From assembly GCF_000711795.1 (NCBI RefSeq), contig NZ_JONH01000001.1:186001-250000 (forward strand): a stretch of DNA of 64,000 nucleotides. The letters run 5' to 3'. The notes beneath the pieces are model-generated. The model did not search any database. It was not told the DNA's origin and saw nothing but the letters and a program-made list of their open reading frames with translations. The DNA comes from Vibrio pacinii DSM 19139 (GTDB lineage: Bacteria; Pseudomonadota; Gammaproteobacteria; Enterobacterales; Vibrionaceae). Shown here in pieces: positions 1 through 64,000 of this stretch (the stretch's first letter is position 1; each line of letters begins with the position of its first letter). The position numbers and the translations under genes were made by a program.

Positions 1-2
1 TG

Positions 3-647
3 CGTTGTATGTATTGCCACAATCGAGATACTTGGGATACTCATAGCGGCAAAGAAGTGACCGTTGAAGAGATCATTCGCGAGGCTAAGTCTTATCGCCA
101 CTTTATGAAAGCCTCTGGGGGCGGCATCACCTGCTCCGGCGGTGAAGCGATGTTACAACCTGAGTTTGTGCGTGATTTTTTCCGTGCAGCACAAGCCGAA
201 GGTATCCACACTTGTCTTGATACCAATGGCTATATTCGTAAACACACTGACGTTGTTGATGAAGTACTCGCTGCAACCGATCTTGTGATGCTAGATCTCA
301 AACATATGAACGATGAGATACACCATGACTTCATCGGCGTATCGAACAAGCGAACACTGGATTTTGCCCGTTATCTACATAAGATAGGCCAAAAAACCTG
401 GATCCGTTACGTCGTTGTGCCTGGGTATACCGATGATGATCAAGCCGTGCACATGTTGGGTGATTTTATCAAGGATATGGACAACATTGAGAAGGTTGAG
501 CTTTTACCATACCACAAGCTTGGCGCGCATAAATGGGAAGCGCTCGGTGTCGAATATCCACTAGAGGGTGTCAATCCACCATCAAAAGAGTCGATGGACC
601 ATATCGTGTCAATACTCGATCAATATCACTCTAATGTAAAATACTGA
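3..647 (+). CDS. pflA: Pyruvate formate-lyase activating enzyme, 5' truncated by window edge
   Basis: Radical-SAM enzyme that installs the glycyl radical on pyruvate formate-lyase in the cytoplasm under anaerobic growth. The frame is open to the left edge, so the start and the first Cys of the CxxxCxxC cluster motif lie outside. The last two cysteines are visible at positions 6-8 and 15-17 (C-M-Y-C), followed by HNRDTWD, as usual for PflA. The [13 protein letters not shown] stretch is the SAM-binding GGE region. About 214 of roughly 246 residues are present. pflB would be expected just upstream. The gene ends before a clear terminator. Confidence 0.95.
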
Positions 648-670
648 TACCAAAAGGTAACAAAGTCGTA

Positions 671-702
671 AAAAATACCAACGTCGAGTTGGTATTTTTT
701 TG
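671..702 (+). terminator. Intrinsic terminator after pflA
   Basis: AAAAATACCAAC and GTTGGTATTTTT pair around a GTCGA loop and end in a T-run, 24 bases after the pflA stop. It lies just ahead of the GTG start of the next gene. Confidence 0.85.
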
Positions 703-710
703 AGGTCTGT

Positions 711-1379
711 GTGAGTCTTAATGGTTTATTTTGCTTAATCGTGGTGTTGCTTGCGGTTGTACTTTCTTGGCGCGACCTCACTCAAGTTCTACTGACTAAG
801 CTGAAAACAGAACGCACTTTTCAGCACATTACCTTCGCCACCATCTTGATGTTTTCGGTGCTGTGGTCAGCTGAGGCTGGCGTTAAAGAAAACCTCTCGA
901 TACATTTTCTCGGCTTAACGGCACTTACCTTGATGTACGGATGGCGCAGTGCGTTTGCTTTGTCCATTGCCATTGTGCTGTTGATGACCCTATTTGGTTC
1001 ATTAGCATGGACTGCTCTTCCCCAATTTTTGGTTTTTTCAGCGCTGCTCCCCATTGCTATAAGTTACGCCATTTTTCTGCTTAGTTACCACTACTTACCA
1101 CGAAACATCTTTGTGTTTATTTTTGTCGCGGGTTTTCTTAATGGAGCGCTGACGGGGACCTTACATCTACTGATCAATTCAGGCTATTACCTTCTGGCCA
1201 CTGATCTTGATTGGCCAACCATTTTTGACAATTATCTACTGTTCACGCCTCTACTTGCGTTTCCCGAGGGGCTGCTCAATGGCATGGCGATAGCAATGCT
1301 GACCGTGTTCAAACCCGAACTACTTCGTGTCTTTTCTGATCGCGATTACATCTATAATCACTATCATAAAGACGACTGA
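711..1379 (+). CDS. CbiM-like integral membrane protein (putative ECF-type substrate-binding component)
   Basis: A 222-residue, strongly hydrophobic protein with about six or seven membrane segments. It resembles the COG3235/CbiM-like permeases annotated as energy-coupling factor substrate-binding components in Vibrio. Motif-level support is limited: the hydrophobic pattern, the GALTGTLHLLI stretch and the LAFPEGLLNGMAIAML segment near the C-terminus are typical of the family, in which such proteins take up metal ions or vitamins. The gene starts with GTG at 711, ten bases after the pflA terminator. No ATPase or T-component lies nearby, so the transport role is an inference from family. The substrate cannot be read from the sequence. 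Confidence 0.7.
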   Translation: MSLNGLFCLIVVLLAVVLSWRDLTQVLLTKLKTERTFQHITFATILMFSVLWSAEAGVKENLSIHFLGLTALTLMYGWRSAFALSIAIVLLMTLFGSLAWTALPQFLVFSALLPIAISYAIFLLSYHYLPRNIFVFIFVAGFLNGALTGTLHLLINSGYYLLATDLDWPTIFDNYLLFTPLLAFPEGLLNGMAIAMLTVFKPELLRVFSDRDYIYNHYHKDD

Positions 1380-1501
1380 AAAAACGTGCTATCTTGGTGT
1401 GCTTTTCATATTAAATAGGTGTTGAGATCATGTTTCAATGCGCAAAGAAACGATAACCTAAGCACATTAAAAATGTATTAGATTGTATTAGTGAGGCCAC
1501 T

Positions 1502-2002
1502 ATGGAAATGACTAACGCTCAACGTCTGATTTTATCTAATCAGTATTACTTAATGTCACAAATGGACCCAGAAAACGCGGCAAAATACCAGCGTTTACAG
1601 ACCATTGTTGAACGTGGCTATGAACTACAAATGAGCGAATTCAATAAAGACTTTGGCTGTTTAATTGAAGCTGAATGTCGTGAAGTAATCGACATCATGG
1701 AAATGTATCATGCGATGCAAGAATCCACCAAAATGCTCGCTGAGCAAGAGCAAAAAGAAGTAGACCAACGTCGTCTGTCTTTCCTCGGTTTTGATATCGC
1801 CTCTGAGGCTCAACTTGTCAATTATGTCCGCTTCCTGATCGATTCAGAAGGCCTATATCCACAATTTAGCAAAGGCGATCATCACTTTAACGCACAAATG
1901 CCAATGTTAGACAAATACCGACGTATGCTGTCAACATGGCGCAACTGCCCAAGACAGTACCATTTGTGTGCTAATGAGCTAAAGCAAATCTTTAACGCTT
2001 AA
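1502..2002 (+). CDS. yfbU: YfbU family protein
   Basis: A 166-residue cytoplasmic protein matching the YfbU family across its length, including the N-terminal [12 protein letters not shown] and the C-terminal [12 protein letters not shown]. coli YfbU has been linked to cell death phenotypes, but its biochemical role is not settled. The protein is mostly helical and charged, with no signal peptide or membrane segment. The start is ATG at 1502 behind GTGAGGCC. The 122-base gap upstream is AT-rich and probably holds its own promoter. A hairpin follows the stop. Confidence 0.92.
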
Positions 2003-2021
2003 TAATCTAGAGCGATAACAG

Positions 2022-2046
2022 AACGGGGCCATTTTGGCCCCGTTGT
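2022..2046. terminator. Hairpin between yfbU and the convergent chemoreceptor gene
   Basis: AACGGGGCC and GGCCCCGTT form a nine-pair stem around ATTTT, followed by a weak T-rich tract on the plus strand. It probably ends yfbU transcription. Confidence 0.7.
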
Positions 2047-2101
2047 TTATATAGCCTTCAATATTAATATATCACTCTCAATATTAACCGAGGCGTTAGC
2101 A

Positions 2102-3988
2102 TCAAGAGAGCTTAAACGTCGCCACTTTGGCGCTTAATGCCTCCGCTTGACTCTTGACTTGGTGAGCCCCTTCAGAACTTTCATTGGCACCGACGACCAA
2201 TTGGTCGGCAACATCTTTAATCGACGTAATGTTCTGGGTAATTTCGCTCGTCACATGAGTTTGCTCTTCTGCCGCAGTTGCAATTTGCGTTGCCATATCA
2301 CTAATCAAAGTCACCGCCGAACTAATTTCAGCCAATGCACTGGCTGCGCGATCCGCATCAGTCACCGAATGATTCGCCAGTTCTGCACTATTACTCATAA
2401 TAGAAACCGCACGAGTCGTAGTATCTTGCAGTACTGCAATGGTTTTGTTGATCTCTTCAGTCGATGAGTGTGTTCGTTGCGATAGCACTCGCACTTCATC
2501 CGCCACAACCGCAAAGCCTCGACCTTGCTCACCTGCACGCGCCGCTTCAATGGCAGCGTTAAGCGCCAGTAAATTGGTTTGCTCAGCAATCCCTTGAATC
2601 GTTGATAGTACGCTCGAAATCTCTTGGCCATGTCGCTCAAGCTCACCGACAACGTCACTCGCACTTTGAAGCTCACTGGCTAATTTGTTTATCGACCCTT
2701 TCGTTTGCTCAACCAATGTGCGGCCGTTATCAGTACTTGACGTTGAGTCATGCGCCGCTTGCGCGGTACGCTCGGCATGAGAAGCGATCTCTTGGGTCGC
2801 ACTGGCAAGCTCAGTAACGGCCGTTGCGACCATGGTAATTTCTTGTTGCTGATGATTGATTTCATCCACGGCACCTTGTGCGCGACTGGTACTCAACTCA
2901 GACTGCTGGTTGAGCTGATAAGATTGCTCACGCACATGGCCTATCAGTTGCTGTAAACTATCAACAAAAGTATTGAAGTTATGGGCAAGTTTTCCCACTT
3001 CATCGTTCGACTCAACCTCGATACGTTGGGTTAAGTCACCACTACCATTCGCGATCTGCTCAAGTGCCGAAGAAACGTTATTTAACGGACGGAATAAGAT
3101 GTTACAAAGCAGATTGAACAACAAAATACAGATGATCACGACGACACCCGTAACCAATAGCTGGCCCCAAACCGCGCTAAATATCGGCGAAACCAACGAT
3201 TGATAATCAACAACCACAACCGTTATTAAGCCTGTATCACCAATGTTTTCAGCATAAACAACAGATTCATGTCCTAACACATCAACATAGATATCTTCGC
3301 CACTTGAAGCCGCTTGCTTAATTGTCGAAACCGTTAAACCCAACTCACTTATAGGCTGATTCAGCAGCTTGGTATTCTGGTGAACATAGATATTGCCTTG
3401 TTGGTTGGCGATAAACATGTAGCCATCGCCTGGTAAAATAACTTTTTCGATTCCACCAACAATGTCAGTAATTTCAACATCGGCCCCCAGCACAACTTGC
3501 TGTCCGTGTAGGTTGAGCGCTTTGCCTAAAGAAACCACATTGGCGCCTGTCGCAGCCGCAACCGTTGGATTGTCCATAAAGACTTTACTTGGCTGCTTGA
3601 CGGCATTGGTGTACCAGCCCCACTTTCTTGGGTCATCATTACCTGGCGGTAATACAACACCATTGGCGTTATCTTGACTGCCATCTGGATAGGCAAGAAA
3701 CACATTGTCAAAGCCTGCAGAATTTTTGACTTGCTGCAAGTGAGTAACAATGGCCTCTTTTTTTGATTCTTGTGAAAGGGAAGTCAAAGAACGTTCTTTA
3801 GATACGATCCAGTCTGATACATACTGGTTATAGGATGAAGTGGTACTTTGCAAGCGTTGTTGCACCTCCACATCCAAACGTTCTAGCGCCGCCCGAAAAG
3901 ACAGCCCTTCAACCAACAGTCCCCCGACGACTATGGCAAGACTCGCAGAAATAGCGAGCTTATTTTTTAGCGATAGTTTTTTTAACAT
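2102..3988 (-). CDS. Methyl-accepting chemotaxis protein with dCache-type periplasmic sensor
   Basis: Inner-membrane chemoreceptor of about 628 residues. A membrane segment near residues 10-28 is followed by a periplasmic domain (about 30-275), a second membrane segment (about 277-298), a HAMP linker and a cytoplasmic signalling helix pair. The signalling tip carries the family-typical [20 protein letters not shown] sequence. The sensor has a [10 protein letters not shown] stretch and a later GADVEI stretch, resembling the WY and Asp positions of amine- or amino-acid-binding dCache domains; the ligand is inferred only. The frame is open to 4024, but I prefer ATG at 3988, which gives the usual short basic N-terminus [11 protein letters not shown]. 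Neither start has a strong Shine-Dalgarno sequence. Confidence 0.9.
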
Positions 3989-4024
3989 ACTCAGTTCACT
4001 TGTTTTATTTATGTGATCAATCAT

Positions 4025-4457
4025 TAATCGACGATATTATATTTCGTGGTTAAAAATAAATCATGATCTAGCTCGAAAGTTGGCGATTCAGTGTTTGAAT
4101 ATAGAAGTTAAATGCATTTTTGGGCAACTACTTATTACTCACAAAGTTTCACATTAACCACACTTCTTCTGTCTCCAACTGAATCTAATTGGCGCGTTGT
4201 CACGTAGAAAGTCGAATAAGGCAGTAAGTTTGAATGGCCAATTGTCGATAGAAGCAGTGACTAATCCAGAATTAGCATCACCTAATTGACCATGGTTGTA
4301 AGCACAACAATTGATCAGCTAAATAGGTGACGACCAAGAAGAAAAATTGTCGTTATCGTACAACTCGCTCTCAATCACAAATTGCAATTAAACACATATT
4401 TTTTAAGCAGAATTCTAAAAACCAACTAGGATTAAATGAGAAAGGATTTGCTTTTCT
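4025..4457. other. 433-base intergenic region before prkA
   Basis: AT-rich region separating the divergent chemoreceptor and prkA genes. It must hold both promoters. I see no convincing sigma-54 -24/-12 element, palindrome or small ORF with a ribosome binding site. Confidence 0.5.
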
Positions 4458-4502
4458 ATGCGGGTTTATTGTCAGTTCGACAAGTTCAGAGGGGAATTCA
4501 TT

Positions 4503-6437
4503 ATGAGTATTTTCGACCATTTCCAAGCGCGCTACGAAGCCTCCAAGGACGAGGAATTATCGCTGCAAGATTTTCTAGCTCTTTGTAAAGACAATAAGAG
4601 TGCCTACGCTAACGCAGCAGAACGATTGCTGATGGCGATCGGAGAGCCAGAGCTCATTGATACAGCTCAAGACCCACACTTGAGCCGTATTTTCTCCAAC
4701 CGAGTCATCTCACGTTACCAAACGTTTAAAGATTTCTATGGTATGGAAGAAGCGATTGAGCAAATCGTGTCTTATCTAAAGCATGCAGCCCAAGGCCTAG
4801 AAGAGCGCAAACAAATTCTTTATTTACTCGGCCCTGTCGGCGGTGGTAAATCGTCACTCGCAGAAAAACTCAAAGCGTTAATGCAGCAAGTTCCGATTTA
4901 CGTCTTGTCAGCCAACGGCGAACGCAGCCCAGTTAATGACCATCCATTTTGCCTATTTGACGTCAGCGAAGACGGTGACTTACTTAAAAAAGAGTACGGC
5001 ATCGATAAACGCTATTTACGTTCCATTATGTCACCGTGGGCGGCAAAACGATTACACGAGTTTGGTGGCGACATTTCAAAATTTAAAGTGGTCAAAGTAA
5101 AACCGTCAATACTTGATCAACTCGCGATAGCCAAAACCGAACCCGGTGATGAAAATAACCAAGATATCTCATCGTTGGTCGGTAAAGTTGACATCCGACA
5201 GCTTGAGCATTTTTCACAAAATGATCCTGATGCCTACAGCTATTCAGGCGCTTTATGTCGAGCCAACCAAGGCTTGATGGAATTTGTCGAGATGTTCAAA
5301 GCGCCAATTAAAGTTCTACACCCACTATTAACAGCGACTCAAGAAGGCAACTATAACGGTACTGAAGGTCTGTCAGCGCTGCCATTTGACGGCATGATTC
5401 TCGCCCACTCGAATGAATCGGAATGGCAAACGTTCCGCAATAACAAAAACAATGAAGCCTTCCTCGATCGGGTGTATATCGTCAAAGTTCCTTACTGTCT
5501 TCGCGTCTCCGAAGAAGTTAAAATTTATCAAAAACTGCTCGACCATTCCGAGCTGTCAAAAGCACCATGTTCACCAAGTACACTTGAGCTACTATCGCAG
5601 TTCAGTATTCTGTCGCGCCTAAAAGATCCTGAAAACTCGTCCATTTTCTCGAAAATGCGCGTTTATGATGGTGAAACATTGAAAGACACCGACCCGAAAG
5701 CAAAAAGCTACCAAGAGTACCGTGACTTTGCGGGTGTAGACGAAGGGATGTCTGGGCTTTCAACCCGCTTCGCCTTTAAGATTCTGTCGCGCGTATTCAA
5801 CTTCGACCAAACCGAAGTTGCCGCAAACCCTGTACACCTATTCTATGTCATTGAACAACAGATCGAACGCGAGCAGTTCCCACAGGAAACCGCAGAACGA
5901 TACCTTGAGTTCTTAAAAGGTTACCTAGTACCTCGCTATGTCGAGTTTATTGGTAAAGAGATTCAGACCGCTTACTTAGAGTCTTACTCAGAATATGGCC
6001 AAAACATCTTTGACCGATATGTGACATACGCTGATTTCTGGATTCAGGACCAAGAGTACCGCGACCCTGAAACAGGTCAACTATTCGACCGGTCAGCATT
6101 GAACAATGAGTTAGAAAAAATCGAGAAAACCGCCGGCATCAGTAACCCGAAAGACTTCCGTAACGAAATTGTTAACTTCGTTCTCCGCGCACGAGCGAAT
6201 AACAATGGTACCAATCCACTTTGGACCAGTTACGAGAAACTGCGCACTGTGATTGAGAAGAAAATGTTCTCCAATACAGAAGAGTTACTTCCTGTCATCT
6301 CGTTTAACGCTAAAACATCTTCTGAAGATCAGAAAAAACACGATGACTTTGTCGCACGTATGATGGAAAAAGGCTACACAGAGAAGCAAGTTCGCCTGCT
6401 GTCTGAGTGGTATCTTCGCGTACGTAAATCGTCGTAA
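4503..6437 (+). CDS. prkA: PrkA-family serine protein kinase (YeaG)
   Basis: A 644-residue AAA-type protein with a C-terminal kinase-like domain. E. coli YeaG, of the same length, is a stress and starvation kinase. The Walker A sequence GPVGGGKSS is at residues 110-118. The frame extends upstream to 4458, but ATG at 4503 follows AGGGGA at good spacing and gives the family N-terminus MSIFDHF. It is the first gene of a three-gene operon with yeaH and spoVR. A strong hairpin without a T-run separates it from yeaH, suggesting RNA processing or differential stability. The natural substrates of this kinase in Vibrio are not known to me. Confidence 0.95.
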   Translation: MSIFDHFQARYEASKDEELSLQDFLALCKDNKSAYANAAERLLMAIGEPELIDTAQDPHLSRIFSNRVISRYQTFKDFYGMEEAIEQIVSYLKHAAQGLEERKQILYLLGPVGGGKSSLAEKLKALMQQVPIYVLSANGERSPVNDHPFCLFDVSEDGDLLKKEYGIDKRYLRSIMSPWAAKRLHEFGGDISKFKVVKVKPSILDQLAIAKTEPGDENNQDISSLVGKVDIRQLEHFSQNDPDAYSYSGALCRANQGLMEFVEMFKAPIKVLHPLLTATQEGNYNGTEGLSALPFDGMILAHSNESEWQTFRNNKNNEAFLDRVYIVKVPYCLRVSEEVKIYQKLLDHSELSKAPCSPSTLELLSQFSILSRLKDPENSSIFSKMRVYDGETLKDTDPKAKSYQEYRDFAGVDEGMSGLSTRFAFKILSRVFNFDQTEVAANPVHLFYVIEQQIEREQFPQETAERYLEFLKGYLVPRYVEFIGKEIQTAYLESYSEYGQNIFDRYVTYADFWIQDQEYRDPETGQLFDRSALNNELEKIEKTAGISNPKDFRNEIVNFVLRARANNNGTNPLWTSYEKLRTVIEKKMFSNTEELLPVISFNAKTSSEDQKKHDDFVARMMEKGYTEKQVRLLSEWYLRVRKSS

Positions 6438-6458
6438 TAGCAATGTTTTAGCCCATGC

Positions 6459-6488
6459 CCATCCACCTAACAAAACATAGGTGGATGG
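6459..6488 (+). repeat. Perfect 11-bp inverted repeat between prkA and yeaH
   Basis: CCATCCACCTA and TAGGTGGATGG pair around an 8-base AT-rich loop, with no T-run. More likely an mRNA processing or stability element, or a partial terminator, inside the operon. Confidence 0.7.
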
Positions 6489-6545
6489 GAAGAAGTAATT
6501 ATGGCTGCCTTTAGATTAAGGCGTGTGCGAGATAAGGGGTGACTC

Positions 6546-7817
6546 ATGGCGCAATTTATTGACCGACGACTGAACGGCAAAAATAAGAGTGCTGTAAACC
6601 GCCAGCGCTTTTTACGCCGCCACAAAGAGAAGATCAAAGAATCTGTGGCAGATGCAGTAAATCGACGTTCAATCACAAATACAGAGACAGGGGAAGATGT
6701 CTCAATTCCTCACAAAGACATTAATGAGCCCGTCTTTCATCAAGGTAAAGGCGGCCTGAAAGAACGTGTCCACCCAGGTAATGACCAATTTAGCACTGGC
6801 GACAAAATCGAACGTCCCAAGGGCGGTGGTCAAGGTGGAGGCTCAGGTGAAGGTGAAGCGAGCCAAGATGGTGAAGGCCAAGATGAATTTGTGTTCCAAA
6901 TATCTAAAGATGAGTACCTCGATATTTTGTTCGAAGACCTAGAGCTACCCAATTTAGAAAAGAATCAAGTCAACAAAATTACTGAATGGAAAACTCATCG
7001 CGCTGGTTATCAAACTGCGGGGGTTCCCGCCAATATTGCGATCGTGAAATCACTGCAGCAATCACTGGCCCGACGTACCGCCATGACAGCGGGCAAAAAA
7101 CGTATGTTACACGAGCTAGAGCAAGAGTTGGATCGCATTAAGATGTCTGAGCCGGCTCAGCTTCTTGAAGAGCAACGGATACAAGAAGAGATAAAGGTTC
7201 TGCGGCATAAAATTCAGACTGTACCTTTCATCGATACCTTCGATCTGCGCTTTAAGAATTATCAGCGCCGCCCTATCCCATCCAGCCAAGCCGTGATGTT
7301 CTGCCTGATGGATGTGTCTGGGTCAATGGATCAAGCCACCAAAGACATTGCCAAACGTTTTTACGTGTTGTTGTATTTGTTCCTGACTCGAACTTATGAA
7401 AACGTTGATGTGGTGTTTATCCGCCACCATACCCAAGCCAAAGAGGTCGATGAACACGAGTTCTTCTATTCGCAAGAAACTGGTGGCACCATCGTATCCA
7501 GTGCACTGAAATTAATGAACGAAATCATTGCCAAGCGTTACCCAACCGGTGAATGGAACATATACGCTGCGCAAGCTTCCGATGGAGACAACTGGGCCGA
7601 TGATTCGCCTCGGTGTCGCGAGCTTCTGACCAAACATCTACTGCCAAACTGCCAATACTACTCATACATAGAAATCACTCGCCGTTCGCATCAAACCTTA
7701 TGGCACGAGTACGAGAAACTCGAAGGGGATTTCCCAAACTTCGCGATGAAAAACATCCGCGCGGTTGAGGATATTTTCCCTGTCTTTAGAGAGCTTTTCA
7801 AAAAAGAGCACGCTTAG
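6546..7817 (+). CDS. yeaH: YeaH/YhbH family protein, von Willebrand A-like
   Basis: A 423-residue cytoplasmic protein of the family co-inherited with PrkA and SpoVR. The N-terminal 90 residues are basic. A low-complexity Gly-rich stretch lies at 93-105 ([11 protein letters not shown]), and a helical segment rich in Glu and Lys at about 185-225. A vWA-like domain begins near residue 248, with the metal-site motif D256-x-S258-x-S260 in MDVSGSMD. It starts at ATG 6546 behind AGGGGTGA and stops ten bases before spoVR. In E. coli yeaG and yeaH are co-expressed under RpoS and nitrogen starvation. The molecular role is not established. Confidence 0.93.
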
Positions 7818-7826
7818 GGAGGCGGT

Positions 7827-9368
7827 ATGACAACAACCAAAACGAAAAAGCCGACGAAGAGCAAAGCATTGCCAGATGGTCCAGATTGGACATTTGATCT
7901 ACTCGAGCGTTACCACGTTGAAATAAAACGAGTCGCGGAGCACTACCGTTTAGATAGCTACCCCAATCAAATTGAGGTGATCACTTCTGAACAAATGATG
8001 GATGCTTATTCAAGTATCGGTATGCCCATCAACTATAACCATTGGTCATTTGGTAAAAAGTTCATTCAGACCGAACAAGGCTACAAACATGGTCAAATGG
8101 GTTTAGCTTATGAGATTGTGATTAACTCCGATCCTTGTATTGCCTACTTGATGGAAGAAAATACTGTCACCATGCAGGCCTTAGTGATGGCCCATGCTTG
8201 CTACGGCCACAACTCTTTCTTTAAGGGCAACTATCTGTTCCAAACTTGGACCGATGCAAGTTCTATCATTGATTATCTGCTGTTCGCCAAGAAGTACATT
8301 GCAGAATGTGAACAAAAATACGGTGTTAAGGAAGTCGAAGAACTGTTGGACTCCTGTCATGCATTAATGAATTTTGGCGTGGACCGTTACAAACGACCTG
8401 AAAAAATATCTATCGCTGAAGAAAAGTTACGCCAAGAAGAACGCGAGAGCTATTTGCAATCACAGGTAAACGATTTGTGGCGCACAGTTCCTAAATCGAA
8501 AGTCGAAGCCGAGAATGAAAAAGCTCGTTTTCCTTCAGAGCCGCAAGAGAACATTCTCTACTTTATTGAAAAGCATGCGCCTTTGCTTGAATCGTGGCAG
8601 CGTGAGATAGTCCGTATTGTACGAAAAGTGAGTCAGTATTTTTATCCGCAGAAACAAACCCAAGTGATGAACGAAGGTTGGGCAACATTCTGGCACTACA
8701 CCATACTGAATCATCTTTATGACGATGGGCTTGTGACAGACAGATTTATTCTGGAGTTTTTACACAGCCATACCAGCGTCGTCGCGCAACCTCCATACAA
8801 CAGTCAGTACTTCAGTGGTATAAACCCTTATGCGCTAGGTTTTGCTATGTTCCAAGATATTCGTCGTATTTGTGAAAATCCGACCGATGAGGACAGAGAG
8901 TGGTTCCCCGATCTTGCAGGAACCGATTGGCTAGATGCGGTGCACTTTGCCATGCAGAACTTTAAGGATGAAAGTTTTATTAGCCAATATTTGTCACCAA
9001 AAATCATCCGTGACTTTAAGCTGTTTGCCATCGTAGACGATGACCGCAAGAACTTTATCGAGGTCAGTGCCATTCACAATGATGTCGGCTACAAAGCAAT
9101 ACGCGAAAAATTAGCCGCGCAGTATAACTTGAGTAACTTAGAGCCAAACATTCAGGTTTACAATGTCGATGTGCGCGGCGATCGTTCGCTAACCTTGCAG
9201 TATGTGCCACATGATAGGATCCCTCTTGACGACAGTTACGAGCAAGTGCTTAAACACCTTTATCGTTTATGGGGTTTTGATGTCGTACTTGAAGAAGTCA
9301 AAGAGACCGGGCGTCGTGAAATTCTTGGGGCGTGCCCAAAACGTGGCGACTATGACGCTAAAATCTAA
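7827..9368 (+). CDS. spoVR: SpoVR family protein
   Basis: A 513-residue cytoplasmic protein matching the SpoVR/YcgB family along its length, including MNEGWATFWHY and the HSTS-like segment HSHTSVVAQPPYNSQYFSGINP region. In Bacillus SpoVR affects spore cortex formation; in non-sporulating bacteria its job is unclear. The start is ATG 7827 preceded by GGGAGGCGGT, an excellent ribosome binding site, ten bases after yeaH. It is the last gene of the prkA-yeaH-spoVR operon, a combination conserved widely in proteobacteria and suggesting the three act together. A terminator shared with the convergent kdsB follows. Confidence 0.95.
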   Translation: MTTTKTKKPTKSKALPDGPDWTFDLLERYHVEIKRVAEHYRLDSYPNQIEVITSEQMMDAYSSIGMPINYNHWSFGKKFIQTEQGYKHGQMGLAYEIVINSDPCIAYLMEENTVTMQALVMAHACYGHNSFFKGNYLFQTWTDASSIIDYLLFAKKYIAECEQKYGVKEVEELLDSCHALMNFGVDRYKRPEKISIAEEKLRQEERESYLQSQVNDLWRTVPKSKVEAENEKARFPSEPQENILYFIEKHAPLLESWQREIVRIVRKVSQYFYPQKQTQVMNEGWATFWHYTILNHLYDDGLVTDRFILEFLHSHTSVVAQPPYNSQYFSGINPYALGFAMFQDIRRICENPTDEDREWFPDLAGTDWLDAVHFAMQNFKDESFISQYLSPKIIRDFKLFAIVDDDRKNFIEVSAIHNDVGYKAIREKLAAQYNLSNLEPNIQVYNVDVRGDRSLTLQYVPHDRIPLDDSYEQVLKHLYRLWGFDVVLEEVKETGRREILGACPKRGDYDAKI

Positions 9369-9377
9369 TATGACGAG

Positions 9378-9403
9378 AAAGGCCCTAATGTAGGGCCTTT
9401 GGT
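9378..9403. terminator. Bidirectional terminator between spoVR and kdsB
   Basis: AAAGGCCCTA and TAGGGCCTTT form a perfect ten-pair stem with a three-base loop between convergent genes. Confidence 0.85.
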
Positions 9404-10156
9404 TTATTGGTTGGCGATAATGTTTCTAACTACTTCTAGGTCTTCAGGCGTATCTACGCCGGCGGCTGGTGCTTGTTTGGCCACCGCCACATGAATTTTT
9501 TCACCGTACCAAAGTACACGTAGCTGCTCTAAGCACTCAATTTTCTCAAGGGCGGTTGGCTGCCAGTTGATGTACGTATTAATAAAACCTGCGCGATAAG
9601 CATAAATGCCGATATGACGCATCAGAGGCTGCGCAATGACTTTATCGTTACTCGCAAAATTATCACGATCCCAAGGAATGGTTGCGCGGCTAAAGTACAT
9701 CGCATAACCGTCTTTATCCGTTAACACTTTCACCGCATTGGGGTTGAACACTTCGGCTTGATCGGTAATTTCCACCGCAAGTGTTGCCATCGGCGCTTGG
9801 CTGTTGGCCAAGTTTTCCGCCACTTGACTAATAATGCTTGGTGGAATCAACGGCTCATCTCCTTGAACATTGACGATAATATGTTCGTCAGGTATGGCCA
9901 TCTTTTTTACCACTTCGGCCAAACGTTCAGTACCAGATTCATGATTAGGTGAAGTCATACAAACTTGGCCACCAAACCCTTTCACTGCTTGCTCTACTCG
10001 ATGATCATCCGTCGCGATGATGACGTTTTGTGCTCCCGCTTGAATGGCTTGGGCGTAGACCCACTCAATCATAGGCTTACCACCAATGTCAGCAAGAGGC
10101 TTACCAGGTAACCGCGTTGATTGGTAACGCGCCGGAATAACAACAGTAAATGACAT
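9404..10156 (-). CDS. kdsB: 3-deoxy-manno-octulosonate cytidylyltransferase
   Basis: Activates Kdo with CTP to give CMP-Kdo for lipopolysaccharide core synthesis in the cytoplasm. It is 250 residues long, the normal family size. The N-terminal nucleotide-binding signature [14 protein letters not shown] lies at residues 7-20, and the [10 protein letters not shown] motif near residue 95 is the metal and CTP site. Its ATG overlaps the stop of ycaR by one base (TAATG), so translation is probably coupled. It belongs to the msbA-lpxK-ycaR-kdsB series of LPS genes, the same order as in E. coli. Confidence 0.97.
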
Positions 10157-10335
10157 TACCTGCCCTCGTCCATGCTCACTTTGCGCGCTTCAGGCTCTAA
10201 AAGTACGGGAATGCCTTCTTTAATCGGGTAAGCGAGGCGATCAAATTTACACACAAGCTCTTGCTTATCTTTATCAAATGTGAGTTTGCCTTTACATATA
10301 GGGCAGGCAACAATCTCAAGCAGACGGTGATCCAT
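10156..10335 (-). CDS. ycaR: YcaR/Trm112-like small zinc-ribbon-type protein (UPF0434)
   Basis: A 59-residue protein. The translation reads [18 protein letters not shown], then [20 protein letters not shown]. It carries CPxC near residue 11 and a later Cys, the partial zinc-ribbon of the Trm112 family. The start codon lies 20 bases inside the end of lpxK, and the stop overlaps the kdsB ATG, so it is embedded in the LPS operon exactly as in enteric bacteria. Its function there is unknown. Gene identity is clear from position and sequence. Confidence 0.93.
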
Positions 10336-11326
10336 ACTTTTCCTTAACCTCTTTTATCTTATTGAGAATCCGCGATTGGTCGAGCTGGCTAAACTGCGCA
10401 GTGACAGGCAGGTACCACCAATTATCTTTCGCGTAATTCGTACATTTTACGGCATCTTTCTCTGTCATGATGAGATGCTTACCTTTCGCCGCCAAAGCAT
10501 CTAACTGTAACGGTTCAAAATCTTTATGATCGGCAAAGCCTTGAGTGTATTTCAGATCCGCACCAAGTTGTTCGAGCGTATTAAAAAAGCGCGGCGGATG
10601 ACCAATTCCTGCCATGGCAACCAGGCCTTCATCTAACTCAGTCACATCAACTTGCTGACCTGTCACCATGTTAACCGCTTGGGTCGGCGCAAGTGTCATC
10701 GCAAGCTCGCCATCTTCGGCTTGACCACCGTTAGTAATGACCAAGTCGACTTCTAGTAATCGTTGCACCGGTTCACGCAAAGGTCCAAGTGGAAGCAGTG
10801 ATTGGTTGCCAAAGCGACGTGCACCATCAACCACAACAATTTCAACATCTCGCTCTAACGCATAGTGCTGTAATCCATCATCAGTAATAATGATATCAAC
10901 ACCCAAAGGCAGTAACGCTTTGACTGCATCACTTCTTTGAGGCGAAACAGCCACTGGCGCTGAGGTACGTTTGTGTATCAGCTTAGGTTCGTCACCACAA
11001 TGTTTGGTTGATGTATCGTGGCTTACCGTTAATGGATAACTCGGTGCCTTGGCGCCATAGCCGCGTGAAACTACTCCTGGTCGGTAACCTAGCTGTTGTA
11101 ATTGCTCCACAAGCCAAATTACTACCGGGGTTTTACCATTGCCACCAGCGGTAATATTGCCTACCACCACCACAGGAACAGGCGCCCGATAGGTCGGTTT
11201 TGCTCCGCCTTGATACTGACGTCGACGTGCTTGACTGATCACAGCAAACAACTGGCTTAGCGGCCACAGAAGTGGCCATAACAGGTATTTTAACGGCGAA
11301 TTCTCAAACCAGATCTTCTCAATCAA
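10316..11326 (-). CDS. lpxK: Tetraacyldisaccharide 4'-kinase
   Basis: Phosphorylates the 4' position of the lipid A disaccharide at the cytoplasmic face of the inner membrane. It is 336 residues long, with an N-terminal hydrophobic patch ([17 protein letters not shown]) for membrane association and the P-loop-like [12 protein letters not shown] at residues 56-67. The frame begins at a TTG codon two bases after the msbA stop, behind GGTG. This matches the usual Vibrio N-terminus MIEKIWF, so TTG initiation is likely. Tight spacing to msbA and overlap with ycaR support one transcript. Confidence 0.96.
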
Positions 11327-11328
11327 GG

Positions 11329-13077
11329 TTAAGCACCAAACTGAATACGATGAAGCTGGGCGTATGCGCCATCTTTGTTAATTAACTCACTATGACTGCC
11401 GCGTTCAACAATTTCGCCTTCATCTACGACTAATATTTCATCCGCACTTTCGATGGTCGACAGACGGTGAGCAATCACCAATACTGTTTTGTTTTTCTGT
11501 AACTCATCGAGTGCTGATTGAATCGCTTTTTCTGATTCGGTATCGAGCGCAGACGTTGCCTCATCTAAAATTAACACTGGCGCATCACGCAGCAAAGCAC
11601 GAGCTATCGCAATCCGTTGACGTTGCCCACCAGACAAACTGGCACCATTTTCACCGATCACGGTATCTAAACCCTTATCCATCGATTCGATAAAGTCCAT
11701 GGCGTGAGCCAAACGCGCGGCATGTTCGATTTGTTCACGACTGTACTTTTCTGTCGCTGCGTAAGCGATGTTATTAGCAATGGTATCGTTAAACAGATGA
11801 ACGTTTTGCGAAACCAACGCAAAATGGGAACGTAAATTACTTAAGGTGTAATCACGAATATCGTGCTCATCAAGGTAAATTGCCCCTGTGTCGACGTCGT
11901 AAAAACGGGTAAATAAATTCGCAATGGTACTTTTACCCGAGCCCGAGCGGCCAACCAAAGCGACGGTTTTACCTTGAGGAATTTTGAAACTGACATTATT
12001 GAGCGCTGGCTTCTCTTTACCTGCATAAGTAAAGGTCACATCTTTAACTTCAATATCGCCGCGTACTTTGTCAGTTTGGTACTTGCCATTGTCTCTCTCT
12101 GTATCCAAATCCATCAGAGCAAACAAAGTTTGGCTAGCTGCCATACCACGCTGAAAATCTGAAGTGACGTTAGTTAGTGCTTTAAGCGGGCGCATAAGGC
12201 CAAACATCGCCGAGAAAACAACCGTAAAAGTACCAGGAGTTAGTTCGCTACGTATTGAGTCAACGCTGGCTAAAAACAGCACCACGACAAGAGCAATCGA
12301 AGCAATCAACTGGATCACTGGGTTTGCGATAGCTTGCGCTGCAACTAGCTTCATCGACTGTTGACGCATTTGGTTACTTACGTTGTCAAAGCGCTCTGTT
12401 TCAACGTGCTGACCGCCATAGCTCAAGACCACTTTGTGACCCTTTAACATCTGCTCAGCGGAAGAGGTGACAAACCCCATCGTTTCTTGCATGTTTCTAG
12501 AAATCTTACGAAAACGCTTAGAAACAACACCAATACCCCATGCCACAAGAGGGGCGACAACGAACAAGACCAAGGATAGCTCCCAGCTATTCCAGAACAT
12601 CAGCACTAATAAGCCAACGATACTTGCCCCTTCACGTACAATACTGACCAAGGCACGGCTGGTCGCACCTGCCACTTGCTCAGAGTCATAAGTAATGCGT
12701 GATAGTAATCCGCCTGCCGACTCTTTATCAAAGTAGGACACTGGCATATGCATAAATTGGTTAAAGATGGCTCGACGCATCTTCATGACAACGTTGCCCG
12801 ATACCCAGCTAAGGCAGTAGGTCGAGACAAAGCCACTTAGCCCGCGTACCACCATCATACCGAAAATAATAAAAGGTAAGATGCGTAAAAAGTTCGATTC
12901 TGCATCGCCAAAGCCTTCATCGAGAAGTGGCTTAAGCAAAGAAACCATGTAGGTATCAGCCACCGCATTGATAATCAATGCAACAACCGCGACCGCAAGA
13001 CCTGCTTTGTATAAGCGGATGTAGGTCCACAAGCGTTTAAAGGTTTGCCAAGTAGTTTCGTCTTGATTCAGAGACAT
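11329..13077 (-). CDS. msbA: Lipid A export ABC transporter, permease/ATPase
   Basis: Flips lipid A-core across the inner membrane. At 582 residues it is the standard half-transporter length. Six membrane helices occupy about residues 20-300, then an ATPase domain with Walker [10 protein letters not shown] near residue 376, the signature [16 protein letters not shown] near 480 and Walker [13 protein letters not shown]. It heads the msbA-lpxK-ycaR-kdsB operon, with comEC 33 bases upstream on the same strand. MsbA is essential in most LPS-producing bacteria. Confidence 0.98.
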
Positions 13078-13110
13078 AGAAGTGCTTATTTTTCTTTTAC
13101 AATATAGTCT

Positions 13111-15351
13111 CTATTCTACTCGGTTACGCAGCATCTGCCTATACCAAGTATTCCCTTTCACCGCTCTCATCGTAGTCAATGTGTAATGATCCGAATAGAA
13201 TTTAACCGTTATCTGACCATGGCTTCCCGTATCAAGCAATCTAGAACCTTGCTGTTGATAGCGCTCGACGACTTGCTTATTCGGTAGATCCCAGCGGCCA
13301 TCTTTTGCGGTCGAGACTAACGCTATCTGCGGATTAACCGCTTTGATAAAATCGGGCAACGAGGAAGTTCGACTGCCATGATGAGGCACGGTCATGATCT
13401 CGGCATCCAGTGAGGCTTCCCCTCGGATCAACAACCATTCAGCAATGGCTTCGACATCACCAGTCAAAAGAAGGCTAAATCCACTTTGACTCTCTGCGAT
13501 TTTTAATACACATGAGTGAGGGTTAAAGGCTCGCGCTACCCTTGCCGGCGGCCATAGAGCGTTAATTGATAGCCTGCCCCATTGCCAACTTTTTCCTTGC
13601 ACGCAAGTGATGTTGCCCGTGTTGACTTGGCTGGTCATAATATCATTCGGTGACCAACGCTGTGAAAGGTGACCAAAACCACCTGCATGGTCATTATCAA
13701 AGTGACTAATCGCCAACCAATCCACCTCTTTTACGCCATATTTAACCAGATAAGGTGTTAACACTTGCTCGGCAATACTCGAGTCATTCCAGGCCGCGCC
13801 TGTGTCGTACAGTAAAACACGTTGCTCTTGCCGAATCACCACCGCTAAACCGTGTCCGATATCCATCATCTCAAGCACCCATAACGGTTTCGCCCGCCAA
13901 GGTTGACTCAAGATCAGTAAGATACACAGTACAATCGCGACAGCTTTGATTGCGAGAAAAGGCATTAGCGCGACTAGCAGCACTGCCCCACTAAGCCAGT
14001 ACAACTCGTGATGCGAAAGCTCCCACCAGCCCCAATTCGAATGCTCTAATGCCCAGTCTAGCGGCACAAAAAGCCAATCTAAGCCAATCCAAAGCCAAGA
14101 CAGTGAGTCACTCAACAGCGATGCAGTGGTTGCAACGAATAGCCAAGGGATGACCACCCAACTAAACCAAGGTACGAAGACTAAGTTATAAACTACCGCC
14201 GCAACGCTTACCCCCTGATACAACCAACTGACCAAGGGTGCCATAGCTATCACAATCACCATTTGCGCAAGGAGCAACTTAGCTAACCAGTGCCACCCCT
14301 TAGGGCAAAGCGCAATAAACACAAACACGCAAGCGACGGCATACATTGACATCCATAAACTGGCACTGACCACAGAAAAAGGCGCGATAAACAGTAACGC
14401 AGCCAAAACCAGCAACCACTTAAACGGATAAGATAAATTCCCGCCACGCAGTTGCACGCAACATAATACGATGCACATCAAAAGCGCTCGCTGGGTAGGG
14501 ATGGAAAACCCCGCCAGCCAAGCATATGTCGTCGCCAAAGCCAAACCTGTTGCCATTGGTAACCAAACCCAGCGTGGAAAAAGAGCAAACAGCACTAGAC
14601 CCATCAGCCAACCCAAAGAGAAAGCAATTCCAATATGCAAGCCTGAAATTGCCACAAGGTGACTTAAACCGCTCTGTTTTAATTGCTGCCAAGTTTGAGA
14701 AGAGATATCGCTACGAAGACCAAACAATAAGGCTTGGACAAATGCTTGATGCTCGGTGTCTGCCGAAGCACGCTTGACGCTGTCAATCAACTGAGCTCGT
14801 CGATTTGTCCCACTCACCACATAGAAACTTCGCTTTGTATTAATGGATGCTTGACCAACAAGGCCAGTTGCAAGCGCATACTGTTCACTATCAAAACCGA
14901 CTTCATTAACAACCCCGACAATTGGACGCAGTGTCACATCAGCAGAAATTATCTGTTGTGGAACCAGTGCTATCGGCGCTGATAGCTTAATTTTTGCGCG
15001 CGCACCAGTGGTCAACGTTTGTCCGTTAATTGATCTAACTATAACTATGCCGCGAAAGCCGAATTTTATTGGTGTAAAAAAGCTGTCAACCTCAGCAGTT
15101 ATGCTAATATCGTCCCCTGCTTGGAAAAGTGTTTCAGTTTGAAAACGTATAAAATTACCATGCGCTAATACGACAACACACGCTAAAGCTAACCCAACAA
15201 AACCTCTCAATCTCCTATACTTGAAGGTCATCACTAAGATAACCCCGGCATAAAATAGGTAGCGCCAGTCTGGCAGTATCGGCCAGAAGGGACTGGTGGC
15301 AACCAGTGCAGAGAATGAGATTAGCGTCCAATAATGTAAGTAGAGAGTCAT
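13111..15351 (-). CDS. comEC: DNA internalization competence protein ComEC/Rec2
   Basis: Inner-membrane channel that carries transforming single-stranded DNA into the cytoplasm. It has about 746 residues: N-terminal membrane helices and a soluble OB-like loop (about 20-190), the competence domain with many membrane helices (about 190-470), and a C-terminal metallo-beta-lactamase-like domain with SHFDNDHAGG (SHxDxDH metal motif) and VPHHGSRTSS. The open frame extends to a TTG at 15366; ATG at 15351 (MTLYLHYW) is the likelier start and avoids overlap with the divergent DUF2062 gene. Presence of comEC fits natural competence of vibrios on chitin. Confidence 0.95.
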   Translation of the reverse strand: MTLYLHYWTLISFSALVATSPFWPILPDWRYLFYAGVILVMTFKYRRLRGFVGLALACVVVLAHGNFIRFQTETLFQAGDDISITAEVDSFFTPIKFGFRGIVIVRSINGQTLTTGARAKIKLSAPIALVPQQIISADVTLRPIVGVVNEVGFDSEQYALATGLVGQASINTKRSFYVVSGTNRRAQLIDSVKRASADTEHQAFVQALLFGLRSDISSQTWQQLKQSGLSHLVAISGLHIGIAFSLGWLMGLVLFALFPRWVWLPMATGLALATTYAWLAGFSIPTQRALLMCIVLCCVQLRGGNLSYPFKWLLVLAALLFIAPFSVVSASLWMSMYAVACVFVFIALCPKGWHWLAKLLLAQMVIVIAMAPLVSWLYQGVSVAAVVYNLVFVPWFSWVVIPWLFVATTASLLSDSLSWLWIGLDWLFVPLDWALEHSNWGWWELSHHELYWLSGAVLLVALMPFLAIKAVAIVLCILLILSQPWRAKPLWVLEMMDIGHGLAVVIRQEQRVLLYDTGAAWNDSSIAEQVLTPYLVKYGVKEVDWLAISHFDNDHAGGFGHLSQRWSPNDIMTSQVNTGNITCVQGKSWQWGRLSINALWPPARVARAFNPHSCVLKIAESQSGFSLLLTGDVEAIAEWLLIRGEASLDAEIMTVPHHGSRTSSLPDFIKAVNPQIALVSTAKDGRWDLPNKQVVERYQQQGSRLLDTGSHGQITVKFYSDHYTLTTMRAVKGNTWYRQMLRNRVE

Positions 15352-15359
15352 ATTTACCG

Positions 15360-15890
15360 ATGCCAAGAAAATTCATAAAACGCTTTATGCCTGACCACGA
15401 AAGAATTAAGCGTCAAAAGGCACTAAAGATTTTTGGCAATGTGCTATACAACCCTAACCTGTGGTGTTTGAACCGTCGTTCTGCCGCTGGGGCTTTTGCC
15501 GTGGGTCTTTTTATGGCTTTCGTTCCTCTGCCAAGTCAAATGATTATGTCAGCCGGGCTTGCGATCGCGTGTGGGGTTAACCTGCCCCTATCCGTGGCGT
15601 TAGTTTGGGTCAGTAACCCTGTCACTATGCCGGTGCTGTTTTATTTCGCGTACAAAGTTGGCGCTTGGGCGATGCATACCCCGCCACAGCATTTCCACTT
15701 TGAGTTATCGTGGGAGTTTTTACTTCATCAAATGAGCACGATTGGTCCGCCGTTTTTACTCGGTTGTCTGATCTGTGGCATTGTGGCAGCGATGTTGGGT
15801 TACTTTGGCATCACAGCATTGTGGCGCTATTCGGTGGTCAGAAGTTGGCAAAAACGTAAGATCAGAATAAGAAATCTGCTCAAAAAATAA
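15360..15890 (+). CDS. DUF2062 domain-containing membrane protein
   Basis: A 176-residue protein with a basic N-terminus (MPRKFIKRFMPDHERIKRQK) and three or four hydrophobic segments. It matches the DUF2062 family (PF09835), which includes a conserved Gly-rich, Pro-containing membrane region (here AFVPLPSQMIMSAGLAIACG and WVSNPVTMPVLF). The molecular function is unknown. The frame is open to 15306, but ATG 15360 gives the family start. It is divergent from comEC with only eight bases between start codons, so the two promoters must lie inside each other's coding sequence or leader. Confidence 0.85.
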   Translation: MPRKFIKRFMPDHERIKRQKALKIFGNVLYNPNLWCLNRRSAAGAFAVGLFMAFVPLPSQMIMSAGLAIACGVNLPLSVALVWVSNPVTMPVLFYFAYKVGAWAMHTPPQHFHFELSWEFLLHQMSTIGPPFLLGCLICGIVAAMLGYFGITALWRYSVVRSWQKRKIRIRNLLKK

Positions 15891-15956
15891 AAATTACGTT
15901 GCTCAGTTTCCGAGCCAATGATGGGCATGATGTAAGACAGATGTCAGGTAGAAATG

Positions 15957-15981
15957 AAAAAGGACCGAATGGTCCTTTTTT
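15957..15981. terminator. Bidirectional terminator between DUF2062 gene and lolE
   Basis: AAAAAGGACC and GGTCCTTTTT form a ten-pair stem around GAAT, with A and T runs on both sides. Confidence 0.85.
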
Positions 15982-15990
15982 AGTCTTGGA

Positions 15991-17235
15991 TTATTTTGCG
16001 CTCAGCACTGCGGCTGGATTAAGCCGACTTGCCCGAGAGGCAGGATACCAAGTCGCCATAAGGCTAAGACCGATAGCCGTCGATGAGACGAGCACCACAT
16101 CCACCCAAGCGACCTGCGAAGGTAAGAAGTCGACAAAATAGATATCACCGGATAAAAACTGGTGACCTATAAGCTGCTCAAGCGCTGAGATCATTGGCGT
16201 GAGATTAAGCGCAACAACCACACCGATAACGCTACCAGCAATACTGCCTAAAACACCGGAAAAGACGCCCTGCCAAACGAAGATCCGCTTCACTAAACCA
16301 TCGCTTGCTCCCATGGTGCGCAAAATAGCAATTTCGCCCGCCCGATCTTTTACCGCCATCATCAAGGTCGATACGATATTAAAGCTTGCGACGCCAATCA
16401 CTAACACCATGACGAGATACATAATAGTGCGTACCAGTTGAATATCACGATAAAGGAAACCGAACTTCTGCTGCCAACTACGCAAATAAACATAGTCATT
16501 GAGCGTGTTACCAGCCTCGCGAACAATTTGCGTCGCTTGCAGCACATCCGTCACCTTAACCGCCACTCCAGTCACTCCTTGCCCGAGTTTGGCGTAGGAC
16601 TGAGCGTCTGCTAATGGAATCAATGCCAAGTTATGGTCGATTTGCCCGTTGAGAGTTAATAAGCCCGCCACTTTTACTCGCACTCGTTTCGGTGCTTGCA
16701 CCTTAGTCGTTGGCCCGTTAGTTGGGATCATCAGCGTCAGGTAATCGCCCTTATCCACATTAAGCAGGTCAGCCACACCTTGACCTAAGATGACTTGCTG
16801 ATTTCCGGCCTGAAACGTCGACCACACCTGCGGATCAATAAATTCACTCAGGCTGGAAACGCGACTTTCAGCACTAGGGTCGATGCCTCTGACTTCAAGC
16901 GCTTTAAGTTGAGTGCCTTTTTCAGCCAATGCGGTGAGCTTTACAAACGGCGCCGCTGCATCGATCTTTGGATGCTTTTCTAGCTGTGAAATCACCGATT
17001 GCCAATCAGTTAACGGCCCTCGAACCCCTTCAAATTCACCATGAGAAATAACCGAAAGTACGCGATTATTGAGCTCACGTTCAAATCCATTCATGGCAGA
17101 CAAACCAATGATGATCACCGCGACCCCAACGGCAATACCCAGTGTCGATGAAAGCGCAATAAATGACACCATTTTGTTACGCTGTTTCGCACGACTGAAA
17201 CGTCCACCAATAAGCAGTGACAAAGACGACAACAT
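15991..17235 (-). CDS. lolE: Lipoprotein-releasing ABC transporter permease LolE
   Basis: Inner-membrane subunit of LolCDE, which extracts outer-membrane lipoproteins and hands them to LolA. It has 414 residues, with one N-terminal membrane helix (about 20-45), a large periplasmic domain, and three C-terminal helices in the FtsX-like region (about 270-405). Start ATG directly abuts the lolD stop (TAAATG), so translation is coupled. It is paired with a distinct LolC, giving the heterodimeric form usual in gammaproteobacteria. Confidence 0.96.
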   Translation of the reverse strand: MLSSLSLLIGGRFSRAKQRNKMVSFIALSSTLGIAVGVAVIIIGLSAMNGFERELNNRVLSVISHGEFEGVRGPLTDWQSVISQLEKHPKIDAAAPFVKLTALAEKGTQLKALEVRGIDPSAESRVSSLSEFIDPQVWSTFQAGNQQVILGQGVADLLNVDKGDYLTLMIPTNGPTTKVQAPKRVRVKVAGLLTLNGQIDHNLALIPLADAQSYAKLGQGVTGVAVKVTDVLQATQIVREAGNTLNDYVYLRSWQQKFGFLYRDIQLVRTIMYLVMVLVIGVASFNIVSTLMMAVKDRAGEIAILRTMGASDGLVKRIFVWQGVFSGVLGSIAGSVIGVVVALNLTPMISALEQLIGHQFLSGDIYFVDFLPSQVAWVDVVLVSSTAIGLSLMATWYPASRASRLNPAAVLSAK

Positions 17236-17922
17236 TTAGCGACCCTCGACATTAATCAACAAACCGTCTTGCATATGCAGTTGACGATCCATCTTCGCGG
17301 CCAGCTCTCCATCATGAGTCACGACTAAAAACGCCGTTTGTGACTCTTGGTTTAACTCGCGCATCAAATCATAAATCGACAATGCCGTTTTATGATCAAG
17401 GTTGCCAGTTGGCTCATCGGCTAACACCAGATCGGGGCTATTCACCAGCGCTCGAGCAATCGCCACACGCTGACGTTCTCCGCCAGACAATTCAGACGGA
17501 CGATGTTCTAAACGATGACTTAGCCCTACCTTGTCGAGCAGTTTTTTGGCCGCCTGTTTAGCCACATTGACTTTAGCACCGCCAATCAGCAGTGGCATCG
17601 CCACATTTTCTATGGCGCTAAAATCAGCAAGGAGGTGGTGAAACTGATAGACAAAACCAAGATGCTGATTGCGCAGTTTTGCCTGATGATTGGAGCTTAA
17701 TGTCGATAGGTCATGACCTAAAAAGGTCACGTGTCCATCGGTTGCATCATCAAGCGCACCCAAGATATGCAGTAAAGTACTTTTCCCTGATCCCGACGTA
17801 CCAATGATCGACACCAAATCGCCACGCTCTAGACCAAAGCTAACTCCTTTGAGAACCTGTGTATCGAAGGCACCTTCACGATAGGTTTTACATATATTGT
17901 GACACTGGAGAAGGTTACTCAT
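17236..17922 (-). CDS. lolD: Lipoprotein-releasing ABC transporter ATPase LolD
   Basis: Cytoplasmic ATPase of LolCDE, 228 residues. Walker [10 protein letters not shown] at 41-49, signature LSGGERQR at about 145-152, and Walker [13 protein letters not shown] just after. Its start lies eight bases inside the end of lolC, and its stop abuts the lolE start, so the three subunits form one tightly coupled operon. Confidence 0.97.
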
Positions 17923-19123
17923 ATCTTAAAGCCTCAGCTGGTTTAACGGTGGATGCACGGTAAGAAGGAAACAAAGTCGCGGCAAGGCTTAGCGCAATCG
18001 CCAACGCGATAACAATAGCGATCTGAATGGGGTTTATCATAATAGGCAGCTCCCCCCCAACAGAAAATAACACCACGCCCATGCTCTCAAGCAGCTGATT
18101 AAGGTTATTCGCCAGCGCAATTCCCAAGCCGCCGCCAATTAGAGCGCCAATCACACCGCTACTCGCCCCTTGAACCATAAAGATTGCCAGTACTTGCCTG
18201 TCTGTCATCCCTTGCGTTTTTAAAATTGCCACTTCAGATTGCTTCTCCATCACCACCATAATAAGCGCAGAGATGATATTGAATGCGGCAACACCGATAA
18301 TCAGACCAAGCATGAGCCCCATCATGTTTTTTTCCATCCGCACGGCCTGAAATAGTTCACCACGCTGATCGCGCCAATCTTGCCATGTCCAGCCATCGGG
18401 CAAAGGCTCATTACTTAAGTCCGACACAACGAATGGGTCATTAAAAAACAGCCGCCAGCCTGTCACTTGATCGTTTTTCATCCGCATCAATTTAGCCGCA
18501 TCTTGTAAATGGGTCAGCATCAGTTGCCCATCAACATCAGAGCCGGTGTTATAGATACCCGCCACCGTGAATAAGCGCTGACTTGGGATTCGACCCAGCG
18601 GGGTAAATTGACTGGCGCTGGTTACCATCAAACGAACCTTATCGCCAAGCGATACGTTCATTGAACGTGCCAAGGTATGTCCTAAAAACAGTTGATATTC
18701 ACCCGCTTTTAGATTGGAGAGTTGCCCGGCAATCAAATGTGTTTCGAGCGGATCATGTTGTGACGGCTGAATACCCAATAGTAAACCGGCACTAAGTTGG
18801 CTCGGGCTTTGGATAATCGCTTCACTTTGTACCACAGGTTCAGGCATACCTGCGTTCGACATTTGAGTGATAAAGTCAGGGGGTGTCGCTTGCAATGCGG
18901 TGTTTCCGGAGTCTTGTGAAATAATCGCTTGCGGCAATACACCAAGGATACGCCCTTTGAGTTGGGCCTCAAAACCGTTCATCACCGACAACACCGTGAC
19001 CAAAGACATCACGCCTATGGTGATGCCCGCCGTTGACATGTAGGAAACAAAGCGACTAAATCTATCACCGGAGCGCCCACGCAGGTAACGCAAGCCAATG
19101 AAGGTGGAGACAGGATGAAACAT
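17915..19123 (-). CDS. lolC: Lipoprotein-releasing ABC transporter permease LolC
   Basis: Inner-membrane LolCDE subunit that recruits LolA. It is about 402 residues, with an N-terminal membrane helix (about 20-45), a periplasmic domain and three C-terminal membrane helices in the FtsX-like domain. I start it at ATG 19123 ([14 protein letters not shown]), the usual Vibrio N-terminus. The frame also allows a TTG at 19147 with a modest AGGT ribosome site, giving eight more residues. It is the first gene of lolCDE and is divergent from the PilZ-like gene. Confidence 0.95.
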
Positions 19124-19302
19124 AGTAGCAACCAAATATGCAGCCAAAAGACCTAATAATGGCGTTTACTCTACCGATTAATTCCGGGCACGTGTAGTGT
19201 TTAATTGCCAATTGATGGTTAAAATATGGAATAAACAAAGGGATAGCTTGATTACTTGACTGGTATAACGATAATCAATGCTATAAGCACAAGGAATCAC
19301 AC

Positions 19303-19869
19303 ATGTCTGACCAAGAATTCTTTACCGTTAATCACACCATGACCGTCAATATAGAAGCCTTGGCTAACGATGTGTCCTTACCCAGTTTCGAAAAGTTTGA
19401 AAGTGAGATTCCGGCGCCCTTTATCGTCGCCAGTGAATTTAGTCACCTTGATCTTCTCAATGACAGCGCTCGTAATGAATTGAAAAACAGCGAATTTAAA
19501 CATGTTATTCAACTTCTCGATACGCAAAACTCGAAACTCAACCTGCTACTTACTTTCATGTTGTCCCAACAAGATGATGAGAAACAGCGCTGCCAAACAC
19601 ACTCTTTTGGTGCTAGTCAGTTCACCTATGTGTCGGATCATAATCTCCACCCTGCGACTAAGGTGCGCGTCAAAATGTTTCTAGATCACCCTGCAGCCGC
19701 TATTTACTGCTATGGTCATGTGGTAAAAGTCGACCAACACGATGACGGACACTTAATTACCATCAAATACGATCTTCTGCGTGATGTTGACCAAGATTTA
19801 TTGATCAAAGCGGCCCTGTTCCAACAACAAAAACTGTTACGTCAACGCTCACTCGATCGCAACAAATAA
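19303..19869 (+). CDS. plzB: PilZ-like protein, probable PlzB homologue
   Basis: A 188-residue cytoplasmic protein lying between lolC and mfd, where V. cholerae carries the PilZ protein PlzB (VC1885, by recall). The C-terminal half (about 95-180) has the spacing and beta-rich character of a PilZ domain. I cannot find the canonical c-di-GMP motifs: no RxxxR lies before the domain and the D/N-x-S-x-x-G position reads FGASQFTYVSD. Cyclic di-GMP binding is therefore doubtful and it may be an atypical, partner-binding PilZ protein. Start ATG 19303 follows AAGGAATC. The next gene, mfd, begins nine bases downstream. Confidence 0.75.
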   Translation: MSDQEFFTVNHTMTVNIEALANDVSLPSFEKFESEIPAPFIVASEFSHLDLLNDSARNELKNSEFKHVIQLLDTQNSKLNLLLTFMLSQQDDEKQRCQTHSFGASQFTYVSDHNLHPATKVRVKMFLDHPAAAIYCYGHVVKVDQHDDGHLITIKYDLLRDVDQDLLIKAALFQQQKLLRQRSLDRNK

Positions 19870-19877
19870 AATAGATT

Positions 19878-22800
19878 ATGCCCAATACATCATTACTCAC
19901 TCTGGCAGCCGCTCATGGCGCTGGAGACAAAAAACAAATTGGTAACCTTCATGGCGCGGCTCTTGCGTTGGCGATCGCTGAAATTGCTGATGCGCATGCA
20001 GGGCATACCTTGCTGGCGGTTCCTGATCCACAAACAGCACTAAAACTGCAGCAAGAAATAGAGCAATTTACCGCGCAAGACGTCGCGCTGTTTCCTGATT
20101 GGGAAACGCTGCCCTACGATAACTTCTCGCCACACCAAGAAATTATCTCGGATCGTATTTCGCGTCTCTATCAACTTCCGACCCAAGCCAACGGCATCAC
20201 AATTGTACCTATTAGTACATTGCTGCAACGCCAGTCGCCACGCGAGTTTTTGCTACAGCACACACTAATGGTCAAAGTCGGCGACCTGTTTTCGCTCGAG
20301 AAACTGCGCCTCCAACTGGAGAAATCCGGCTACCGTCACGTCGACCAAGTTTTTGGCCCTGGCGAGTATGCCAGTCGTGGTTCTATTCTCGATCTATTTC
20401 CTATGGGTTCAGATGCACCCTATCGCATCGATTTTTTTGATGATGAAATAGATACGATTCGTACCTTTGATCCCGAGAATCAACGCTCGATTGAAGACAC
20501 TCAACAAATACGCCTACTGCCGGCCCATGAGTTCCCGACCACTGAAAGTGCCATTGAAGATTTTCGTATTCGTTGGCGCCAACGCTTTGAAGCGCGTCGT
20601 GAGCCTGAGTCGGTCTATATGCAAGTATCCAAAGGCACCTGGCCTGCTGGTATCGAGTATTGGCAGCCGCTGTTTTTTGAGCAAACCGAAACTCTGTTTG
20701 ACTACATTCCCGATAACAGTCAGTTGGTGACCGTAGGGGACATTGAAACGGCCATTGATACCTTTTTGACCGATGTTGACTACCGCTACGACCAGCGCAA
20801 AATTGACCCACTTAGACCACTTTTGCCCCCACACGAACTGTGGTTAAAGAAGGACGAGCTGTTTAGTCACTTTAAACCTTTGCCGCAAAGTCAGCTGTTT
20901 ATCGACCCGATTAGTGAAAAACAAGGCCGTAGCAACCTTGAACTCTCGCCGCTACCTGACCTTGGCGTTCAACATCAAAACAAAGAGCCGATGGCAGCCC
21001 TACGTCAGTTCAGCGAAACCTTTAGCGGAAAAATCGTTTTTTCTGTCGAGTCAGAAGGTCGCCGTGAAGCTTTGCTAGAGCTGTTGCAACGAATCAAACT
21101 CAGACCCGAATCCGTCGAGAACTTTGCTCAGGCGTTAAGCGCTAAAGAGAAGTTCAGTTTAATACTCGGCGCCGCAGAACACGGTTTTGTCTACGGCAAT
21201 GATCACATCGCTCTTATCTGTGAAAGTGATTTGCTCGGCGATCGCGTCATTCAAAAACGGCGCAAAGACCGCAAGAGCACCAACAGTGACGCGGTGATCC
21301 GTAACCTCGCGGAGCTAAAACCAGGCCAACCTGTTGTCCACATTGATCACGGTATTGGTCGCTATATTGGTCTACAAACCCTTGAAGCCGGTGGCATGAC
21401 CACGGAATACGTGACGCTCGAATACCAAAATGACGCCAAACTGTATGTTCCGGTCGCCTCGTTAAACTTAATCAGTCGCTACTCAGGGGGCGCGGAAGAT
21501 GGCGCACCATTGCACAAACTCGGTGGTGAAGCTTGGACAAAAGCGCGTCGTAGAGCGGCAGAGAAGGTGCGTGATGTGGCCGCTGAATTACTCGATGTTT
21601 ACGCCAAGCGAGAGATAAAACCTGGCTTCAAATTCATGCTCGACCGTGGTCAATATGCCACCTTCAAAACGAGCTTCCCATTTGAAGAAACAGACGATCA
21701 GGCGATGGCCATTAATGCCGTGCTGTCTGATATGTGCCAAGCCAAAGCGATGGACCGTTTAGTCTGTGGTGATGTTGGTTTCGGTAAAACGGAAGTGGCG
21801 ATGCGCGCCGCATTCGTAGCCACCGATAACGACAAACAAGTTGCGGTCCTCGTTCCAACCACCCTGCTTGCTCAGCAACACTTCGAAAATTTTCGCGACC
21901 GTTTCGCTAACCTGCCAATTCGAGTCGAGGTTCTGTCTCGTTTCAAATCAGCCAAAGAGCAGAAACAAGTCATGCAAGATATTGAAGATGGCAAAGTTGA
22001 TCTTGTCGTCGGCACGCACAAGTTGCTGTCAAACGATATCAAGTTTAAAGATTTGGGCCTGCTCATTGTGGATGAAGAACACCGTTTTGGTGTGCGTCAA
22101 AAAGAGAAAATGAAAGCAATGCGTGCCGATGTGGACATTCTCACCCTAACGGCAACCCCAATACCACGAACCCTCAATATGGCGATGAGTGGCATGCGCG
22201 ATCTGTCGATCATTGCGACGCCACCAGCGCGCCGTCTGGCGATAAAAACCTTCGTTCGCCAACGTGATGACGCCGTGGTGCGCGAAGCGGTTCTGCGAGA
22301 AGTTATGCGTGGTGGCCAAGTTTACTTCTTGCACAATCAAGTCGAAACCATTGATAAAATAGCGGCAGATTTAGAAAAACTCATTCCGGAAGCGCGCATC
22401 ACAGTGGCTCATGGACAAATGCGCGAGCGTGAACTTGAGCGCGTGATGAATGACTTCTATCACCAGCGCTTTAACCTATTGGTGTGTACCACGATTATTG
22501 AAACTGGTATCGATGTTCCGACTGCCAATACCATTATCATGGACAGAGCAGATAACCTTGGCTTGGCTCAACTGCACCAATTACGCGGCCGTGTAGGTCG
22601 TTCACACCACCAAGCTTACGCCTATTTGCTGACACCACACCCTAAGGCGATGACCAAAGACGCGATTAAACGCCTCGATGCTATTGCCTCACTCGAAGAC
22701 TTGGGCGCCGGTTTCACTCTCGCGACTCACGACCTTGAAATCCGTGGCGCAGGTGAACTGCTCGGCGATGAACAAAGTGGTCAGATTCAATCGGTCGGGT

Positions 22801-23339
22801 TCACTCTCTATATGGAAATGCTCGAACAAGCCGTTGAAGCTCTTAAGCAAGGAAAAGAACCATCATTGGATGAGTTGTTACGTGACCAGACGGAAGTCGA
22901 GATGCGGGTTCCCGCGTTATTGCCCGACGACTATATCCCTGATATTAATACCCGTTTATCTATGTACAAACAGATCGCCAGTGTCAGCAGCGAACAAGAA
23001 CTGGCTGAACTTAAGATTGAGCTGATTGATCGCTTTGGTTTACTTCCCGATGCAGCCAAGAATTTACTGTCTGTTGCACAACTAAAACTTACGGCAGCAA
23101 CACTGAAAGTGAGAAAGGTTGAAGCGCACGATAAAGGTGGCTTTATCGAATTCTATCCAGATGCTGACATTAACCCGATGTACTTAGTTAAACTATTGCA
23201 ATCTCAGCCACAAAAATTCGCGATGGATGGCCCAACTAAGTTCAAGTTTACGATACCATTAGTTGATAGACGTGAGCGCATTCAGTTTGTGAATGACATG
23301 TTGGCAGAATTCCAGCAAAATCTATTACCTAAGGCTTAG
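19878..23339 (+). CDS. mfd: Transcription-repair coupling factor
   Basis: DNA translocase that removes RNA polymerase stalled at lesions and recruits UvrA. At 1153 residues it has the normal family length. The UvrB-like N-terminal module includes FPDWETLPYDNFSPH near residue 75. The polymerase-interacting domain begins near LKPGQPVVHIDHGIGRY (about 485). The helicase domains carry GDVGFGKTEVAMRAAF (about 635), VDEEHRFG (about 735) and TATPIPRTL. A C-terminal TRCF domain follows. Start ATG 19878 has only a weak ribosome site and sits nine bases after plzB, suggesting coupling. Confidence 0.98.
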   Translation: MPNTSLLTLAAAHGAGDKKQIGNLHGAALALAIAEIADAHAGHTLLAVPDPQTALKLQQEIEQFTAQDVALFPDWETLPYDNFSPHQEIISDRISRLYQLPTQANGITIVPISTLLQRQSPREFLLQHTLMVKVGDLFSLEKLRLQLEKSGYRHVDQVFGPGEYASRGSILDLFPMGSDAPYRIDFFDDEIDTIRTFDPENQRSIEDTQQIRLLPAHEFPTTESAIEDFRIRWRQRFEARREPESVYMQVSKGTWPAGIEYWQPLFFEQTETLFDYIPDNSQLVTVGDIETAIDTFLTDVDYRYDQRKIDPLRPLLPPHELWLKKDELFSHFKPLPQSQLFIDPISEKQGRSNLELSPLPDLGVQHQNKEPMAALRQFSETFSGKIVFSVESEGRREALLELLQRIKLRPESVENFAQALSAKEKFSLILGAAEHGFVYGNDHIALICESDLLGDRVIQKRRKDRKSTNSDAVIRNLAELKPGQPVVHIDHGIGRYIGLQTLEAGGMTTEYVTLEYQNDAKLYVPVASLNLISRYSGGAEDGAPLHKLGGEAWTKARRRAAEKVRDVAAELLDVYAKREIKPGFKFMLDRGQYATFKTSFPFEETDDQAMAINAVLSDMCQAKAMDRLVCGDVGFGKTEVAMRAAFVATDNDKQVAVLVPTTLLAQQHFENFRDRFANLPIRVEVLSRFKSAKEQKQVMQDIEDGKVDLVVGTHKLLSNDIKFKDLGLLIVDEEHRFGVRQKEKMKAMRADVDILTLTATPIPRTLNMAMSGMRDLSIIATPPARRLAIKTFVRQRDDAVVREAVLREVMRGGQVYFLHNQVETIDKIAADLEKLIPEARITVAHGQMRERELERVMNDFYHQRFNLLVCTTIIETGIDVPTANTIIMDRADNLGLAQLHQLRGRVGRSHHQAYAYLLTPHPKAMTKDAIKRLDAIASLEDLGAGFTLATHDLEIRGAGELLGDEQSGQIQSVGFTLYMEMLEQAVEALKQGKEPSLDELLRDQTEVEMRVPALLPDDYIPDINTRLSMYKQIASVSSEQELAELKIELIDRFGLLPDAAKNLLSVAQLKLTAATLKVRKVEAHDKGGFIEFYPDADINPMYLVKLLQSQPQKFAMDGPTKFKFTIPLVDRRERIQFVNDMLAEFQQNLLPKA

Positions 23340-23358
23340 AAAGTCCACCAATTAACTT

Positions 23359-23380
23359 AAAGGTGCAATGCACCTTTTCT
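23359..23380 (+). terminator. Terminator after mfd
   Basis: AAAGGTGC and GCACCTTT pair around AAT, followed by TTCT. It lies just ahead of the csiV ribosome site. Confidence 0.7.
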
Positions 23381-23390
23381 TGGAGTTGTA

Positions 23391-24191
23391 ATGAAGACAT
23401 TGATCCCGCTGTTACTGATGCTGGTTGCAATGCCGTCGATGGCACAGCGTCAGTTTGATATCGAAGTGATCATTTTTAAACGTGCGGTTGAAGCTGAACA
23501 AACCTCAGAGTCATGGCCAAACAAACTGCCTGAGATTGATCTTACTCGCGCAGGCTCTTTTGCCGATGCCAGCTTTCGTGCCAATAAAGGCGTCATGATG
23601 CTGCCTTACTCAGACTATCAACTAACCGGTGAAGTGCAAAAGCTTAAGCAGCACGCAGGTTTCGAGGTGCTGATGCACAAAGCGTGGCGTCAAGGTGACC
23701 AAGGGCGTTTTGGCGCACCTATTTTTCACGTTCAAGCCGGAAAAGACTACTCGAATCAATTTAAACCCGACGGCTCAATGCTTGGCGACAATAGTGGCGA
23801 TCAAGTCTTGGAAGGGGTAACAGAAGAGACGATCCCACAGCCGCTCTACGAACTTGACGGTAAGTTGCAAGTGTATGTCGAACATTACTTGTATGCCGAT
23901 GTAGAAATGGATCTGAAACAACCAAGTGTACGTGACATTATCTTGCAAGAACGCCAACCGCAATTAGCAGCCGCTGGTGCTGATGCTGGTGCTGATGCGG
24001 CAACACTAAACGCTCAAGACCAAACCACCCAAGTCGGTATGATGGAAGAAATTTCACCTACCGTTGTGAAGCAAGAGTTTCTTAAAAGCTATCGTTTGGA
24101 TCAAAAACGCCGCATGCGCAGTACTGAGACTCACTACCTTGACCACCCTCTGATGGGGGTTATCATCCAAGTCCGTCGAGTCAACCAATAA
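23391..24191 (+). CDS. csiV: CsiV family periplasmic protein
   Basis: A 266-residue exported protein. A signal peptide of about 18 residues ends at PSMA before QRQF. In V. cholerae CsiV binds peptidoglycan and works with LpoA to activate the PBP1A synthase; this is recalled family knowledge. The sequence is beta-rich with an FDIEVIIFKR start typical of the family (PF10972). A short imperfect repeat, AGADAGADAA, lies near residue 198 in a likely flexible linker. Start ATG 23391 follows TTGGAG. It follows mfd as in V. cholerae. Confidence 0.88.
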   Translation: MKTLIPLLLMLVAMPSMAQRQFDIEVIIFKRAVEAEQTSESWPNKLPEIDLTRAGSFADASFRANKGVMMLPYSDYQLTGEVQKLKQHAGFEVLMHKAWRQGDQGRFGAPIFHVQAGKDYSNQFKPDGSMLGDNSGDQVLEGVTEETIPQPLYELDGKLQVYVEHYLYADVEMDLKQPSVRDIILQERQPQLAAAGADAGADAATLNAQDQTTQVGMMEEISPTVVKQEFLKSYRLDQKRRMRSTETHYLDHPLMGVIIQVRRVNQ

Positions 24192-24196
24192 TGATT

Positions 24197-24219
24197 AGCC
24201 CTCATTGCGAGGGCTTTGT
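24197..24219 (+). terminator. Hairpin between csiV and GNAT gene, overlapping the latter's ribosome site
   Basis: AGCCCTC and GAGGGCT pair around ATTGC and are followed by TTGTTTT. The right arm GAGGG is also the only Shine-Dalgarno-like sequence for the ATG at 24223. Confidence 0.7.
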
Positions 24220-24222
24220 TTT

Positions 24223-24762
24223 ATGAGCCCAGATTACCAAATCATCACCCAACAGCTGACATTGCGATTAATTGATGCTCCAGAAAGCGACAAGCTGCAA
24301 GACTGCATCCTCGCCTCTCCTAGTCTGCATCATTGGATAGACTGGTGTCATTGTGACTTTTCATCCCAAGAAGCAGAACGATTTTTATTAGCGACGCGTC
24401 TCAATTGGGTTAAGGGGGATGCGTATGGCTTTGGTGTGTTCTGCCGTACAACTGACGAGCTCATTGGTATGGTGGCGATCAACGAGCTGTATCACACCTT
24501 TAATATGGCGAGTATCGGCTACTGGATAGCGGACAAATATCAAGGCAAAGGCTTGGCTAAGAAAGCGGTAAACGCACTGATTGAGTTCTGCTTTTCGCAG
24601 CTAAAACTGACACGTATTGAAGTGGTTTGCGATCCGAATAACCTCGCGAGCCAAAAGTTGATCGAAGCGTGTGGTGGCGAATTTGAATGTCAGGCGAAGA
24701 ATCGCTTTATCTTTGCAGGTAAACCTCAAGTGGGTTTGGTTTATTCAGTCATCCCAGACTAG
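24223..24762 (+). CDS. GNAT family N-acetyltransferase (RimJ/RimL-like)
   Basis: A 179-residue cytoplasmic acetyl-CoA-dependent transferase. The family's acetyl-CoA loop is seen as YWIADKYQGKGLAKKAV (about 107-123), followed by the C-terminal NLASQKLIEACGGEFE signature typical of RimJ/RimL-type enzymes that modify ribosomal protein N-termini or small amines. The substrate cannot be assigned. The open frame reaches a TTG at 24205, but ATG 24223 (MSPDYQIITQQL) fits better. Its ribosome site lies in the arm of the preceding hairpin. Confidence 0.88.
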   Translation: MSPDYQIITQQLTLRLIDAPESDKLQDCILASPSLHHWIDWCHCDFSSQEAERFLLATRLNWVKGDAYGFGVFCRTTDELIGMVAINELYHTFNMASIGYWIADKYQGKGLAKKAVNALIEFCFSQLKLTRIEVVCDPNNLASQKLIEACGGEFECQAKNRFIFAGKPQVGLVYSVIPD

Positions 24763-24780
24763 AAGCTCACAAAACGACAA

Positions 24781-24802
24781 AAGCAGCCCACATAGGCTGC
24801 TT
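24781..24802. terminator. Hairpin between convergent GNAT and siderophore receptor genes
   Basis: AAGCAGCC and GGCTGCTT form a perfect eight-pair stem with a six-base loop between two convergent stops. Confidence 0.75.
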
Positions 24803-24823
24803 ACATTGATGGCTTCAAGTTAA

Positions 24824-26971
24824 TTAGAACTCGTAATTGACGTTGAGCTCTACTGATTGCTCTGTACCGAACCAACAGTTAGATTGGTCATAACAGGTGT
24901 AATACTCTTCGTTAAATAAGTTGTTAACCAATAGATTAGCGGTGGCACCCGCTAGAGCATCGCTCGCGGCCCCCAAATCGTAGCCTACTGATAAATCAAC
25001 CACGGTGTAAGCCGGGACTTTACCTTGAGTATTTGTTGCATCCCTCTCCATCTCACCCATATAACGAGCACCAACACTCCAACGCGTTGCCGCTAAAGGG
25101 CCACCATAGACATAATAATTACTCCATAGATTAGCAGCGTGGGTTGGTACGTAAATAGGCGTCGTACCTTCAAGGTCTGGATTGGCATCTTCCGTTACTT
25201 CCATATCAACATAAGTGTAGCTGGCGTTAACATCCCAATCTTCCGTCACAAACCATCGACCCTCGACTTCCATACCTTGAGAGCGAACTTCACCCAATTG
25301 AATCTTTGCCCGATAGGTTGGATCCGCCGGGTCTGCCGCAATCGAGTCTTTCTTGGTGATGTAAAAGTATGACGCCGTAAGTTGTTGTGACCTATCAGCA
25401 GAAAGGTATTTCACCCCAAACTCTACCTGCTCACCCGACTGAGGCTTCAATGAGTGACCGTTAATGTCGGTACCTGCGGCTGGCTCAAAGCTCGTAGCAT
25501 AGCTTACAAAGGGAGAGACGCCATTTTCTAGCTCATACAAAGCACCGATGCGGTAAGAAAATTGGTTGTGATCGGCGGTTTGTGTGCCATCGCTGGTCGG
25601 GCTCAAGCCAGTTTTATCGTCACTTGCCTTAAATAAGTCGTAACGTCCACCCGCAAGCAGAACTAATCCATCGTAACGAACTTGATCTTGGAAGTATAAA
25701 CCCAGTTGTTCGGTCGTTATGTCATGCGATTCACGGTAATTCTCTTGAAGCTGACTGTTATCAAGCAACTCATTATTTGGATGATATGCATCAAACCCGT
25801 AGAATCCTGTATTCGCTGTAAACTCTTGATATAAAGAGTCACCTGCGAGTTCTAGGTAATCGATACCAAACAGTAGATTTTGCTCTAGGCCACCGATTTC
25901 AATAAGACCTGAAATTTGGTTATCGATAGCAAAGCTTTGAGACTTCTCATCCGTGCTATACACGTTGCGCATTAAACGACCAGTCGCAGGATTAAAGTTG
26001 GTACTGCGATGGTAGGTATTTTTTTGAGATAGCGACGCATCGGAATAACGCGCATTCTGCAGAAAAGTCCAGTTAGCGTTGATCTGGTGGTTGACCTTAT
26101 AACCAAGCATAAAAACTTCGCGCTTAAAAGTGCTCCAGTTTTTATCGCCCATGGACACAGAAGGCTCACTGGCTTTCAATGCTTCAAGCGGCATTGCAGA
26201 GTTTATGCCCATTGAAGGATCGTTCTGATAATAAAGATTGAAGTTAATTAATGTTCTATCAGATACCTGCCAATCTAACGATGGAGCAACCACATAACGC
26301 TCTTCTTCACCATTATCGACTTGGCTGTCCTGCTTACGAGCAAGTGCAACCAAACGGTATGAAAATTCACTATCAGCCAAATGCCCCGCAGTATCAATTG
26401 ATGCTTGTGTTAAGTTTCTTGAGCCTGCGGATAGGCCCACTTTTGTAGAACGATATTCTTGAGGCGTCTTCGCAATCATATTGACCATGCCACCCGGTGG
26501 CATCGCACCGTAAAGCACCGATGTGGGCCCCTTAAACACTTCTACTTGCTGAATTGCGATTGGGTCAATCTGAGGTTGTAGGTTCCAACCTGTGAGGAAG
26601 GGTAAAATCAATCCATCATAATAGCTTTGCTTGTTAGTAAAACCACGAATAGAAAACGTGTCATACATAGTCACCGAAGCACCCTTTTGCTCCGTCACAA
26701 CACCTGGCGCATAGCGAAGGGCTTGATTCAAAGACTTGACACCTCTTTGCTCTAACTGCTCTTGATCAATAATCGTAATACCCTGAGGGGTTTCTTCTGG
26801 CTCCAGCGCCGACTTGGTGGCGGTATTCCGATAGGCTTTGCCTAAAACAGTGACAGTTTCTACACTTGAGTCTGCCACAGCAACGTTTTCCAGTGCCGAT
26901 GCTTGCACAGAGAACGCCGTCAGTAACGCGACTGCCAGTGATGAATAGTTAAAACGAGCGTGAGTTGTCAT
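24824..26971 (-). CDS. TonB-dependent siderophore receptor (FhuA/FoxA type)
   Basis: Outer-membrane receptor of about 715 residues. Signal peptide ends at VQASA near residue 28. A TonB-box-like VETVTVLG lies soon after. The plug domain runs to about 170 (TPQGITIIDQEQLEQRG, VEVFKGPTSVLYGAMPPGG), followed by the beta barrel ending in the aromatic NVNYEF. A Cys pair near the C-terminus (CYDQSNCWFG) resembles the CFNTYGCFWG of FhuA, pointing to hydroxamate siderophores such as ferrichrome or ferrioxamine. ATG 26971 follows GAGGGA; the frame is open to 26998. A Fur-like site lies 30 bases upstream and an AraC regulator gene beyond it. It may correspond to the desA/desR pair known in other vibrios, which is inference. 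Confidence 0.92.
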   Translation of the reverse strand: MTTHARFNYSSLAVALLTAFSVQASALENVAVADSSVETVTVLGKAYRNTATKSALEPEETPQGITIIDQEQLEQRGVKSLNQALRYAPGVVTEQKGASVTMYDTFSIRGFTNKQSYYDGLILPFLTGWNLQPQIDPIAIQQVEVFKGPTSVLYGAMPPGGMVNMIAKTPQEYRSTKVGLSAGSRNLTQASIDTAGHLADSEFSYRLVALARKQDSQVDNGEEERYVVAPSLDWQVSDRTLINFNLYYQNDPSMGINSAMPLEALKASEPSVSMGDKNWSTFKREVFMLGYKVNHQINANWTFLQNARYSDASLSQKNTYHRSTNFNPATGRLMRNVYSTDEKSQSFAIDNQISGLIEIGGLEQNLLFGIDYLELAGDSLYQEFTANTGFYGFDAYHPNNELLDNSQLQENYRESHDITTEQLGLYFQDQVRYDGLVLLAGGRYDLFKASDDKTGLSPTSDGTQTADHNQFSYRIGALYELENGVSPFVSYATSFEPAAGTDINGHSLKPQSGEQVEFGVKYLSADRSQQLTASYFYITKKDSIAADPADPTYRAKIQLGEVRSQGMEVEGRWFVTEDWDVNASYTYVDMEVTEDANPDLEGTTPIYVPTHAANLWSNYYVYGGPLAATRWSVGARYMGEMERDATNTQGKVPAYTVVDLSVGYDLGAASDALAGATANLLVNNLFNEEYYTCYDQSNCWFGTEQSVELNVNYEF

Positions 26972-27001
26972 GATTCCCTCGGTACCAATAATTAACACAA
27001 A

Positions 27002-27016
27002 TAATAATAAATCTCA
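27002..27016 (-). promoter_or_regulatory. Fur-like box upstream of siderophore receptor
   Basis: On the minus strand, TGAGATTTATTATTA matches the 7-1-7 Fur pattern TGANAATNATTNTCA at all but two fixed positions. It lies about 30 bases ahead of the receptor start, in an AT-rich leader. Iron repression is the expected regulation. Confidence 0.6.
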
Positions 27017-27171
27017 TTTGCATTGTATGTATTTGGCGAAGGGATAATTAACAATTTGGTGCAAATTAGCAAGAACTTGGTCTATTTTGCTAGCATTGGA
27101 CCCGCGGGCGATGAAAAGCGCGATCTGCCTATTGAACAAAAATCTCAATAGAGAGCAAGACATCGGGATGA

Positions 27172-28086
27172 TTACGACTTAATTATAGGAATCCAGTACT
27201 CCATTTCAGCATCGCAGGCATCGGGTTGATAACCCAATGGATACACTTCGAGTTCATAACCATCTACGCCACGATAACCAGAACTTGGTAGCCAGTTAAG
27301 CACAAACCAACTCAAAGTATGTCGCAAAGCCTCAATAGGCCCACAATGTTTTACCACGGCGTAAGTTTGCTTAGGAATGGTCAGTACCTCTAATCGCTCA
27401 GAGATAATGCTCGGTAACTGGGGGATTGCAGCACCTTCATCAAGCTCGACACTAGCCCAATAGTGAATATTAGTGCCATCAAAGCAAGACTGAGTAAGGT
27501 CGACAACACCAACAAACTGCAGCACGTTATCGTTTGGAAGCGTCATTTCATGTGCCAAACGCCGCCAAATTTCAGGGACTTTCTGTACAAAGTCTTGAGT
27601 AAGTGAAAACAAGCCCGTGATTTCTGATGTAATGCCTTTGACAAGGAAAGACTCTCTTTCATCAATCCGAACCTCAACAAAACTGAGCCCTCCCTTCTCG
27701 GCGGCACTCACGGCTTTAGACACTTGTATCGGTTTTCTCAACCCGACTCTTTTACCCGCTTTTCTATACTGGCTTGGACTAGTCCCAAAATACTGCTTAA
27801 ACGAACGACTAAAGCTAATTTCAGAATTGAACCCAAGCCCAAGCGCAATATCTATCACACGCTCTGTGCCATCAAGCAACTCTTCCGCCGCTTGGCTTAA
27901 CTTCAGCTCTCTCACATAGTTTGCCACCGTAAGCCCAGTTTCGGCTTGAAACACTCTTTGCAGTTGCCAACGAGACCAACAACTTTGTTTCGCAATATCT
28001 TCTAGCGATAACGCACAACTGAGGTTGGCGTGGATATACACCAGAACACGATTAATACGATCAAATGCAGGTGTGTTTATAGTCAA
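27172..28086 (-). CDS. AraC family regulator with GyrI-like effector domain
   Basis: A 304-residue transcription factor. Residues about 8-108 form the double helix-turn-helix, ending in the signature SFSRSFKQYFGTSPSQYRK. Residues about 130-304 resemble a GyrI-like ligand domain, the Rob/SoxS-Rob arrangement. It lies directly upstream of the siderophore receptor on the same strand, so it probably activates the receptor in response to the ferric siderophore or another ligand. No ATG is available; the frame opens with TTG at 28086. A three-codon ORF (ATG AAA ACT TGA, 28094-28083) overlaps that TTG and could couple initiation. A Fur-like element lies about 160 bases upstream. Confidence 0.87.
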   Translation of the reverse strand: MTINTPAFDRINRVLVYIHANLSCALSLEDIAKQSCWSRWQLQRVFQAETGLTVANYVRELKLSQAAEELLDGTERVIDIALGLGFNSEISFSRSFKQYFGTSPSQYRKAGKRVGLRKPIQVSKAVSAAEKGGLSFVEVRIDERESFLVKGITSEITGLFSLTQDFVQKVPEIWRRLAHEMTLPNDNVLQFVGVVDLTQSCFDGTNIHYWASVELDEGAAIPQLPSIISERLEVLTIPKQTYAVVKHCGPIEALRHTLSWFVLNWLPSSGYRGVDGYELEVYPLGYQPDACDAEMEYWIPIIKS

Positions 28087-28240
28087 GTTTTCATATTCTC
28101 TATCGTTGGCAACGGGATATTACCTTCAGCAGTGCTTTGACACTTAACAAGGTTCGTATTACTTACAAACCGTCCACACAAAATTTATGCATAGCCCAAA
28201 AGACAGATGATCCATTGGTAGGTTGTCTTTAATTGCGCTC

Positions 28241-28265
28241 AATGATAATGCAACTAGTTCTCATT
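28241..28265 (-). promoter_or_regulatory. Fur-like inverted element upstream of AraC regulator
   Basis: AATGATAAT at the left and TTCTCATT at the right form the outer arms of a Fur-type sequence, with a longer-than-usual core (GCAACTAG). It lies in the 28087-28504 intergenic region, upstream of the regulator. The arms fit well; the core does not. Confidence 0.4.
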
Positions 28266-28312
28266 TAAAATAATAAGTTAACAATCATCACGATCTGCAA
28301 GCTATAGATCGC

Positions 28313-28349
28313 CTGGATGAGTCTCCTATCCAACTGATAGGTCATCCAG
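28313..28349. repeat. Long interrupted inverted repeat in the araC-ndh intergenic region
   Basis: CTGGATGA then, after four unpaired bases, CCTATC, a CAACT loop, then GATAGG and TCATCCAG. The result is a 14-pair stem with one bulge. There is no T-run on either side, so it is not a simple terminator. Apart from this, the Fur-like element and the ndh terminator, I see nothing coding in 28087-28504. Confidence 0.7.
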
Positions 28350-28457
28350 ATCCGGCCAGACCAATGCTAATGAAAAGTTGCGCTAGTATTAGATAGGTGT
28401 CAGGTAAATGGTGTTAACCACGCGGTGGTGTCCTACCTAAGTTGCCGATTGAGATAT

Positions 28458-28486
28458 AAAAAAACCGGAGCAATTTTGCTCCGGTT
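28458..28486 (-). terminator. Terminator after ndh
   Basis: AACCGGAGCA and TGCTCCGGTT form a ten-pair stem, followed on the minus strand by a seven-base T-run. It lies 19 bases after the ndh stop. Confidence 0.9.
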
Positions 28487-28504
28487 CCAATGCCGTACTC
28501 TTAA

Positions 28505-29794
28505 TCAGTGCAATTTCAAATTAGGGCGAAGTACACGGTTGATGCGTCCCATCAAAATGATCAGCGCGGTCTTAAACAAGCCATGGAGCGCCATTTGATG
28601 CAAGCGATACAGCGAGATGTACACCACACGTGCAATACGACCTTCAACCATCATTGAACCTTTGGTGAGGTTCCCCATCAAGCTACCTACGGTTGAGAAG
28701 CGACTGAGTGAAACCAATGACCCCTTGTCTTGATAAACATAAGGCTTAAGTTCACGGTTATTAAGTTTCGCGACAATATTAGAAAACGCACGACTGGCCA
28801 TCTGGTGTGCCGCTTGAGCGCGAGGCGGTACAAACGTTCCATCAGCTTGAGTACATTGAGCCAAGTCACCGATCACGAAAATATCATCATCACGTGTGGT
28901 TTGAAGCGTCTCTTTGACCACCAGTTGATTAATACGGTTAGTTTCAAGCCCAGCGAGATCTTTAATAAAGTCTGGCGCTTTAATACCGGCAGCCCAGACC
29001 ATAATCTGAGCCGAGATCTTATCGCCCTCTTTTGTCACTAAGCCGTCAGCTTCGGCTTTCGTTACCATGGTGGCAGTACGAACATTAACGCCAAGTTTGG
29101 TCAACTCGTGGTGCGCCGCAGAAGAAATACGTGGTGGCAACGCTGGTAGAATACGCTCGCCCGCTTCAACCAAATTGACGTTCAACTTGCTTGAATCTAG
29201 ATCGCCAAAACCATAGGTACGCAATTCTTTTACAGCATTATGGAGCTCGGCAGAGAGTTCGACACCCGTTGCACCAGCACCGACAATCGCAATATCAACC
29301 GTGCCGTTACCATTTTTGGCATGCAGTTTTAGGAATTGATTGTTCATCTCGCTGCGAAAACGATGCGCCTGCTCTGGGCTATCAAGGAAGATGCAGTGTT
29401 CACGAACGCCTGGCGTGTTGAAGTCGTTCGAGGTTGAACCAATCGCCATAACCAGAATGTCGTACTCTATTTCACGACTTGGCATCAGCAGTTCACCATG
29501 ATCATCTTTGAGCTCATGCAATTTAATGACTTTGCGCTCGCGATCGATGTCTTGCAAACTGCCCATTTGAAAATCAAAGTGGTGGTTTTTTGCGTGGGCG
29601 CGATAGCTCAGAGCATCGACACCTTCATCCAAAGAGCCGGTCGCCACCTCATGCAATAACGGTTTCCATAAGTGACTCGCCTTGCGATCGACTAAGGTTA
29701 CTTTTGCACGCCCTTTACGGCCTAATGTACGTCCTAGTTTGGTAACAAGCTCTAAACCGCCCGCACCGCCGCCTACTACGATAATTCGTGTCAC
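28505..29794 (-). CDS. ndh: NADH dehydrogenase type II (NDH-2)
   Basis: Non-proton-pumping NADH:quinone oxidoreductase on the cytoplasmic face of the inner membrane, about 429 residues. The FAD-binding Rossmann motif VGGGAGGLE is at about residues 6-14, and the NADH-binding [15 protein letters not shown] near 172. The C-terminal 50 residues are amphipathic and basic, the membrane anchor. The open frame extends to 29902, but GTG at 29794 follows GAGGAAAG and gives the normal N-terminus MTRIIVVGG. The long leader contains a hairpin (29871-29897) and, further up, an FNR palindrome placed as in E. coli ndh, which FNR represses. Confidence 0.96.
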
Positions 29795-29870
29795 AGCAAC
29801 TTTCCTCAAAACTAATTTTAAATTGACTCGAGCCGATATTCGTCCCGATGGAATTCTATATTTTGGGGTC

Positions 29871-29897
29871 ACCTGCGGAGTTCGCTCCGCCTCAGGT
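29871..29897 (-). repeat. Stable hairpin in the ndh leader
   Basis: On the plus strand GCGGAG-TTCG-CTCCGC with outer arms ACCT and AGGT. If ndh is transcribed from near 29975 it lies in the 5' untranslated region, about 77 bases before the start codon. Confidence 0.6.
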
Positions 29898-29969
29898 GTC
29901 AACCATGAGGGTCAGATAAACGACACGCTTATTGGATAAATGAGTTAATAACTCAAGGCTAACCTCTGG

Positions 29970-30010
29970 GGTCAGCGCAAAATATGGGCAAGTTTTTCAC
30001 TCGCTCTCAA
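29970..30010 (-). promoter_or_regulatory. Candidate ndh promoter
   Basis: Minus-strand TTGAGA (30010-30005) and a CCATAT/CATATT hexamer about 17-18 bases downstream make a plausible promoter starting near 29975. The FNR box would then be centred about 49 bases upstream of the start. The -10 is weak. Confidence 0.35.
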
Positions 30011-30016
30011 TTTTTT

Positions 30017-30030
30017 TTGATATTTATCAA
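30017..30030. promoter_or_regulatory. Perfect FNR box between ndh and ycfP
   Basis: TTGATATTTATCAA is an exact match to the FNR consensus TTGATNNNNATCAA, extended by flanking A and T runs into a 22-base palindrome. On the minus strand it lies upstream of the candidate ndh promoter. On the plus strand it is centred about 40-41 bases upstream of a start predicted by TATATA at 30051-30056, the class II activator position. Confidence 0.85.
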
Positions 30031-30063
30031 AAAATTTGTAGTAGATTCATTATATAGCTCAAA

Positions 30064-30165
30064 CTAAGGTACGCAACCAAAGAATGCACTTATCTTAGAT
30101 ATATTTACTTGCTCAAAAATAGCGGGCAACAAAAAAGCGACATTGTTACTTAATGTCGCTTTTTC
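30064..30165 (+). ncRNA. Candidate FNR-activated small RNA (FnrS-like)
   Basis: No gene on the plus strand uses the promoter that the FNR box and TATATA would make. Transcription from about 30064 would run 100 bases and end at the strong terminator at 30131-30165. The length and the control resemble FnrS, the FNR-dependent small RNA of enteric bacteria, which represses aerobic-metabolism genes. I cannot align the two reliably; short similar words occur (for example GGTACGCAACC), which is weak. The terminator also serves convergent ycfP, so its presence alone proves nothing. Confidence 0.45.
30131..30165. terminator. Bidirectional terminator after ycfP
   Basis: GCGACATT and AATGTCGC pair around GTTACTT, flanked by six A on the left and five T on the right, so it works in both directions. 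It ends ycfP on the minus strand and any plus-strand transcript. Confidence 0.88.
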
Positions 30166-30182
30166 TGTATTATTGACGTCAA

Positions 30183-30722
30183 TTAACTGTGTTTAAACGC
30201 TTTCATGGTTTGAAGATGTTGCGAGATCTTTTTAAATTTATGCGTTTGAGTTTCGTCCCAAATGATATCGTAATACGCTTCTAATTCCGCGGCAGTTTTA
30301 CTATTGTCATGAATTTCATCCTCTTTAGATAAAATCACCAGACAACGCCCTTTATTCTTACCTCTAAACTCAGAAACACATTTCGTCGCGATATCTTCGT
30401 ACTCTTCCGGACGATCAATTCGCCCCTGCATAGTGCGCTCAGGATGCAGGTTGGGGTTAAACATCACTTGTTTAATACCACATAGAAAACCGATCCGTTC
30501 GGACCAATAAGCCCCTAGCCCAACACCACATATCATCGCCTGCTTGTCACCTGATTGTTCAATCACCTTGTGCACTTCTTTTAACAAGTGCTGCATATCA
30601 TGCTTGGGATGCAGGGTGCTGTAGTTGATGAAACGAATATCATCATCAATGAATTGCAACTGGAGCACTTTTTCGTGGTTGCCTGGGCTAGTTGAATCAA
30701 AACCGTGTAAATAAATAATCAT
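30183..30722 (-). CDS. ycfP: YcfP family alpha/beta-hydrolase-like protein
   Basis: A 179-residue cytoplasmic protein of the YcfP (UPF0227) family. It opens like an esterase ([18 protein letters not shown]) but the nucleophile elbow reads CGVGLGAYW, with Gly where Ser is expected. The same substitution is typical of YcfP as I recall it, so classical serine hydrolase activity is doubtful. Start ATG 30722 follows GGGGGATT. It is separated by 100 bases from thiK. In E. coli nagZ lies between these two genes; it is absent here. Confidence 0.9.
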
Positions 30723-30822
30723 TGTAAATCCCCCGATCCTTGTGCTTTAAATCTACCACGAAAACTAAGGTTTAAAAGTTAACGGTTTGAGATATCTGGC
30801 CCCGAGACACAAAACAGTGATC

Positions 30823-31677
30823 TTAACTGCAAAATGTTTTCTGCAGTTGCTGCGCCTGGGTTAAATATTGCTCATCTCCCCACAACTGATAAGCGAGTAG
30901 ATACCACAGCATTGCCATCATTGTGGCGCGCGGTTTCCATGCCATCACACCTTCAACCCAATCATCGACCCCTTCTATGTTACGCAATTGACAGTAACGA
31001 TATATCGCCTCGAGCGGTTTTTCATCCATCACATCAATACTCAAAGTCAAATCCAAACGTGGATCCGCTATCACGGCATACTCCCAATCGATAACTTTAT
31101 TACCACTGGTGGTTTTGACCATGTTGTAGCCCGCTAAATCAAAATGACACAAAGTGTGGCCAACATCAGCTAAAGCAGGAGCAACTCGCCAGCGCTGGTA
31201 GATAGATTGGTAGGGTTCACACTTGTTGTGCTCATTAAGCAACATCCAGTAATGATCAACACGCGCAGTAAAATTGAAAGGTGCAACGGGAATACGTTGC
31301 GTATCAAGCCCATGGATTTTAATCATAGTTTTAAGCAATGCATCAAACGACAGCTCATTGGTTAAGGCGTCGCCTTCGACCCAATCAACCAATAATCCTT
31401 GATCATTGATATACACCGCTTTCGGTCCAATATGACTATCTTCTATCGCCACTAGAATCTGGTATTCCTGAAAGCGAGATATAGAAAAGGCTTTGGTAAT
31501 CGGTGTCGCTGACCGCCAAACATACGCGTTGCTATCGTTGGTGACCACTTTCCAACAGCGGTTAGTCAGGCCGCCAGTCAAGGTTTGCGCATAGGCGGGT
31601 GGAGCAGAAAAGAAGTGCTCGAGTGACAGTAAAGATCGGTCAAGTTGACTTGCCTCATCCCATGACATTCTCGCCAT
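30823..31677 (-). CDS. thiK: Thiamine kinase-like phosphotransferase
   Basis: A 284-residue kinase of the aminoglycoside phosphotransferase/choline kinase fold. The catalytic loop is HFDLAGYN (Hx-D-x4-N) and the metal motif is VIDWEYAVIADPRLDL. Position between lpoB and ycfP matches E. coli thiK (ycfN), which phosphorylates thiamine for salvage. Substrate assignment rests on that synteny. Start ATG 31677 has a good AGAGG ribosome site six bases upstream. Confidence 0.82.
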   Translation of the reverse strand: MARMSWDEASQLDRSLLSLEHFFSAPPAYAQTLTGGLTNRCWKVVTNDSNAYVWRSATPITKAFSISRFQEYQILVAIEDSHIGPKAVYINDQGLLVDWVEGDALTNELSFDALLKTMIKIHGLDTQRIPVAPFNFTARVDHYWMLLNEHNKCEPYQSIYQRWRVAPALADVGHTLCHFDLAGYNMVKTTSGNKVIDWEYAVIADPRLDLTLSIDVMDEKPLEAIYRYCQLRNIEGVDDWVEGVMAWKPRATMMAMLWYLLAYQLWGDEQYLTQAQQLQKTFCS

Positions 31678-31708
31678 CGCACACCTCTTCTCTGATTGGC
31701 AGTGTTGG

Positions 31709-32299
31709 TTACATACCTAAAAAGCTTTTTGACTCTTGCTTACGAATTTCGGTTTCATCAGCCCATTCAATCAGGCCAGTTTCAAGATCCATTAAACGCA
31801 TGGTCATCTTGTAGTAAACATCTTTATCACTGCCCGCATTTTTGGCAATGCTAGACAGGTTGCCGTACATCATGTACTGAGCGCCGACCATTTTACCAAA
31901 TTGAATCGCCGTGCTCTGATTAACTAACTCATCATTGTTTTGGAAGTTAAGTTGATCACGAACGGACTCGACTCTGTCCATATCAACAAAACGGAACTTA
32001 CCGGAATTCAGCATCTTAGTACTAATTGTATCAGTAATAGACTCTGTATCGATGTGTTCACTGGTTTTATTTTTGATACGCTCAACAAAAACAATCGGAC
32101 GCGAATCACGCGTAATCGCGGCAACCGATCCCGACATCATCATGCTATCGACCATTTCGCCAGCAATTTTTTGCAAGTCTGTTGAGCCAAAGTCGATGGT
32201 GGTGGTTTCAACGGCTTGCGCATCACCGTAACTCACTTGATTCGAACAGCCGCCTAAAACCACCGCTAAACCAAGCAGTGCAACTACACTTTTATTCAT
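31709..32299 (-). CDS. lpoB: Penicillin-binding protein activator LpoB-like lipoprotein
   Basis: A 196-residue outer-membrane lipoprotein. The lipobox VLGGCSNQ puts the modified Cys at about residue 18. The C-terminal domain (about 55-190) is LpoB-like, with VERIKNKTSEHID and RFVDMDRVESVRDQL. In E. coli LpoB reaches through the peptidoglycan and activates PBP1b. The long disordered linker of E. coli LpoB is shorter here. Start ATG 32299 follows AGAGGAAC. It lies 29 bases after ycfL in the hinT-to-ycfP series. Confidence 0.87.
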   Translation of the reverse strand: MNKSVVALLGLAVVLGGCSNQVSYGDAQAVETTTIDFGSTDLQKIAGEMVDSMMMSGSVAAITRDSRPIVFVERIKNKTSEHIDTESITDTISTKMLNSGKFRFVDMDRVESVRDQLNFQNNDELVNQSTAIQFGKMVGAQYMMYGNLSSIAKNAGSDKDVYYKMTMRLMDLETGLIEWADETEIRKQESKSFLGM

Positions 32300-32328
32300 T
32301 ATTAGTTCCTCTAAATATTTTGGATTAA

Positions 32329-32718
32329 TTATTGATCTAATTGACGAATCTGGATTCGGAACTGACGTCCGTTCGGATTAATCGAGACTTCCGACAGTGA
32401 CACCTCTTCAGTTCCACGGATCACTGCTTGTCGCCAAGGACTCAGCTTAGAGTTCACTTCTAGACCTTGGTCGTCATACCAGTAAAAACGGTACTGAACA
32501 TGTTGATCGCCCGAATAGTGACTGACTAGACGAACCGCACCACGCGCTCGACCATCCACCTCGGTTGTTGAGATGTCATCAATGACTAAACGCCCAGCTA
32601 AAACGTTATCACCAAAAATTACGGTTTGAGATGCGCCGTCAATGCGCAATCCTGCCGTGTTATCCGCACAACCTAGCAGGGTTAATGCCACAAATGCGAA
32701 ACTAAGCCATTTTTTCAT
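32329..32718 (-). CDS. ycfL: YcfL family lipoprotein
   Basis: A 129-residue lipoprotein with lipobox LTLLGCADN (Cys near 17) and a beta-rich DUF1425-type domain (VQYRFYWYDDQGLEV, SPWRQAVIRG). Function is unknown, but it sits before lpoB across enterics and vibrios, suggesting an envelope role. Its ATG overlaps the stop of the COG3014 gene by four bases (ATGA). Confidence 0.88.
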   Translation of the reverse strand: MKKWLSFAFVALTLLGCADNTAGLRIDGASQTVIFGDNVLAGRLVIDDISTTEVDGRARGAVRLVSHYSGDQHVQYRFYWYDDQGLEVNSKLSPWRQAVIRGTEEVSLSEVSINPNGRQFRIQIRQLDQ

Positions 32719-34109
32719 CGTATGTTTCCTAACTGTTTATGCCAAATGATCGAGTTATTACTTTGTCGAGATAACCAAACTAACGCAGTTTGTCCCGGCT
32801 CAACGTTAAAAGTATAGGGCTGCCCGTTAACCATTAAGCTCTGCTCTCCCGGCTCGGTCTCAAGACTCGCACTATAAACGTTAGCTGGTAGGGATAACCA
32901 ACTGCGTGTGTCTGGCTGCTCTGTTAGTGTATTCCACACATTGAACAATAAGTTGCCGACATCATCATCTTGTGCCGCCTGACGACGTAACTGATCTTTT
33001 GCCCACACCCGCAATGCTTGCCGTATCACCAATGACGGCATACGTTCAGACAAATCGTGTTGAGCCATCAAGTTAATGTCCGTCAGTTGACTTGCACTCA
33101 AAGCTTGGCCATTCAACTCTAAAGGTAAATAGTGGTCAGCTTGCTGATCTGGATAGTAAGGCAATGCGACAGAATACCAAGCGCCATTACCACGACTGTC
33201 ATATAAGGGTAAAGCTTGCTTCCAGCCTTGCAGGGCCTCAACCACCCCACGCTCATCAATAACGATAATACGACTGCGTTGACGATCAAGATAATTGGCT
33301 TGACCATAACGTTGCTCGAGCTTGCTCAGATCTTCATTCATCGTTAAGCGTTTAGCTACGCGCTTTGTGCCATCAATCACTTGGTCGTTTTGCGGCATAA
33401 CGGCTAATGCACGTCGATAATCGACATAGGCACTATTTAGGTCACCTTCGGCTTCATAAAGCAGCGCTGATAAATAGAGTAAATAGCCATTTTGCACCGC
33501 TTGCAACGTCGTGCCCGCATCAGGGTAACGGGACAAAACACTGCCTAAATTTGGCGTTAAGCCTTGCTGTTGCATTTGTGATTGAGCCGATAATAGCTCT
33601 TTCTCGCGCGCTTTACGTGCCTGCTCCTGAACCTGATTGGCTCTGCGCATTTCGACCAAAGCGCCCTCTAAGTCGTTTTGTTTAACGTAGTTCAAACCAA
33701 GGTAGAGGTGAAGGAAACCTAGCTCATAGTCAGCAGGCTGATACGACGAAAGGTTGTCATTGACAGCCAATGCAGACAAGCTTTGTGCGCTTTGAGAAAC
33801 AGAAATAGTCGCAAGGTCTTGTTGCTCACGTAGCGCCTGATCACTGAGTTCAAAAGCTTGCTGACTCGCAGGATAATCTTGATTGAGTAGATAAACTCGC
33901 CCCTTTTCGAAATTATCGAGAATCTCACCGGCAACAGAATCAGGCAGTGCCTGCTCTGCGCTCGGATAATCACCACGTTGTAAAGAGCGGTGCAGTTCGC
34001 TGTTTTGAGCACTGTAGTGACTAAAGAGATTTCCTGCGGATAAGTTTGCGCAGGCAGAGAGAACCAACGTACTCCCAAGTACTAATGCGAGTCGCCTGTA
34101 TTTTTGCAC
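32715..34109 (-). CDS. COG3014 family outer-membrane lipoprotein
   Basis: A lipoprotein of about 464 residues with lipobox LVLSACAN (Cys near 20). The N-terminal half (about 30-240) is helical with TPR-like pairs, including LGFLHLYLGLNYVKQNDLEGALVEMRRA. The C-terminal half is mixed and ends in an Ig-like beta segment. The frame reaches 34163, but GTG at 34109 follows GGGAG and gives the lipoprotein signal directly (MQKYRRLALVLG). It is inserted between hinT and ycfL relative to E. coli. Role unknown; the operon suggests cell-wall support. Confidence 0.85.
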   Translation of the reverse strand: MQKYRRLALVLGSTLVLSACANLSAGNLFSHYSAQNSELHRSLQRGDYPSAEQALPDSVAGEILDNFEKGRVYLLNQDYPASQQAFELSDQALREQQDLATISVSQSAQSLSALAVNDNLSSYQPADYELGFLHLYLGLNYVKQNDLEGALVEMRRANQVQEQARKAREKELLSAQSQMQQQGLTPNLGSVLSRYPDAGTTLQAVQNGYLLYLSALLYEAEGDLNSAYVDYRRALAVMPQNDQVIDGTKRVAKRLTMNEDLSKLEQRYGQANYLDRQRSRIIVIDERGVVEALQGWKQALPLYDSRGNGAWYSVALPYYPDQQADHYLPLELNGQALSASQLTDINLMAQHDLSERMPSLVIRQALRVWAKDQLRRQAAQDDDVGNLLFNVWNTLTEQPDTRSWLSLPANVYSASLETEPGEQSLMVNGQPYTFNVEPGQTALVWLSRQSNNSIIWHKQLGNIR

Positions 34110-34212
34110 TTCGCACTCCCTGTTGATGACGAAAAAGCATGGATTGATGTCCATGCTTTGCAAGAGGTTGTTTTATGACAACACATTTAATATTTGGTTC
34201 GCTAGCGCTTAG

Positions 34213-34563
34213 TTAGCTCATCAACATTGGTCCTAGAGGACGACCACCAACCAAATGCATATGGATGTGGTACACCTCCTGACCACCGTGCGGATTGCAG
34301 TTCACAATCAGTCGATAGCCATCTTCAGCGATGCCTTCTTGCTTTGCTAACTTGCGCGCGACAACGAACATCCGCCCCATCACAACTTCATCTTCGTCTT
34401 CAATATCGTTGACCGTAGGAATCAATTTGTTAGGAATAATCAAAATATGGCTGGGTGCACGTGGATTGATGTCGCGAAATGCAGTGACTAGGTCATCTTG
34501 GTAGATAACATCCGCTGGGATTTCCTTACGAATGATTTTACTGAAAATGGTTTCTTCGGCCAT
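34213..34563 (-). CDS. hinT: HIT family purine nucleoside phosphoramidase
   Basis: Hydrolyses adenosine 5'-phosphoramidates and related aminoacyl-AMP conjugates. It is 116 residues long, with the histidine-triad motif HIHMHLVGG (HxHxH) at about 99-107. The frame is open to 34653, but ATG 34563 ([11 protein letters not shown]) follows GGAGC at good spacing and matches the family N-terminus. It is the first gene of the hinT-COG3014-ycfL-lpoB-thiK-ycfP series. Confidence 0.95.
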
Positions 34564-34788
34564 GAAGTGCTCCATAGAGATTTGTGCTGGTGGAATCTTT
34601 CGCATCGAGTATGCGTCAAGCTTCGCAAGATCACAATAAAAAACAGTGTTCATGTCAATTAATCATTAAACGCTAATCTATCAATAATAAAATATGTATT
34701 GTGCGTCAAAAAATGTGTGTCTCGCTATCAATACAATAGCTTTCTTTTTGTTACTTTTTTAAGACATTATTTATTTAGGGAGAGATCC

Positions 34789-36780
34789 ATGAAAGGTTCA
34801 GTGATTAGACGCATGTACGCTGGCTTTGCATTGATCATCATTATGTTCATTGTCACAACATTGATGATGATGCGAGGAATGCAGCAAATCCACAATAACC
34901 TTGAGGACGTTTCCAGCACCTCTTTACCATTGGTGAATCAATCCAACCAAACCAGCGTTGCGCTATTATCCGCAGATAAACTGTTTAAAGATTTTTTAAC
35001 CACACAAAGCTTCGAACGCATGGACCAATTGGCGTCGCAGTTTTCCACCATGAAGCAGGCCTACACGGAGCAACTACAAGCACTTGAGCAAGTGAGTATT
35101 GGCCACGAACAATTAGAGCAGTCGATTACCGAACTAAAAGAAATGGAGGCGGGTTATTTCGCTGAAGCTGAACAAGCCATGGCGAATTACCGCGCCATGT
35201 TTGAAGCACAGGCGAAAGTACAGAAGTCAACGCGTCAATTCCAACGTCTTCACTCTGAATTGAGTGTGGGCATGAAAGAGTATGTTGACGACCAAAGCAG
35301 TATTTCAGTCAAAGTGATGGCAAAAAGTTATTTCATTAAACTTAAAGACGCTGAGGTTACTACATCCGATGCACTTGCCAGCAATGACACCGAATTTGTT
35401 TCGCAAGCCGTCGCGAAAAACAAAAAAGCCGTTACCCACCTTAACTACGCTTATCGTGGCCTGACGACACAAATGCCAGAAATAAAAAAAGCATTTGATG
35501 ATTCAGTCCAACAGTTTACTCGTGACGTTGGTCAAAAAGGCGGGGTACTTGATCAGCATAATACCTACCTAATGGCCAAAGATGCACTTTACGGCAACAT
35601 CGCAAGCCTTACCCAACAAGTCGATGCCACCATGACGCTGCTTAAGTCATTCAGTGGGTACGCAGAACAAGGACTGACTGACTCGCTACAAGAGGCGGGG
35701 AATGTTTATGAGCAAGGTGTTTTACGCTCAATCGCCATTGGTGCGCTGGTTATCTTGATGGCTCTTGCTATCGGTTACCACATTGCTCAAAGCGTTCGTC
35801 AACCGCTTACTCGTATTTTGGGGACGCTCGAATCTCTAACCCAAGGCGATATGACCAAGCGTATCGACATCCGCTATAACAACGAGTTTAGTCGCGTCAG
35901 CAATCACATCAATTCACTGGCCGACAACCTTCATGGCATTTTGGTCAAGCTTAATGATGCATCGGATAATTTGACCCAAACGGCGACCACCAACCAAACC
36001 ACCTCTTCGAAAGCGCAGAGTCAACTTAGCCAACAGCGTGAGCAAACCGCTAATGTCGCGACCGCGATGACGCAAATGGCACACTCGGTACATGAAGTCG
36101 CGCAAAGTGCACAAAGCTCTCAGCAGATGGTCGAGCGCGTTGAGCAAGCCTCAGAGTCTGGTCGTAAAATCATGGGAACGAATATTACCACCATCAACCA
36201 ACTAGAGACGCGCCTCAACCAATCCGTCGATGCCGTCAAAGACCTTCAAACAATGAGCAGCCAGATTGGTACGATTCTCGATGTCATTCGCAATATCGCC
36301 GAACAAACCAACCTACTCGCTCTTAACGCTGCGATTGAAGCGGCTCGCGCCGGCGAACAGGGACGTGGTTTTGCCGTCGTAGCCGATGAAGTTCGCGTGC
36401 TGGCTCAACGGACCACACAGTCGACCAGTGAGATTGAAAGTATGATTAGCAACTTGCAATCTAGCTCAACGTCGGCAAATAAAGTGATTCAAAGCTGTAT
36501 GGATGATATGGATCTGTCAGTCGAGCAAGCATCGAATGCTAATAGCGCCATGGAAGAGATCCAAGGATTGATTGTCGAGATCAGCCAAATGAGTGGGCAT
36601 ATTTCCCAAGCCGCTGCCGAGCAAAGCGAAACCACTAGCGATATTGCGCGCAATATTGAAGAGATTAACCTCATTGCCGACAGCAGTTATCAAGCGATGG
36701 CTGAAATCGCGCAAACCAGCAGTAATCTCTCTTCACTCGCCAATCAGCAAGGTGAGCTGGTGCATCGATTTAAGCTTTAG
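34789..36780 (+). CDS. Methyl-accepting chemotaxis protein with helical-bundle sensor
   Basis: Chemoreceptor of about 663 residues. Membrane segments lie at about 9-30 and 310-332. The periplasmic part between them is almost all helix, rich in Gln and Glu, unlike the first chemoreceptor's PAS-like sensor. A HAMP domain and signalling helices follow, with [20 protein letters not shown] at about 505-524. ATG 34789 follows AGGGAGAG; the longer frame to 34699 is unlikely. No ligand can be assigned. V. cholerae has a chemoreceptor gene in this position (VC1898, by recall). Confidence 0.92.
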
Positions 36781-36807
36781 AAAGTCAGTACAGTGTCATT
36801 TATTGAC

Positions 36808-36842
36808 AAAGGGCGACTATTTTTCTTAGTCGCCCTTGTTTT
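36808..36842 (+). terminator. Terminator after chemoreceptor gene
   Basis: AGGGCGACTA and TAGTCGCCCT form a ten-pair stem with a TTTTTCT loop, followed by TGTTTTT. Confidence 0.88.
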
Positions 36843-36922
36843 TTATATCCCATGTCATTATATGGTTAATAGGCTTGCCCATTCTTCGTTACCTTTTCGC
36901 AAGCCAATCATGAGGATTTTAT

Positions 36923-38095
36923 ATGGCAGTTCATGTTGGCATTATCGACCAAGACCCAATTCGCCTGGTCACGCCACTGCTTGACAACCGTTCCATCAGT
37001 AAACACATCGTATTTATTGGCGTTTCAACACAAAAGGACATGTTCCTGCGTTTGCATAGCGTGCTCGCGAAGAGAAATATTACCTCTGAGTTTTTTCAAA
37101 TCCCTAACGTCGCCACCACTTCAACCATCAAACAAGCGGTTTACACACTCGCTGAAGATTTAAAAACACGTGGTGAAGAAGTTAAACTCAACGCCAGTTG
37201 TGGCCTACGTCATCGTTTGTTGTCTGTTTACGAGATTTTTCGCACCTATCACTGGCCTATTTTCGTGGTCGAGCCGAGTAGTGACCGTTTATGCTGGCTC
37301 TATCCCGACGGCCAAGAAGACACCCAAGTTCAAGACCGCATCACTATTTCTGATTACTTGACGATATTTGGCGCTCGCGGCGAGTTCAGTGACCATCAAC
37401 TACCAGCGTTATTGGACCAGAAACTGTATCAATTGGGTGAACGTTGGGCCAGCAATGCTCTGGAGCTTGGTCCCGGTCTTGCGACCCTGAACTACTTAGC
37501 TACCACTTGCCGCAAAGAGCAACGTCTTGATGTCGCTCTGTCTGAAAAGCAGCAGGGGTATCGCGAGCTGAACATGTTGCTCAACGACTTGGTCGAAACG
37601 AACATTGCCAGTTATCAAGATGGCGTTTTAACCTTTATCAACGAAGACGCACGCCGCTTTTCCAATGGCGAATGGCTAGAAACCTTAGTGCATAGTACCG
37701 TTCGTCAGATCCAACAAGACATGCCGACCATACAAGACCGTTCGCTTAATGTTCAGGTTTATCGTCAACGTGGTGAGAAAGAGGTACGCAATGAACTTGA
37801 TGTCGCGTCAGTGGTCAATAACAAACTTCACATCATCGAGTGTAAGACCAAAGGCATGCGCGACGATGGCGACGATACCCTGTATAAACTTGAATCTTTA
37901 CGCGATCTTCTTGGTGGTCTTCAAGCGCGTGCGATGTTGGTCAGTTTCCGCCCTTTACGTCATAACGACATCACTCGCGCCGAAGATTTAGGCTTAGCGC
38001 TGATTGGTCCTGATGAACTCAAAAATTTAAAACATTACTTAACTGAATGGTTTAAAGAAGCCGGAGGCGGCGACGAAGAGTATCCAGATTGTTAA
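36923..38095 (+). CDS. DUF1887 CARF-domain nuclease, Card1/Can2-related (VC1899 family)
   Basis: A 390-residue protein. The N-terminal ~145 residues form a Rossmann-like CARF domain. The usual NxTGGTK-type CARF motif reads NASCGLRHRL here (90-99). A winged-helix-like region lies between (about 160-240). The C-terminal PD-(D/E)xK nuclease carries E252-area GEWLE, D293 in NELDV and E306-x-K308 in IIECKTK, so catalytic residues are intact. Relatives in type III CRISPR systems are nucleases activated by cyclic oligoadenylate. No CRISPR or cas gene lies in this window. It matches V. cholerae VC1899 closely as I recall that sequence. Start ATG 36923 follows GAGGATT. Confidence 0.93.
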   Translation: MAVHVGIIDQDPIRLVTPLLDNRSISKHIVFIGVSTQKDMFLRLHSVLAKRNITSEFFQIPNVATTSTIKQAVYTLAEDLKTRGEEVKLNASCGLRHRLLSVYEIFRTYHWPIFVVEPSSDRLCWLYPDGQEDTQVQDRITISDYLTIFGARGEFSDHQLPALLDQKLYQLGERWASNALELGPGLATLNYLATTCRKEQRLDVALSEKQQGYRELNMLLNDLVETNIASYQDGVLTFINEDARRFSNGEWLETLVHSTVRQIQQDMPTIQDRSLNVQVYRQRGEKEVRNELDVASVVNNKLHIIECKTKGMRDDGDDTLYKLESLRDLLGGLQARAMLVSFRPLRHNDITRAEDLGLALIGPDELKNLKHYLTEWFKEAGGGDEEYPDC

Positions 38096-38100
38096 TCTCT

Positions 38101-38138
38101 GATATAAAAAAACCGCCAGTAGGCGGTTTTTTTATATC
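38101..38138. terminator. Bidirectional terminator between DUF1887 gene and fadR
   Basis: A perfect 17-pair palindrome: GATATAAAAAAACCGCC and its complement around AGTA, with A and T runs serving both convergent genes. Confidence 0.92.
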
Positions 38139-38152
38139 AATAAGACAATCTT

Positions 38153-38992
38153 TTAGCTGTCGTCTTCGGTGAAGTTGGTTGGTAAGGTGGTTTTCATCTG
38201 ATTCCAGATCTGCGCACTCTCGATACCATAATGACGTACCACAACCAAAATTTGCTCTCGATTGCCAGTTTGGCATACTTCAAGAAGATCGCGATAGAAC
38301 GTCAGCGCTAACTCGCGTGCTTCTGGGTTGGAGAAGTAATAACTGCCGACGCGATCATAAAGCTTTTTAATACCATTAAATATCAAACCATAGATCTGGT
38401 TGCCAGAATGGAATGCTAAGCGTTGGAACAACATATAGTCATAAAAGTTAAACGTTTTAGCGATTAAAGCAGACTGACGCTTGGTGTGATCTTTTTCGCT
38501 TTCACCTTTGACGTGCTGACGAATTTTGTCGGCATAAGGTGATGTTTCCATAAACACATCCCAAGACTCCGCGGCAATCAAGGCTTCGCACGACGAGATA
38601 ACATTTGTGATGGTTTTCTCAGACGCCTCTTTGTTGGCTTTAAACGCATAACTCATAAAAATAGGGCTGATATTGGTACGTGCTGCAAGCAAATCTTCAA
38701 CGATAGAGGTAGCATTCTCAGCATCGAGCGTCATCAACGTGTCGAGGATATGCAAACCAGAGGTTTCCATAAACTGATTAACACGAGTTGGTTTACCATG
38801 CTGAATCGTAAGCCAGCCGTCACGAGCAAGTCGTTGCAGTACTTCACGAAGCGTGGTGCGTGTTACGCCAATTAGTTCAGAGAGCTCACGTTCTGCTGGT
38901 AAAATTGAACCAGGTGGAAAACGCCCTTTCCAAATACTCTCAATAATGTATTTTTCTGCGAATCCTGCTGGGCTCTTTGCCTTAATGACCAT
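38153..38992 (-). CDS. fadR: Fatty acid metabolism regulator FadR
   Basis: GntR-family regulator that represses fatty acid degradation and activates unsaturated fatty acid synthesis; acyl-CoA releases it from DNA. The winged helix is at residues 1-75, with [27 protein letters not shown]. It has 279 residues, about 40 more than E. coli FadR, as in other vibrios, where the insertion in the ligand domain creates a second acyl-CoA site (recalled for V. cholerae). The extra residues fall near 135-175 ([16 protein letters not shown] to SEKDHTKRQ). It is divergent from nhaB, as in enterics. Confidence 0.95.
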
Positions 38993-39482
38993 TTATATCT
39001 TATCCAAACTTGTTTTTATGGGTCTAATGCAACTCATCATACCACTACTTATAAAATATCGGAAACCGAGAGTCAGTCAACATAATGTTAAAACACAATA
39101 GAGCCAAAACTCTAATTACAGCTAGGTTTGATAGTTGTGGTTTACAAGACAAAATGCAGTTATTTATCAATTTAACAAAGTTAAAACACGCTCTAGAGCC
39201 CGTCAATTATCAAGTCATGTATGAAATGTTAGTTTTAAAAAATGCAAAATAAACCACTATTTCTATTCAATAATATTACATATAGATCCATATTCGCTGC
39301 TTTCAACACTTTGCTTCAACTAACGCTCATTTTTAACCACTCTCAATCGCGAGTAACGCCACTTTGATCGCGTTTTTAAACAAAAGTTTATCGTCTCAAT
39401 CACGAATCTTATTTTCTAATTGACTAAATTTCGCTGAAGAGTAGAGTGACGACCGAAAAAGGAGTGCTTGTCTTTCTCAGGG
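38993..39482. other. fadR-nhaB intergenic region, fadR-proximal part
   Basis: An AT-rich 490 bases that must contain the fadR promoter and operators. TTGACT at 39420-39425 with TAGAGT 16 bases later is a candidate nhaB promoter, starting near 39455. No coding sequence is evident. Confidence 0.45.
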
Positions 39483-39614
39483 AGTGACTTGGCAAGACCA
39501 CATGGTTGTGGACAGAATGTTGTTTTTCTAAGTCACTGTTGCATCGGGCTCGTTTTCGACGCAGAAACGCCTTTCGTTTCGTATTTGTCTCACATTGCCC
39601 GACAATGGATGCAA
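39483..39614 (+). promoter_or_regulatory. Candidate structured RNA leader of nhaB
   Basis: Two adjacent long-range helices. Helix A pairs AGTGACTT (39483-39490) with AAGTCACT (39530-39537) and encloses CCACA-TGGT-TGTGG (39498-39511). Helix B starts one base later, pairing TTGCAT-CGGGC (39539-39549) with GCCCG (39597-39601) and, after a seven-base bulge, ATGCAA (39609-39614). It encloses GAAACG-CCTTT-CGTTTC (39564-39580). The nhaB start is 45 bases downstream. I do not recognise a known riboswitch class. Confidence 0.5.
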
Positions 39615-39659
39615 GCATAAGCAGTGTCTAGTTATAACAACATTAAGAGTATCTAAATC

Positions 39660-41249
39660 ATGCCGATGTCACTCGGGAATGCATTTATTAAGAACTTTCT
39701 TGGTAAAGCCCCAGATTGGTACAAAATTGCCATCATTTCATTTCTTATTATCAACCCAATTGTTTTCTTCCTTGTTGATCCCTTCGTAGCTGGTTGGCTG
39801 CTGGTTGCCGAATTTATTTTTACTCTGGCAATGGCACTCAAATGTTACCCATTACAACCTGGTGGTTTACTGGCGATAGAAGCAATTGCAATTGGCATGA
39901 CCAGTCCTGAGCAAGTCAAACATGAATTGGTAGCTAACATTGAAGTGCTGTTGTTACTTGTCTTTATGGTGGCTGGCATCTACTTTATGAAACAGTTGTT
40001 GCTGTTTATCTTCACAAAGATTTTGCTCGGCATTCGCTCGAAAAGCATGCTTTCACTAGCGTTCTGTTTCGCGGCGGCATTTCTTTCCGCGTTCCTTGAT
40101 GCACTAACCGTCATCGCTGTCGTGATCAGTGTCGCGGTGGGCTTTTATGCGATTTACCACAAAGTCGCTTCAGGCCAGACTCCACAGTCTTCTCATGACC
40201 ACACACAAGATGATCACCTTTCAGAACTGACCCGTGACGATTTAGAGAATTATCGCGCCTTCTTACGCTCTTTGTTGATGCATGCTGGTGTCGGTACTGC
40301 TCTTGGCGGCGTTATGACTATGGTTGGTGAGCCGCAAAACTTGATCATTGCCGATCAAGCAGGTTGGCTGTTCGGTGAATTTATTATTCGTATGTTACCA
40401 GTGACTGCCCCAGTGTTTATTTGTGGCTTGGCAACCTGTGTACTGGTCGAAAAAATGAAAGTCTTTGGTTACGGTGCTGAACTGCCTGATAATGTGCGCC
40501 AGATCCTAGTGGACTTCGATACTGAAGAGCGTAAAAACCGCACCAACCAAGACGTTGCCAAGTTGTGGATTCAAGGTATCATCGCAGTGTGGTTAATCGT
40601 TGCACTCGCTCTTCACCTTGCTGCTGTTGGTTTAATCGGCTTGTCAGTCATCATTCTCGCCACCTCTTTCACGGGTGTTATCGAAGAGCACGCAATGGGT
40701 AAAGCCTTTGAAGAAGCACTGCCCTTCACTGCCCTACTGGCCGTGTTCTTTTCTATTGTTGCAGTGATCATTGACCAACAACTGTTTAAACCCGTCATTG
40801 ATATGGTACTGCACGTTGAAGACAAAGGTACTCAGTTAGCCCTGTTCTATGTCGCGAATGGACTGCTGTCCATGGTGTCGGATAACGTCTTTGTCGGCAC
40901 GGTTTACATCAATGAAGTGAAAACTGCCCTCGTTGAAGGCCTTATTACTCGTGACCAGTTTGACCTACTCGCTGTGGCCATCAATACCGGAACTAACCTT
41001 CCATCAGTTGCAACGCCAAATGGCCAAGCTGCGTTTTTATTCTTGCTAACTTCCGCACTCGCGCCATTAATTCGTCTTTCTTACGGACGAATGGTGATTA
41101 TGGCTCTGCCTTACACCGTAGTACTGGCTGTCGTTGGCTTTGCCGGTATTGTGTTCTTAGTCGACCCGATGACCGCATGGTTTTATGATGCAGGTTGGAT
41201 TGTGCACCACACAAGTGATGTGACTCACGAGGTCTCTAACAGCCATTAA
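39660..41249 (+). CDS. nhaB: Na+/H+ antiporter NhaB
   Basis: Inner-membrane antiporter of 529 residues with about a dozen hydrophobic segments. Family-typical stretches include [41 protein letters not shown] in part, and [21 protein letters not shown]. It exports sodium in exchange for protons, important for a marine organism with sodium-based bioenergetics. Start ATG 39660 has only a weak ribosome site, AAGAG, and follows the structured leader. A terminator and dsbB follow. Confidence 0.96.
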
Positions 41250-41297
41250 TCGTTAAACGCTGCAAAGTTTTTGTTGCGAACGAAACTTTTCCACGCT

Positions 41298-41326
41298 AAA
41301 AAGCTCTGATAAGTCAGAGCTTTTTT
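41298..41326 (+). terminator. Terminator between nhaB and dsbB
   Basis: AAAAAGCTCTGA and TCAGAGCTTTTT pair around TAAG, then further T. Confidence 0.88.
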
Positions 41327-41345
41327 ATTACTACAGGAAACCAGT

Positions 41346-41870
41346 GTGACTATCTTTTCCACTTTAAACACTTTTTCAAAACAACGTCTGTCGTGGGCAC
41401 TGCTGCTTTTATTCGTTGTCTTCTTTGAAGCATGCGCCCTGTTTTTTCAGCACGTTATGATGTTGTCACCTTGCGTGATGTGTATCTATGAGCGCGTGGC
41501 TATGCTCGGCATCGGTGGCGCGGCCCTGATTGGCTTAATAGCACCAGAGCAGCCTATTCTGCGTTGGCTTGGCCTTGGTTTATGGGGCGCAAGTGCTTAC
41601 AAAGGCTTAGCGTTATCAATGCAGCACGTCGACTACCAGTTCAATCCATCTCCGTTTGCAACCTGTGACTTGTTTGTCGTCTTCCCTGACTGGGCGCCCC
41701 TTAATCAGTGGGTTCCATGGATGTTTGAAGCTTACGGTGATTGCAGCAAAGTGGTGTGGCAGTTCCTGACGCTTTCGATGCCACAATGGTTAGTGGTCAT
41801 CTTTGCCGCCAATCTGGTTGCGCTCGCCTTTATTATGATCGCTCAGTTTGTTAAAGGTAAAAACGAGTAG
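41346..41870 (+). CDS. dsbB: Disulfide bond formation protein B
   Basis: Inner-membrane quinone reductase that reoxidises DsbA. It has 174 residues and four membrane segments. The first redox pair is C43-V-M-C46, and the second periplasmic loop has the C in FATCDLF and the C in YGDCSKV. It starts with GTG at 41346 behind AGGAAACC, 97 bases after nhaB; the same nhaB-dsbB order occurs in E. coli. Confidence 0.96.
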   Translation: MTIFSTLNTFSKQRLSWALLLLFVVFFEACALFFQHVMMLSPCVMCIYERVAMLGIGGAALIGLIAPEQPILRWLGLGLWGASAYKGLALSMQHVDYQFNPSPFATCDLFVVFPDWAPLNQWVPWMFEAYGDCSKVVWQFLTLSMPQWLVVIFAANLVALAFIMIAQFVKGKNE

Positions 41871-41883
41871 CAAGTAAATGTTT

Positions 41884-41916
41884 AAGGGTTGACATCGTGT
41901 CAACCCTTTGTTTTTT
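41884..41916. terminator. Terminator after dsbB
   Basis: AAGGGTTGACA and TGTCAACCCTT form a perfect 11-pair stem with a TCG loop, followed by TGTTTTTT. The convergent ftsK ends 105 bases further on. Confidence 0.9.
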
Positions 41917-42021
41917 CAACCGTTACCGCCAGCAAGTCTGCCAATCACTTTCTACTCCTCATGCGCGAGTCACTCTCGAAGGGTCACGTCATCTCTCGAA
42001 GCGCAACTTTCCGCTATCCCT

Positions 42022-44883
42022 CTAGTTCATCTCGCGACCCGGTGCTGGCGCCAATACCTCGCGGTTACCATTGTGACCCGGAGCACTGACAATACCTTGT
42101 ACTTCAAGTTGCTCAACAATGCGTGCAGCACGGTTATAGCCAATCTTAAAGCGACGTTGAACACCTGAAACAGAGCCGCGACGCGACTGAACCACGTGTT
42201 CCACCACTTGGTCAAACAACGGATCCATTTCTTCATCGCCTTCTGGCTTTTCACCCGGTAGCAAGCCTTCTGGTCCTTGGTCACCATTGGTGATCTCATC
42301 AATATAGTTTGGCTTACCGCGTGCTTTCCAGTTATTGACCACAGCATGAACATCATCATCTGAAGCGAAGGCACCATGAACTCGAGTCGTATGACTAGAG
42401 CCTGGCGGCAAGTACAACATATCACCCATGCCCAATAGCGACTCTGCACCGCCTTGGTCAAGAATGGTACGAGAATCTGTTTTGGTTGATACCGTAAACG
42501 CGACACGGGTTGGAATGTTGGCTTTAATCAAGCCAGTAATAACGTCAACGGATGGGCGCTGGGTTGCCAAGATCAAGTGAATACCTGCTGCACGCGCTTT
42601 TTGCGCTAAGCGAGCAATCAGCTCTTCTACTTTCTTACCCACGACCATCATAAGATCGGCAAACTCATCCACCACCACCACAATATAAGGTAGCTTTTCA
42701 AGCAATGGCGCTTGCTCATCCATACTGTCGCCCGGCTGCCATAACGGGTCGTGGATTGGGTGACCTGCTTCTGCCGCCATCTTAAGTTTGTCATTAAAGC
42801 CTTTAATGTTTCGCACACCAAGTGCTGACATCAATTTGTAACGACGCTCCATTTCCCCTACACACCAACGCAGAGCATTAGATGCATCCTTCATGTCGGT
42901 AACCACTTCAGACAGCAAGTGAGGAATGCCTTCATAAATAGACAGTTCCAACATTTTAGGGTCAATCATGATAAAGCGAACATCTTCTGGCGTTGATTTG
43001 TACAACATACTCAGAATCATAACGTTAACACCAACTGATTTACCCGAACCTGTGGTACCCGCCACCAACACGTGCGGCATCTTCGACAGATCAGCCACGA
43101 CCGCTTCACCGGCGATATCTTGGCCAAGAACCACCGTCGTTGGCGATTTAGCCTCAATGAATTGCTGACTGCCGATCACATCTGAGAAGTAAACGGTCTG
43201 ACGACTCATATTCGGCAACTCTAAACCGACATAAGGTTTGCCGGGAATCACTTCAACCACTCGCACCGCCATAGCCGACAATGAGCGTGCCAAGTCCATT
43301 GAAAGACTCGATATACGGCTGACTTTCACCCCTGGCGCTAAATCAAGCTCAAAACGGGTAATCACTGGCCCTGGGAAAATATCAACCACCGTCGCCTGAA
43401 TCTTATAATCGGCCAATTTAGCTTCGACCAAGCGTGCGATATGTTCGAGCGCGTCGCGATCGATGAAGTTCTCACGCTTCTCTGGATGATAAAGCAGTTC
43501 CAGCGTTGGCATTGGTTCGTCGGGCTTAGGCAAGTTTGGCTCTTGCTGAACCAGAAATGGGTTTTGCTGTGCGGCGACTTTGGCTTGCGCCTCTTCGACT
43601 AAGCTATGTAATGCTAACGCATCGTGGTCATCCGCTTGCGTGCTATTTAAATCATTCTCTGCTGCTTGATCTTCAACGACATCGAAAGAGGAAATCGTTG
43701 GCTGCTTAAACTCTGGTTCTGGCTCTATCTCAGTGGTAATTTGGTCCAGTTCGGTATCACTGATGCTCGGTTGGTAGACGCTTTCATCACCCTCCTCTTG
43801 CTGCCAAGGCAACTCCTCATCCACTAAGGTTTCGTCACTTTTCGGTGCAATAGACTCAGTATCCGTTTGAGGTACTTCAAATACCGCTTGCGGTGCATCT
43901 TGAGACGCCTGTTGCTCAGCCGCGAAGTCGCCTTGACTAAACGCCGCCTGCTCTAGCTCTTCAATTGTGGCGTTTAACTGGGTGTTACGATCAGGTTCAA
44001 CGGTATGCTCGGGGGTCGGTGTTGTTATCTCACGCGATTCAACGGGTTTTGGTGGCGATACCGTTGCCGCGGCTTCTGGCATATGAATATTGAAACGGCG
44101 CGGCAGATCATCGCCTTGCGTATTGGTTAAAGGTAATGCTGATGGTTCCTCTTGGAGCGCTGACGCGGCTGGGGTTTCAGCTTGCACTTCTGGGTGATGA
44201 TTTAATTCGGCCTCGATCACTTCATCATCATGACCACGCACTTTGTTAACTAATGCAGTGAGTAGCGCAATGGTCTTCTCTCCTAACCACTCAACAATGC
44301 TCAACCAAGAGATACCAGTTAAAAGTGTAAATCCAGCGCCCCATAGAAATAGCAGAACCAAAGTGGTGCCTAAAAGATTAAGCGTCGGTAGCGCTAGGCT
44401 AGTCAGCACATCACCAATCACGCCACCAGAGGAAAAATACCAGATATCATCAAAATTAATGTCTGCTAATCCGCAACTGGTCAATATTAATACCGTCAGT
44501 CCAAGTAGACGCGTGCCCCACAGCATCAGGTCAAGCGGCTCATCTTCGTCACGCTTACGCAACATCACCCATGCGGTCGCACTGATAATCAAAGGCAATA
44601 CATAAGCCAAAGAGCCAAAAGTGAAAAACAAGGTGTCCGCAAGCCAAGCACCCACTAAGCCTCCGGCGTTGTCGATCTCTCCTCCCCAAGCAGTTTGAGA
44701 CCACGAGGGGTCCGCAGCGCTATAGGTCAATAGAGCAACAGATAACAGTATCGACGCAAGCACCACGACAATCAGGCTACACTCTTGAAGGCGCTGTGGC
44801 CCATTAAGACGTGAAGGCTGAGTGTCTTCACCTGTTTTAATGATAGTTTCCACTTTATTTTTGGTCTCTTTGAACATAACCAA
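42022..44883 (-). CDS. ftsK: DNA translocase FtsK
   Basis: Septal DNA pump that aligns chromosome termini for XerCD. The frame gives 953 residues, or 951 from the second Met. Four N-terminal membrane segments lie within about 30-200. An acidic, Gln/Pro/Glu-rich linker spans about 215-470; it is much shorter than in E. coli FtsK. The motor domain carries [14 protein letters not shown] (Walker A) and [12 protein letters not shown] (Walker B). The C-terminal gamma winged helix (about 885-945, [22 protein letters not shown]) reads KOPS sites. lrp lies upstream on the same strand, as in enterics. Confidence 0.97.
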
Positions 44884-44932
44884 CTTAATCTTTAGATGAC
44901 ACTAATCTATCCCGAATAGGGTCTGAATAATA

Positions 44933-44970
44933 AGAAAAAAAATAGCCCGAGCAGTGCTCTGCTCGGACTA
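44933..44970 (-). terminator. Terminator after lrp
   Basis: TAGCCCGAGCAG and CTGCTCGGACTA pair with one mismatch around TGCT, followed on the minus strand by an eight-base T-run. Confidence 0.88.
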
Positions 44971-45058
44971 TCGATTTAACCATATCAAGGGCAAAAACCC
45001 AATTGCTTAAAGTCAGAATATGGAAAGCTATTGAGACTTAAAGCCTAAGTTACAAAAA

Positions 45059-45553
45059 CTAGCGGGTTTTGATCACCAACTGGTTAGTTTGCTTCACTTC
45101 TTCCATAACAACGTAGGTTCGGGTGTCATTCACACCTGGTAAGCGTAAAAGGGTGTCCCCTAAAAGCTTACGATAGGCACTCATATCTGATACGCGAGTT
45201 TTCAAGAGATAGTCGAAGTCACCGGACACAAGATGACACTCTTGGATGTCGTCTAGTTTTTGCACAGCCGTATTGAATTGTTCAAATACATCGGGCGCAC
45301 CGCGATTTAACGTAATTTCAACAAATACCAACAGCGAAGCGTCAAGATATTGAGGGTTTAGCAATGCTGTATACCCAGTAATATAACCCTGACGTTCAAG
45401 TCGACGTACACGCTCCAAACACGGCGTAGGCGAGAGCCCAACACGCTTAGAGAGCTCTACATTCGAAATACGACCATCTTTTTGCAACTCATTAAGTATG
45501 TTGCGATCGATACGGTCTAGATCCTTGGACGGCTTTTTATTGTTGTCTGCCAT
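45059..45553 (-). CDS. lrp: Leucine-responsive regulatory protein
   Basis: Global transcription factor of 164 residues. The N-terminal helix-turn-helix (about 12-70) includes DRIDRNILNELQKDGRISNVELSKRVGLSPTPCLERVRR in part, and the C-terminal RAM ligand domain (about 75-155) ends in LPGVNDTRTYVVMEEVK. It binds leucine or alanine and controls amino-acid metabolism. ATG 45553 follows AAGGTGG. It is divergent from ald, and Lrp-type control of ald by alanine is the likely reason for that pairing. Confidence 0.96.
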   Translation of the reverse strand: MADNNKKPSKDLDRIDRNILNELQKDGRISNVELSKRVGLSPTPCLERVRRLERQGYITGYTALLNPQYLDASLLVFVEITLNRGAPDVFEQFNTAVQKLDDIQECHLVSGDFDYLLKTRVSDMSAYRKLLGDTLLRLPGVNDTRTYVVMEEVKQTNQLVIKTR

Positions 45554-45727
45554 TTTTTATTCCACCTTATTACTTCCTTGCAAAAAAATATACTACAACT
45601 TTTTAATATTCAGTATCAAATTTTAATAAAACCTATCTATACTAGATATTAATTCGACAGAATTACCCTACAAACAGTTAAAGCAACTAATATAGTATAT
45701 ACAACCAATATAAAATGAGGATTCAGG
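45554..45727. promoter_or_regulatory. lrp-ald divergent promoter region
   Basis: Very AT-rich 174 bases shared by divergent lrp and ald. It is a likely Lrp target, but I cannot mark a specific operator. Confidence 0.4.
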
Positions 45728-46852
45728 ATGATTATTGGCGTACCTAAGGAAATCAAAAACCACGAATACCGTGTTGGTATGATCCCAGCAAGCGTTCGCG
45801 AGCTAGTGTCTCAAGGTCACCAAGTTTTTGTTGAAACTAATGCCGGTTCAGGCATCGGTTTTTCAGACGATGATTACATCGCTGTAGGCGCATCCATTCT
45901 TCCTACTGCTGCTGACGTTTTCACGCAAGCAGATATGATTGTAAAGGTCAAAGAACCTCAAGCTGTCGAGCGCGCTATGCTTCGAGAAGGGCAAATTTTA
46001 TTTACTTATTTGCACCTAGCACCAGATTTTCCACAAACTGAAGAGCTAATCAAGAGCAAAGCTGTCTGTATAGCGTATGAGACTGTAACAGATAATATGG
46101 GTCGCTTGCCACTACTTGCGCCAATGTCTGAGGTTGCAGGTCGCATGTCTATTCAAGCGGGCGCGCAAACTTTGGAGAAATCTCACGGTGGTCGCGGTTT
46201 ACTTCTGGGTGGTGTACCTGGCGTTGAGCCAGCTAAAGTCGTCGTTGTTGGCGGCGGTGTGGTCGGTGCTAATGCCGCTCGCATGGCTGTTGGTCTGCGT
46301 GCTGACGTAACCATTCTGGATCGTAACGTTGATACATTGCGTCGTTTGGACGAAGAGTTCCAAGGCCGCGCAAAAGTGGTTTATTCTACGGAAGATGCTA
46401 TCGAGAAGCATGTTCTAGAAGCAGACCTAGTGATCGGCGCTGTTCTTATCCCAGGTGCTGCAGCGCCTAAACTCGTCACTAAAGAGCACATCGCGAAGAT
46501 GAAACCTGGTGCGGCGGTTGTTGACGTTGCAATTGACCAAGGCGGCTGTTTTGAGACTTCACATGCCACAACACATGCTGACCCAACTTACGTCGTTGAT
46601 GAGGTTGTTCATTACTGTGTGGCTAACATGCCTGGCGCGGTTGCACGCACTTCTACTTTTGCCCTTAATAACGCGACACTGCCTTACATTGTTAAGCTTG
46701 CCAACAAAGGCTACCGCGAAGCACTTCTTGAAGACAAAGGTTTCCTAGAAGGCCTAAACGTGATTCATGGTAAAGTGACATGTAAAGAAGTAGCGGAGAG
46801 CTTTGAACTAGAATACGTTGCACCGGCTGATGCTATCGCTATGTTCAACTAA
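45728..46852 (+). CDS. ald: Alanine dehydrogenase
   Basis: NAD-dependent interconversion of alanine and pyruvate plus ammonia in the cytoplasm. It has 374 residues. N-terminal signature [17 protein letters not shown] with the substrate-binding Arg and Lys region; the NAD-binding Rossmann motif [16 protein letters not shown] starts near residue 171; and the catalytic-domain C-terminal signature is [20 protein letters not shown] in part. Start ATG 45728 follows GAGGATTCAGG. It is divergent from lrp. Confidence 0.97.
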
Positions 46853-46870
46853 GGTTGAATGACTGAAAAG

Positions 46871-46905
46871 ATAAAAAGCGCTCACTTCGGTGGGCGCTTT
46901 TTTTA
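46871..46905. terminator. Terminator between ald and yfbV
   Basis: AAAAAGCGCTCAC and GTGGGCGCTTTTT pair (one G-T) around TTCG, with a seven-base T-run. It probably serves both convergent genes. Confidence 0.9.
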
Positions 46906-46981
46906 TCTGAATACCATCCATTGATCGAGGTGCGATATAAAAAGACACAGCGGCTGTTCTGCTAACGCTGCGTTCTTTGTT

Positions 46982-47434
46982 CTAGAACCAGCGCTCCAAC
47001 GCACTCTTGTCTAACTGACGAAAAGCTCGATTCAATATCTGTGCAAGCTCTTTATAACGAGGTCGCGATTTCAAAGGTTCCAATGCAAAACCGCTGTCCG
47101 CGATTTTTTGGTGAATTTCGCGATACCAACCCGCAAGTGACGGAGGTAATTCAGTATTGGCACGGTTGCCTAACCACCACATACCTTGGATTGGCATACT
47201 GATCGCAAACAAGGCGATAATGACCGATTGCGGCATGGATGGGTAGTTATTGAACGCCATCTGGGTCAGCACGCTGATGGCCGCGATCGCAGGCATCACT
47301 TTTACTCCAAACCGAGTTGCTTTGATAATACGCTGCTCAGGGAACAACATAGTCAACTCTTTGCGTATTGGCCAAGTATCCATGTACTTCTGTCCATCAC
47401 GTAGGCTGTGAACTAAACCGACTTTATTACTCAT
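46982..47434 (-). CDS. yfbV: UPF0208 membrane protein YfbV
   Basis: A 150-residue inner-membrane protein with two membrane segments (about 49-67 and 70-92) and family-typical [10 protein letters not shown] and [12 protein letters not shown] sequences. E. coli YfbV has been implicated in insulating the terminus macrodomain. It is divergent from ackA, as in enterics. Confidence 0.92.
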
Positions 47435-47783
47435 AGGGCTCTCTCACTTCACTTAGCAATAGGTCAAAACTAAAAATAAGTTGAAAGTTTCAACTATTGG
47501 GACAAAAAATTGATAGAAGTTAATATTCTTTCAAATTTTTTTGTTATTATTGCCTATTATCGTTATCCTTCTGCGGACCCACAATCTCATTGTTGCTGTT
47601 ATTTACAATTTAAGCAACTCTTGAGGCCTTTCTGCAGCGGATGCATGAGTGATGAGAAGTATCATCACTGTCTTTTATACGGAATTCGAAGTTTTTTTGA
47701 CCAAGATTAGTGCGCAACTTTAATTGCATCGTCTATTATTTTGGTTAATTTTCATCCTAACTGATTATTACAGGTAGTCACAC
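47435..47783. promoter_or_regulatory. yfbV-ackA intergenic region with two palindromes
   Basis: Holds the divergent yfbV and ackA promoters. AGTTGAAA-G-TTTCAACT (47479-47495) is a perfect 17-base palindrome. A degenerate FNR/ArcA-like TTGATAGAAGTTAA follows at 47510-47523. AGTGATGA-GAAGTA-TCATCACT (47648-47669) is a perfect eight-pair hairpin likely to lie in the ackA leader, about 115 bases before the start. No small gene is evident. Confidence 0.5.
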
Positions 47784-48980
47784 ATGTCTAAGCTAGTTTT
47801 AGTTTTAAACTGCGGTAGTTCTTCTCTCAAATTTGCTGTTGTTGATGCAGTGAGCGGCAACGAGCACCTATCAGGTCTTGCAGAATGTCTTCATCTTCCG
47901 GAAGCACGCATCAAGTGGAAGCTTGATGGTAAACACGAAGCTCAACTAGGTAATGGTGCAGCTCACGAAGAAGCGCTAGCATTCATGGTTGAAACTATTC
48001 TTGCTTCTAAACCAGAACTTAAAGCTAACCTAGGCGCAATCGGTCATCGTATCGTTCATGGTGGTGAACAGTTCACTCAATCGGCTTTAATCACTGACGA
48101 CGTTCTTAAGGGTATTCAAGATGCTGCGACTTTCGCACCGCTTCACAACCCTGCTCACATTATCGGTATTGAAGCGGCGAAACACAACTTCCCTGAACTA
48201 CAGAATGTTGCTGTATTTGACACGGCGTTCCACCAGACAATGCCAGAAGAGTCATACCTATACGCTCTACCTTACAAACTGTACAAAGAGCACGGCATTC
48301 GTCGTTACGGTATGCACGGTACTTCTCACTTATTTATCACTCGTGAAGTAGCTGGCCTACTTAACAAGCCAGTTGAAGAAGTTAACATCATCAACTGTCA
48401 CCTAGGCAACGGCGCATCTGTATGTGCAATCAAGAACGGTAAATCTGTTGATACATCAATGGGTCTAACTCCTCTTGAAGGTCTTGTGATGGGTACTCGT
48501 TCGGGTGATCTAGACCCTGCTATCATCTTCCACCTGCATGACGCTCTTGGCTACTCGGTTGAACAAATCAACACTATGCTAACCAAAGAGTCTGGCCTTG
48601 CTGGTCTAACTGAAGTGACCTCTGATTGTCGCTTCGTTGAAGACAACTACGGTGAGAAAGAAGAAGCGACTCGCGCAATGGACGTTTTCTGTCACCGCCT
48701 AGCTAAATATGTAGCGGGTTACACAGCAACGCTAGATGGCCGTGTTGACGCTATCACTTTCACTGGCGGTATCGGCGAAAACTCTGGCCCTATCCGTGAG
48801 ATGGTACTGAACCGTCTGGGTATTTTCGGTATCGAAGTAGATAGCGAAGCAAACCTTAAAGCACGTTTCGGTGGTGAAGGCACAATCACAACCGCAAACA
48901 GCCGTATCCCTGCGATGGTCATCTCGACTAACGAAGAGCTTGTGATCGCTGAAGACACTGCGCGTCTCGCTGGTCTTTAA
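47784..48980 (+). CDS. ackA: Acetate kinase
   Basis: Converts acetyl phosphate and ADP to acetate and ATP. It has 398 residues, with the N-terminal ASKHA signature [11 protein letters not shown] at 7-17, the second signature [10 protein letters not shown] near 175 and the GGIGENSG motif near 328. Start ATG 47784 follows CAGGTAGTC. pta follows after a hairpin, forming the overflow and fermentation pathway that shares acetyl phosphate. Confidence 0.98.
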
Positions 48981-48987
48981 TTGACTT

Positions 48988-49031
48988 AACCGGTTGACGC
49001 TCTTTTTATACAAAGCAGTCAACCGGTTTTC
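48988..49031 (+). terminator. Inverted repeat between ackA and pta
   Basis: AACCGGTTGAC and GTCAACCGGTT are perfect 11-base arms separated by a 19-base loop, then TTT. Probably a partial terminator or a stability element within the operon. Confidence 0.65.
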
Positions 49032-49114
49032 ATATTTAAGGGGCTTAACTCCTATTCCAATGCAACGGAATACGAAGTTAAGCTTTTATCTCAATAGCTA
49101 AAGGTACTCTACGA

Positions 49115-51259
49115 ATGTCTCGTACTATTATGCTTATCCCTACAAGCGCTGGTGTTGGTCTTACTAGCGTAAGCATGGGTGTTCTTCGCGCAATGGAGCG
49201 CAAGGGCGTTAAAGTTTCTTTCTACAAGCCTATCTGTCAGCCGCGAAGCGGTGGTGATCAGCCGGATCTTACGTCTACGATCGTCGCTCACAACAGTGAC
49301 ATGAAGATTGGCCAACCAATGGCGATGTCTGTTGCTGAAAACCTTATCGGTAACGACAACATGGACGAACTGCTCGAGACGGTTGTAGAACGTTACAACC
49401 AAATCAATAAAGATGCAGACGTGACGCTTATCGAAGGTCTAGTCCCAACTCGTAAACACCCATTTGCTAACCAAGTGAACGCTGAAATTGCAGCCACACT
49501 GGGTGCGGAAATTGTCCTTGTTGCGACACCAGGTACTGACAACCCAACGCAACTCAAAGAGCGTATCGAAGTCGCGTGTTCAAACTTTGGTGGCACTAAA
49601 AACAAAAACATCTCTGGCGTGATCATCAACAAGCTCAATGCGCCTGTTGACGACGCTGGTCGTACTCGCCCTGATCTATCTGAAATCTTTGATGATGCCG
49701 ACAGTGCGAAGCAAAACGAGATGAAAGTGATGGAGATCTTTAATACGTCTCCAATTCGTGTTCTCGGTTGTGTGCCATGGAGCATCGATCTTATCGCGAC
49801 TCGCGCTATCGATATGGCAAAACACCTCAATGCTGACATCATCAACCCTGGTGATATCAACACGCGTCGCATCAAGAGCATCACTTTCTGTGCACGTTCG
49901 CTACCCAACATGATTGAGCACTTTAAACCTGGCTCTCTGCTTGTGACTTCAGCTGATCGCCCAGACGTTATTGTTGCGGCTGCACTTGCGGCAATGAACG
50001 GCGTCGATATTGGTGCCATATTACTGACGGGTGGATACGACATCCCACAAGAGATTGCCGGTCTATGTAAGCCAGCATTTGATACAGGTCTACCGATCTT
50101 CAAGGCACAAGGTAACACTTGGCAAACGTCTCTTAATCTACAGAGCTTTAGCATTGAAGTCCCTGCTGACGATAGAGAGCGTATCGAGTTCATTAACGAA
50201 CACGTCGCTGGCCATATCGACGGCAACTGGATTGAGTCGATGACTGAAGGTACTCAAAAGTCACGTCGACTAAGCCCACCTGCATTCCGTTACCAACTAA
50301 CGGAACTTGCACGTAAAGCTGGTAAGCGTATTGTACTTCCTGAAGGTGATGAACCACGCACTGTAAAAGCGGCCGCTATTTGTGCTGAGCGTGGTATTGC
50401 TGAGTGTGTGCTTCTAGGTAACCCAGACGAAATCCGTCGTGTTGCGGCTCAACAAGGTGTTGAGTTAGGTGCTGGCGTTCAAATCATTGATGCTGATGCG
50501 GTACGTGAGAACTACGTAGCGCGCTTGGTAGAACTTCGCGGTGCCAAAGGCATGACCGAAGTGGTTGCTCGTGAAAAGCTTCAAGATTCTGTTTTCCTCG
50601 GCACGATGATGCTTGAAAACAACGAAGTTGATGGTCTGGTTTCTGGTGCGGTTCACACCACGGCGAACACTATCGTTCCTCCGTTCCAAATCATCAAGAC
50701 TGCACCTAACGCATCTATCGTTTCTTCTGTCTTCTTCATGCTTCTGCCTGATCAAGTCCTAGTATACGGTGACTGTGCAATCAACCCAGATCCAACCGCT
50801 GAACAGCTTGCTGAAATCGCTATCCAATCGGCAGACTCTGCAGCCGCATTCGGTATCGAACCGCGCGTTGCCATGATCTCTTACTCTACTGGTGAATCTG
50901 GTAAGGGTGCAGACGTTGATAAAGTCCGTGAAGCAACAAAATTAGCTCAAGAGAAACGTCCTGACCTAATCATCGACGGTCCGCTACAGTACGATGCAGC
51001 AATCATGGAAAACGTTGCCGCTTCTAAAGCACCAAACTCTCCAGTTGCAGGTAAAGCGACCGTATTTGTATTCCCAGACCTAAACACGGGTAACACAACT
51101 TACAAAGCAGTACAGCGCTCGGCAGACCTAGTGTCTATCGGTCCAATGCTGCAAGGCATGCGTAAACCAGTAAATGATTTATCTCGCGGCGCACTTGTCG
51201 ACGACATCGTTTACACGATTGCCCTAACGGCGATTCAAGCAGACCAAGAAAATAACTAG
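49115..51259 (+). CDS. pta: Phosphate acetyltransferase
   Basis: Converts acetyl-CoA and phosphate to acetyl phosphate. It has 714 residues, the long Pta form. The N-terminal P-loop-like domain begins [17 protein letters not shown], a DRTGG domain lies in the middle (about 225-335), and the catalytic PTA_PTB domain covers about 390-708 with [14 protein letters not shown] and [14 protein letters not shown]. Start ATG 49115 follows AAAGGTAC. Confidence 0.98.
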
Positions 51260-51281
51260 TTTTCTGTTCTGAATTGAAATC

Positions 51282-51313
51282 AAAAAAGCCCTCGTTGATC
51301 GAGGGCTTTTTAT
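51282..51313. terminator. Terminator after pta
   Basis: AAAAAAGCCCTCG and CGAGGGCTTTTT pair around TTGAT. It lies between convergent pta and the hydroquinone reductase gene. Confidence 0.9.
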
Positions 51314-51377
51314 TGGTCATTTTTTCGCGGCTTAGTTTGGTTATTACTTAGCTTAGTTAATGCTTAGCTCATTGCCA

Positions 51378-52322
51378 TCATAACGTATCACGACCATGCG
51401 CGGATTCAAGATCAAGCTCAGGCCCTTTTGGCACTACTTGAGTCGGGTTGATTCCAGTATGGCTAAAGTAATAGTGACGTTTAATGTGATAAAAGTCTGT
51501 GGTCTCTTTGACACCCGGCACCTGATAGAGCTCTTTCATATAACCATTGAGGTTCGGATAATCGGCAATACGCTGTTTGTTGCATTTAAAATGGCCAACG
51601 TAGACAGCATCAAAACGAATCAAGGTAGTAAACAAACGCCAATCGGCTTCGGTTATCTGCTCTCCAGCCAAGTAACGATGAGTGGCTAAGTGCGCTTCCA
51701 CTTTATCGAGCGCAGAAAACAGTTGATCAAACGCCTCTTGATACGCCTCTTGAGTGGTGGCAAAACCACAGCGATAAACGCCATTGTTGATATTTGGGTA
51801 AATAAACTCATTCCACTCATCAATGACATCGGCAAGCGCTTGTGGGTAATAGTCGTCATGATTACCGGTGAGTTCATTAAACTCTGAGTTAAACATACGA
51901 ATAATTTCAGACGATTCATTGCTCACGATGGTGTTGTGTTTTTTATCCCACAGCACGGGAACCGTGACTCGCCCGGTGTAATTTGGTTTCGCTTGAGTAT
52001 AGATTTGGTGCATACAGGTATGACCAAACAGAGGTTCCGGCAAGCCCATCTGCCACCCTTCACTCATCATATCCGGGCACACAACAGTGACATCGATGTG
52101 CGTTTCTAGTTGTTTTAATTGACGAAAGATAAGAGTTCGATGAGCCCAAGGACAGGCTAACGACACATACAGGTGGTAACGTCCTGACTCGGGTTGGAAC
52201 TTAGCGTCAGGTTGATTGGTAACCCAGTCACGAAAGCCAGCATCCTCTCGAACAAACTTGCCCTTGTTCGATTTTGTGTCATACCAGACATCATGCCACA
52301 CACCTTCAACTAACTTACCCAT
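51378..52322 (-). CDS. yqjG: Glutathionyl-hydroquinone reductase (YqjG/ECM4 type)
   Basis: Xi-class glutathione transferase that reduces glutathionyl-hydroquinones. It has 314 residues. The catalytic Cys57 sits in the family motif LYVSLACPWAHR, with the thioredoxin-like domain to about 160 and the helical domain after. The C-terminal tail includes HYYFSHTGINPTQVVPKGP, typical of the family. Start ATG 52322 has a perfect AGGAGG five bases upstream. It is an independent gene between pta and the opp operon. Confidence 0.93.
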   Translation of the reverse strand: MGKLVEGVWHDVWYDTKSNKGKFVREDAGFRDWVTNQPDAKFQPESGRYHLYVSLACPWAHRTLIFRQLKQLETHIDVTVVCPDMMSEGWQMGLPEPLFGHTCMHQIYTQAKPNYTGRVTVPVLWDKKHNTIVSNESSEIIRMFNSEFNELTGNHDDYYPQALADVIDEWNEFIYPNINNGVYRCGFATTQEAYQEAFDQLFSALDKVEAHLATHRYLAGEQITEADWRLFTTLIRFDAVYVGHFKCNKQRIADYPNLNGYMKELYQVPGVKETTDFYHIKRHYYFSHTGINPTQVVPKGPELDLESAHGRDTL

Positions 52323-52441
52323 AAAAACCTCCTAAGCAATAAATTCACTTAATCAGTATATTCAAAAAGGGCCTCAGCTTGAGTAGAGAGTATTGGCTTA
52401 GTTGTTCGAATAATTTGAACTATTAATAAAAACGACAAAAA

Positions 52442-52470
52442 AAGCGCGACCCCAAAAGGATGTCGCGCTT
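52442..52470 (-). terminator. Terminator of the opp operon
   Basis: AAGCGCGAC and GTCGCGCTT form a nine-pair stem, followed on the minus strand by a T-run. It lies 20 bases after the oppF stop. Confidence 0.88.
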
Positions 52471-52490
52471 AAGCCCGTCACAGGCTGAAC

Positions 52491-53483
52491 TTAGATGCTA
52501 ACGTGTAAACACGATACCGCATGCACATCGTTACCTTGAATCGTCGGTTTGGTTTGTGCGCAAGCCTCTGTCGCTTGTGGGCAACGAGTACGGAACACAC
52601 AACCCGATGGCGGATTGATTGGCGAAGGCAAGTCACCTTCAAGCATCTCGATTTTCTTAGCGCGCTCAAGTTTAGGATCTGGGATTGGGACCGCAGACAT
52701 CAGAGCGCGAGTATAAGGGTGTTTTGGATCAGCAAACAGTGCTTTCGCTTCCCCAAGCTCTACGGCATTACCTAAGTACATCACTAGCACGCGATCTGAA
52801 ATATGTTTAACCACAGATAAATCATGTGCGATAAAGACCAAAGATAGGCCTAGCTCTTTCTGGATTTCTTGAAGCAGGTTGACTACCTGAGCCTGAATTG
52901 ACACATCAAGTGCCGATACAGGTTCGTCACAGATGATCATTTTTGGCTTTAAGATAAGGGCACGAGCGATGCCGATACGCTGACACTGACCGCCTGAAAA
53001 CTCATGCGGGTAACGGTTGATCACGTTCGGTAATAGACCGACTTTAGCCATCATCTCTTTAACGCGGTCTTTTACTTCTTGCTTAGACAGCTCAGGATAG
53101 AAAGTTTGTAACGGCTCAGCGATGATATCACCGACCGTCATTCGCGGGTTAAGCGATGCCAGCGGATCTTGGAAAATCATCTGTATTTCTTTGCGCGTTT
53201 CACGACGCTGAACGGCTTGCATCTTAGTCAAATCTTGACCAAGCCACATCACATCACCATCTGTGGCTTCAACCAGACCGATGATCGCACGAGCAAAAGT
53301 CGATTTACCACAACCAGACTCACCAACCACACCTAAGGTCTCACCCTCGTAAAGACGCACATTGACGCCGTCTACCGCTTTAAGAGTTGATGGTTTGCTC
53401 CAAGGCCACGCCGATTTCGCCGCGATGCTGAAATGCACTTTAAGATTTTTTACATCAAGTAGTAATGGTTTATCTATACTCAT
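52491..53483 (-). CDS. oppF: Oligopeptide ABC transporter ATPase OppF
   Basis: Second ATPase of the Opp importer, about 330 residues. Walker [10 protein letters not shown], signature SGGQCQR, Walker [13 protein letters not shown], and the C-terminal Cys-containing oligopeptide/dipeptide tail with [13 protein letters not shown]. The frame is open to 53513. ATG 53483 overlaps the oppD stop (ATGA) and has GGAGG nine bases upstream, so I use it. Confidence 0.96.
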
Positions 53484-54451
53484 TTTTTCCATTCCTCCCA
53501 CTGCGAAAAACATGCACGCTGACGACCGGTATCAAACGGCGTTAAAATTGGTGCTTCTTGCTTACAACGATCCATAACACGGTGGCAACGCTCTTGGTAA
53601 GGGCAGCCTGGTGGTAGACGCAGTAAGTTAGGTGGGTTGCCTGGGATAGTCGGCAGAATCTCGCCTTTTGTATCTAAGCGAGGAATCGCTTTCAGTAGCC
53701 CTTCCGAATATGGGTGGCTTGGATGGTAGAAAATTTCGTCAACGTTACCGTATTCCATCGTACGGCCAGCGTACATAACCAATACTTTTTCACACGAACC
53801 TGCCACTACACCCAGATCATGAGTGATCATGATGATGGCGGTATTGAACTCAGATTTTAACTCGTTCAACAGATCCATGATCTGCGCTTGAACGGTGACA
53901 TCAAGTGCGGTTGTTGGCTCATCAGCAATCAGAAGTTTTGGACGACATAGCAACGCCATCGCGATCATGACACGCTGACGCATACCGCCTGAGAATTCAT
54001 GTGGGTACATGGTAATACGCTTACGCGCTTCAGGGATTTTTACCGCTTCTAACATGCGCACAGACTCTTCAAAAGCTTCTGCTTTACCCATGCCTTTGTG
54101 CAGCATTAGCACTTCCATCAACTGATCACTCACCTTCATATAAGGGTTAAGCGACGTCATTGGGTCTTGGAAGATCATGGCAATCTGTTCAGCACGAACC
54201 TTATTTAGCTCTTTCTCTGGCAGGTTAAGGATCTCTTTACCCTCAAACTTTGCACTGCCTGAAATAATGCCGTTTTTGGCCAAAAGGCCCATGATTGCGA
54301 ATACCGTTTGTGACTTACCTGAGCCAGATTCACCAACAATACCTAAGGTTTCACCTTGATTCAGGGAAAAGTTTAAATCGTTTACTGCGGTAACAATACC
54401 ATCTTGAGTGGTAAATTCGACGCGCAGATCTTTGACATCTAATAAGCTCAT
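53480..54451 (-). CDS. oppD: Oligopeptide ABC transporter ATPase OppD
   Basis: First ATPase of Opp, about 323 residues. Walker A GESGSGKSQ, signature SGGMRQRVMIA, Walker B LLIADEPTTALD, and the C-terminal CPYQERCHRVMDRC cluster-type tail. Two adjacent ATGs (54454, 54451) follow AAGGAAG; the second gives MSLLDVKDL. The longest frame, from a TTG at 54478 that abuts the oppC stop, is less likely. Confidence 0.96.
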   Translation of the reverse strand: MSLLDVKDLRVEFTTQDGIVTAVNDLNFSLNQGETLGIVGESGSGKSQTVFAIMGLLAKNGIISGSAKFEGKEILNLPEKELNKVRAEQIAMIFQDPMTSLNPYMKVSDQLMEVLMLHKGMGKAEAFEESVRMLEAVKIPEARKRITMYPHEFSGGMRQRVMIAMALLCRPKLLIADEPTTALDVTVQAQIMDLLNELKSEFNTAIIMITHDLGVVAGSCEKVLVMYAGRTMEYGNVDEIFYHPSHPYSEGLLKAIPRLDTKGEILPTIPGNPPNLLRLPPGCPYQERCHRVMDRCKQEAPILTPFDTGRQRACFSQWEEWKK

Positions 54452-54478
54452 CATTGCTTCCTTAATCTTATCTTTCAA

Positions 54479-55381
54479 TTATCTGTCTTTTGGATCCAAC
54501 GCATCGCGTAGACCGTCGCCAACGTAGTTGAAGCAAAATAGAGTCACAACCATGAACGCGGCTGGGAAAGCCAACTGCCAGATTGCCACTTCCATTGTCT
54601 GGGCACCTTCTTGTAACAGTGCACCCCAACTTGTCATCGGCTCTTGAACACCAAGACCAAGGAATGAAAGGAAAGATTCAGTCAAAATCATGCTTGGGAT
54701 TAGAAGCGTAGAGTAAACCGCAACAATACCCAGTACGTTTGGAACGATGTGACGTGTGATGATCTTCCAGTTGCTGACACCACAAACATGCGCCGCTTCG
54801 ATAAACTCTTTGCTACGTAAGCTCAGCGTTTGACCACGAACAATACGGGCCATATCGAGCCAAGCAATTGCGCCAATCGCAACGAAGATAAGAATGATGT
54901 TACGACCGAAGAATGTCACCAGTACGATCACGAGGAACATAAACGGAACTGCGTAAAGGATCTCTAGGATACGCATCATGATTCGGTCGACTTTACCGCC
55001 GATAAACCCAGAAGCCGCGCCATAGAGCGTACCAATCAATACCGCAACAAAGGCGCCCATGACACCTACCATCAATGAAATACGACCGCCAATAAGGGTC
55101 CGGACATAAATATCACGGCCAAGGCTATCAGTACCAAACCAATGCTCTGCGTTCGGTGCGACGTGCATGGCATACCAGTCCGTATCGTCATAAGCGAACG
55201 GCGCCATCATCGGTAAGACAATCACAGATAATGTGATAATAAGGAGAATAAACAAGCTGACCATCGCCGCTTTGTTACGCATAAAGCGGATACGGGCATC
55301 TTGCCAAAGACTACGACCTTCAATTTCTAAGTTCTCAGAGAACTTCTCGATCGCGTCCAGATTTTCTTTTTTCGTTAACAT
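54479..55381 (-). CDS. oppC: Oligopeptide ABC transporter permease OppC
   Basis: Inner-membrane permease of 300 residues, with an N-terminal cytoplasmic stretch, six membrane segments and the cytoplasmic coupling loop EAAHVCGVSNWKIITRH. Start ATG 55381 follows AGGGAAG. oppB ends 15 bases upstream. Confidence 0.96.
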   Translation of the reverse strand: MLTKKENLDAIEKFSENLEIEGRSLWQDARIRFMRNKAAMVSLFILLIITLSVIVLPMMAPFAYDDTDWYAMHVAPNAEHWFGTDSLGRDIYVRTLIGGRISLMVGVMGAFVAVLIGTLYGAASGFIGGKVDRIMMRILEILYAVPFMFLVIVLVTFFGRNIILIFVAIGAIAWLDMARIVRGQTLSLRSKEFIEAAHVCGVSNWKIITRHIVPNVLGIVAVYSTLLIPSMILTESFLSFLGLGVQEPMTSWGALLQEGAQTMEVAIWQLAFPAAFMVVTLFCFNYVGDGLRDALDPKDR

Positions 55382-55396
55382 AACCAAACTTCCCTG

Positions 55397-56317
55397 TTAG
55401 TAGCGAATTTTCGGGTCGATCATTGCAAGTAGGATATCTACGATCGCGTTGAATAAGATAAATAGGAAACCAATCAAAATGGTCACTCCCATTACAAGCG
55501 AGTAGTCACGGTTAAAGGCAGCGTTAACAAACAGCTTACCAATGCCAGGAAGACCGAAAATAGTTTCGATAACAACAGAACCGGTGATGATACCTACGAA
55601 CGCTGGACCCATGTAAGAAACAACAGGAAGTAGCGCTGGCTTAAGAGCATGTTTAATGACGATATAACGGTAACTTAACCCTTTGGCACGGGCGGTACGG
55701 ATAAAGTTACTGTTGAGTGTTTCGATCATCGAACCACGTGTAATACGGGCAAACGTTGCAACGTAAAGCAGTGACATACCAATCACAGGCAGAACAAGAT
55801 ACTTCAGACCACCGTCTTGCCAACCACCAGCAGGAAAAAGGTTCCAGTGAAGAGAGAATAGATAAATCAATGCCGGTGCGAGTACGAACGATGGCATAAC
55901 AACCCCGAGCATCGCCGTTGACATAATGGTGTAGTCCACCCACGTATTTTGCTTCAATGCCGCAATGGTTCCGACACTTACCCCCATAATGATGGTAAAG
56001 ATGAAAGCGATAAAGCCCACTTTGGCCGAAACTGGTAGTGCACCGTAGATCAGTTCATTTACCGAGTAATCAAGGTACTTAAAGGAAGGACCAAAATCAC
56101 CTTGAATAACGTTAGTAAGGTACGTCGTGTATTGTTCAAATACAGGCTTATCTAGGCCATATTTCGCCTCGATATTAGCCATAACTTCAGGTGGTAGCGG
56201 CTTCTCACTCGAGAATGGGTTACCAGGCGCGAAGCGCATTAGAAAGAAAGATACCGTGATCAATACCAACATGGTTGGGATCGCCTCAAATATCCTTTTC
56301 GCGATGAATTTAAGCAT
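55397..56317 (-). CDS. oppB: Oligopeptide ABC transporter permease OppB
   Basis: Inner-membrane permease of 306 residues with six membrane segments; its coupling loop is RTARAKGLSYRYIVIKHALK. Pairs with OppC. A 138-base gap with a hairpin separates it from oppA, as is common where the binding protein is made in excess. Confidence 0.96.
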   Translation of the reverse strand: MLKFIAKRIFEAIPTMLVLITVSFFLMRFAPGNPFSSEKPLPPEVMANIEAKYGLDKPVFEQYTTYLTNVIQGDFGPSFKYLDYSVNELIYGALPVSAKVGFIAFIFTIIMGVSVGTIAALKQNTWVDYTIMSTAMLGVVMPSFVLAPALIYLFSLHWNLFPAGGWQDGGLKYLVLPVIGMSLLYVATFARITRGSMIETLNSNFIRTARAKGLSYRYIVIKHALKPALLPVVSYMGPAFVGIITGSVVIETIFGLPGIGKLFVNAAFNRDYSLVMGVTILIGFLFILFNAIVDILLAMIDPKIRY

Positions 56318-56399
56318 AAACTCACTCTTTCAGTCTGTGACAGTTAAATAAATAAAGGAATTCAACCAAATTTCTATGAATTTTGAGTTGAGTAAGGCG

Positions 56400-56423
56400 C
56401 TGCATGTAAGTTCTCACATGCAG
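56400..56423 (-). repeat. Hairpin between oppA and oppB
   Basis: CTGCATGT and ACATGCAG form a perfect eight-pair stem with an eight-base loop and no T-run on the minus strand. It probably protects the oppA mRNA 3' end or causes partial termination, raising OppA over OppBCDF. Confidence 0.65.
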
Positions 56424-56455
56424 GCCTTGTTTTTATAGTTCTATAGGCTCATAGA

Positions 56456-58090
56456 TTATTGAGCTTTGATGTATAGATCTTTTGAGTAGATCTTCTCTTC
56501 CGCGTTGTTTGATGGGAAACCACCAACTTGTGGAGAAAGAAGACGAGCACGTACGTACTGGTAGATAGGTGCGATTGGCATTTCTTTCGCAATCAACTCT
56601 TCTGCTTGCATGTAAAGCGCAGTACGTTCTGCTTCAGACGTTGAGTTTAGAGCCTTCTCGATGATCGCATCGTACTCTTTATTACCCCAGTGCTGACCAG
56701 CAGTCGTGTTCTTACTAACCATAAGTGTTAGGAAAGAAGACGCTTCATTGTAGTCACCACACCAACCAGCGCGTGAGACTTCAAAGTCACCTTGGTCTTT
56801 AGTTGATAGGTAAGTTTTCCACTCTTGGTTCTCAAGTGTCACTTTTAGTCCTAGCGACTTCTTCCACATTGAACCTAACGCAACCGCAATCTTTTTGTGG
56901 TTTTCGTTGGTGTTGTAAAGTAGAGAAAACTCTAGTGGATTGTCTTTACCAAAACCAGCTTCTTCAAGAAGGCGCGCAGCTTCAGCATTACGCTCTTTCT
57001 GTGACATTTTAGCGAATTCAGGAAGCTCTGGGTTGAAGCCCGCTGTGATTTCAGGAGTTAGGAAGTATGCCGGTTTTTGACCTTGCGCTAAGATGGCGTC
57101 GGTCACGATGCTACGATCGATAGCGTAAGAGATCGCTTTACGAACACGTACGTCATCAAATGGCTTTTTCTTGGTGTTGAAAGAGTAGTAATAAGTACAA
57201 AGACTGCCTTCAACAGACACTGATTCAGGATATTCTGTCTTCAAGCGCTTGAAGTGCTCTACGGGTAGTGCTGAAGATGAAAAATCTAGCTCGCCAGACA
57301 AAAAGCGGTTCATTTCCGCTACTTGATTCTCGATAGGTAAGAAAGTGACTTGATTAAGAACGGTGTTTTTGTTGTCCCAGTATTGTTCATTACGCTTAAG
57401 AACCATGCGCTCGTTCAGTACCCAACGGTCTACTACGAATGCACCGTTGCCGACAAAGTTTTCTGGCTTGGTCCACTGGTCACCGAACTTTTCAACTGTC
57501 GCTTTATGAACAGGTTTCACTGTTGTGTGGCCTGTCATCATAACGAAGTATGGTACAGCTGTATCTAACTCAACCACTAATGTATGGTCGTCAACGGCTT
57601 TAACACCTAGCGTGCTCTTATCCTTTTCACCCGCTACGATCTCTTTCGCATTCTTCATCTTGGTGTATTCCATGTACCAAGCGTATGGTGATGCTGTTAC
57701 AGGGTCTACGGCACGTTGCCAGCTGTATACGAAATCTTCTGCCGTTACAGGGTCGCCATTTGACCACTTAGCATCTTTACGAAGATGGAAAGTGAATGTT
57801 TTGTTGTCTGCTGTTTCCCAAGACTCTGCAACACCTGGAATAGTGTTGCCATCTGCATCTTGGTTCACCAAGCCTTCGAGAAGATCACGGATAACGTGAG
57901 ATTCTGGTACACCTTGCGATTTGTGTGGGTCGATAGTCGCAACTTCTGTGCCGTTACCACGAACAAGTTCTTGTTTTTCTGCAAGTTTAGTTCCTGCTGG
58001 AACATCTGCTGCTAGAGTTACGGTAGAGGTTGCAGCCACTGCTAGACCAGCACCCAGAAGAAGGGCTTGTGTGATTTTGTTCTTATACAT
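56456..58090 (-). CDS. oppA: Periplasmic oligopeptide-binding protein OppA
   Basis: Solute-binding protein of about 544 residues that delivers peptides to OppBCDF. A signal peptide ends near residue 28 (VTLAADVPAG). Family features include the early ATIDPHKSQGVPESH segment, WSNGDPVTAEDFVYSW and the RKAISYAIDR motif. The frame is open to 58219, but ATG 58090 (MYKNKITQALL) follows TTGGAG and gives a clean signal peptide. It heads the opp operon. Confidence 0.96.
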   Translation of the reverse strand: MYKNKITQALLLGAGLAVAATSTVTLAADVPAGTKLAEKQELVRGNGTEVATIDPHKSQGVPESHVIRDLLEGLVNQDADGNTIPGVAESWETADNKTFTFHLRKDAKWSNGDPVTAEDFVYSWQRAVDPVTASPYAWYMEYTKMKNAKEIVAGEKDKSTLGVKAVDDHTLVVELDTAVPYFVMMTGHTTVKPVHKATVEKFGDQWTKPENFVGNGAFVVDRWVLNERMVLKRNEQYWDNKNTVLNQVTFLPIENQVAEMNRFLSGELDFSSSALPVEHFKRLKTEYPESVSVEGSLCTYYYSFNTKKKPFDDVRVRKAISYAIDRSIVTDAILAQGQKPAYFLTPEITAGFNPELPEFAKMSQKERNAEAARLLEEAGFGKDNPLEFSLLYNTNENHKKIAVALGSMWKKSLGLKVTLENQEWKTYLSTKDQGDFEVSRAGWCGDYNEASSFLTLMVSKNTTAGQHWGNKEYDAIIEKALNSTSEAERTALYMQAEELIAKEMPIAPIYQYVRARLLSPQVGGFPSNNAEEKIYSKDLYIKAQ

Positions 58091-58691
58091 GTGTAAAACT
58101 CCAAGTTTTTTATTTGCATCCATGACTTCTTTGTACAGCACCAGAACGGACAGTGATTTAGATCTGTTTAGCTCAAAAAATAAGCATAAAAACCTAAAAA
58201 CATACAAAGATTGCGGCACACATTAGCAATCATTGAAGTAATTTGCCATTAAAATGTAGCAAAAAGTCGTATAACACCGTGACTACGTCAATAAATTGGT
58301 AAATATCACTACAAACGTCGAATATCTCAGTTTATTAACATGAGAACTCTTTATGCAGTGAATTGAAGTGCCATATTATCTATCAAGATGTTTTTTTACA
58401 GCATCTTGTGCTAGATATAGTGCAAGGAAATTAACAAAAGTTATGTAAACTAGCTAACAGTTAGCTACATTTAACTTTGCCAATAAAAAGTTCTGTGAAG
58501 CCAATCACCCAGTTGCACAATAAGCGCGCACAACTCCCCAAAACGGATCATTGATTCCAGAAATGATTCACACCTTGTTATATGACACAGTCATTGTTAT
58601 CGAACAGCACAGGGTTATACCCTCCCCCTTCAAGCTAGCTAAACATCCCCAGTAAATCACAACAACTAAAGACAGTAACGCAATCACTATG
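58091..58691. other. 600-base region upstream of oppA
   Basis: AT-rich and non-coding by inspection, between oppA and the next gene on the same strand. It should hold the oppA promoter and leader; in enteric bacteria oppA mRNA is a GcvB small-RNA target, but I cannot mark such a site here. No terminator for the upstream gene is evident. Confidence 0.5.
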
Positions 58692-59198
58692 TTATTTATT
58701 TGATTCCCGAATGATTGTCACCTCTACCATTTGATTTGGTTTTCCATTCATGCTGAGTACGTAACTTCCCCATTCATGTGTATTAATGTGGGTTACCCAT
58801 TTATCACTTTGCATTGGGCAATGTAAGTTTTCAATTTTTGACCCCACGATATCTGCGTCTTTCATTGTTAAAGCGACTGATTTACTGTGAAAAATAACCA
58901 GTTTTTCATTCCACTTAGTCACCGCTAACTGTAAAAAAGCGTTTCCATTGTCATCCAGTTTAAATTTGTACCCGACAGGGCTATTCACCACGATTTCACT
59001 TCGCGCTGCTTCATCAGGCGTGGTAGGAGCTTGATTGAGTAAGACGACTGGCTGGTTACAAGCCGCAACATAATCTTGTTTAAAATACTGATTGCGACCA
59101 GAAAGCAAATCTGAGTCGTTGTCTTGCGCATTGATAAACTGAATACCAGCCAACACCAGACTGCAGACCAGTATCAAGTTAATGAATTTAGATCGCAT
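58692..59198 (-). CDS. Exported protein of unknown function
   Basis: A 168-residue protein I do not recognise. A signal peptide of about 24 residues ends at INAQD or nearby. Two Cys residues (in VAACNQP and NLHCPMQ) could form a disulfide. The rest is predicted beta-rich, with alternating hydrophobic residues (AFLQLAVTKWNEKLVIFHSKSVALTM). Its start lies ten bases after the di-heme peroxidase stop, so the two are surely co-transcribed. A periplasmic or secreted accessory of that enzyme is possible, but unproven. Confidence 0.75.
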   Translation of the reverse strand: MRSKFINLILVCSLVLAGIQFINAQDNDSDLLSGRNQYFKQDYVAACNQPVVLLNQAPTTPDEAARSEIVVNSPVGYKFKLDDNGNAFLQLAVTKWNEKLVIFHSKSVALTMKDADIVGSKIENLHCPMQSDKWVTHINTHEWGSYVLSMNGKPNQMVEVTIIRESNK

Positions 59199-59208
59199 AC
59201 CATTACCT

Positions 59209-60336
59209 TTAATCTTTGTTTAAATATATAAATGGAGGAATGCACCCTAGGTTATCCGGCCGATGTTTTAATGGTACAAGCGAACAAAAAGGCGACTGTT
59301 TATTGGCAGGGACGGAAGCATCAGAGACAGACAGTGCGGATAAAAAAGCGATCAGTGCTTCTTTTTCAATTATTGAAATAGAAAAACCAGCAATCTTGGC
59401 ATCTTTATTCGGATGCACTCGCCCATCACCAATATCATTTCCGCTACGAATCACTCTACCACCAGCGGCGTAACTATCAATCACAGCATTCAACGATTGA
59501 AAACTTCCGTCATGCCCCCACGGCCCTGTTTTAACCACATTAATAAGCGAAGGGATACGAAATCGCCCATTGTCAGAACGATCTCCCGATTGCGATTCAA
59601 GACCAACCTCATCAATAGGGTAAGTGATTTGGCCATCACTATTGTTTATTCCATACAGGCCCACATTGACAAATTCCGGCTGCCGCGCCATCGGTTGATT
59701 CATTAAATTACCGCCATGACATTGGCTGCATTTCAAACGTTGACTAAAAAATAGTCTCCGGCCTTGCTGCTGCGCAAACGACAGAGAAGTTTCGTCTCCG
59801 TTCAAATACCGCTGATAAGCTGTATCCGTAGACACTATTTGTTGCACATATTTCGCTAGCGCATCCAAGGCTCTGTCCACGGTGACATTGGGTGAACCAA
59901 ACGCTTGTTCAAACAGAGGCGAGTAAAGGTTACTCGCCTCTGATAGTCGTTGAATCAAAAGTTGCTCGGTCATACCCATTTCTACTGGTTGAGTTGCAAA
60001 TAACGGTTTTCGAATTGACGACTTTAGATCTGTCACTCCCTTTGTGCGTTGAAAGTAAGAGCTGAACCTAGCCGTATTCAATAAGGAAGGCGTGTTCAGA
60101 GTGGTGGTTTGGTCATAAATATCTGGGGTTTTACTAAAGGTATTGCTCCAACCATGGTTGGGATCATGGCACAGTGCACAACTTCGGTTACCTAGCTTGG
60201 AAAGCCTAACATCATTGAACAAGTAGCGTCCGAGCTCAACTTTATCTTTATCGTCATTCCCAGCGTGTACTGTCCAAGAACACCATAGAGAAATAGTGAA
60301 GCAAAAGTATAAGCACAGCCGCTTTATCCTTCTCAT
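59209..60336 (-). CDS. Di-heme cytochrome c peroxidase / MauG family protein
   Basis: A 375-residue periplasmic c-type di-heme protein. Signal peptide ends near VHAGND (about 25). The two heme-binding motifs are C53-A-L-C-H57 and C203-S-Q-C-H207. The family's conserved LNTPSLLNTA, VEMGMTE and TGPWGHDGSF sequences are all present. Relatives either detoxify hydrogen peroxide using electrons from cytochromes, or, like MauG, carry out oxidative protein modification. It follows the LPMO gene by 79 bases on the same strand. Heme attachment requires the Ccm system, encoded elsewhere. Confidence 0.92.
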   Translation of the reverse strand: MRRIKRLCLYFCFTISLWCSWTVHAGNDDKDKVELGRYLFNDVRLSKLGNRSCALCHDPNHGWSNTFSKTPDIYDQTTTLNTPSLLNTARFSSYFQRTKGVTDLKSSIRKPLFATQPVEMGMTEQLLIQRLSEASNLYSPLFEQAFGSPNVTVDRALDALAKYVQQIVSTDTAYQRYLNGDETSLSFAQQQGRRLFFSQRLKCSQCHGGNLMNQPMARQPEFVNVGLYGINNSDGQITYPIDEVGLESQSGDRSDNGRFRIPSLINVVKTGPWGHDGSFQSLNAVIDSYAAGGRVIRSGNDIGDGRVHPNKDAKIAGFSISIIEKEALIAFLSALSVSDASVPANKQSPFCSLVPLKHRPDNLGCIPPFIYLNKD

Positions 60337-60415
60337 GACAACGCGCCACCTACTACTAATAGAACAACCATACTGTTGAAACTGAGGTAGTTATAACTAA
60401 CTACCTCATTATTCG

Positions 60416-61975
60416 CTATTTACTTACTTGCTCCCATTGCTGCGTAACCCAGGCAGGGTCAGCGGCTTGACCAGGTGCAAACACTGAGTTAGAGCAGTTT
60501 GAATACCAAGGGCCAAAACACTGCCAAATGCCTTCCTTACCAAAGTCCACAACCGTACCTTTGGTATAGTTTGCAAGCCCCTGTGGGTAAACATAGTCAA
60601 CGTTATTAGGAACTTCACTATTACCTTGCTCAACAGAGAAGTTGTAAGTGTCTAGTTCAGTGTTGTCATAACTATCTGTAACTTCAACGCTCACACTGTA
60701 ATTATCTTCATCATCGACGAGGAAAAACTTATGCGGTTTTTCTCCTACCACCCCAGTAACAATATCGGGTTGACCGGAATTGTTAGTCATCGAACTCAAC
60801 GTTGCTTTATAGGTATATTCACCATTGTCACCTTCGTCGATTCGAAGATCGATGGGGATTTCGATAGGTTTCCCTGCTAGTGTATAGCTCGCTTGAAGGC
60901 TCGGCCATGAAAACGTAAATTCTTCTTGCTCCCCTCCCACAACTTGAGTCAAGTGAGAGAATTTTTCTGAGACAAAATAGATATTGTTTCTATTTACATC
61001 ATGGGTCAACTCAATGTCTCCATTACTCTCTTTAACACCCACTTCCATATACTCAGAAGCAGTAGCATTGCGATTAATTTCCTCAGCTAATTCAAGTTTC
61101 CACACATCTTCTGACGTATTGTGCGAATCTATTTTGACGGAAGGTTCATAACGCGTGGTTCCCTCATACATAATTCGAGCTATTGCAGTGTCACCGACTT
61201 TCAGATCACCTTTATCGCCAGCAAATCGTTCTTGATGAACCCACTGGTCACCGGGTTCTGGGTCGGGCTTATATCCACCACCATCAACAAATACATCCAT
61301 ACAGCTATAAAATGCTTCACCACTATCCCATACGTTTTGCGGTGGCTTACCTAGTACTTCATGAGGCTTATGGCTTGGGTTAGTTCGCTGCCAAACCTGG
61401 TATACAAGTCGTTTTCCGCGTTTATTATCAGGCCACTTTACTTTGTACTTGTATGTACCACCTACATGCGGGGGCATTTTCCCGCTTTCGTCCAACACTG
61501 CGACACGTTCTAGATCAGCCCAGGTAAGCTCATCAGTATCAGGATTAAATCCATCGCGAGTAACAAATAGGTCAAAATACCAAGTTTTATGCGGCGCCGT
61601 CATATGGTACTCAAACTCTACATATCCATCCTGATCCGGTACCAGCTCTGTCACATGACGTTTAGCACTAGGCACATCAAGAACACTATATTGGCCGCCT
61701 TTTGATGCGGAACAGAGTTGGTGATCCTTGATAACAGCCTTATGGTCACCGTTAGCTGCACCTTGGTTAATCTCATTTTTTTGCTCAGCGACTTTGCTAT
61801 TACAAATATGATTATCATTTGGTGTACTACCTTGATCACAGCTGTACGCACGATCTTGTGGTTTGACCATATAGCCATGTGCAGATGCCATGTTAGGCAT
61901 CATCACCATTGTTGCTGCAAGTGCACTTAAGGCAAATACGGCTGAGCTGGCGGTTCGTTTTCTCTTTAAAGTCAT
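60416..61975 (-). CDS. AA10 lytic polysaccharide monooxygenase, GbpA-like multidomain
   Basis: A secreted copper enzyme of 519 residues that oxidatively cleaves chitin-like polysaccharides. The signal peptide ends at A32, exposing His33 (HGYMVKP), the first copper ligand of the histidine brace. The second ligand is H129 in MTAPHKTW. The AA10 core ends near AFYSCMDVFVDG (about 221-232), with the axial aromatic. A GbpA-type second domain (GDTAIARIMYEG, about 262-350) and third domain follow, then a C-terminal chitin-binding module (about 465-519) with IWQCFGPWYSNC. This is the domain order of V. cholerae GbpA, but the catalytic domain is clearly different, with several extra Cys. ATG 61975 follows TAGGAAAT. 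Confidence 0.92.
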   Translation of the reverse strand: MTLKRKRTASSAVFALSALAATMVMMPNMASAHGYMVKPQDRAYSCDQGSTPNDNHICNSKVAEQKNEINQGAANGDHKAVIKDHQLCSASKGGQYSVLDVPSAKRHVTELVPDQDGYVEFEYHMTAPHKTWYFDLFVTRDGFNPDTDELTWADLERVAVLDESGKMPPHVGGTYKYKVKWPDNKRGKRLVYQVWQRTNPSHKPHEVLGKPPQNVWDSGEAFYSCMDVFVDGGGYKPDPEPGDQWVHQERFAGDKGDLKVGDTAIARIMYEGTTRYEPSVKIDSHNTSEDVWKLELAEEINRNATASEYMEVGVKESNGDIELTHDVNRNNIYFVSEKFSHLTQVVGGEQEEFTFSWPSLQASYTLAGKPIEIPIDLRIDEGDNGEYTYKATLSSMTNNSGQPDIVTGVVGEKPHKFFLVDDEDNYSVSVEVTDSYDNTELDTYNFSVEQGNSEVPNNVDYVYPQGLANYTKGTVVDFGKEGIWQCFGPWYSNCSNSVFAPGQAADPAWVTQQWEQVSK

Positions 61976-62069
61976 CTTTATTTCCTAATTTAGCTATCTT
62001 GTAAAAGGAGTGTTGGGTACAAAGAAAGCCAGTTTGATGCACTGTTGAATTAGTCTGCAGATAAGCTTT

Positions 62070-62657
62070 TTATTTATTAAAGCGAATCATCATGCTACGT
62101 AAAACATTATTTTTTATTATGTAATGATGTTTTAAAGCGGCCAATATATGAACAACAACCAAGATAGCCAACGTCAAACAGGACGCGCGGTGAACAACAA
62201 AGAAAAACTCATTCACAGCAACGTTATCAATTAGATTCGGAATTTCAATTACCCAGAAAAACTGATAGCTATGCTTAAGCATTAAATAGCCGCTAATAAA
62301 AACGACAAACATCGCAAAATACATAACTCCATGAGCCAGTTTTGCAAAACTTTTCTGTGTGTCAGAAATTGTGTTTGGCAGCTCCGGTTCAACCCGGAAA
62401 AATTTCCATACCCAGCGTACAAAAAATAAAATTGTAGCAAGGGTCGCTAGAGATATATTTAGATTAGAGAGTACATGGAATAACACAGGACGATCCATGA
62501 CTAACAGCATCCCATACCCAGCAAAAGTGGCGTACAGAATGATGACGGCCATACTCCAATGAAGCCATTTTGTTAAAGAGCGATGCTGCTCTGTAAGTTC
62601 TGGCGCTTTATCCAAAGAGCTTGGATTAAATAACGCTTTATTGTTTACTTGTAACAT
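62070..62657 (-). CDS. Cytochrome b561 family membrane protein
   Basis: A 195-residue inner-membrane protein with four membrane helices. Candidate heme ligands are His in KWLHWSMA (about 33), HGVMYF (about 109), FVVHRASC and VVHILAALKHHY. This is the CybB-type bacterial b561 arrangement, which moves electrons between quinol and periplasmic or small acceptors. It lies 94 bases upstream of the LPMO gene on the same strand. LPMOs need a reductant, so it could supply electrons through a periplasmic carrier; this is inference. Confidence 0.9.
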   Translation of the reverse strand: MLQVNNKALFNPSSLDKAPELTEQHRSLTKWLHWSMAVIILYATFAGYGMLLVMDRPVLFHVLSNLNISLATLATILFFVRWVWKFFRVEPELPNTISDTQKSFAKLAHGVMYFAMFVVFISGYLMLKHSYQFFWVIEIPNLIDNVAVNEFFFVVHRASCLTLAILVVVHILAALKHHYIIKNNVLRSMMIRFNK

Positions 62658-62804
62658 TTCATTGTCATCTCATAGGAACGATATTGAACTGCTCAAGATT
62701 GTGACGAACAAAGAAAACCATGTGAAGCAAACACTCCATTCAATTGACTTCGCTTGAAATTTATGGTCCTAAATTTTAGTGTTTTTGAAGCCTAACACGC
62801 CATT

Positions 62805-63998
62805 TTAGTTATCTAGCATCTTCTCTAATGCCTCACGCAATGAGTCAGATAAATCTGGATCATTGAGTAACTGTTCCGCAACTTGGTTGTTTTCAAGATG
62901 ATTTTCTGAACCGGACAACAGATATTCAAACAACATTTCTTTAGCGGGCGTAGGTAGGTTTCTCTCTGTGATACGTTCTCGTAACTGGCGTTGGTAGCCA
63001 GACTCGAATGGTTTGACTTCTTCTTTCGCTAGGTGCGCATCGACAATTTCTTTAACTACATTGGGGTTGCTATCTTTGAGGATTAAACTTTTGAGATGAC
63101 TTTCCATTCTCGGATTTTTAGCCAACACTTTTACCGCAGCCATCCTTTCATCAAAATGTTCACTTTGGGTATAGGCGACCACTTCATCGTCCAATCCAGA
63201 GGAATTCAAATTACCTATAGAGACTAGAGTGTCGTACACTGAGTTTCCTGATTTAAGGTTATTCGATAGATAATCAGTGACGTAACTTCGCAAAACCTCC
63301 GAATTATTGCCTAAGATACCAATATTGAGCAGTGCAGTTTGTGCAATCATGCTGTTAGTACTTTGGGCAACGGTTTCAAGTGTATGCAGTGCCTGAATTG
63401 AACTCACTTCACCCATCTTAGCAATCGACATAATCGCGCGAAGTCGGTTCTGTTCGTCTAATGTATGATCCTCAATCAATTGAGATAGGATGTATTCCCC
63501 TTCAGGGCTTTGCGATCGCTCAAGACAAAATATCAATAACGACTGCTGGTCATTGGTTAAGTTTTGGTTAGTCAACAGATCTTTAACGTTATTGAATCCT
63601 TGTTTTGCTAAATACCCACCGATGGCAAAGGCATTATCTAAGTCAGGAGATTGAGCAAAAGTTCCAAATCTAGATTTAAAATTCTCTTCATCGACGTTAT
63701 CTAAATGGCCTGCGATCTCAGAACCTATGCCTTGCCAATGACGATTAACGTCGATAGCATACTGTTGTATATTCCAGTCTAAATGAGACTTTCTCGATAC
63801 GGGTTTCACCTCAATGTGCTGAACTATCGTCAGAATTTGAGTCTCATAATTAACAGTTTTGCTATGAGTGTGAACTAACGATTGAGGGACCCCATTTTGA
63901 TCATGAGTCAATTGCCATTGATCATTTTGGTCAACAACATCGTAGGTATCTGCTGTCGAAACAGACCCTAGCCACTCTCGCTCAATTCTCTCGGCACT
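62805..63998 (-). CDS. HEAT-like repeat protein, 5' part outside window
   Basis: The frame is open to the right edge, so the start lies beyond it; at least 397 residues are visible. The part near the edge is beta-like (TVNYETQILTIVQHIEV). From about the middle on, it is a string of helical pairs typical of HEAT-type repeats, for example LRAIMSIAKMGEVSSIQALHTLE, MIAQTALLNIGILGNNSEVLR in part and MAAVKVLAKNPRMESHLKSL. This order resembles the vitellogenin/lipid-transfer N-terminal module, but I cannot confirm it. It is the most upstream visible member of the co-directional LPMO cluster, 147 bases before the cytochrome b561 gene. Function unknown. Confidence 0.75.
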   Translation of the reverse strand, partial: SAERIEREWLGSVSTADTYDVVDQNDQWQLTHDQNGVPQSLVHTHSKTVNYETQILTIVQHIEVKPVSRKSHLDWNIQQYAIDVNRHWQGIGSEIAGHLDNVDEENFKSRFGTFAQSPDLDNAFAIGGYLAKQGFNNVKDLLTNQNLTNDQQSLLIFCLERSQSPEGEYILSQLIEDHTLDEQNRLRAIMSIAKMGEVSSIQALHTLETVAQSTNSMIAQTALLNIGILGNNSEVLRSYVTDYLSNNLKSGNSVYDTLVSIGNLNSSGLDDEVVAYTQSEHFDERMAAVKVLAKNPRMESHLKSLILKDSNPNVVKEIVDAHLAKEEVKPFESGYQRQLRERITERNLPTPAKEMLFEYLLSGSENHLENNQVAEQLLNDPDLSDSLREALEKMLDN

Positions 63999-64000
63999 TT

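Follow-up and report, generated by a model that had tools for sequence, protein, structure and literature searches.

A possible dedicated copper supply for particular LPMO clades: an MbnH/MauG-like di-heme protein and a small exported protein encoded beside an AA10 LPMO in Vibrio pacinii

A conserved module of three genes, encoding an LPMO together with a di-heme enzyme and a small exported protein, is present in Vibrio pacinii DSM 19139, in a window of 64,000 nucleotides (contig NZ_JONH01000001.1, positions 186,001 to 250,000). Its most telling member is the small exported protein, for which the preliminary description of this DNA had suggested no role. The pair formed by the di-heme and small-protein genes is linked to certain LPMO clades, and this link is well supported. 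A tentative reading, to which we would give rather less than an even chance, is dedicated LPMO copper loading, in which a MauG/MbnH-type enzyme would turn a Trp of the small protein, apparently of a new family, into a copper ligand, and specific LPMO clades would thereby be metallated.

Five co-directional genes had been described, and all five ORFs are indeed present on the minus strand, approximately where they had been placed. The window edge truncates the HEAT gene, whose entire ORF is 590 aa (L003:4806-6578). The features are as follows.

58692..59198, minus strand: small exported protein of a putative new family, 168 aa, proposed as substrate of the di-heme enzyme and as a copper protein (29 relatives compared)
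58770..58790, minus strand: HINTHEW, residues 137-143 of the small protein; His137, Asn139, His141, Glu142 and Trp143 invariant in 29/29
58911..58913, minus strand: codon of Trp96 of the small protein, invariant in 29/29
59209..60336, minus strand: MbnH/MauG-like di-heme protein, 375 aa, from its CCP_MauG match, TIGR04039 score and tree
59470..59472, minus strand: codon of Tyr289 of the di-heme protein, aligning to Tyr in 6e1c and to Met in the peroxidase 1iqc; invariant in 29
59716..59730, minus strand: second haem motif CSQCH, residues 203-207; Cys203, Cys206 and His207 invariant in 29
60166..60180, minus strand: first haem motif CALCH, residues 53-57; Cys53, Cys56 and His57 invariant in 29
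60416..61975, minus strand: AA10 LPMO, 519 aa, LPMO_10 and GbpA_2 by domain matches; pair-linked clade A by tree
61589..61591, minus strand: codon of His129, second His of the histidine brace
61877..61879, minus strand: codon of His33, predicted His1 of the mature LPMO and of the brace
62070..62657, minus strand: cytochrome b561 (PF01292, 6.4e-23), a co-directional neighbour outside the conserved unit
62805..64000, minus strand: HEAT-repeat protein, running past the window end, outside the conserved unit

The di-heme and small-protein genes are ten bases apart (59199-59208), as had been reported, and overlap by 4 bases in 10/22 Vibrionaceae loci. A promoter and terminator scan was uninformative on the transcript, with 12 promoter-like sites (mean of shuffles 10.6) and 1 terminator-like site (mean of shuffles 3.6).

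Twenty-nine genomes carry the pair, and its two genes are neighbours in 29/29 loci. An LPMO gene adjoins them in 15 of these genomes, in two orientations and with LPMOs of three clades, and is found somewhere in the genome in 28; in the remaining genome, G199, the pair is present and no LPMO was found. At 14/29 loci the pair has no adjacent LPMO. Upstream at the 7 such loci of Photobacterium lies a C69-type dipeptidase gene instead (one of the 7 was scanned), which is taken for a plain neighbour. In Photobacterium some LPMO is present in 14/15 genomes with the pair and 26/37 without it, a difference that is not significant (p 0.14), and LPMOs in general therefore manage without the pair. A binomial calculation, which treated genomes as independent and set the gene number at 4500 and the LPMO number at one to three, gives only a scale.

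The association is with particular clades. LPMOs that accompany the pair form three separate clades in the LPMO tree, and 0 of the 57 other rows fall inside them. An LPMO of clade A or B, the two tested in Photobacterium, is carried by 13/15 pair-bearing genomes of that genus, and of the 30 LPMOs examined in Photobacterium genomes that lack the pair, 0 fall in either clade, in a tree whose Vibrio rows come from the best 30 loci and not from all Vibrio LPMOs. The first LPMO tree included L042 and L061, poor LPMO matches with very long branches, which were dropped from later trees and comparisons; the duplicate L074 was likewise left out of the later LPMO trees and the column comparison. L142, L144, L146 and L170 (long branch) stand in the pair-less-Photobacterium tree and in neither the comparison of 77 domains nor the three-clade tree. 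The broken LPMO of G208 and the weaker Photobacterium hits G146:C35, G250:C26, G210:C2, G162:C2 and G180:C2 are in no LPMO tree, nor is any second or third LPMO from G114, G266 or G295.

By its sequence the LPMO of the window belongs to the AA10 family, and copper-dependent oxidation of polysaccharide is presumed. It matches PF03067 (2.6e-37, 129.7 bits against a cut-off of 23) and GbpA_2 (7.1e-10). The histidine brace had been described as intact, and this was borne out; His33 directly follows the Ala-Ser-Ala signal end, and both its column and that of His129 are His in 77/77 LPMO domains. The best solved relative is CbpD (7sqx, 2e-34). The LPMO_10 and GbpA_2 layout is that of CbpD/GbpA-type AA10 LPMOs, from which the protein differs in lying in the separate clade A and in scoring 136.5 bits on the GbpA equivalog PRK13211, below the curated cut-off of 481.

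The product labelled a di-heme peroxidase in the preliminary description looks like a relative of MbnH, and would by this kinship be a MauG-like enzyme. It has a CCP_MauG domain (4e-35) and two CxxCH motifs invariant in 29, and carries Tyr289 where a classical cytochrome c peroxidase has Met. This Met has a ligand role in the peroxidases, and in MauG a Tyr is a haem ligand. MauG resembles it in the two CxxCH motifs and in having Tyr where peroxidases have Met; it differs in its setting, since its substrate is methylamine dehydrogenase, no gene for which was seen at the locus here. On TIGR04039 (MbnH) the di-heme protein scored 249.6 bits and 8 of its relatives 253.7-273.1, all below the curated cut-off of 362.85, and canonical Vibrio MbnH proteins, as positive controls, reached 486.7 and 488.5. 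The di-heme proteins of the pair are sister to canonical MbnH in the tree, by a join that spans long branches (tool warning). Because the protein groups with MbnH and a Tyr replaces the peroxidase Met, removal or use of H2O2 for the LPMO, as had been supposed, is probably not its leading function.

The small protein is not MbnP and appears to represent a new family. It matched no curated family above any cut-off, and neither the window protein nor the 6 relatives scanned gave a match to TIGR04052 (MbnP, cut-off 140), on which the canonical MbnP partners scored 281.2 and 286.3 bits as positive controls. Its predicted structure (model pLDDT 87.4) has collagen-binding and PPC-like sandwiches as neighbours, and MbnP, CorA and MopE are not among the 50 structure matches listed, which excludes nothing. 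W96, W143, H137, H141, C47 and C127 are invariant in 29 relatives, the first copy being used for P. aphoticum, which has a second, altered one that stands as its row in a further comparison. Such conserved Trp, His and Cys residues, two of each, are what a Trp-modified copper protein would be expected to show.

MbnH, itself MauG-like, forms a pair with the copper protein MbnP, on which it reportedly acts. PMC3621798 bears on that action. Canonical MbnH/MbnP pairs (TIGR04039/TIGR04052) were found in Vibrio (L012, L013), and the present pair resembles them in placing a kindred di-heme enzyme beside an exported partner with conserved Trp. It differs in that the di-heme protein scores under the MbnH cut-off, the partner has no TIGR04052 match and the pair is tied to LPMOs. 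MopE and CorA hold copper through two His and a Trp-derived kynurenine, a MauG-like di-heme gene adjoins theirs, and a role in pMMO supply has been suggested. The SACCP/MopE and CorB/CorA systems of methanotrophs also combine a MauG-like di-heme gene with a partner, one thought to serve a copper monooxygenase. Their client is pMMO, whereas here it would be the LPMO, and a profile of 18 small proteins matched 0 PDB sequences at E<=10, the MopE entry 2VOV (cited as such in a passage of PMC3912023) being unconfirmed in the copy searched. According to a passage of PMC3912023, a methanotroph mutant without the di-heme partner of its CorA homologue grew, and did so faster than the wild type; the di-heme enzyme may therefore be dispensable in that methanotroph.

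Several other readings of the locus were weighed. The di-heme protein could work directly with the LPMO in redox chemistry, as an electron donor or an H2O2-tuning peroxidase, with the small protein as an accessory. Such a role would fit the adjacency in 15/29, the invariant Glu119 (29 compared), which lies in the region aligned to peroxidases, and the abstract of PMC8981238, which tells of a c-type cytochrome domain from Cellvibrio able to reduce bacterial LPMOs. The constant companion of the di-heme protein is however the small protein (29/29) and not the LPMO, and Tyr289 and the grouping with MbnH also tell against direct redox partnership, which we regard as unlikely. We also doubt, if less firmly, that the pair acts in copper acquisition or sensing at large, sharing regulation or mobility with certain LPMOs that it does not directly serve. 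The loci without an adjacent LPMO and the one pair genome in which none was found would suit a system of this kind, and MopE/CorA-type proteins are copper-repressed and on the surface, but the tie to particular LPMO clades persists even where the genes are unlinked.

Modification of the LPMO itself by the di-heme enzyme is suggested by the adjacency of the genes and is very improbable; the small protein is the constant partner, and no aromatic residue (Trp, Tyr, His or any other) is common to clades A and B yet rare in the other 57 domains, the only such positions being Asp, Glu and two Lys. Least probable of all, and scarcely credible, is the redox module of five genes with b561 as electron source that had been drawn from the co-directional order in the V. 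pacinii genome. In tblastn (E<=1e-3) neither a b561 nor a HEAT relative turned up in the DNA around the other 28 pair loci, L069 and L186 not being covered upstream of the LPMO, and both genes were rejected as members of the unit. Of the earlier proposal, a set of partners for the LPMO is supported in the di-heme and small proteins, on evidence that goes beyond gene order in a single genome, but b561 and HEAT are not supported as its members.

The reading preferred here, an LPMO with a two-gene maturation and copper pair, comes close to an even chance in its full form without reaching it. The exported MbnH/MauG-like enzyme would oxidise one invariant Trp of the small protein, either W96 or W143, with kynurenine or something like it as the product, a step already suggested for MopE and CorA, and the modified Trp would form a copper site with His137 and His141. 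The small protein would then collect or store copper and hand it on to the histidine brace of the LPMO that goes with the pair, or maintain metallation of that LPMO. We infer that the proteins are exported, that a Trp is oxidised and that copper is bound and handed to the LPMO; the genes, their constant pairing, the invariant residues, the kinship with MbnH and the association with certain LPMO clades were observed. Delivery by a partner has a counterpart in azurin, which activated apo-CbpD, an AA10 LPMO. Against the mechanism stand the non-adjacent LPMO in 14/29, G199 with no LPMO found, and the scores of the di-heme protein and 8 relatives below the MbnH cut-off.

To our knowledge, how secreted LPMOs acquire and retain copper is largely open, and among the open-licence PMC papers listed in literature searches none had a title or abstract on an LPMO with a MauG/MbnH-type pair. 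In at least three bacterial families the pair goes with particular LPMO clades, which makes the question of LPMO copper supply directly testable. If the proposed mechanism is true, the small protein would join MbnP and MopE/CorA as a third kind of Trp-derived copper protein, the first with a link to polysaccharide oxidation. It would extend Trp-derived copper sites past those two kinds, and could be of use in keeping LPMOs active in practical settings.

Five genes follow one another in the same direction at the end of the window, separated in order of transcription by 147, 94, 79 and 10 bases:

cut by the window edge, minus strand: HEAT-repeat gene, first in transcription order (590 aa in full)
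62657-62070, minus strand: cytochrome b561 gene, second
61975-60416, minus strand: AA10 LPMO gene, third
60336-59209, minus strand: di-heme gene, fourth
59198-58692, minus strand: gene for an exported 168-aa protein, fifth

The genome (4.3 Mb) carries a second LPMO on a different contig, and no further match to the di-heme protein was found in it at E<=0.001. The row was compared across 29 loci, one per genome, comprising 22 from Vibrionaceae and seven from two other families of the order (f184 and f191). The small gene lies directly downstream of the di-heme gene in all 29, and in 10 of the 22 Vibrionaceae loci the two overlap by 4 bases. An LPMO gene adjoins this pair in 15/29 loci; nine of these LPMO genes precede the pair in the same direction, eight in Vibrionaceae (the window, L007, L008, L069, L070, L072, L099 and L113) and one in f191 (L186), and the other six, all in Photobacterium (L101, L104, L105, L106, L111 and L112), lie just downstream in convergent orientation. 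In P. aphoticum, where the small gene is duplicated, an LPMO lies ~5 kb past the second copy, and no adjacent LPMO was found in the seven further Photobacterium and six f184 loci compared. LPMO genes were found in 28 of the 29 genomes, the one without being G199, an assembly in ~490 pieces.

The association of all five genes proposed in the preliminary description is real for the LPMO, di-heme and small genes, but b561 and HEAT are rejected as members: tblastn (E<=1e-3) detected no relative of either in the stretches covered for the other 28 loci, which in L069 and L186 do not extend upstream of the LPMO gene.

The small protein is rare, being detected in 3/118 genomes of the genus (single-sequence query), 21/296 of the family, 15/52 of genus g8 (taken as Photobacterium), 8/295 of the order and 1/369 of the class, the last being the window genome itself (profile of 8 sequences). 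Four named loci came from the species-genome scan: Photobacterium profundum, V. coralliilyticus, P. aphoticum and Vibrio sp. RE88.

Within Photobacterium, having an LPMO at all is not linked to the pair beyond chance (14/15 pair genomes vs 26/37 others; Fisher p 0.14), but the type of LPMO is. A tree of 85 LPMO domains (a quick tree, like the other LPMO trees, with SH-aLRT support only) places those accompanying the pair in three separate clades. Clade A, which includes the window LPMO, has seven members, all linked to the pair (SH-aLRT 98); clade B, moderately supported (SH-aLRT 85), has 13, of which six are linked, one near and six unlinked; and clade C (SH-aLRT 99) has six unlinked members and one linked, a fragment ended by a contig end, filled to 42% and on a long branch, with sampling in f184 and f191 from pair-bearing genomes only. 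Outside these clades lie 57 other rows and the second LPMO of the f184 genome G839. None of the 30 LPMOs examined from pair-less Photobacterium falls in clade A or B, vs 13 of 15 pair-bearing Photobacterium with such an LPMO (Fisher 1.7e-10, kinship ignored); the other two are G199 and G208, whose LPMO is unplaced. Overall, an A, B or C LPMO was placed for 27/29 pair genomes. In the genus sample, the three genomes that carry the small protein rank first in LPMO identity (47-49%, the next best match having E 4.5e-30) and also in di-heme protein identity (49%, against 37% for the next).

Several loci have further features. In L105:8517-9877 (G208) a clade-B-like LPMO frame is broken into two ORFs beside an intact pair. 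In P. aphoticum (L071:6758-12692; same stretch in L076) the two small-gene copies flank ~4.7 kb with transposase-like ORFs (by eye); the second copy has a different N-terminus and HIYTHEW in place of HINTHEW, and the LPMO past it belongs to clade B. A HupE/UreJ-type membrane-protein-like gene (by eye) precedes the clade-A LPMO of Vibrio sp. RE88 (L072:2226-2981), and a C69-family dipeptidase-like gene precedes the pair in the seven Photobacterium loci lacking an adjacent LPMO (L102:5314-6783; kin in L100, L103 and L107-L110). In f184 a row of GAPDH, PGK and aldolase genes precedes the pair (scanned in one of the six loci), and in 4/6 genomes (L180/G803, L181/G827, L182/G762 and L185/G839) a clade-C LPMO shares its contig, ~110-145 kb apart.

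The di-heme protein had been described as a peroxidase, a role that does not fit its kinship. It matches CCP_MauG, and its best NCBIfam model is the MbnH family, with a score below cut-off, as in eight scanned relatives. Its best solved relative is 6e1c, a structure of MbnH. When 50 di-heme proteins were placed in a tree, those of the 22 Vibrionaceae pairs formed one clade (SH-aLRT 100), which joins four Vibrio MbnH encoded beside MbnP-like genes (SH-aLRT 96, between long branches); two of these four MbnP-like/MbnH pairs were scanned and both exceed both cut-offs. Both CxxCH motifs, Trp63, Glu119, His275 and Tyr289 are invariant in all 29. Tyr289 aligns with a Tyr of 6e1c and a Met of the peroxidase 1iqc. 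This Met is a ligand in the peroxidase, and MauG has Tyr as the ligand. By kinship, the window protein is probably a protein-modifying enzyme and not a housekeeping peroxidase. A second, distant di-heme gene stands beside the LPMO in L113:2946-5086 (TIGR03791 104.9 and TIGR04039 103.9 bits, both below cut-off), its end overlapping a gene for a 333-aa protein with many membrane spans (by eye). In four Vibrio genomes (L012, L013, L014 and L015) a conserved ~380-aa gene, outer-membrane-protein-like by eye, comes after the MbnP-like and MbnH genes.

The small protein has no family match above any curated cut-off (best weak Pfam match among 18 members, E 0.002), and a search of the PDB sequences with its profile gave none at E<=10. 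AlphaFold2 models it as a beta sandwich preceded by a signal helix of low confidence (pLDDT 83.7 from 8 sequences and 87.4 from 18). The nearest solved folds, collagen-binding, PPC-like domains (Z 8.7, rmsd 2.8, 103 residues), score little above the tool's stated background. Fifteen residues are invariant in 29 sequences (N36, Y43, C47, A64, W96, K99, D116, C127, H137, N139, H141, E142, W143, S145 and Y146), a constancy that is telling because identity to the window protein drops to ~30% among relatives. W96 and W143 are the only Trp in 19/29, and in 27/29 there are just two Cys beyond residue 20.

LPMOs are copper enzymes. The most likely mechanism, by analogy with MopE and CorA, starts with W96 or W143 of the small protein, which the di-heme enzyme would oxidise; the product would bind copper together with H137 and H141, and the small protein would serve the accompanying LPMO. 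In the passages of PMC3621798 and PMC3912023 on MopE and CorA, copper is held by two His and a Trp-derived kynurenine, the kynurenine is suspected to be the work of a MauG-like di-heme protein whose gene is adjacent, and a role in copper supply to pMMO is suggested. The pair likewise consists of a MauG-like di-heme gene adjoining a partner gene, but the client here would be an LPMO. Too strict an analogy is countered by a methanotroph mutant which, as described in part of PMC3912023, still grew without the di-heme partner of its CorA homologue. A passage of PMC7902821 describes activation of copper-free CbpD, an AA10 LPMO, by azurin.

There are two main alternatives. The di-heme protein may itself be the LPMO's electron donor, a part that a c-type cytochrome domain can play according to the abstract of PMC8981238, but this leaves both the constant small partner and the MbnH kinship unexplained. 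Alternatively, the pair may handle copper in general and do no more than accompany certain LPMOs. Tryptophan oxidation creating a copper site in service of the LPMO would remain the most likely working mode. Compared with the di-heme/partner pairs already known, this one is a variant whose partner family and apparent client are both new.
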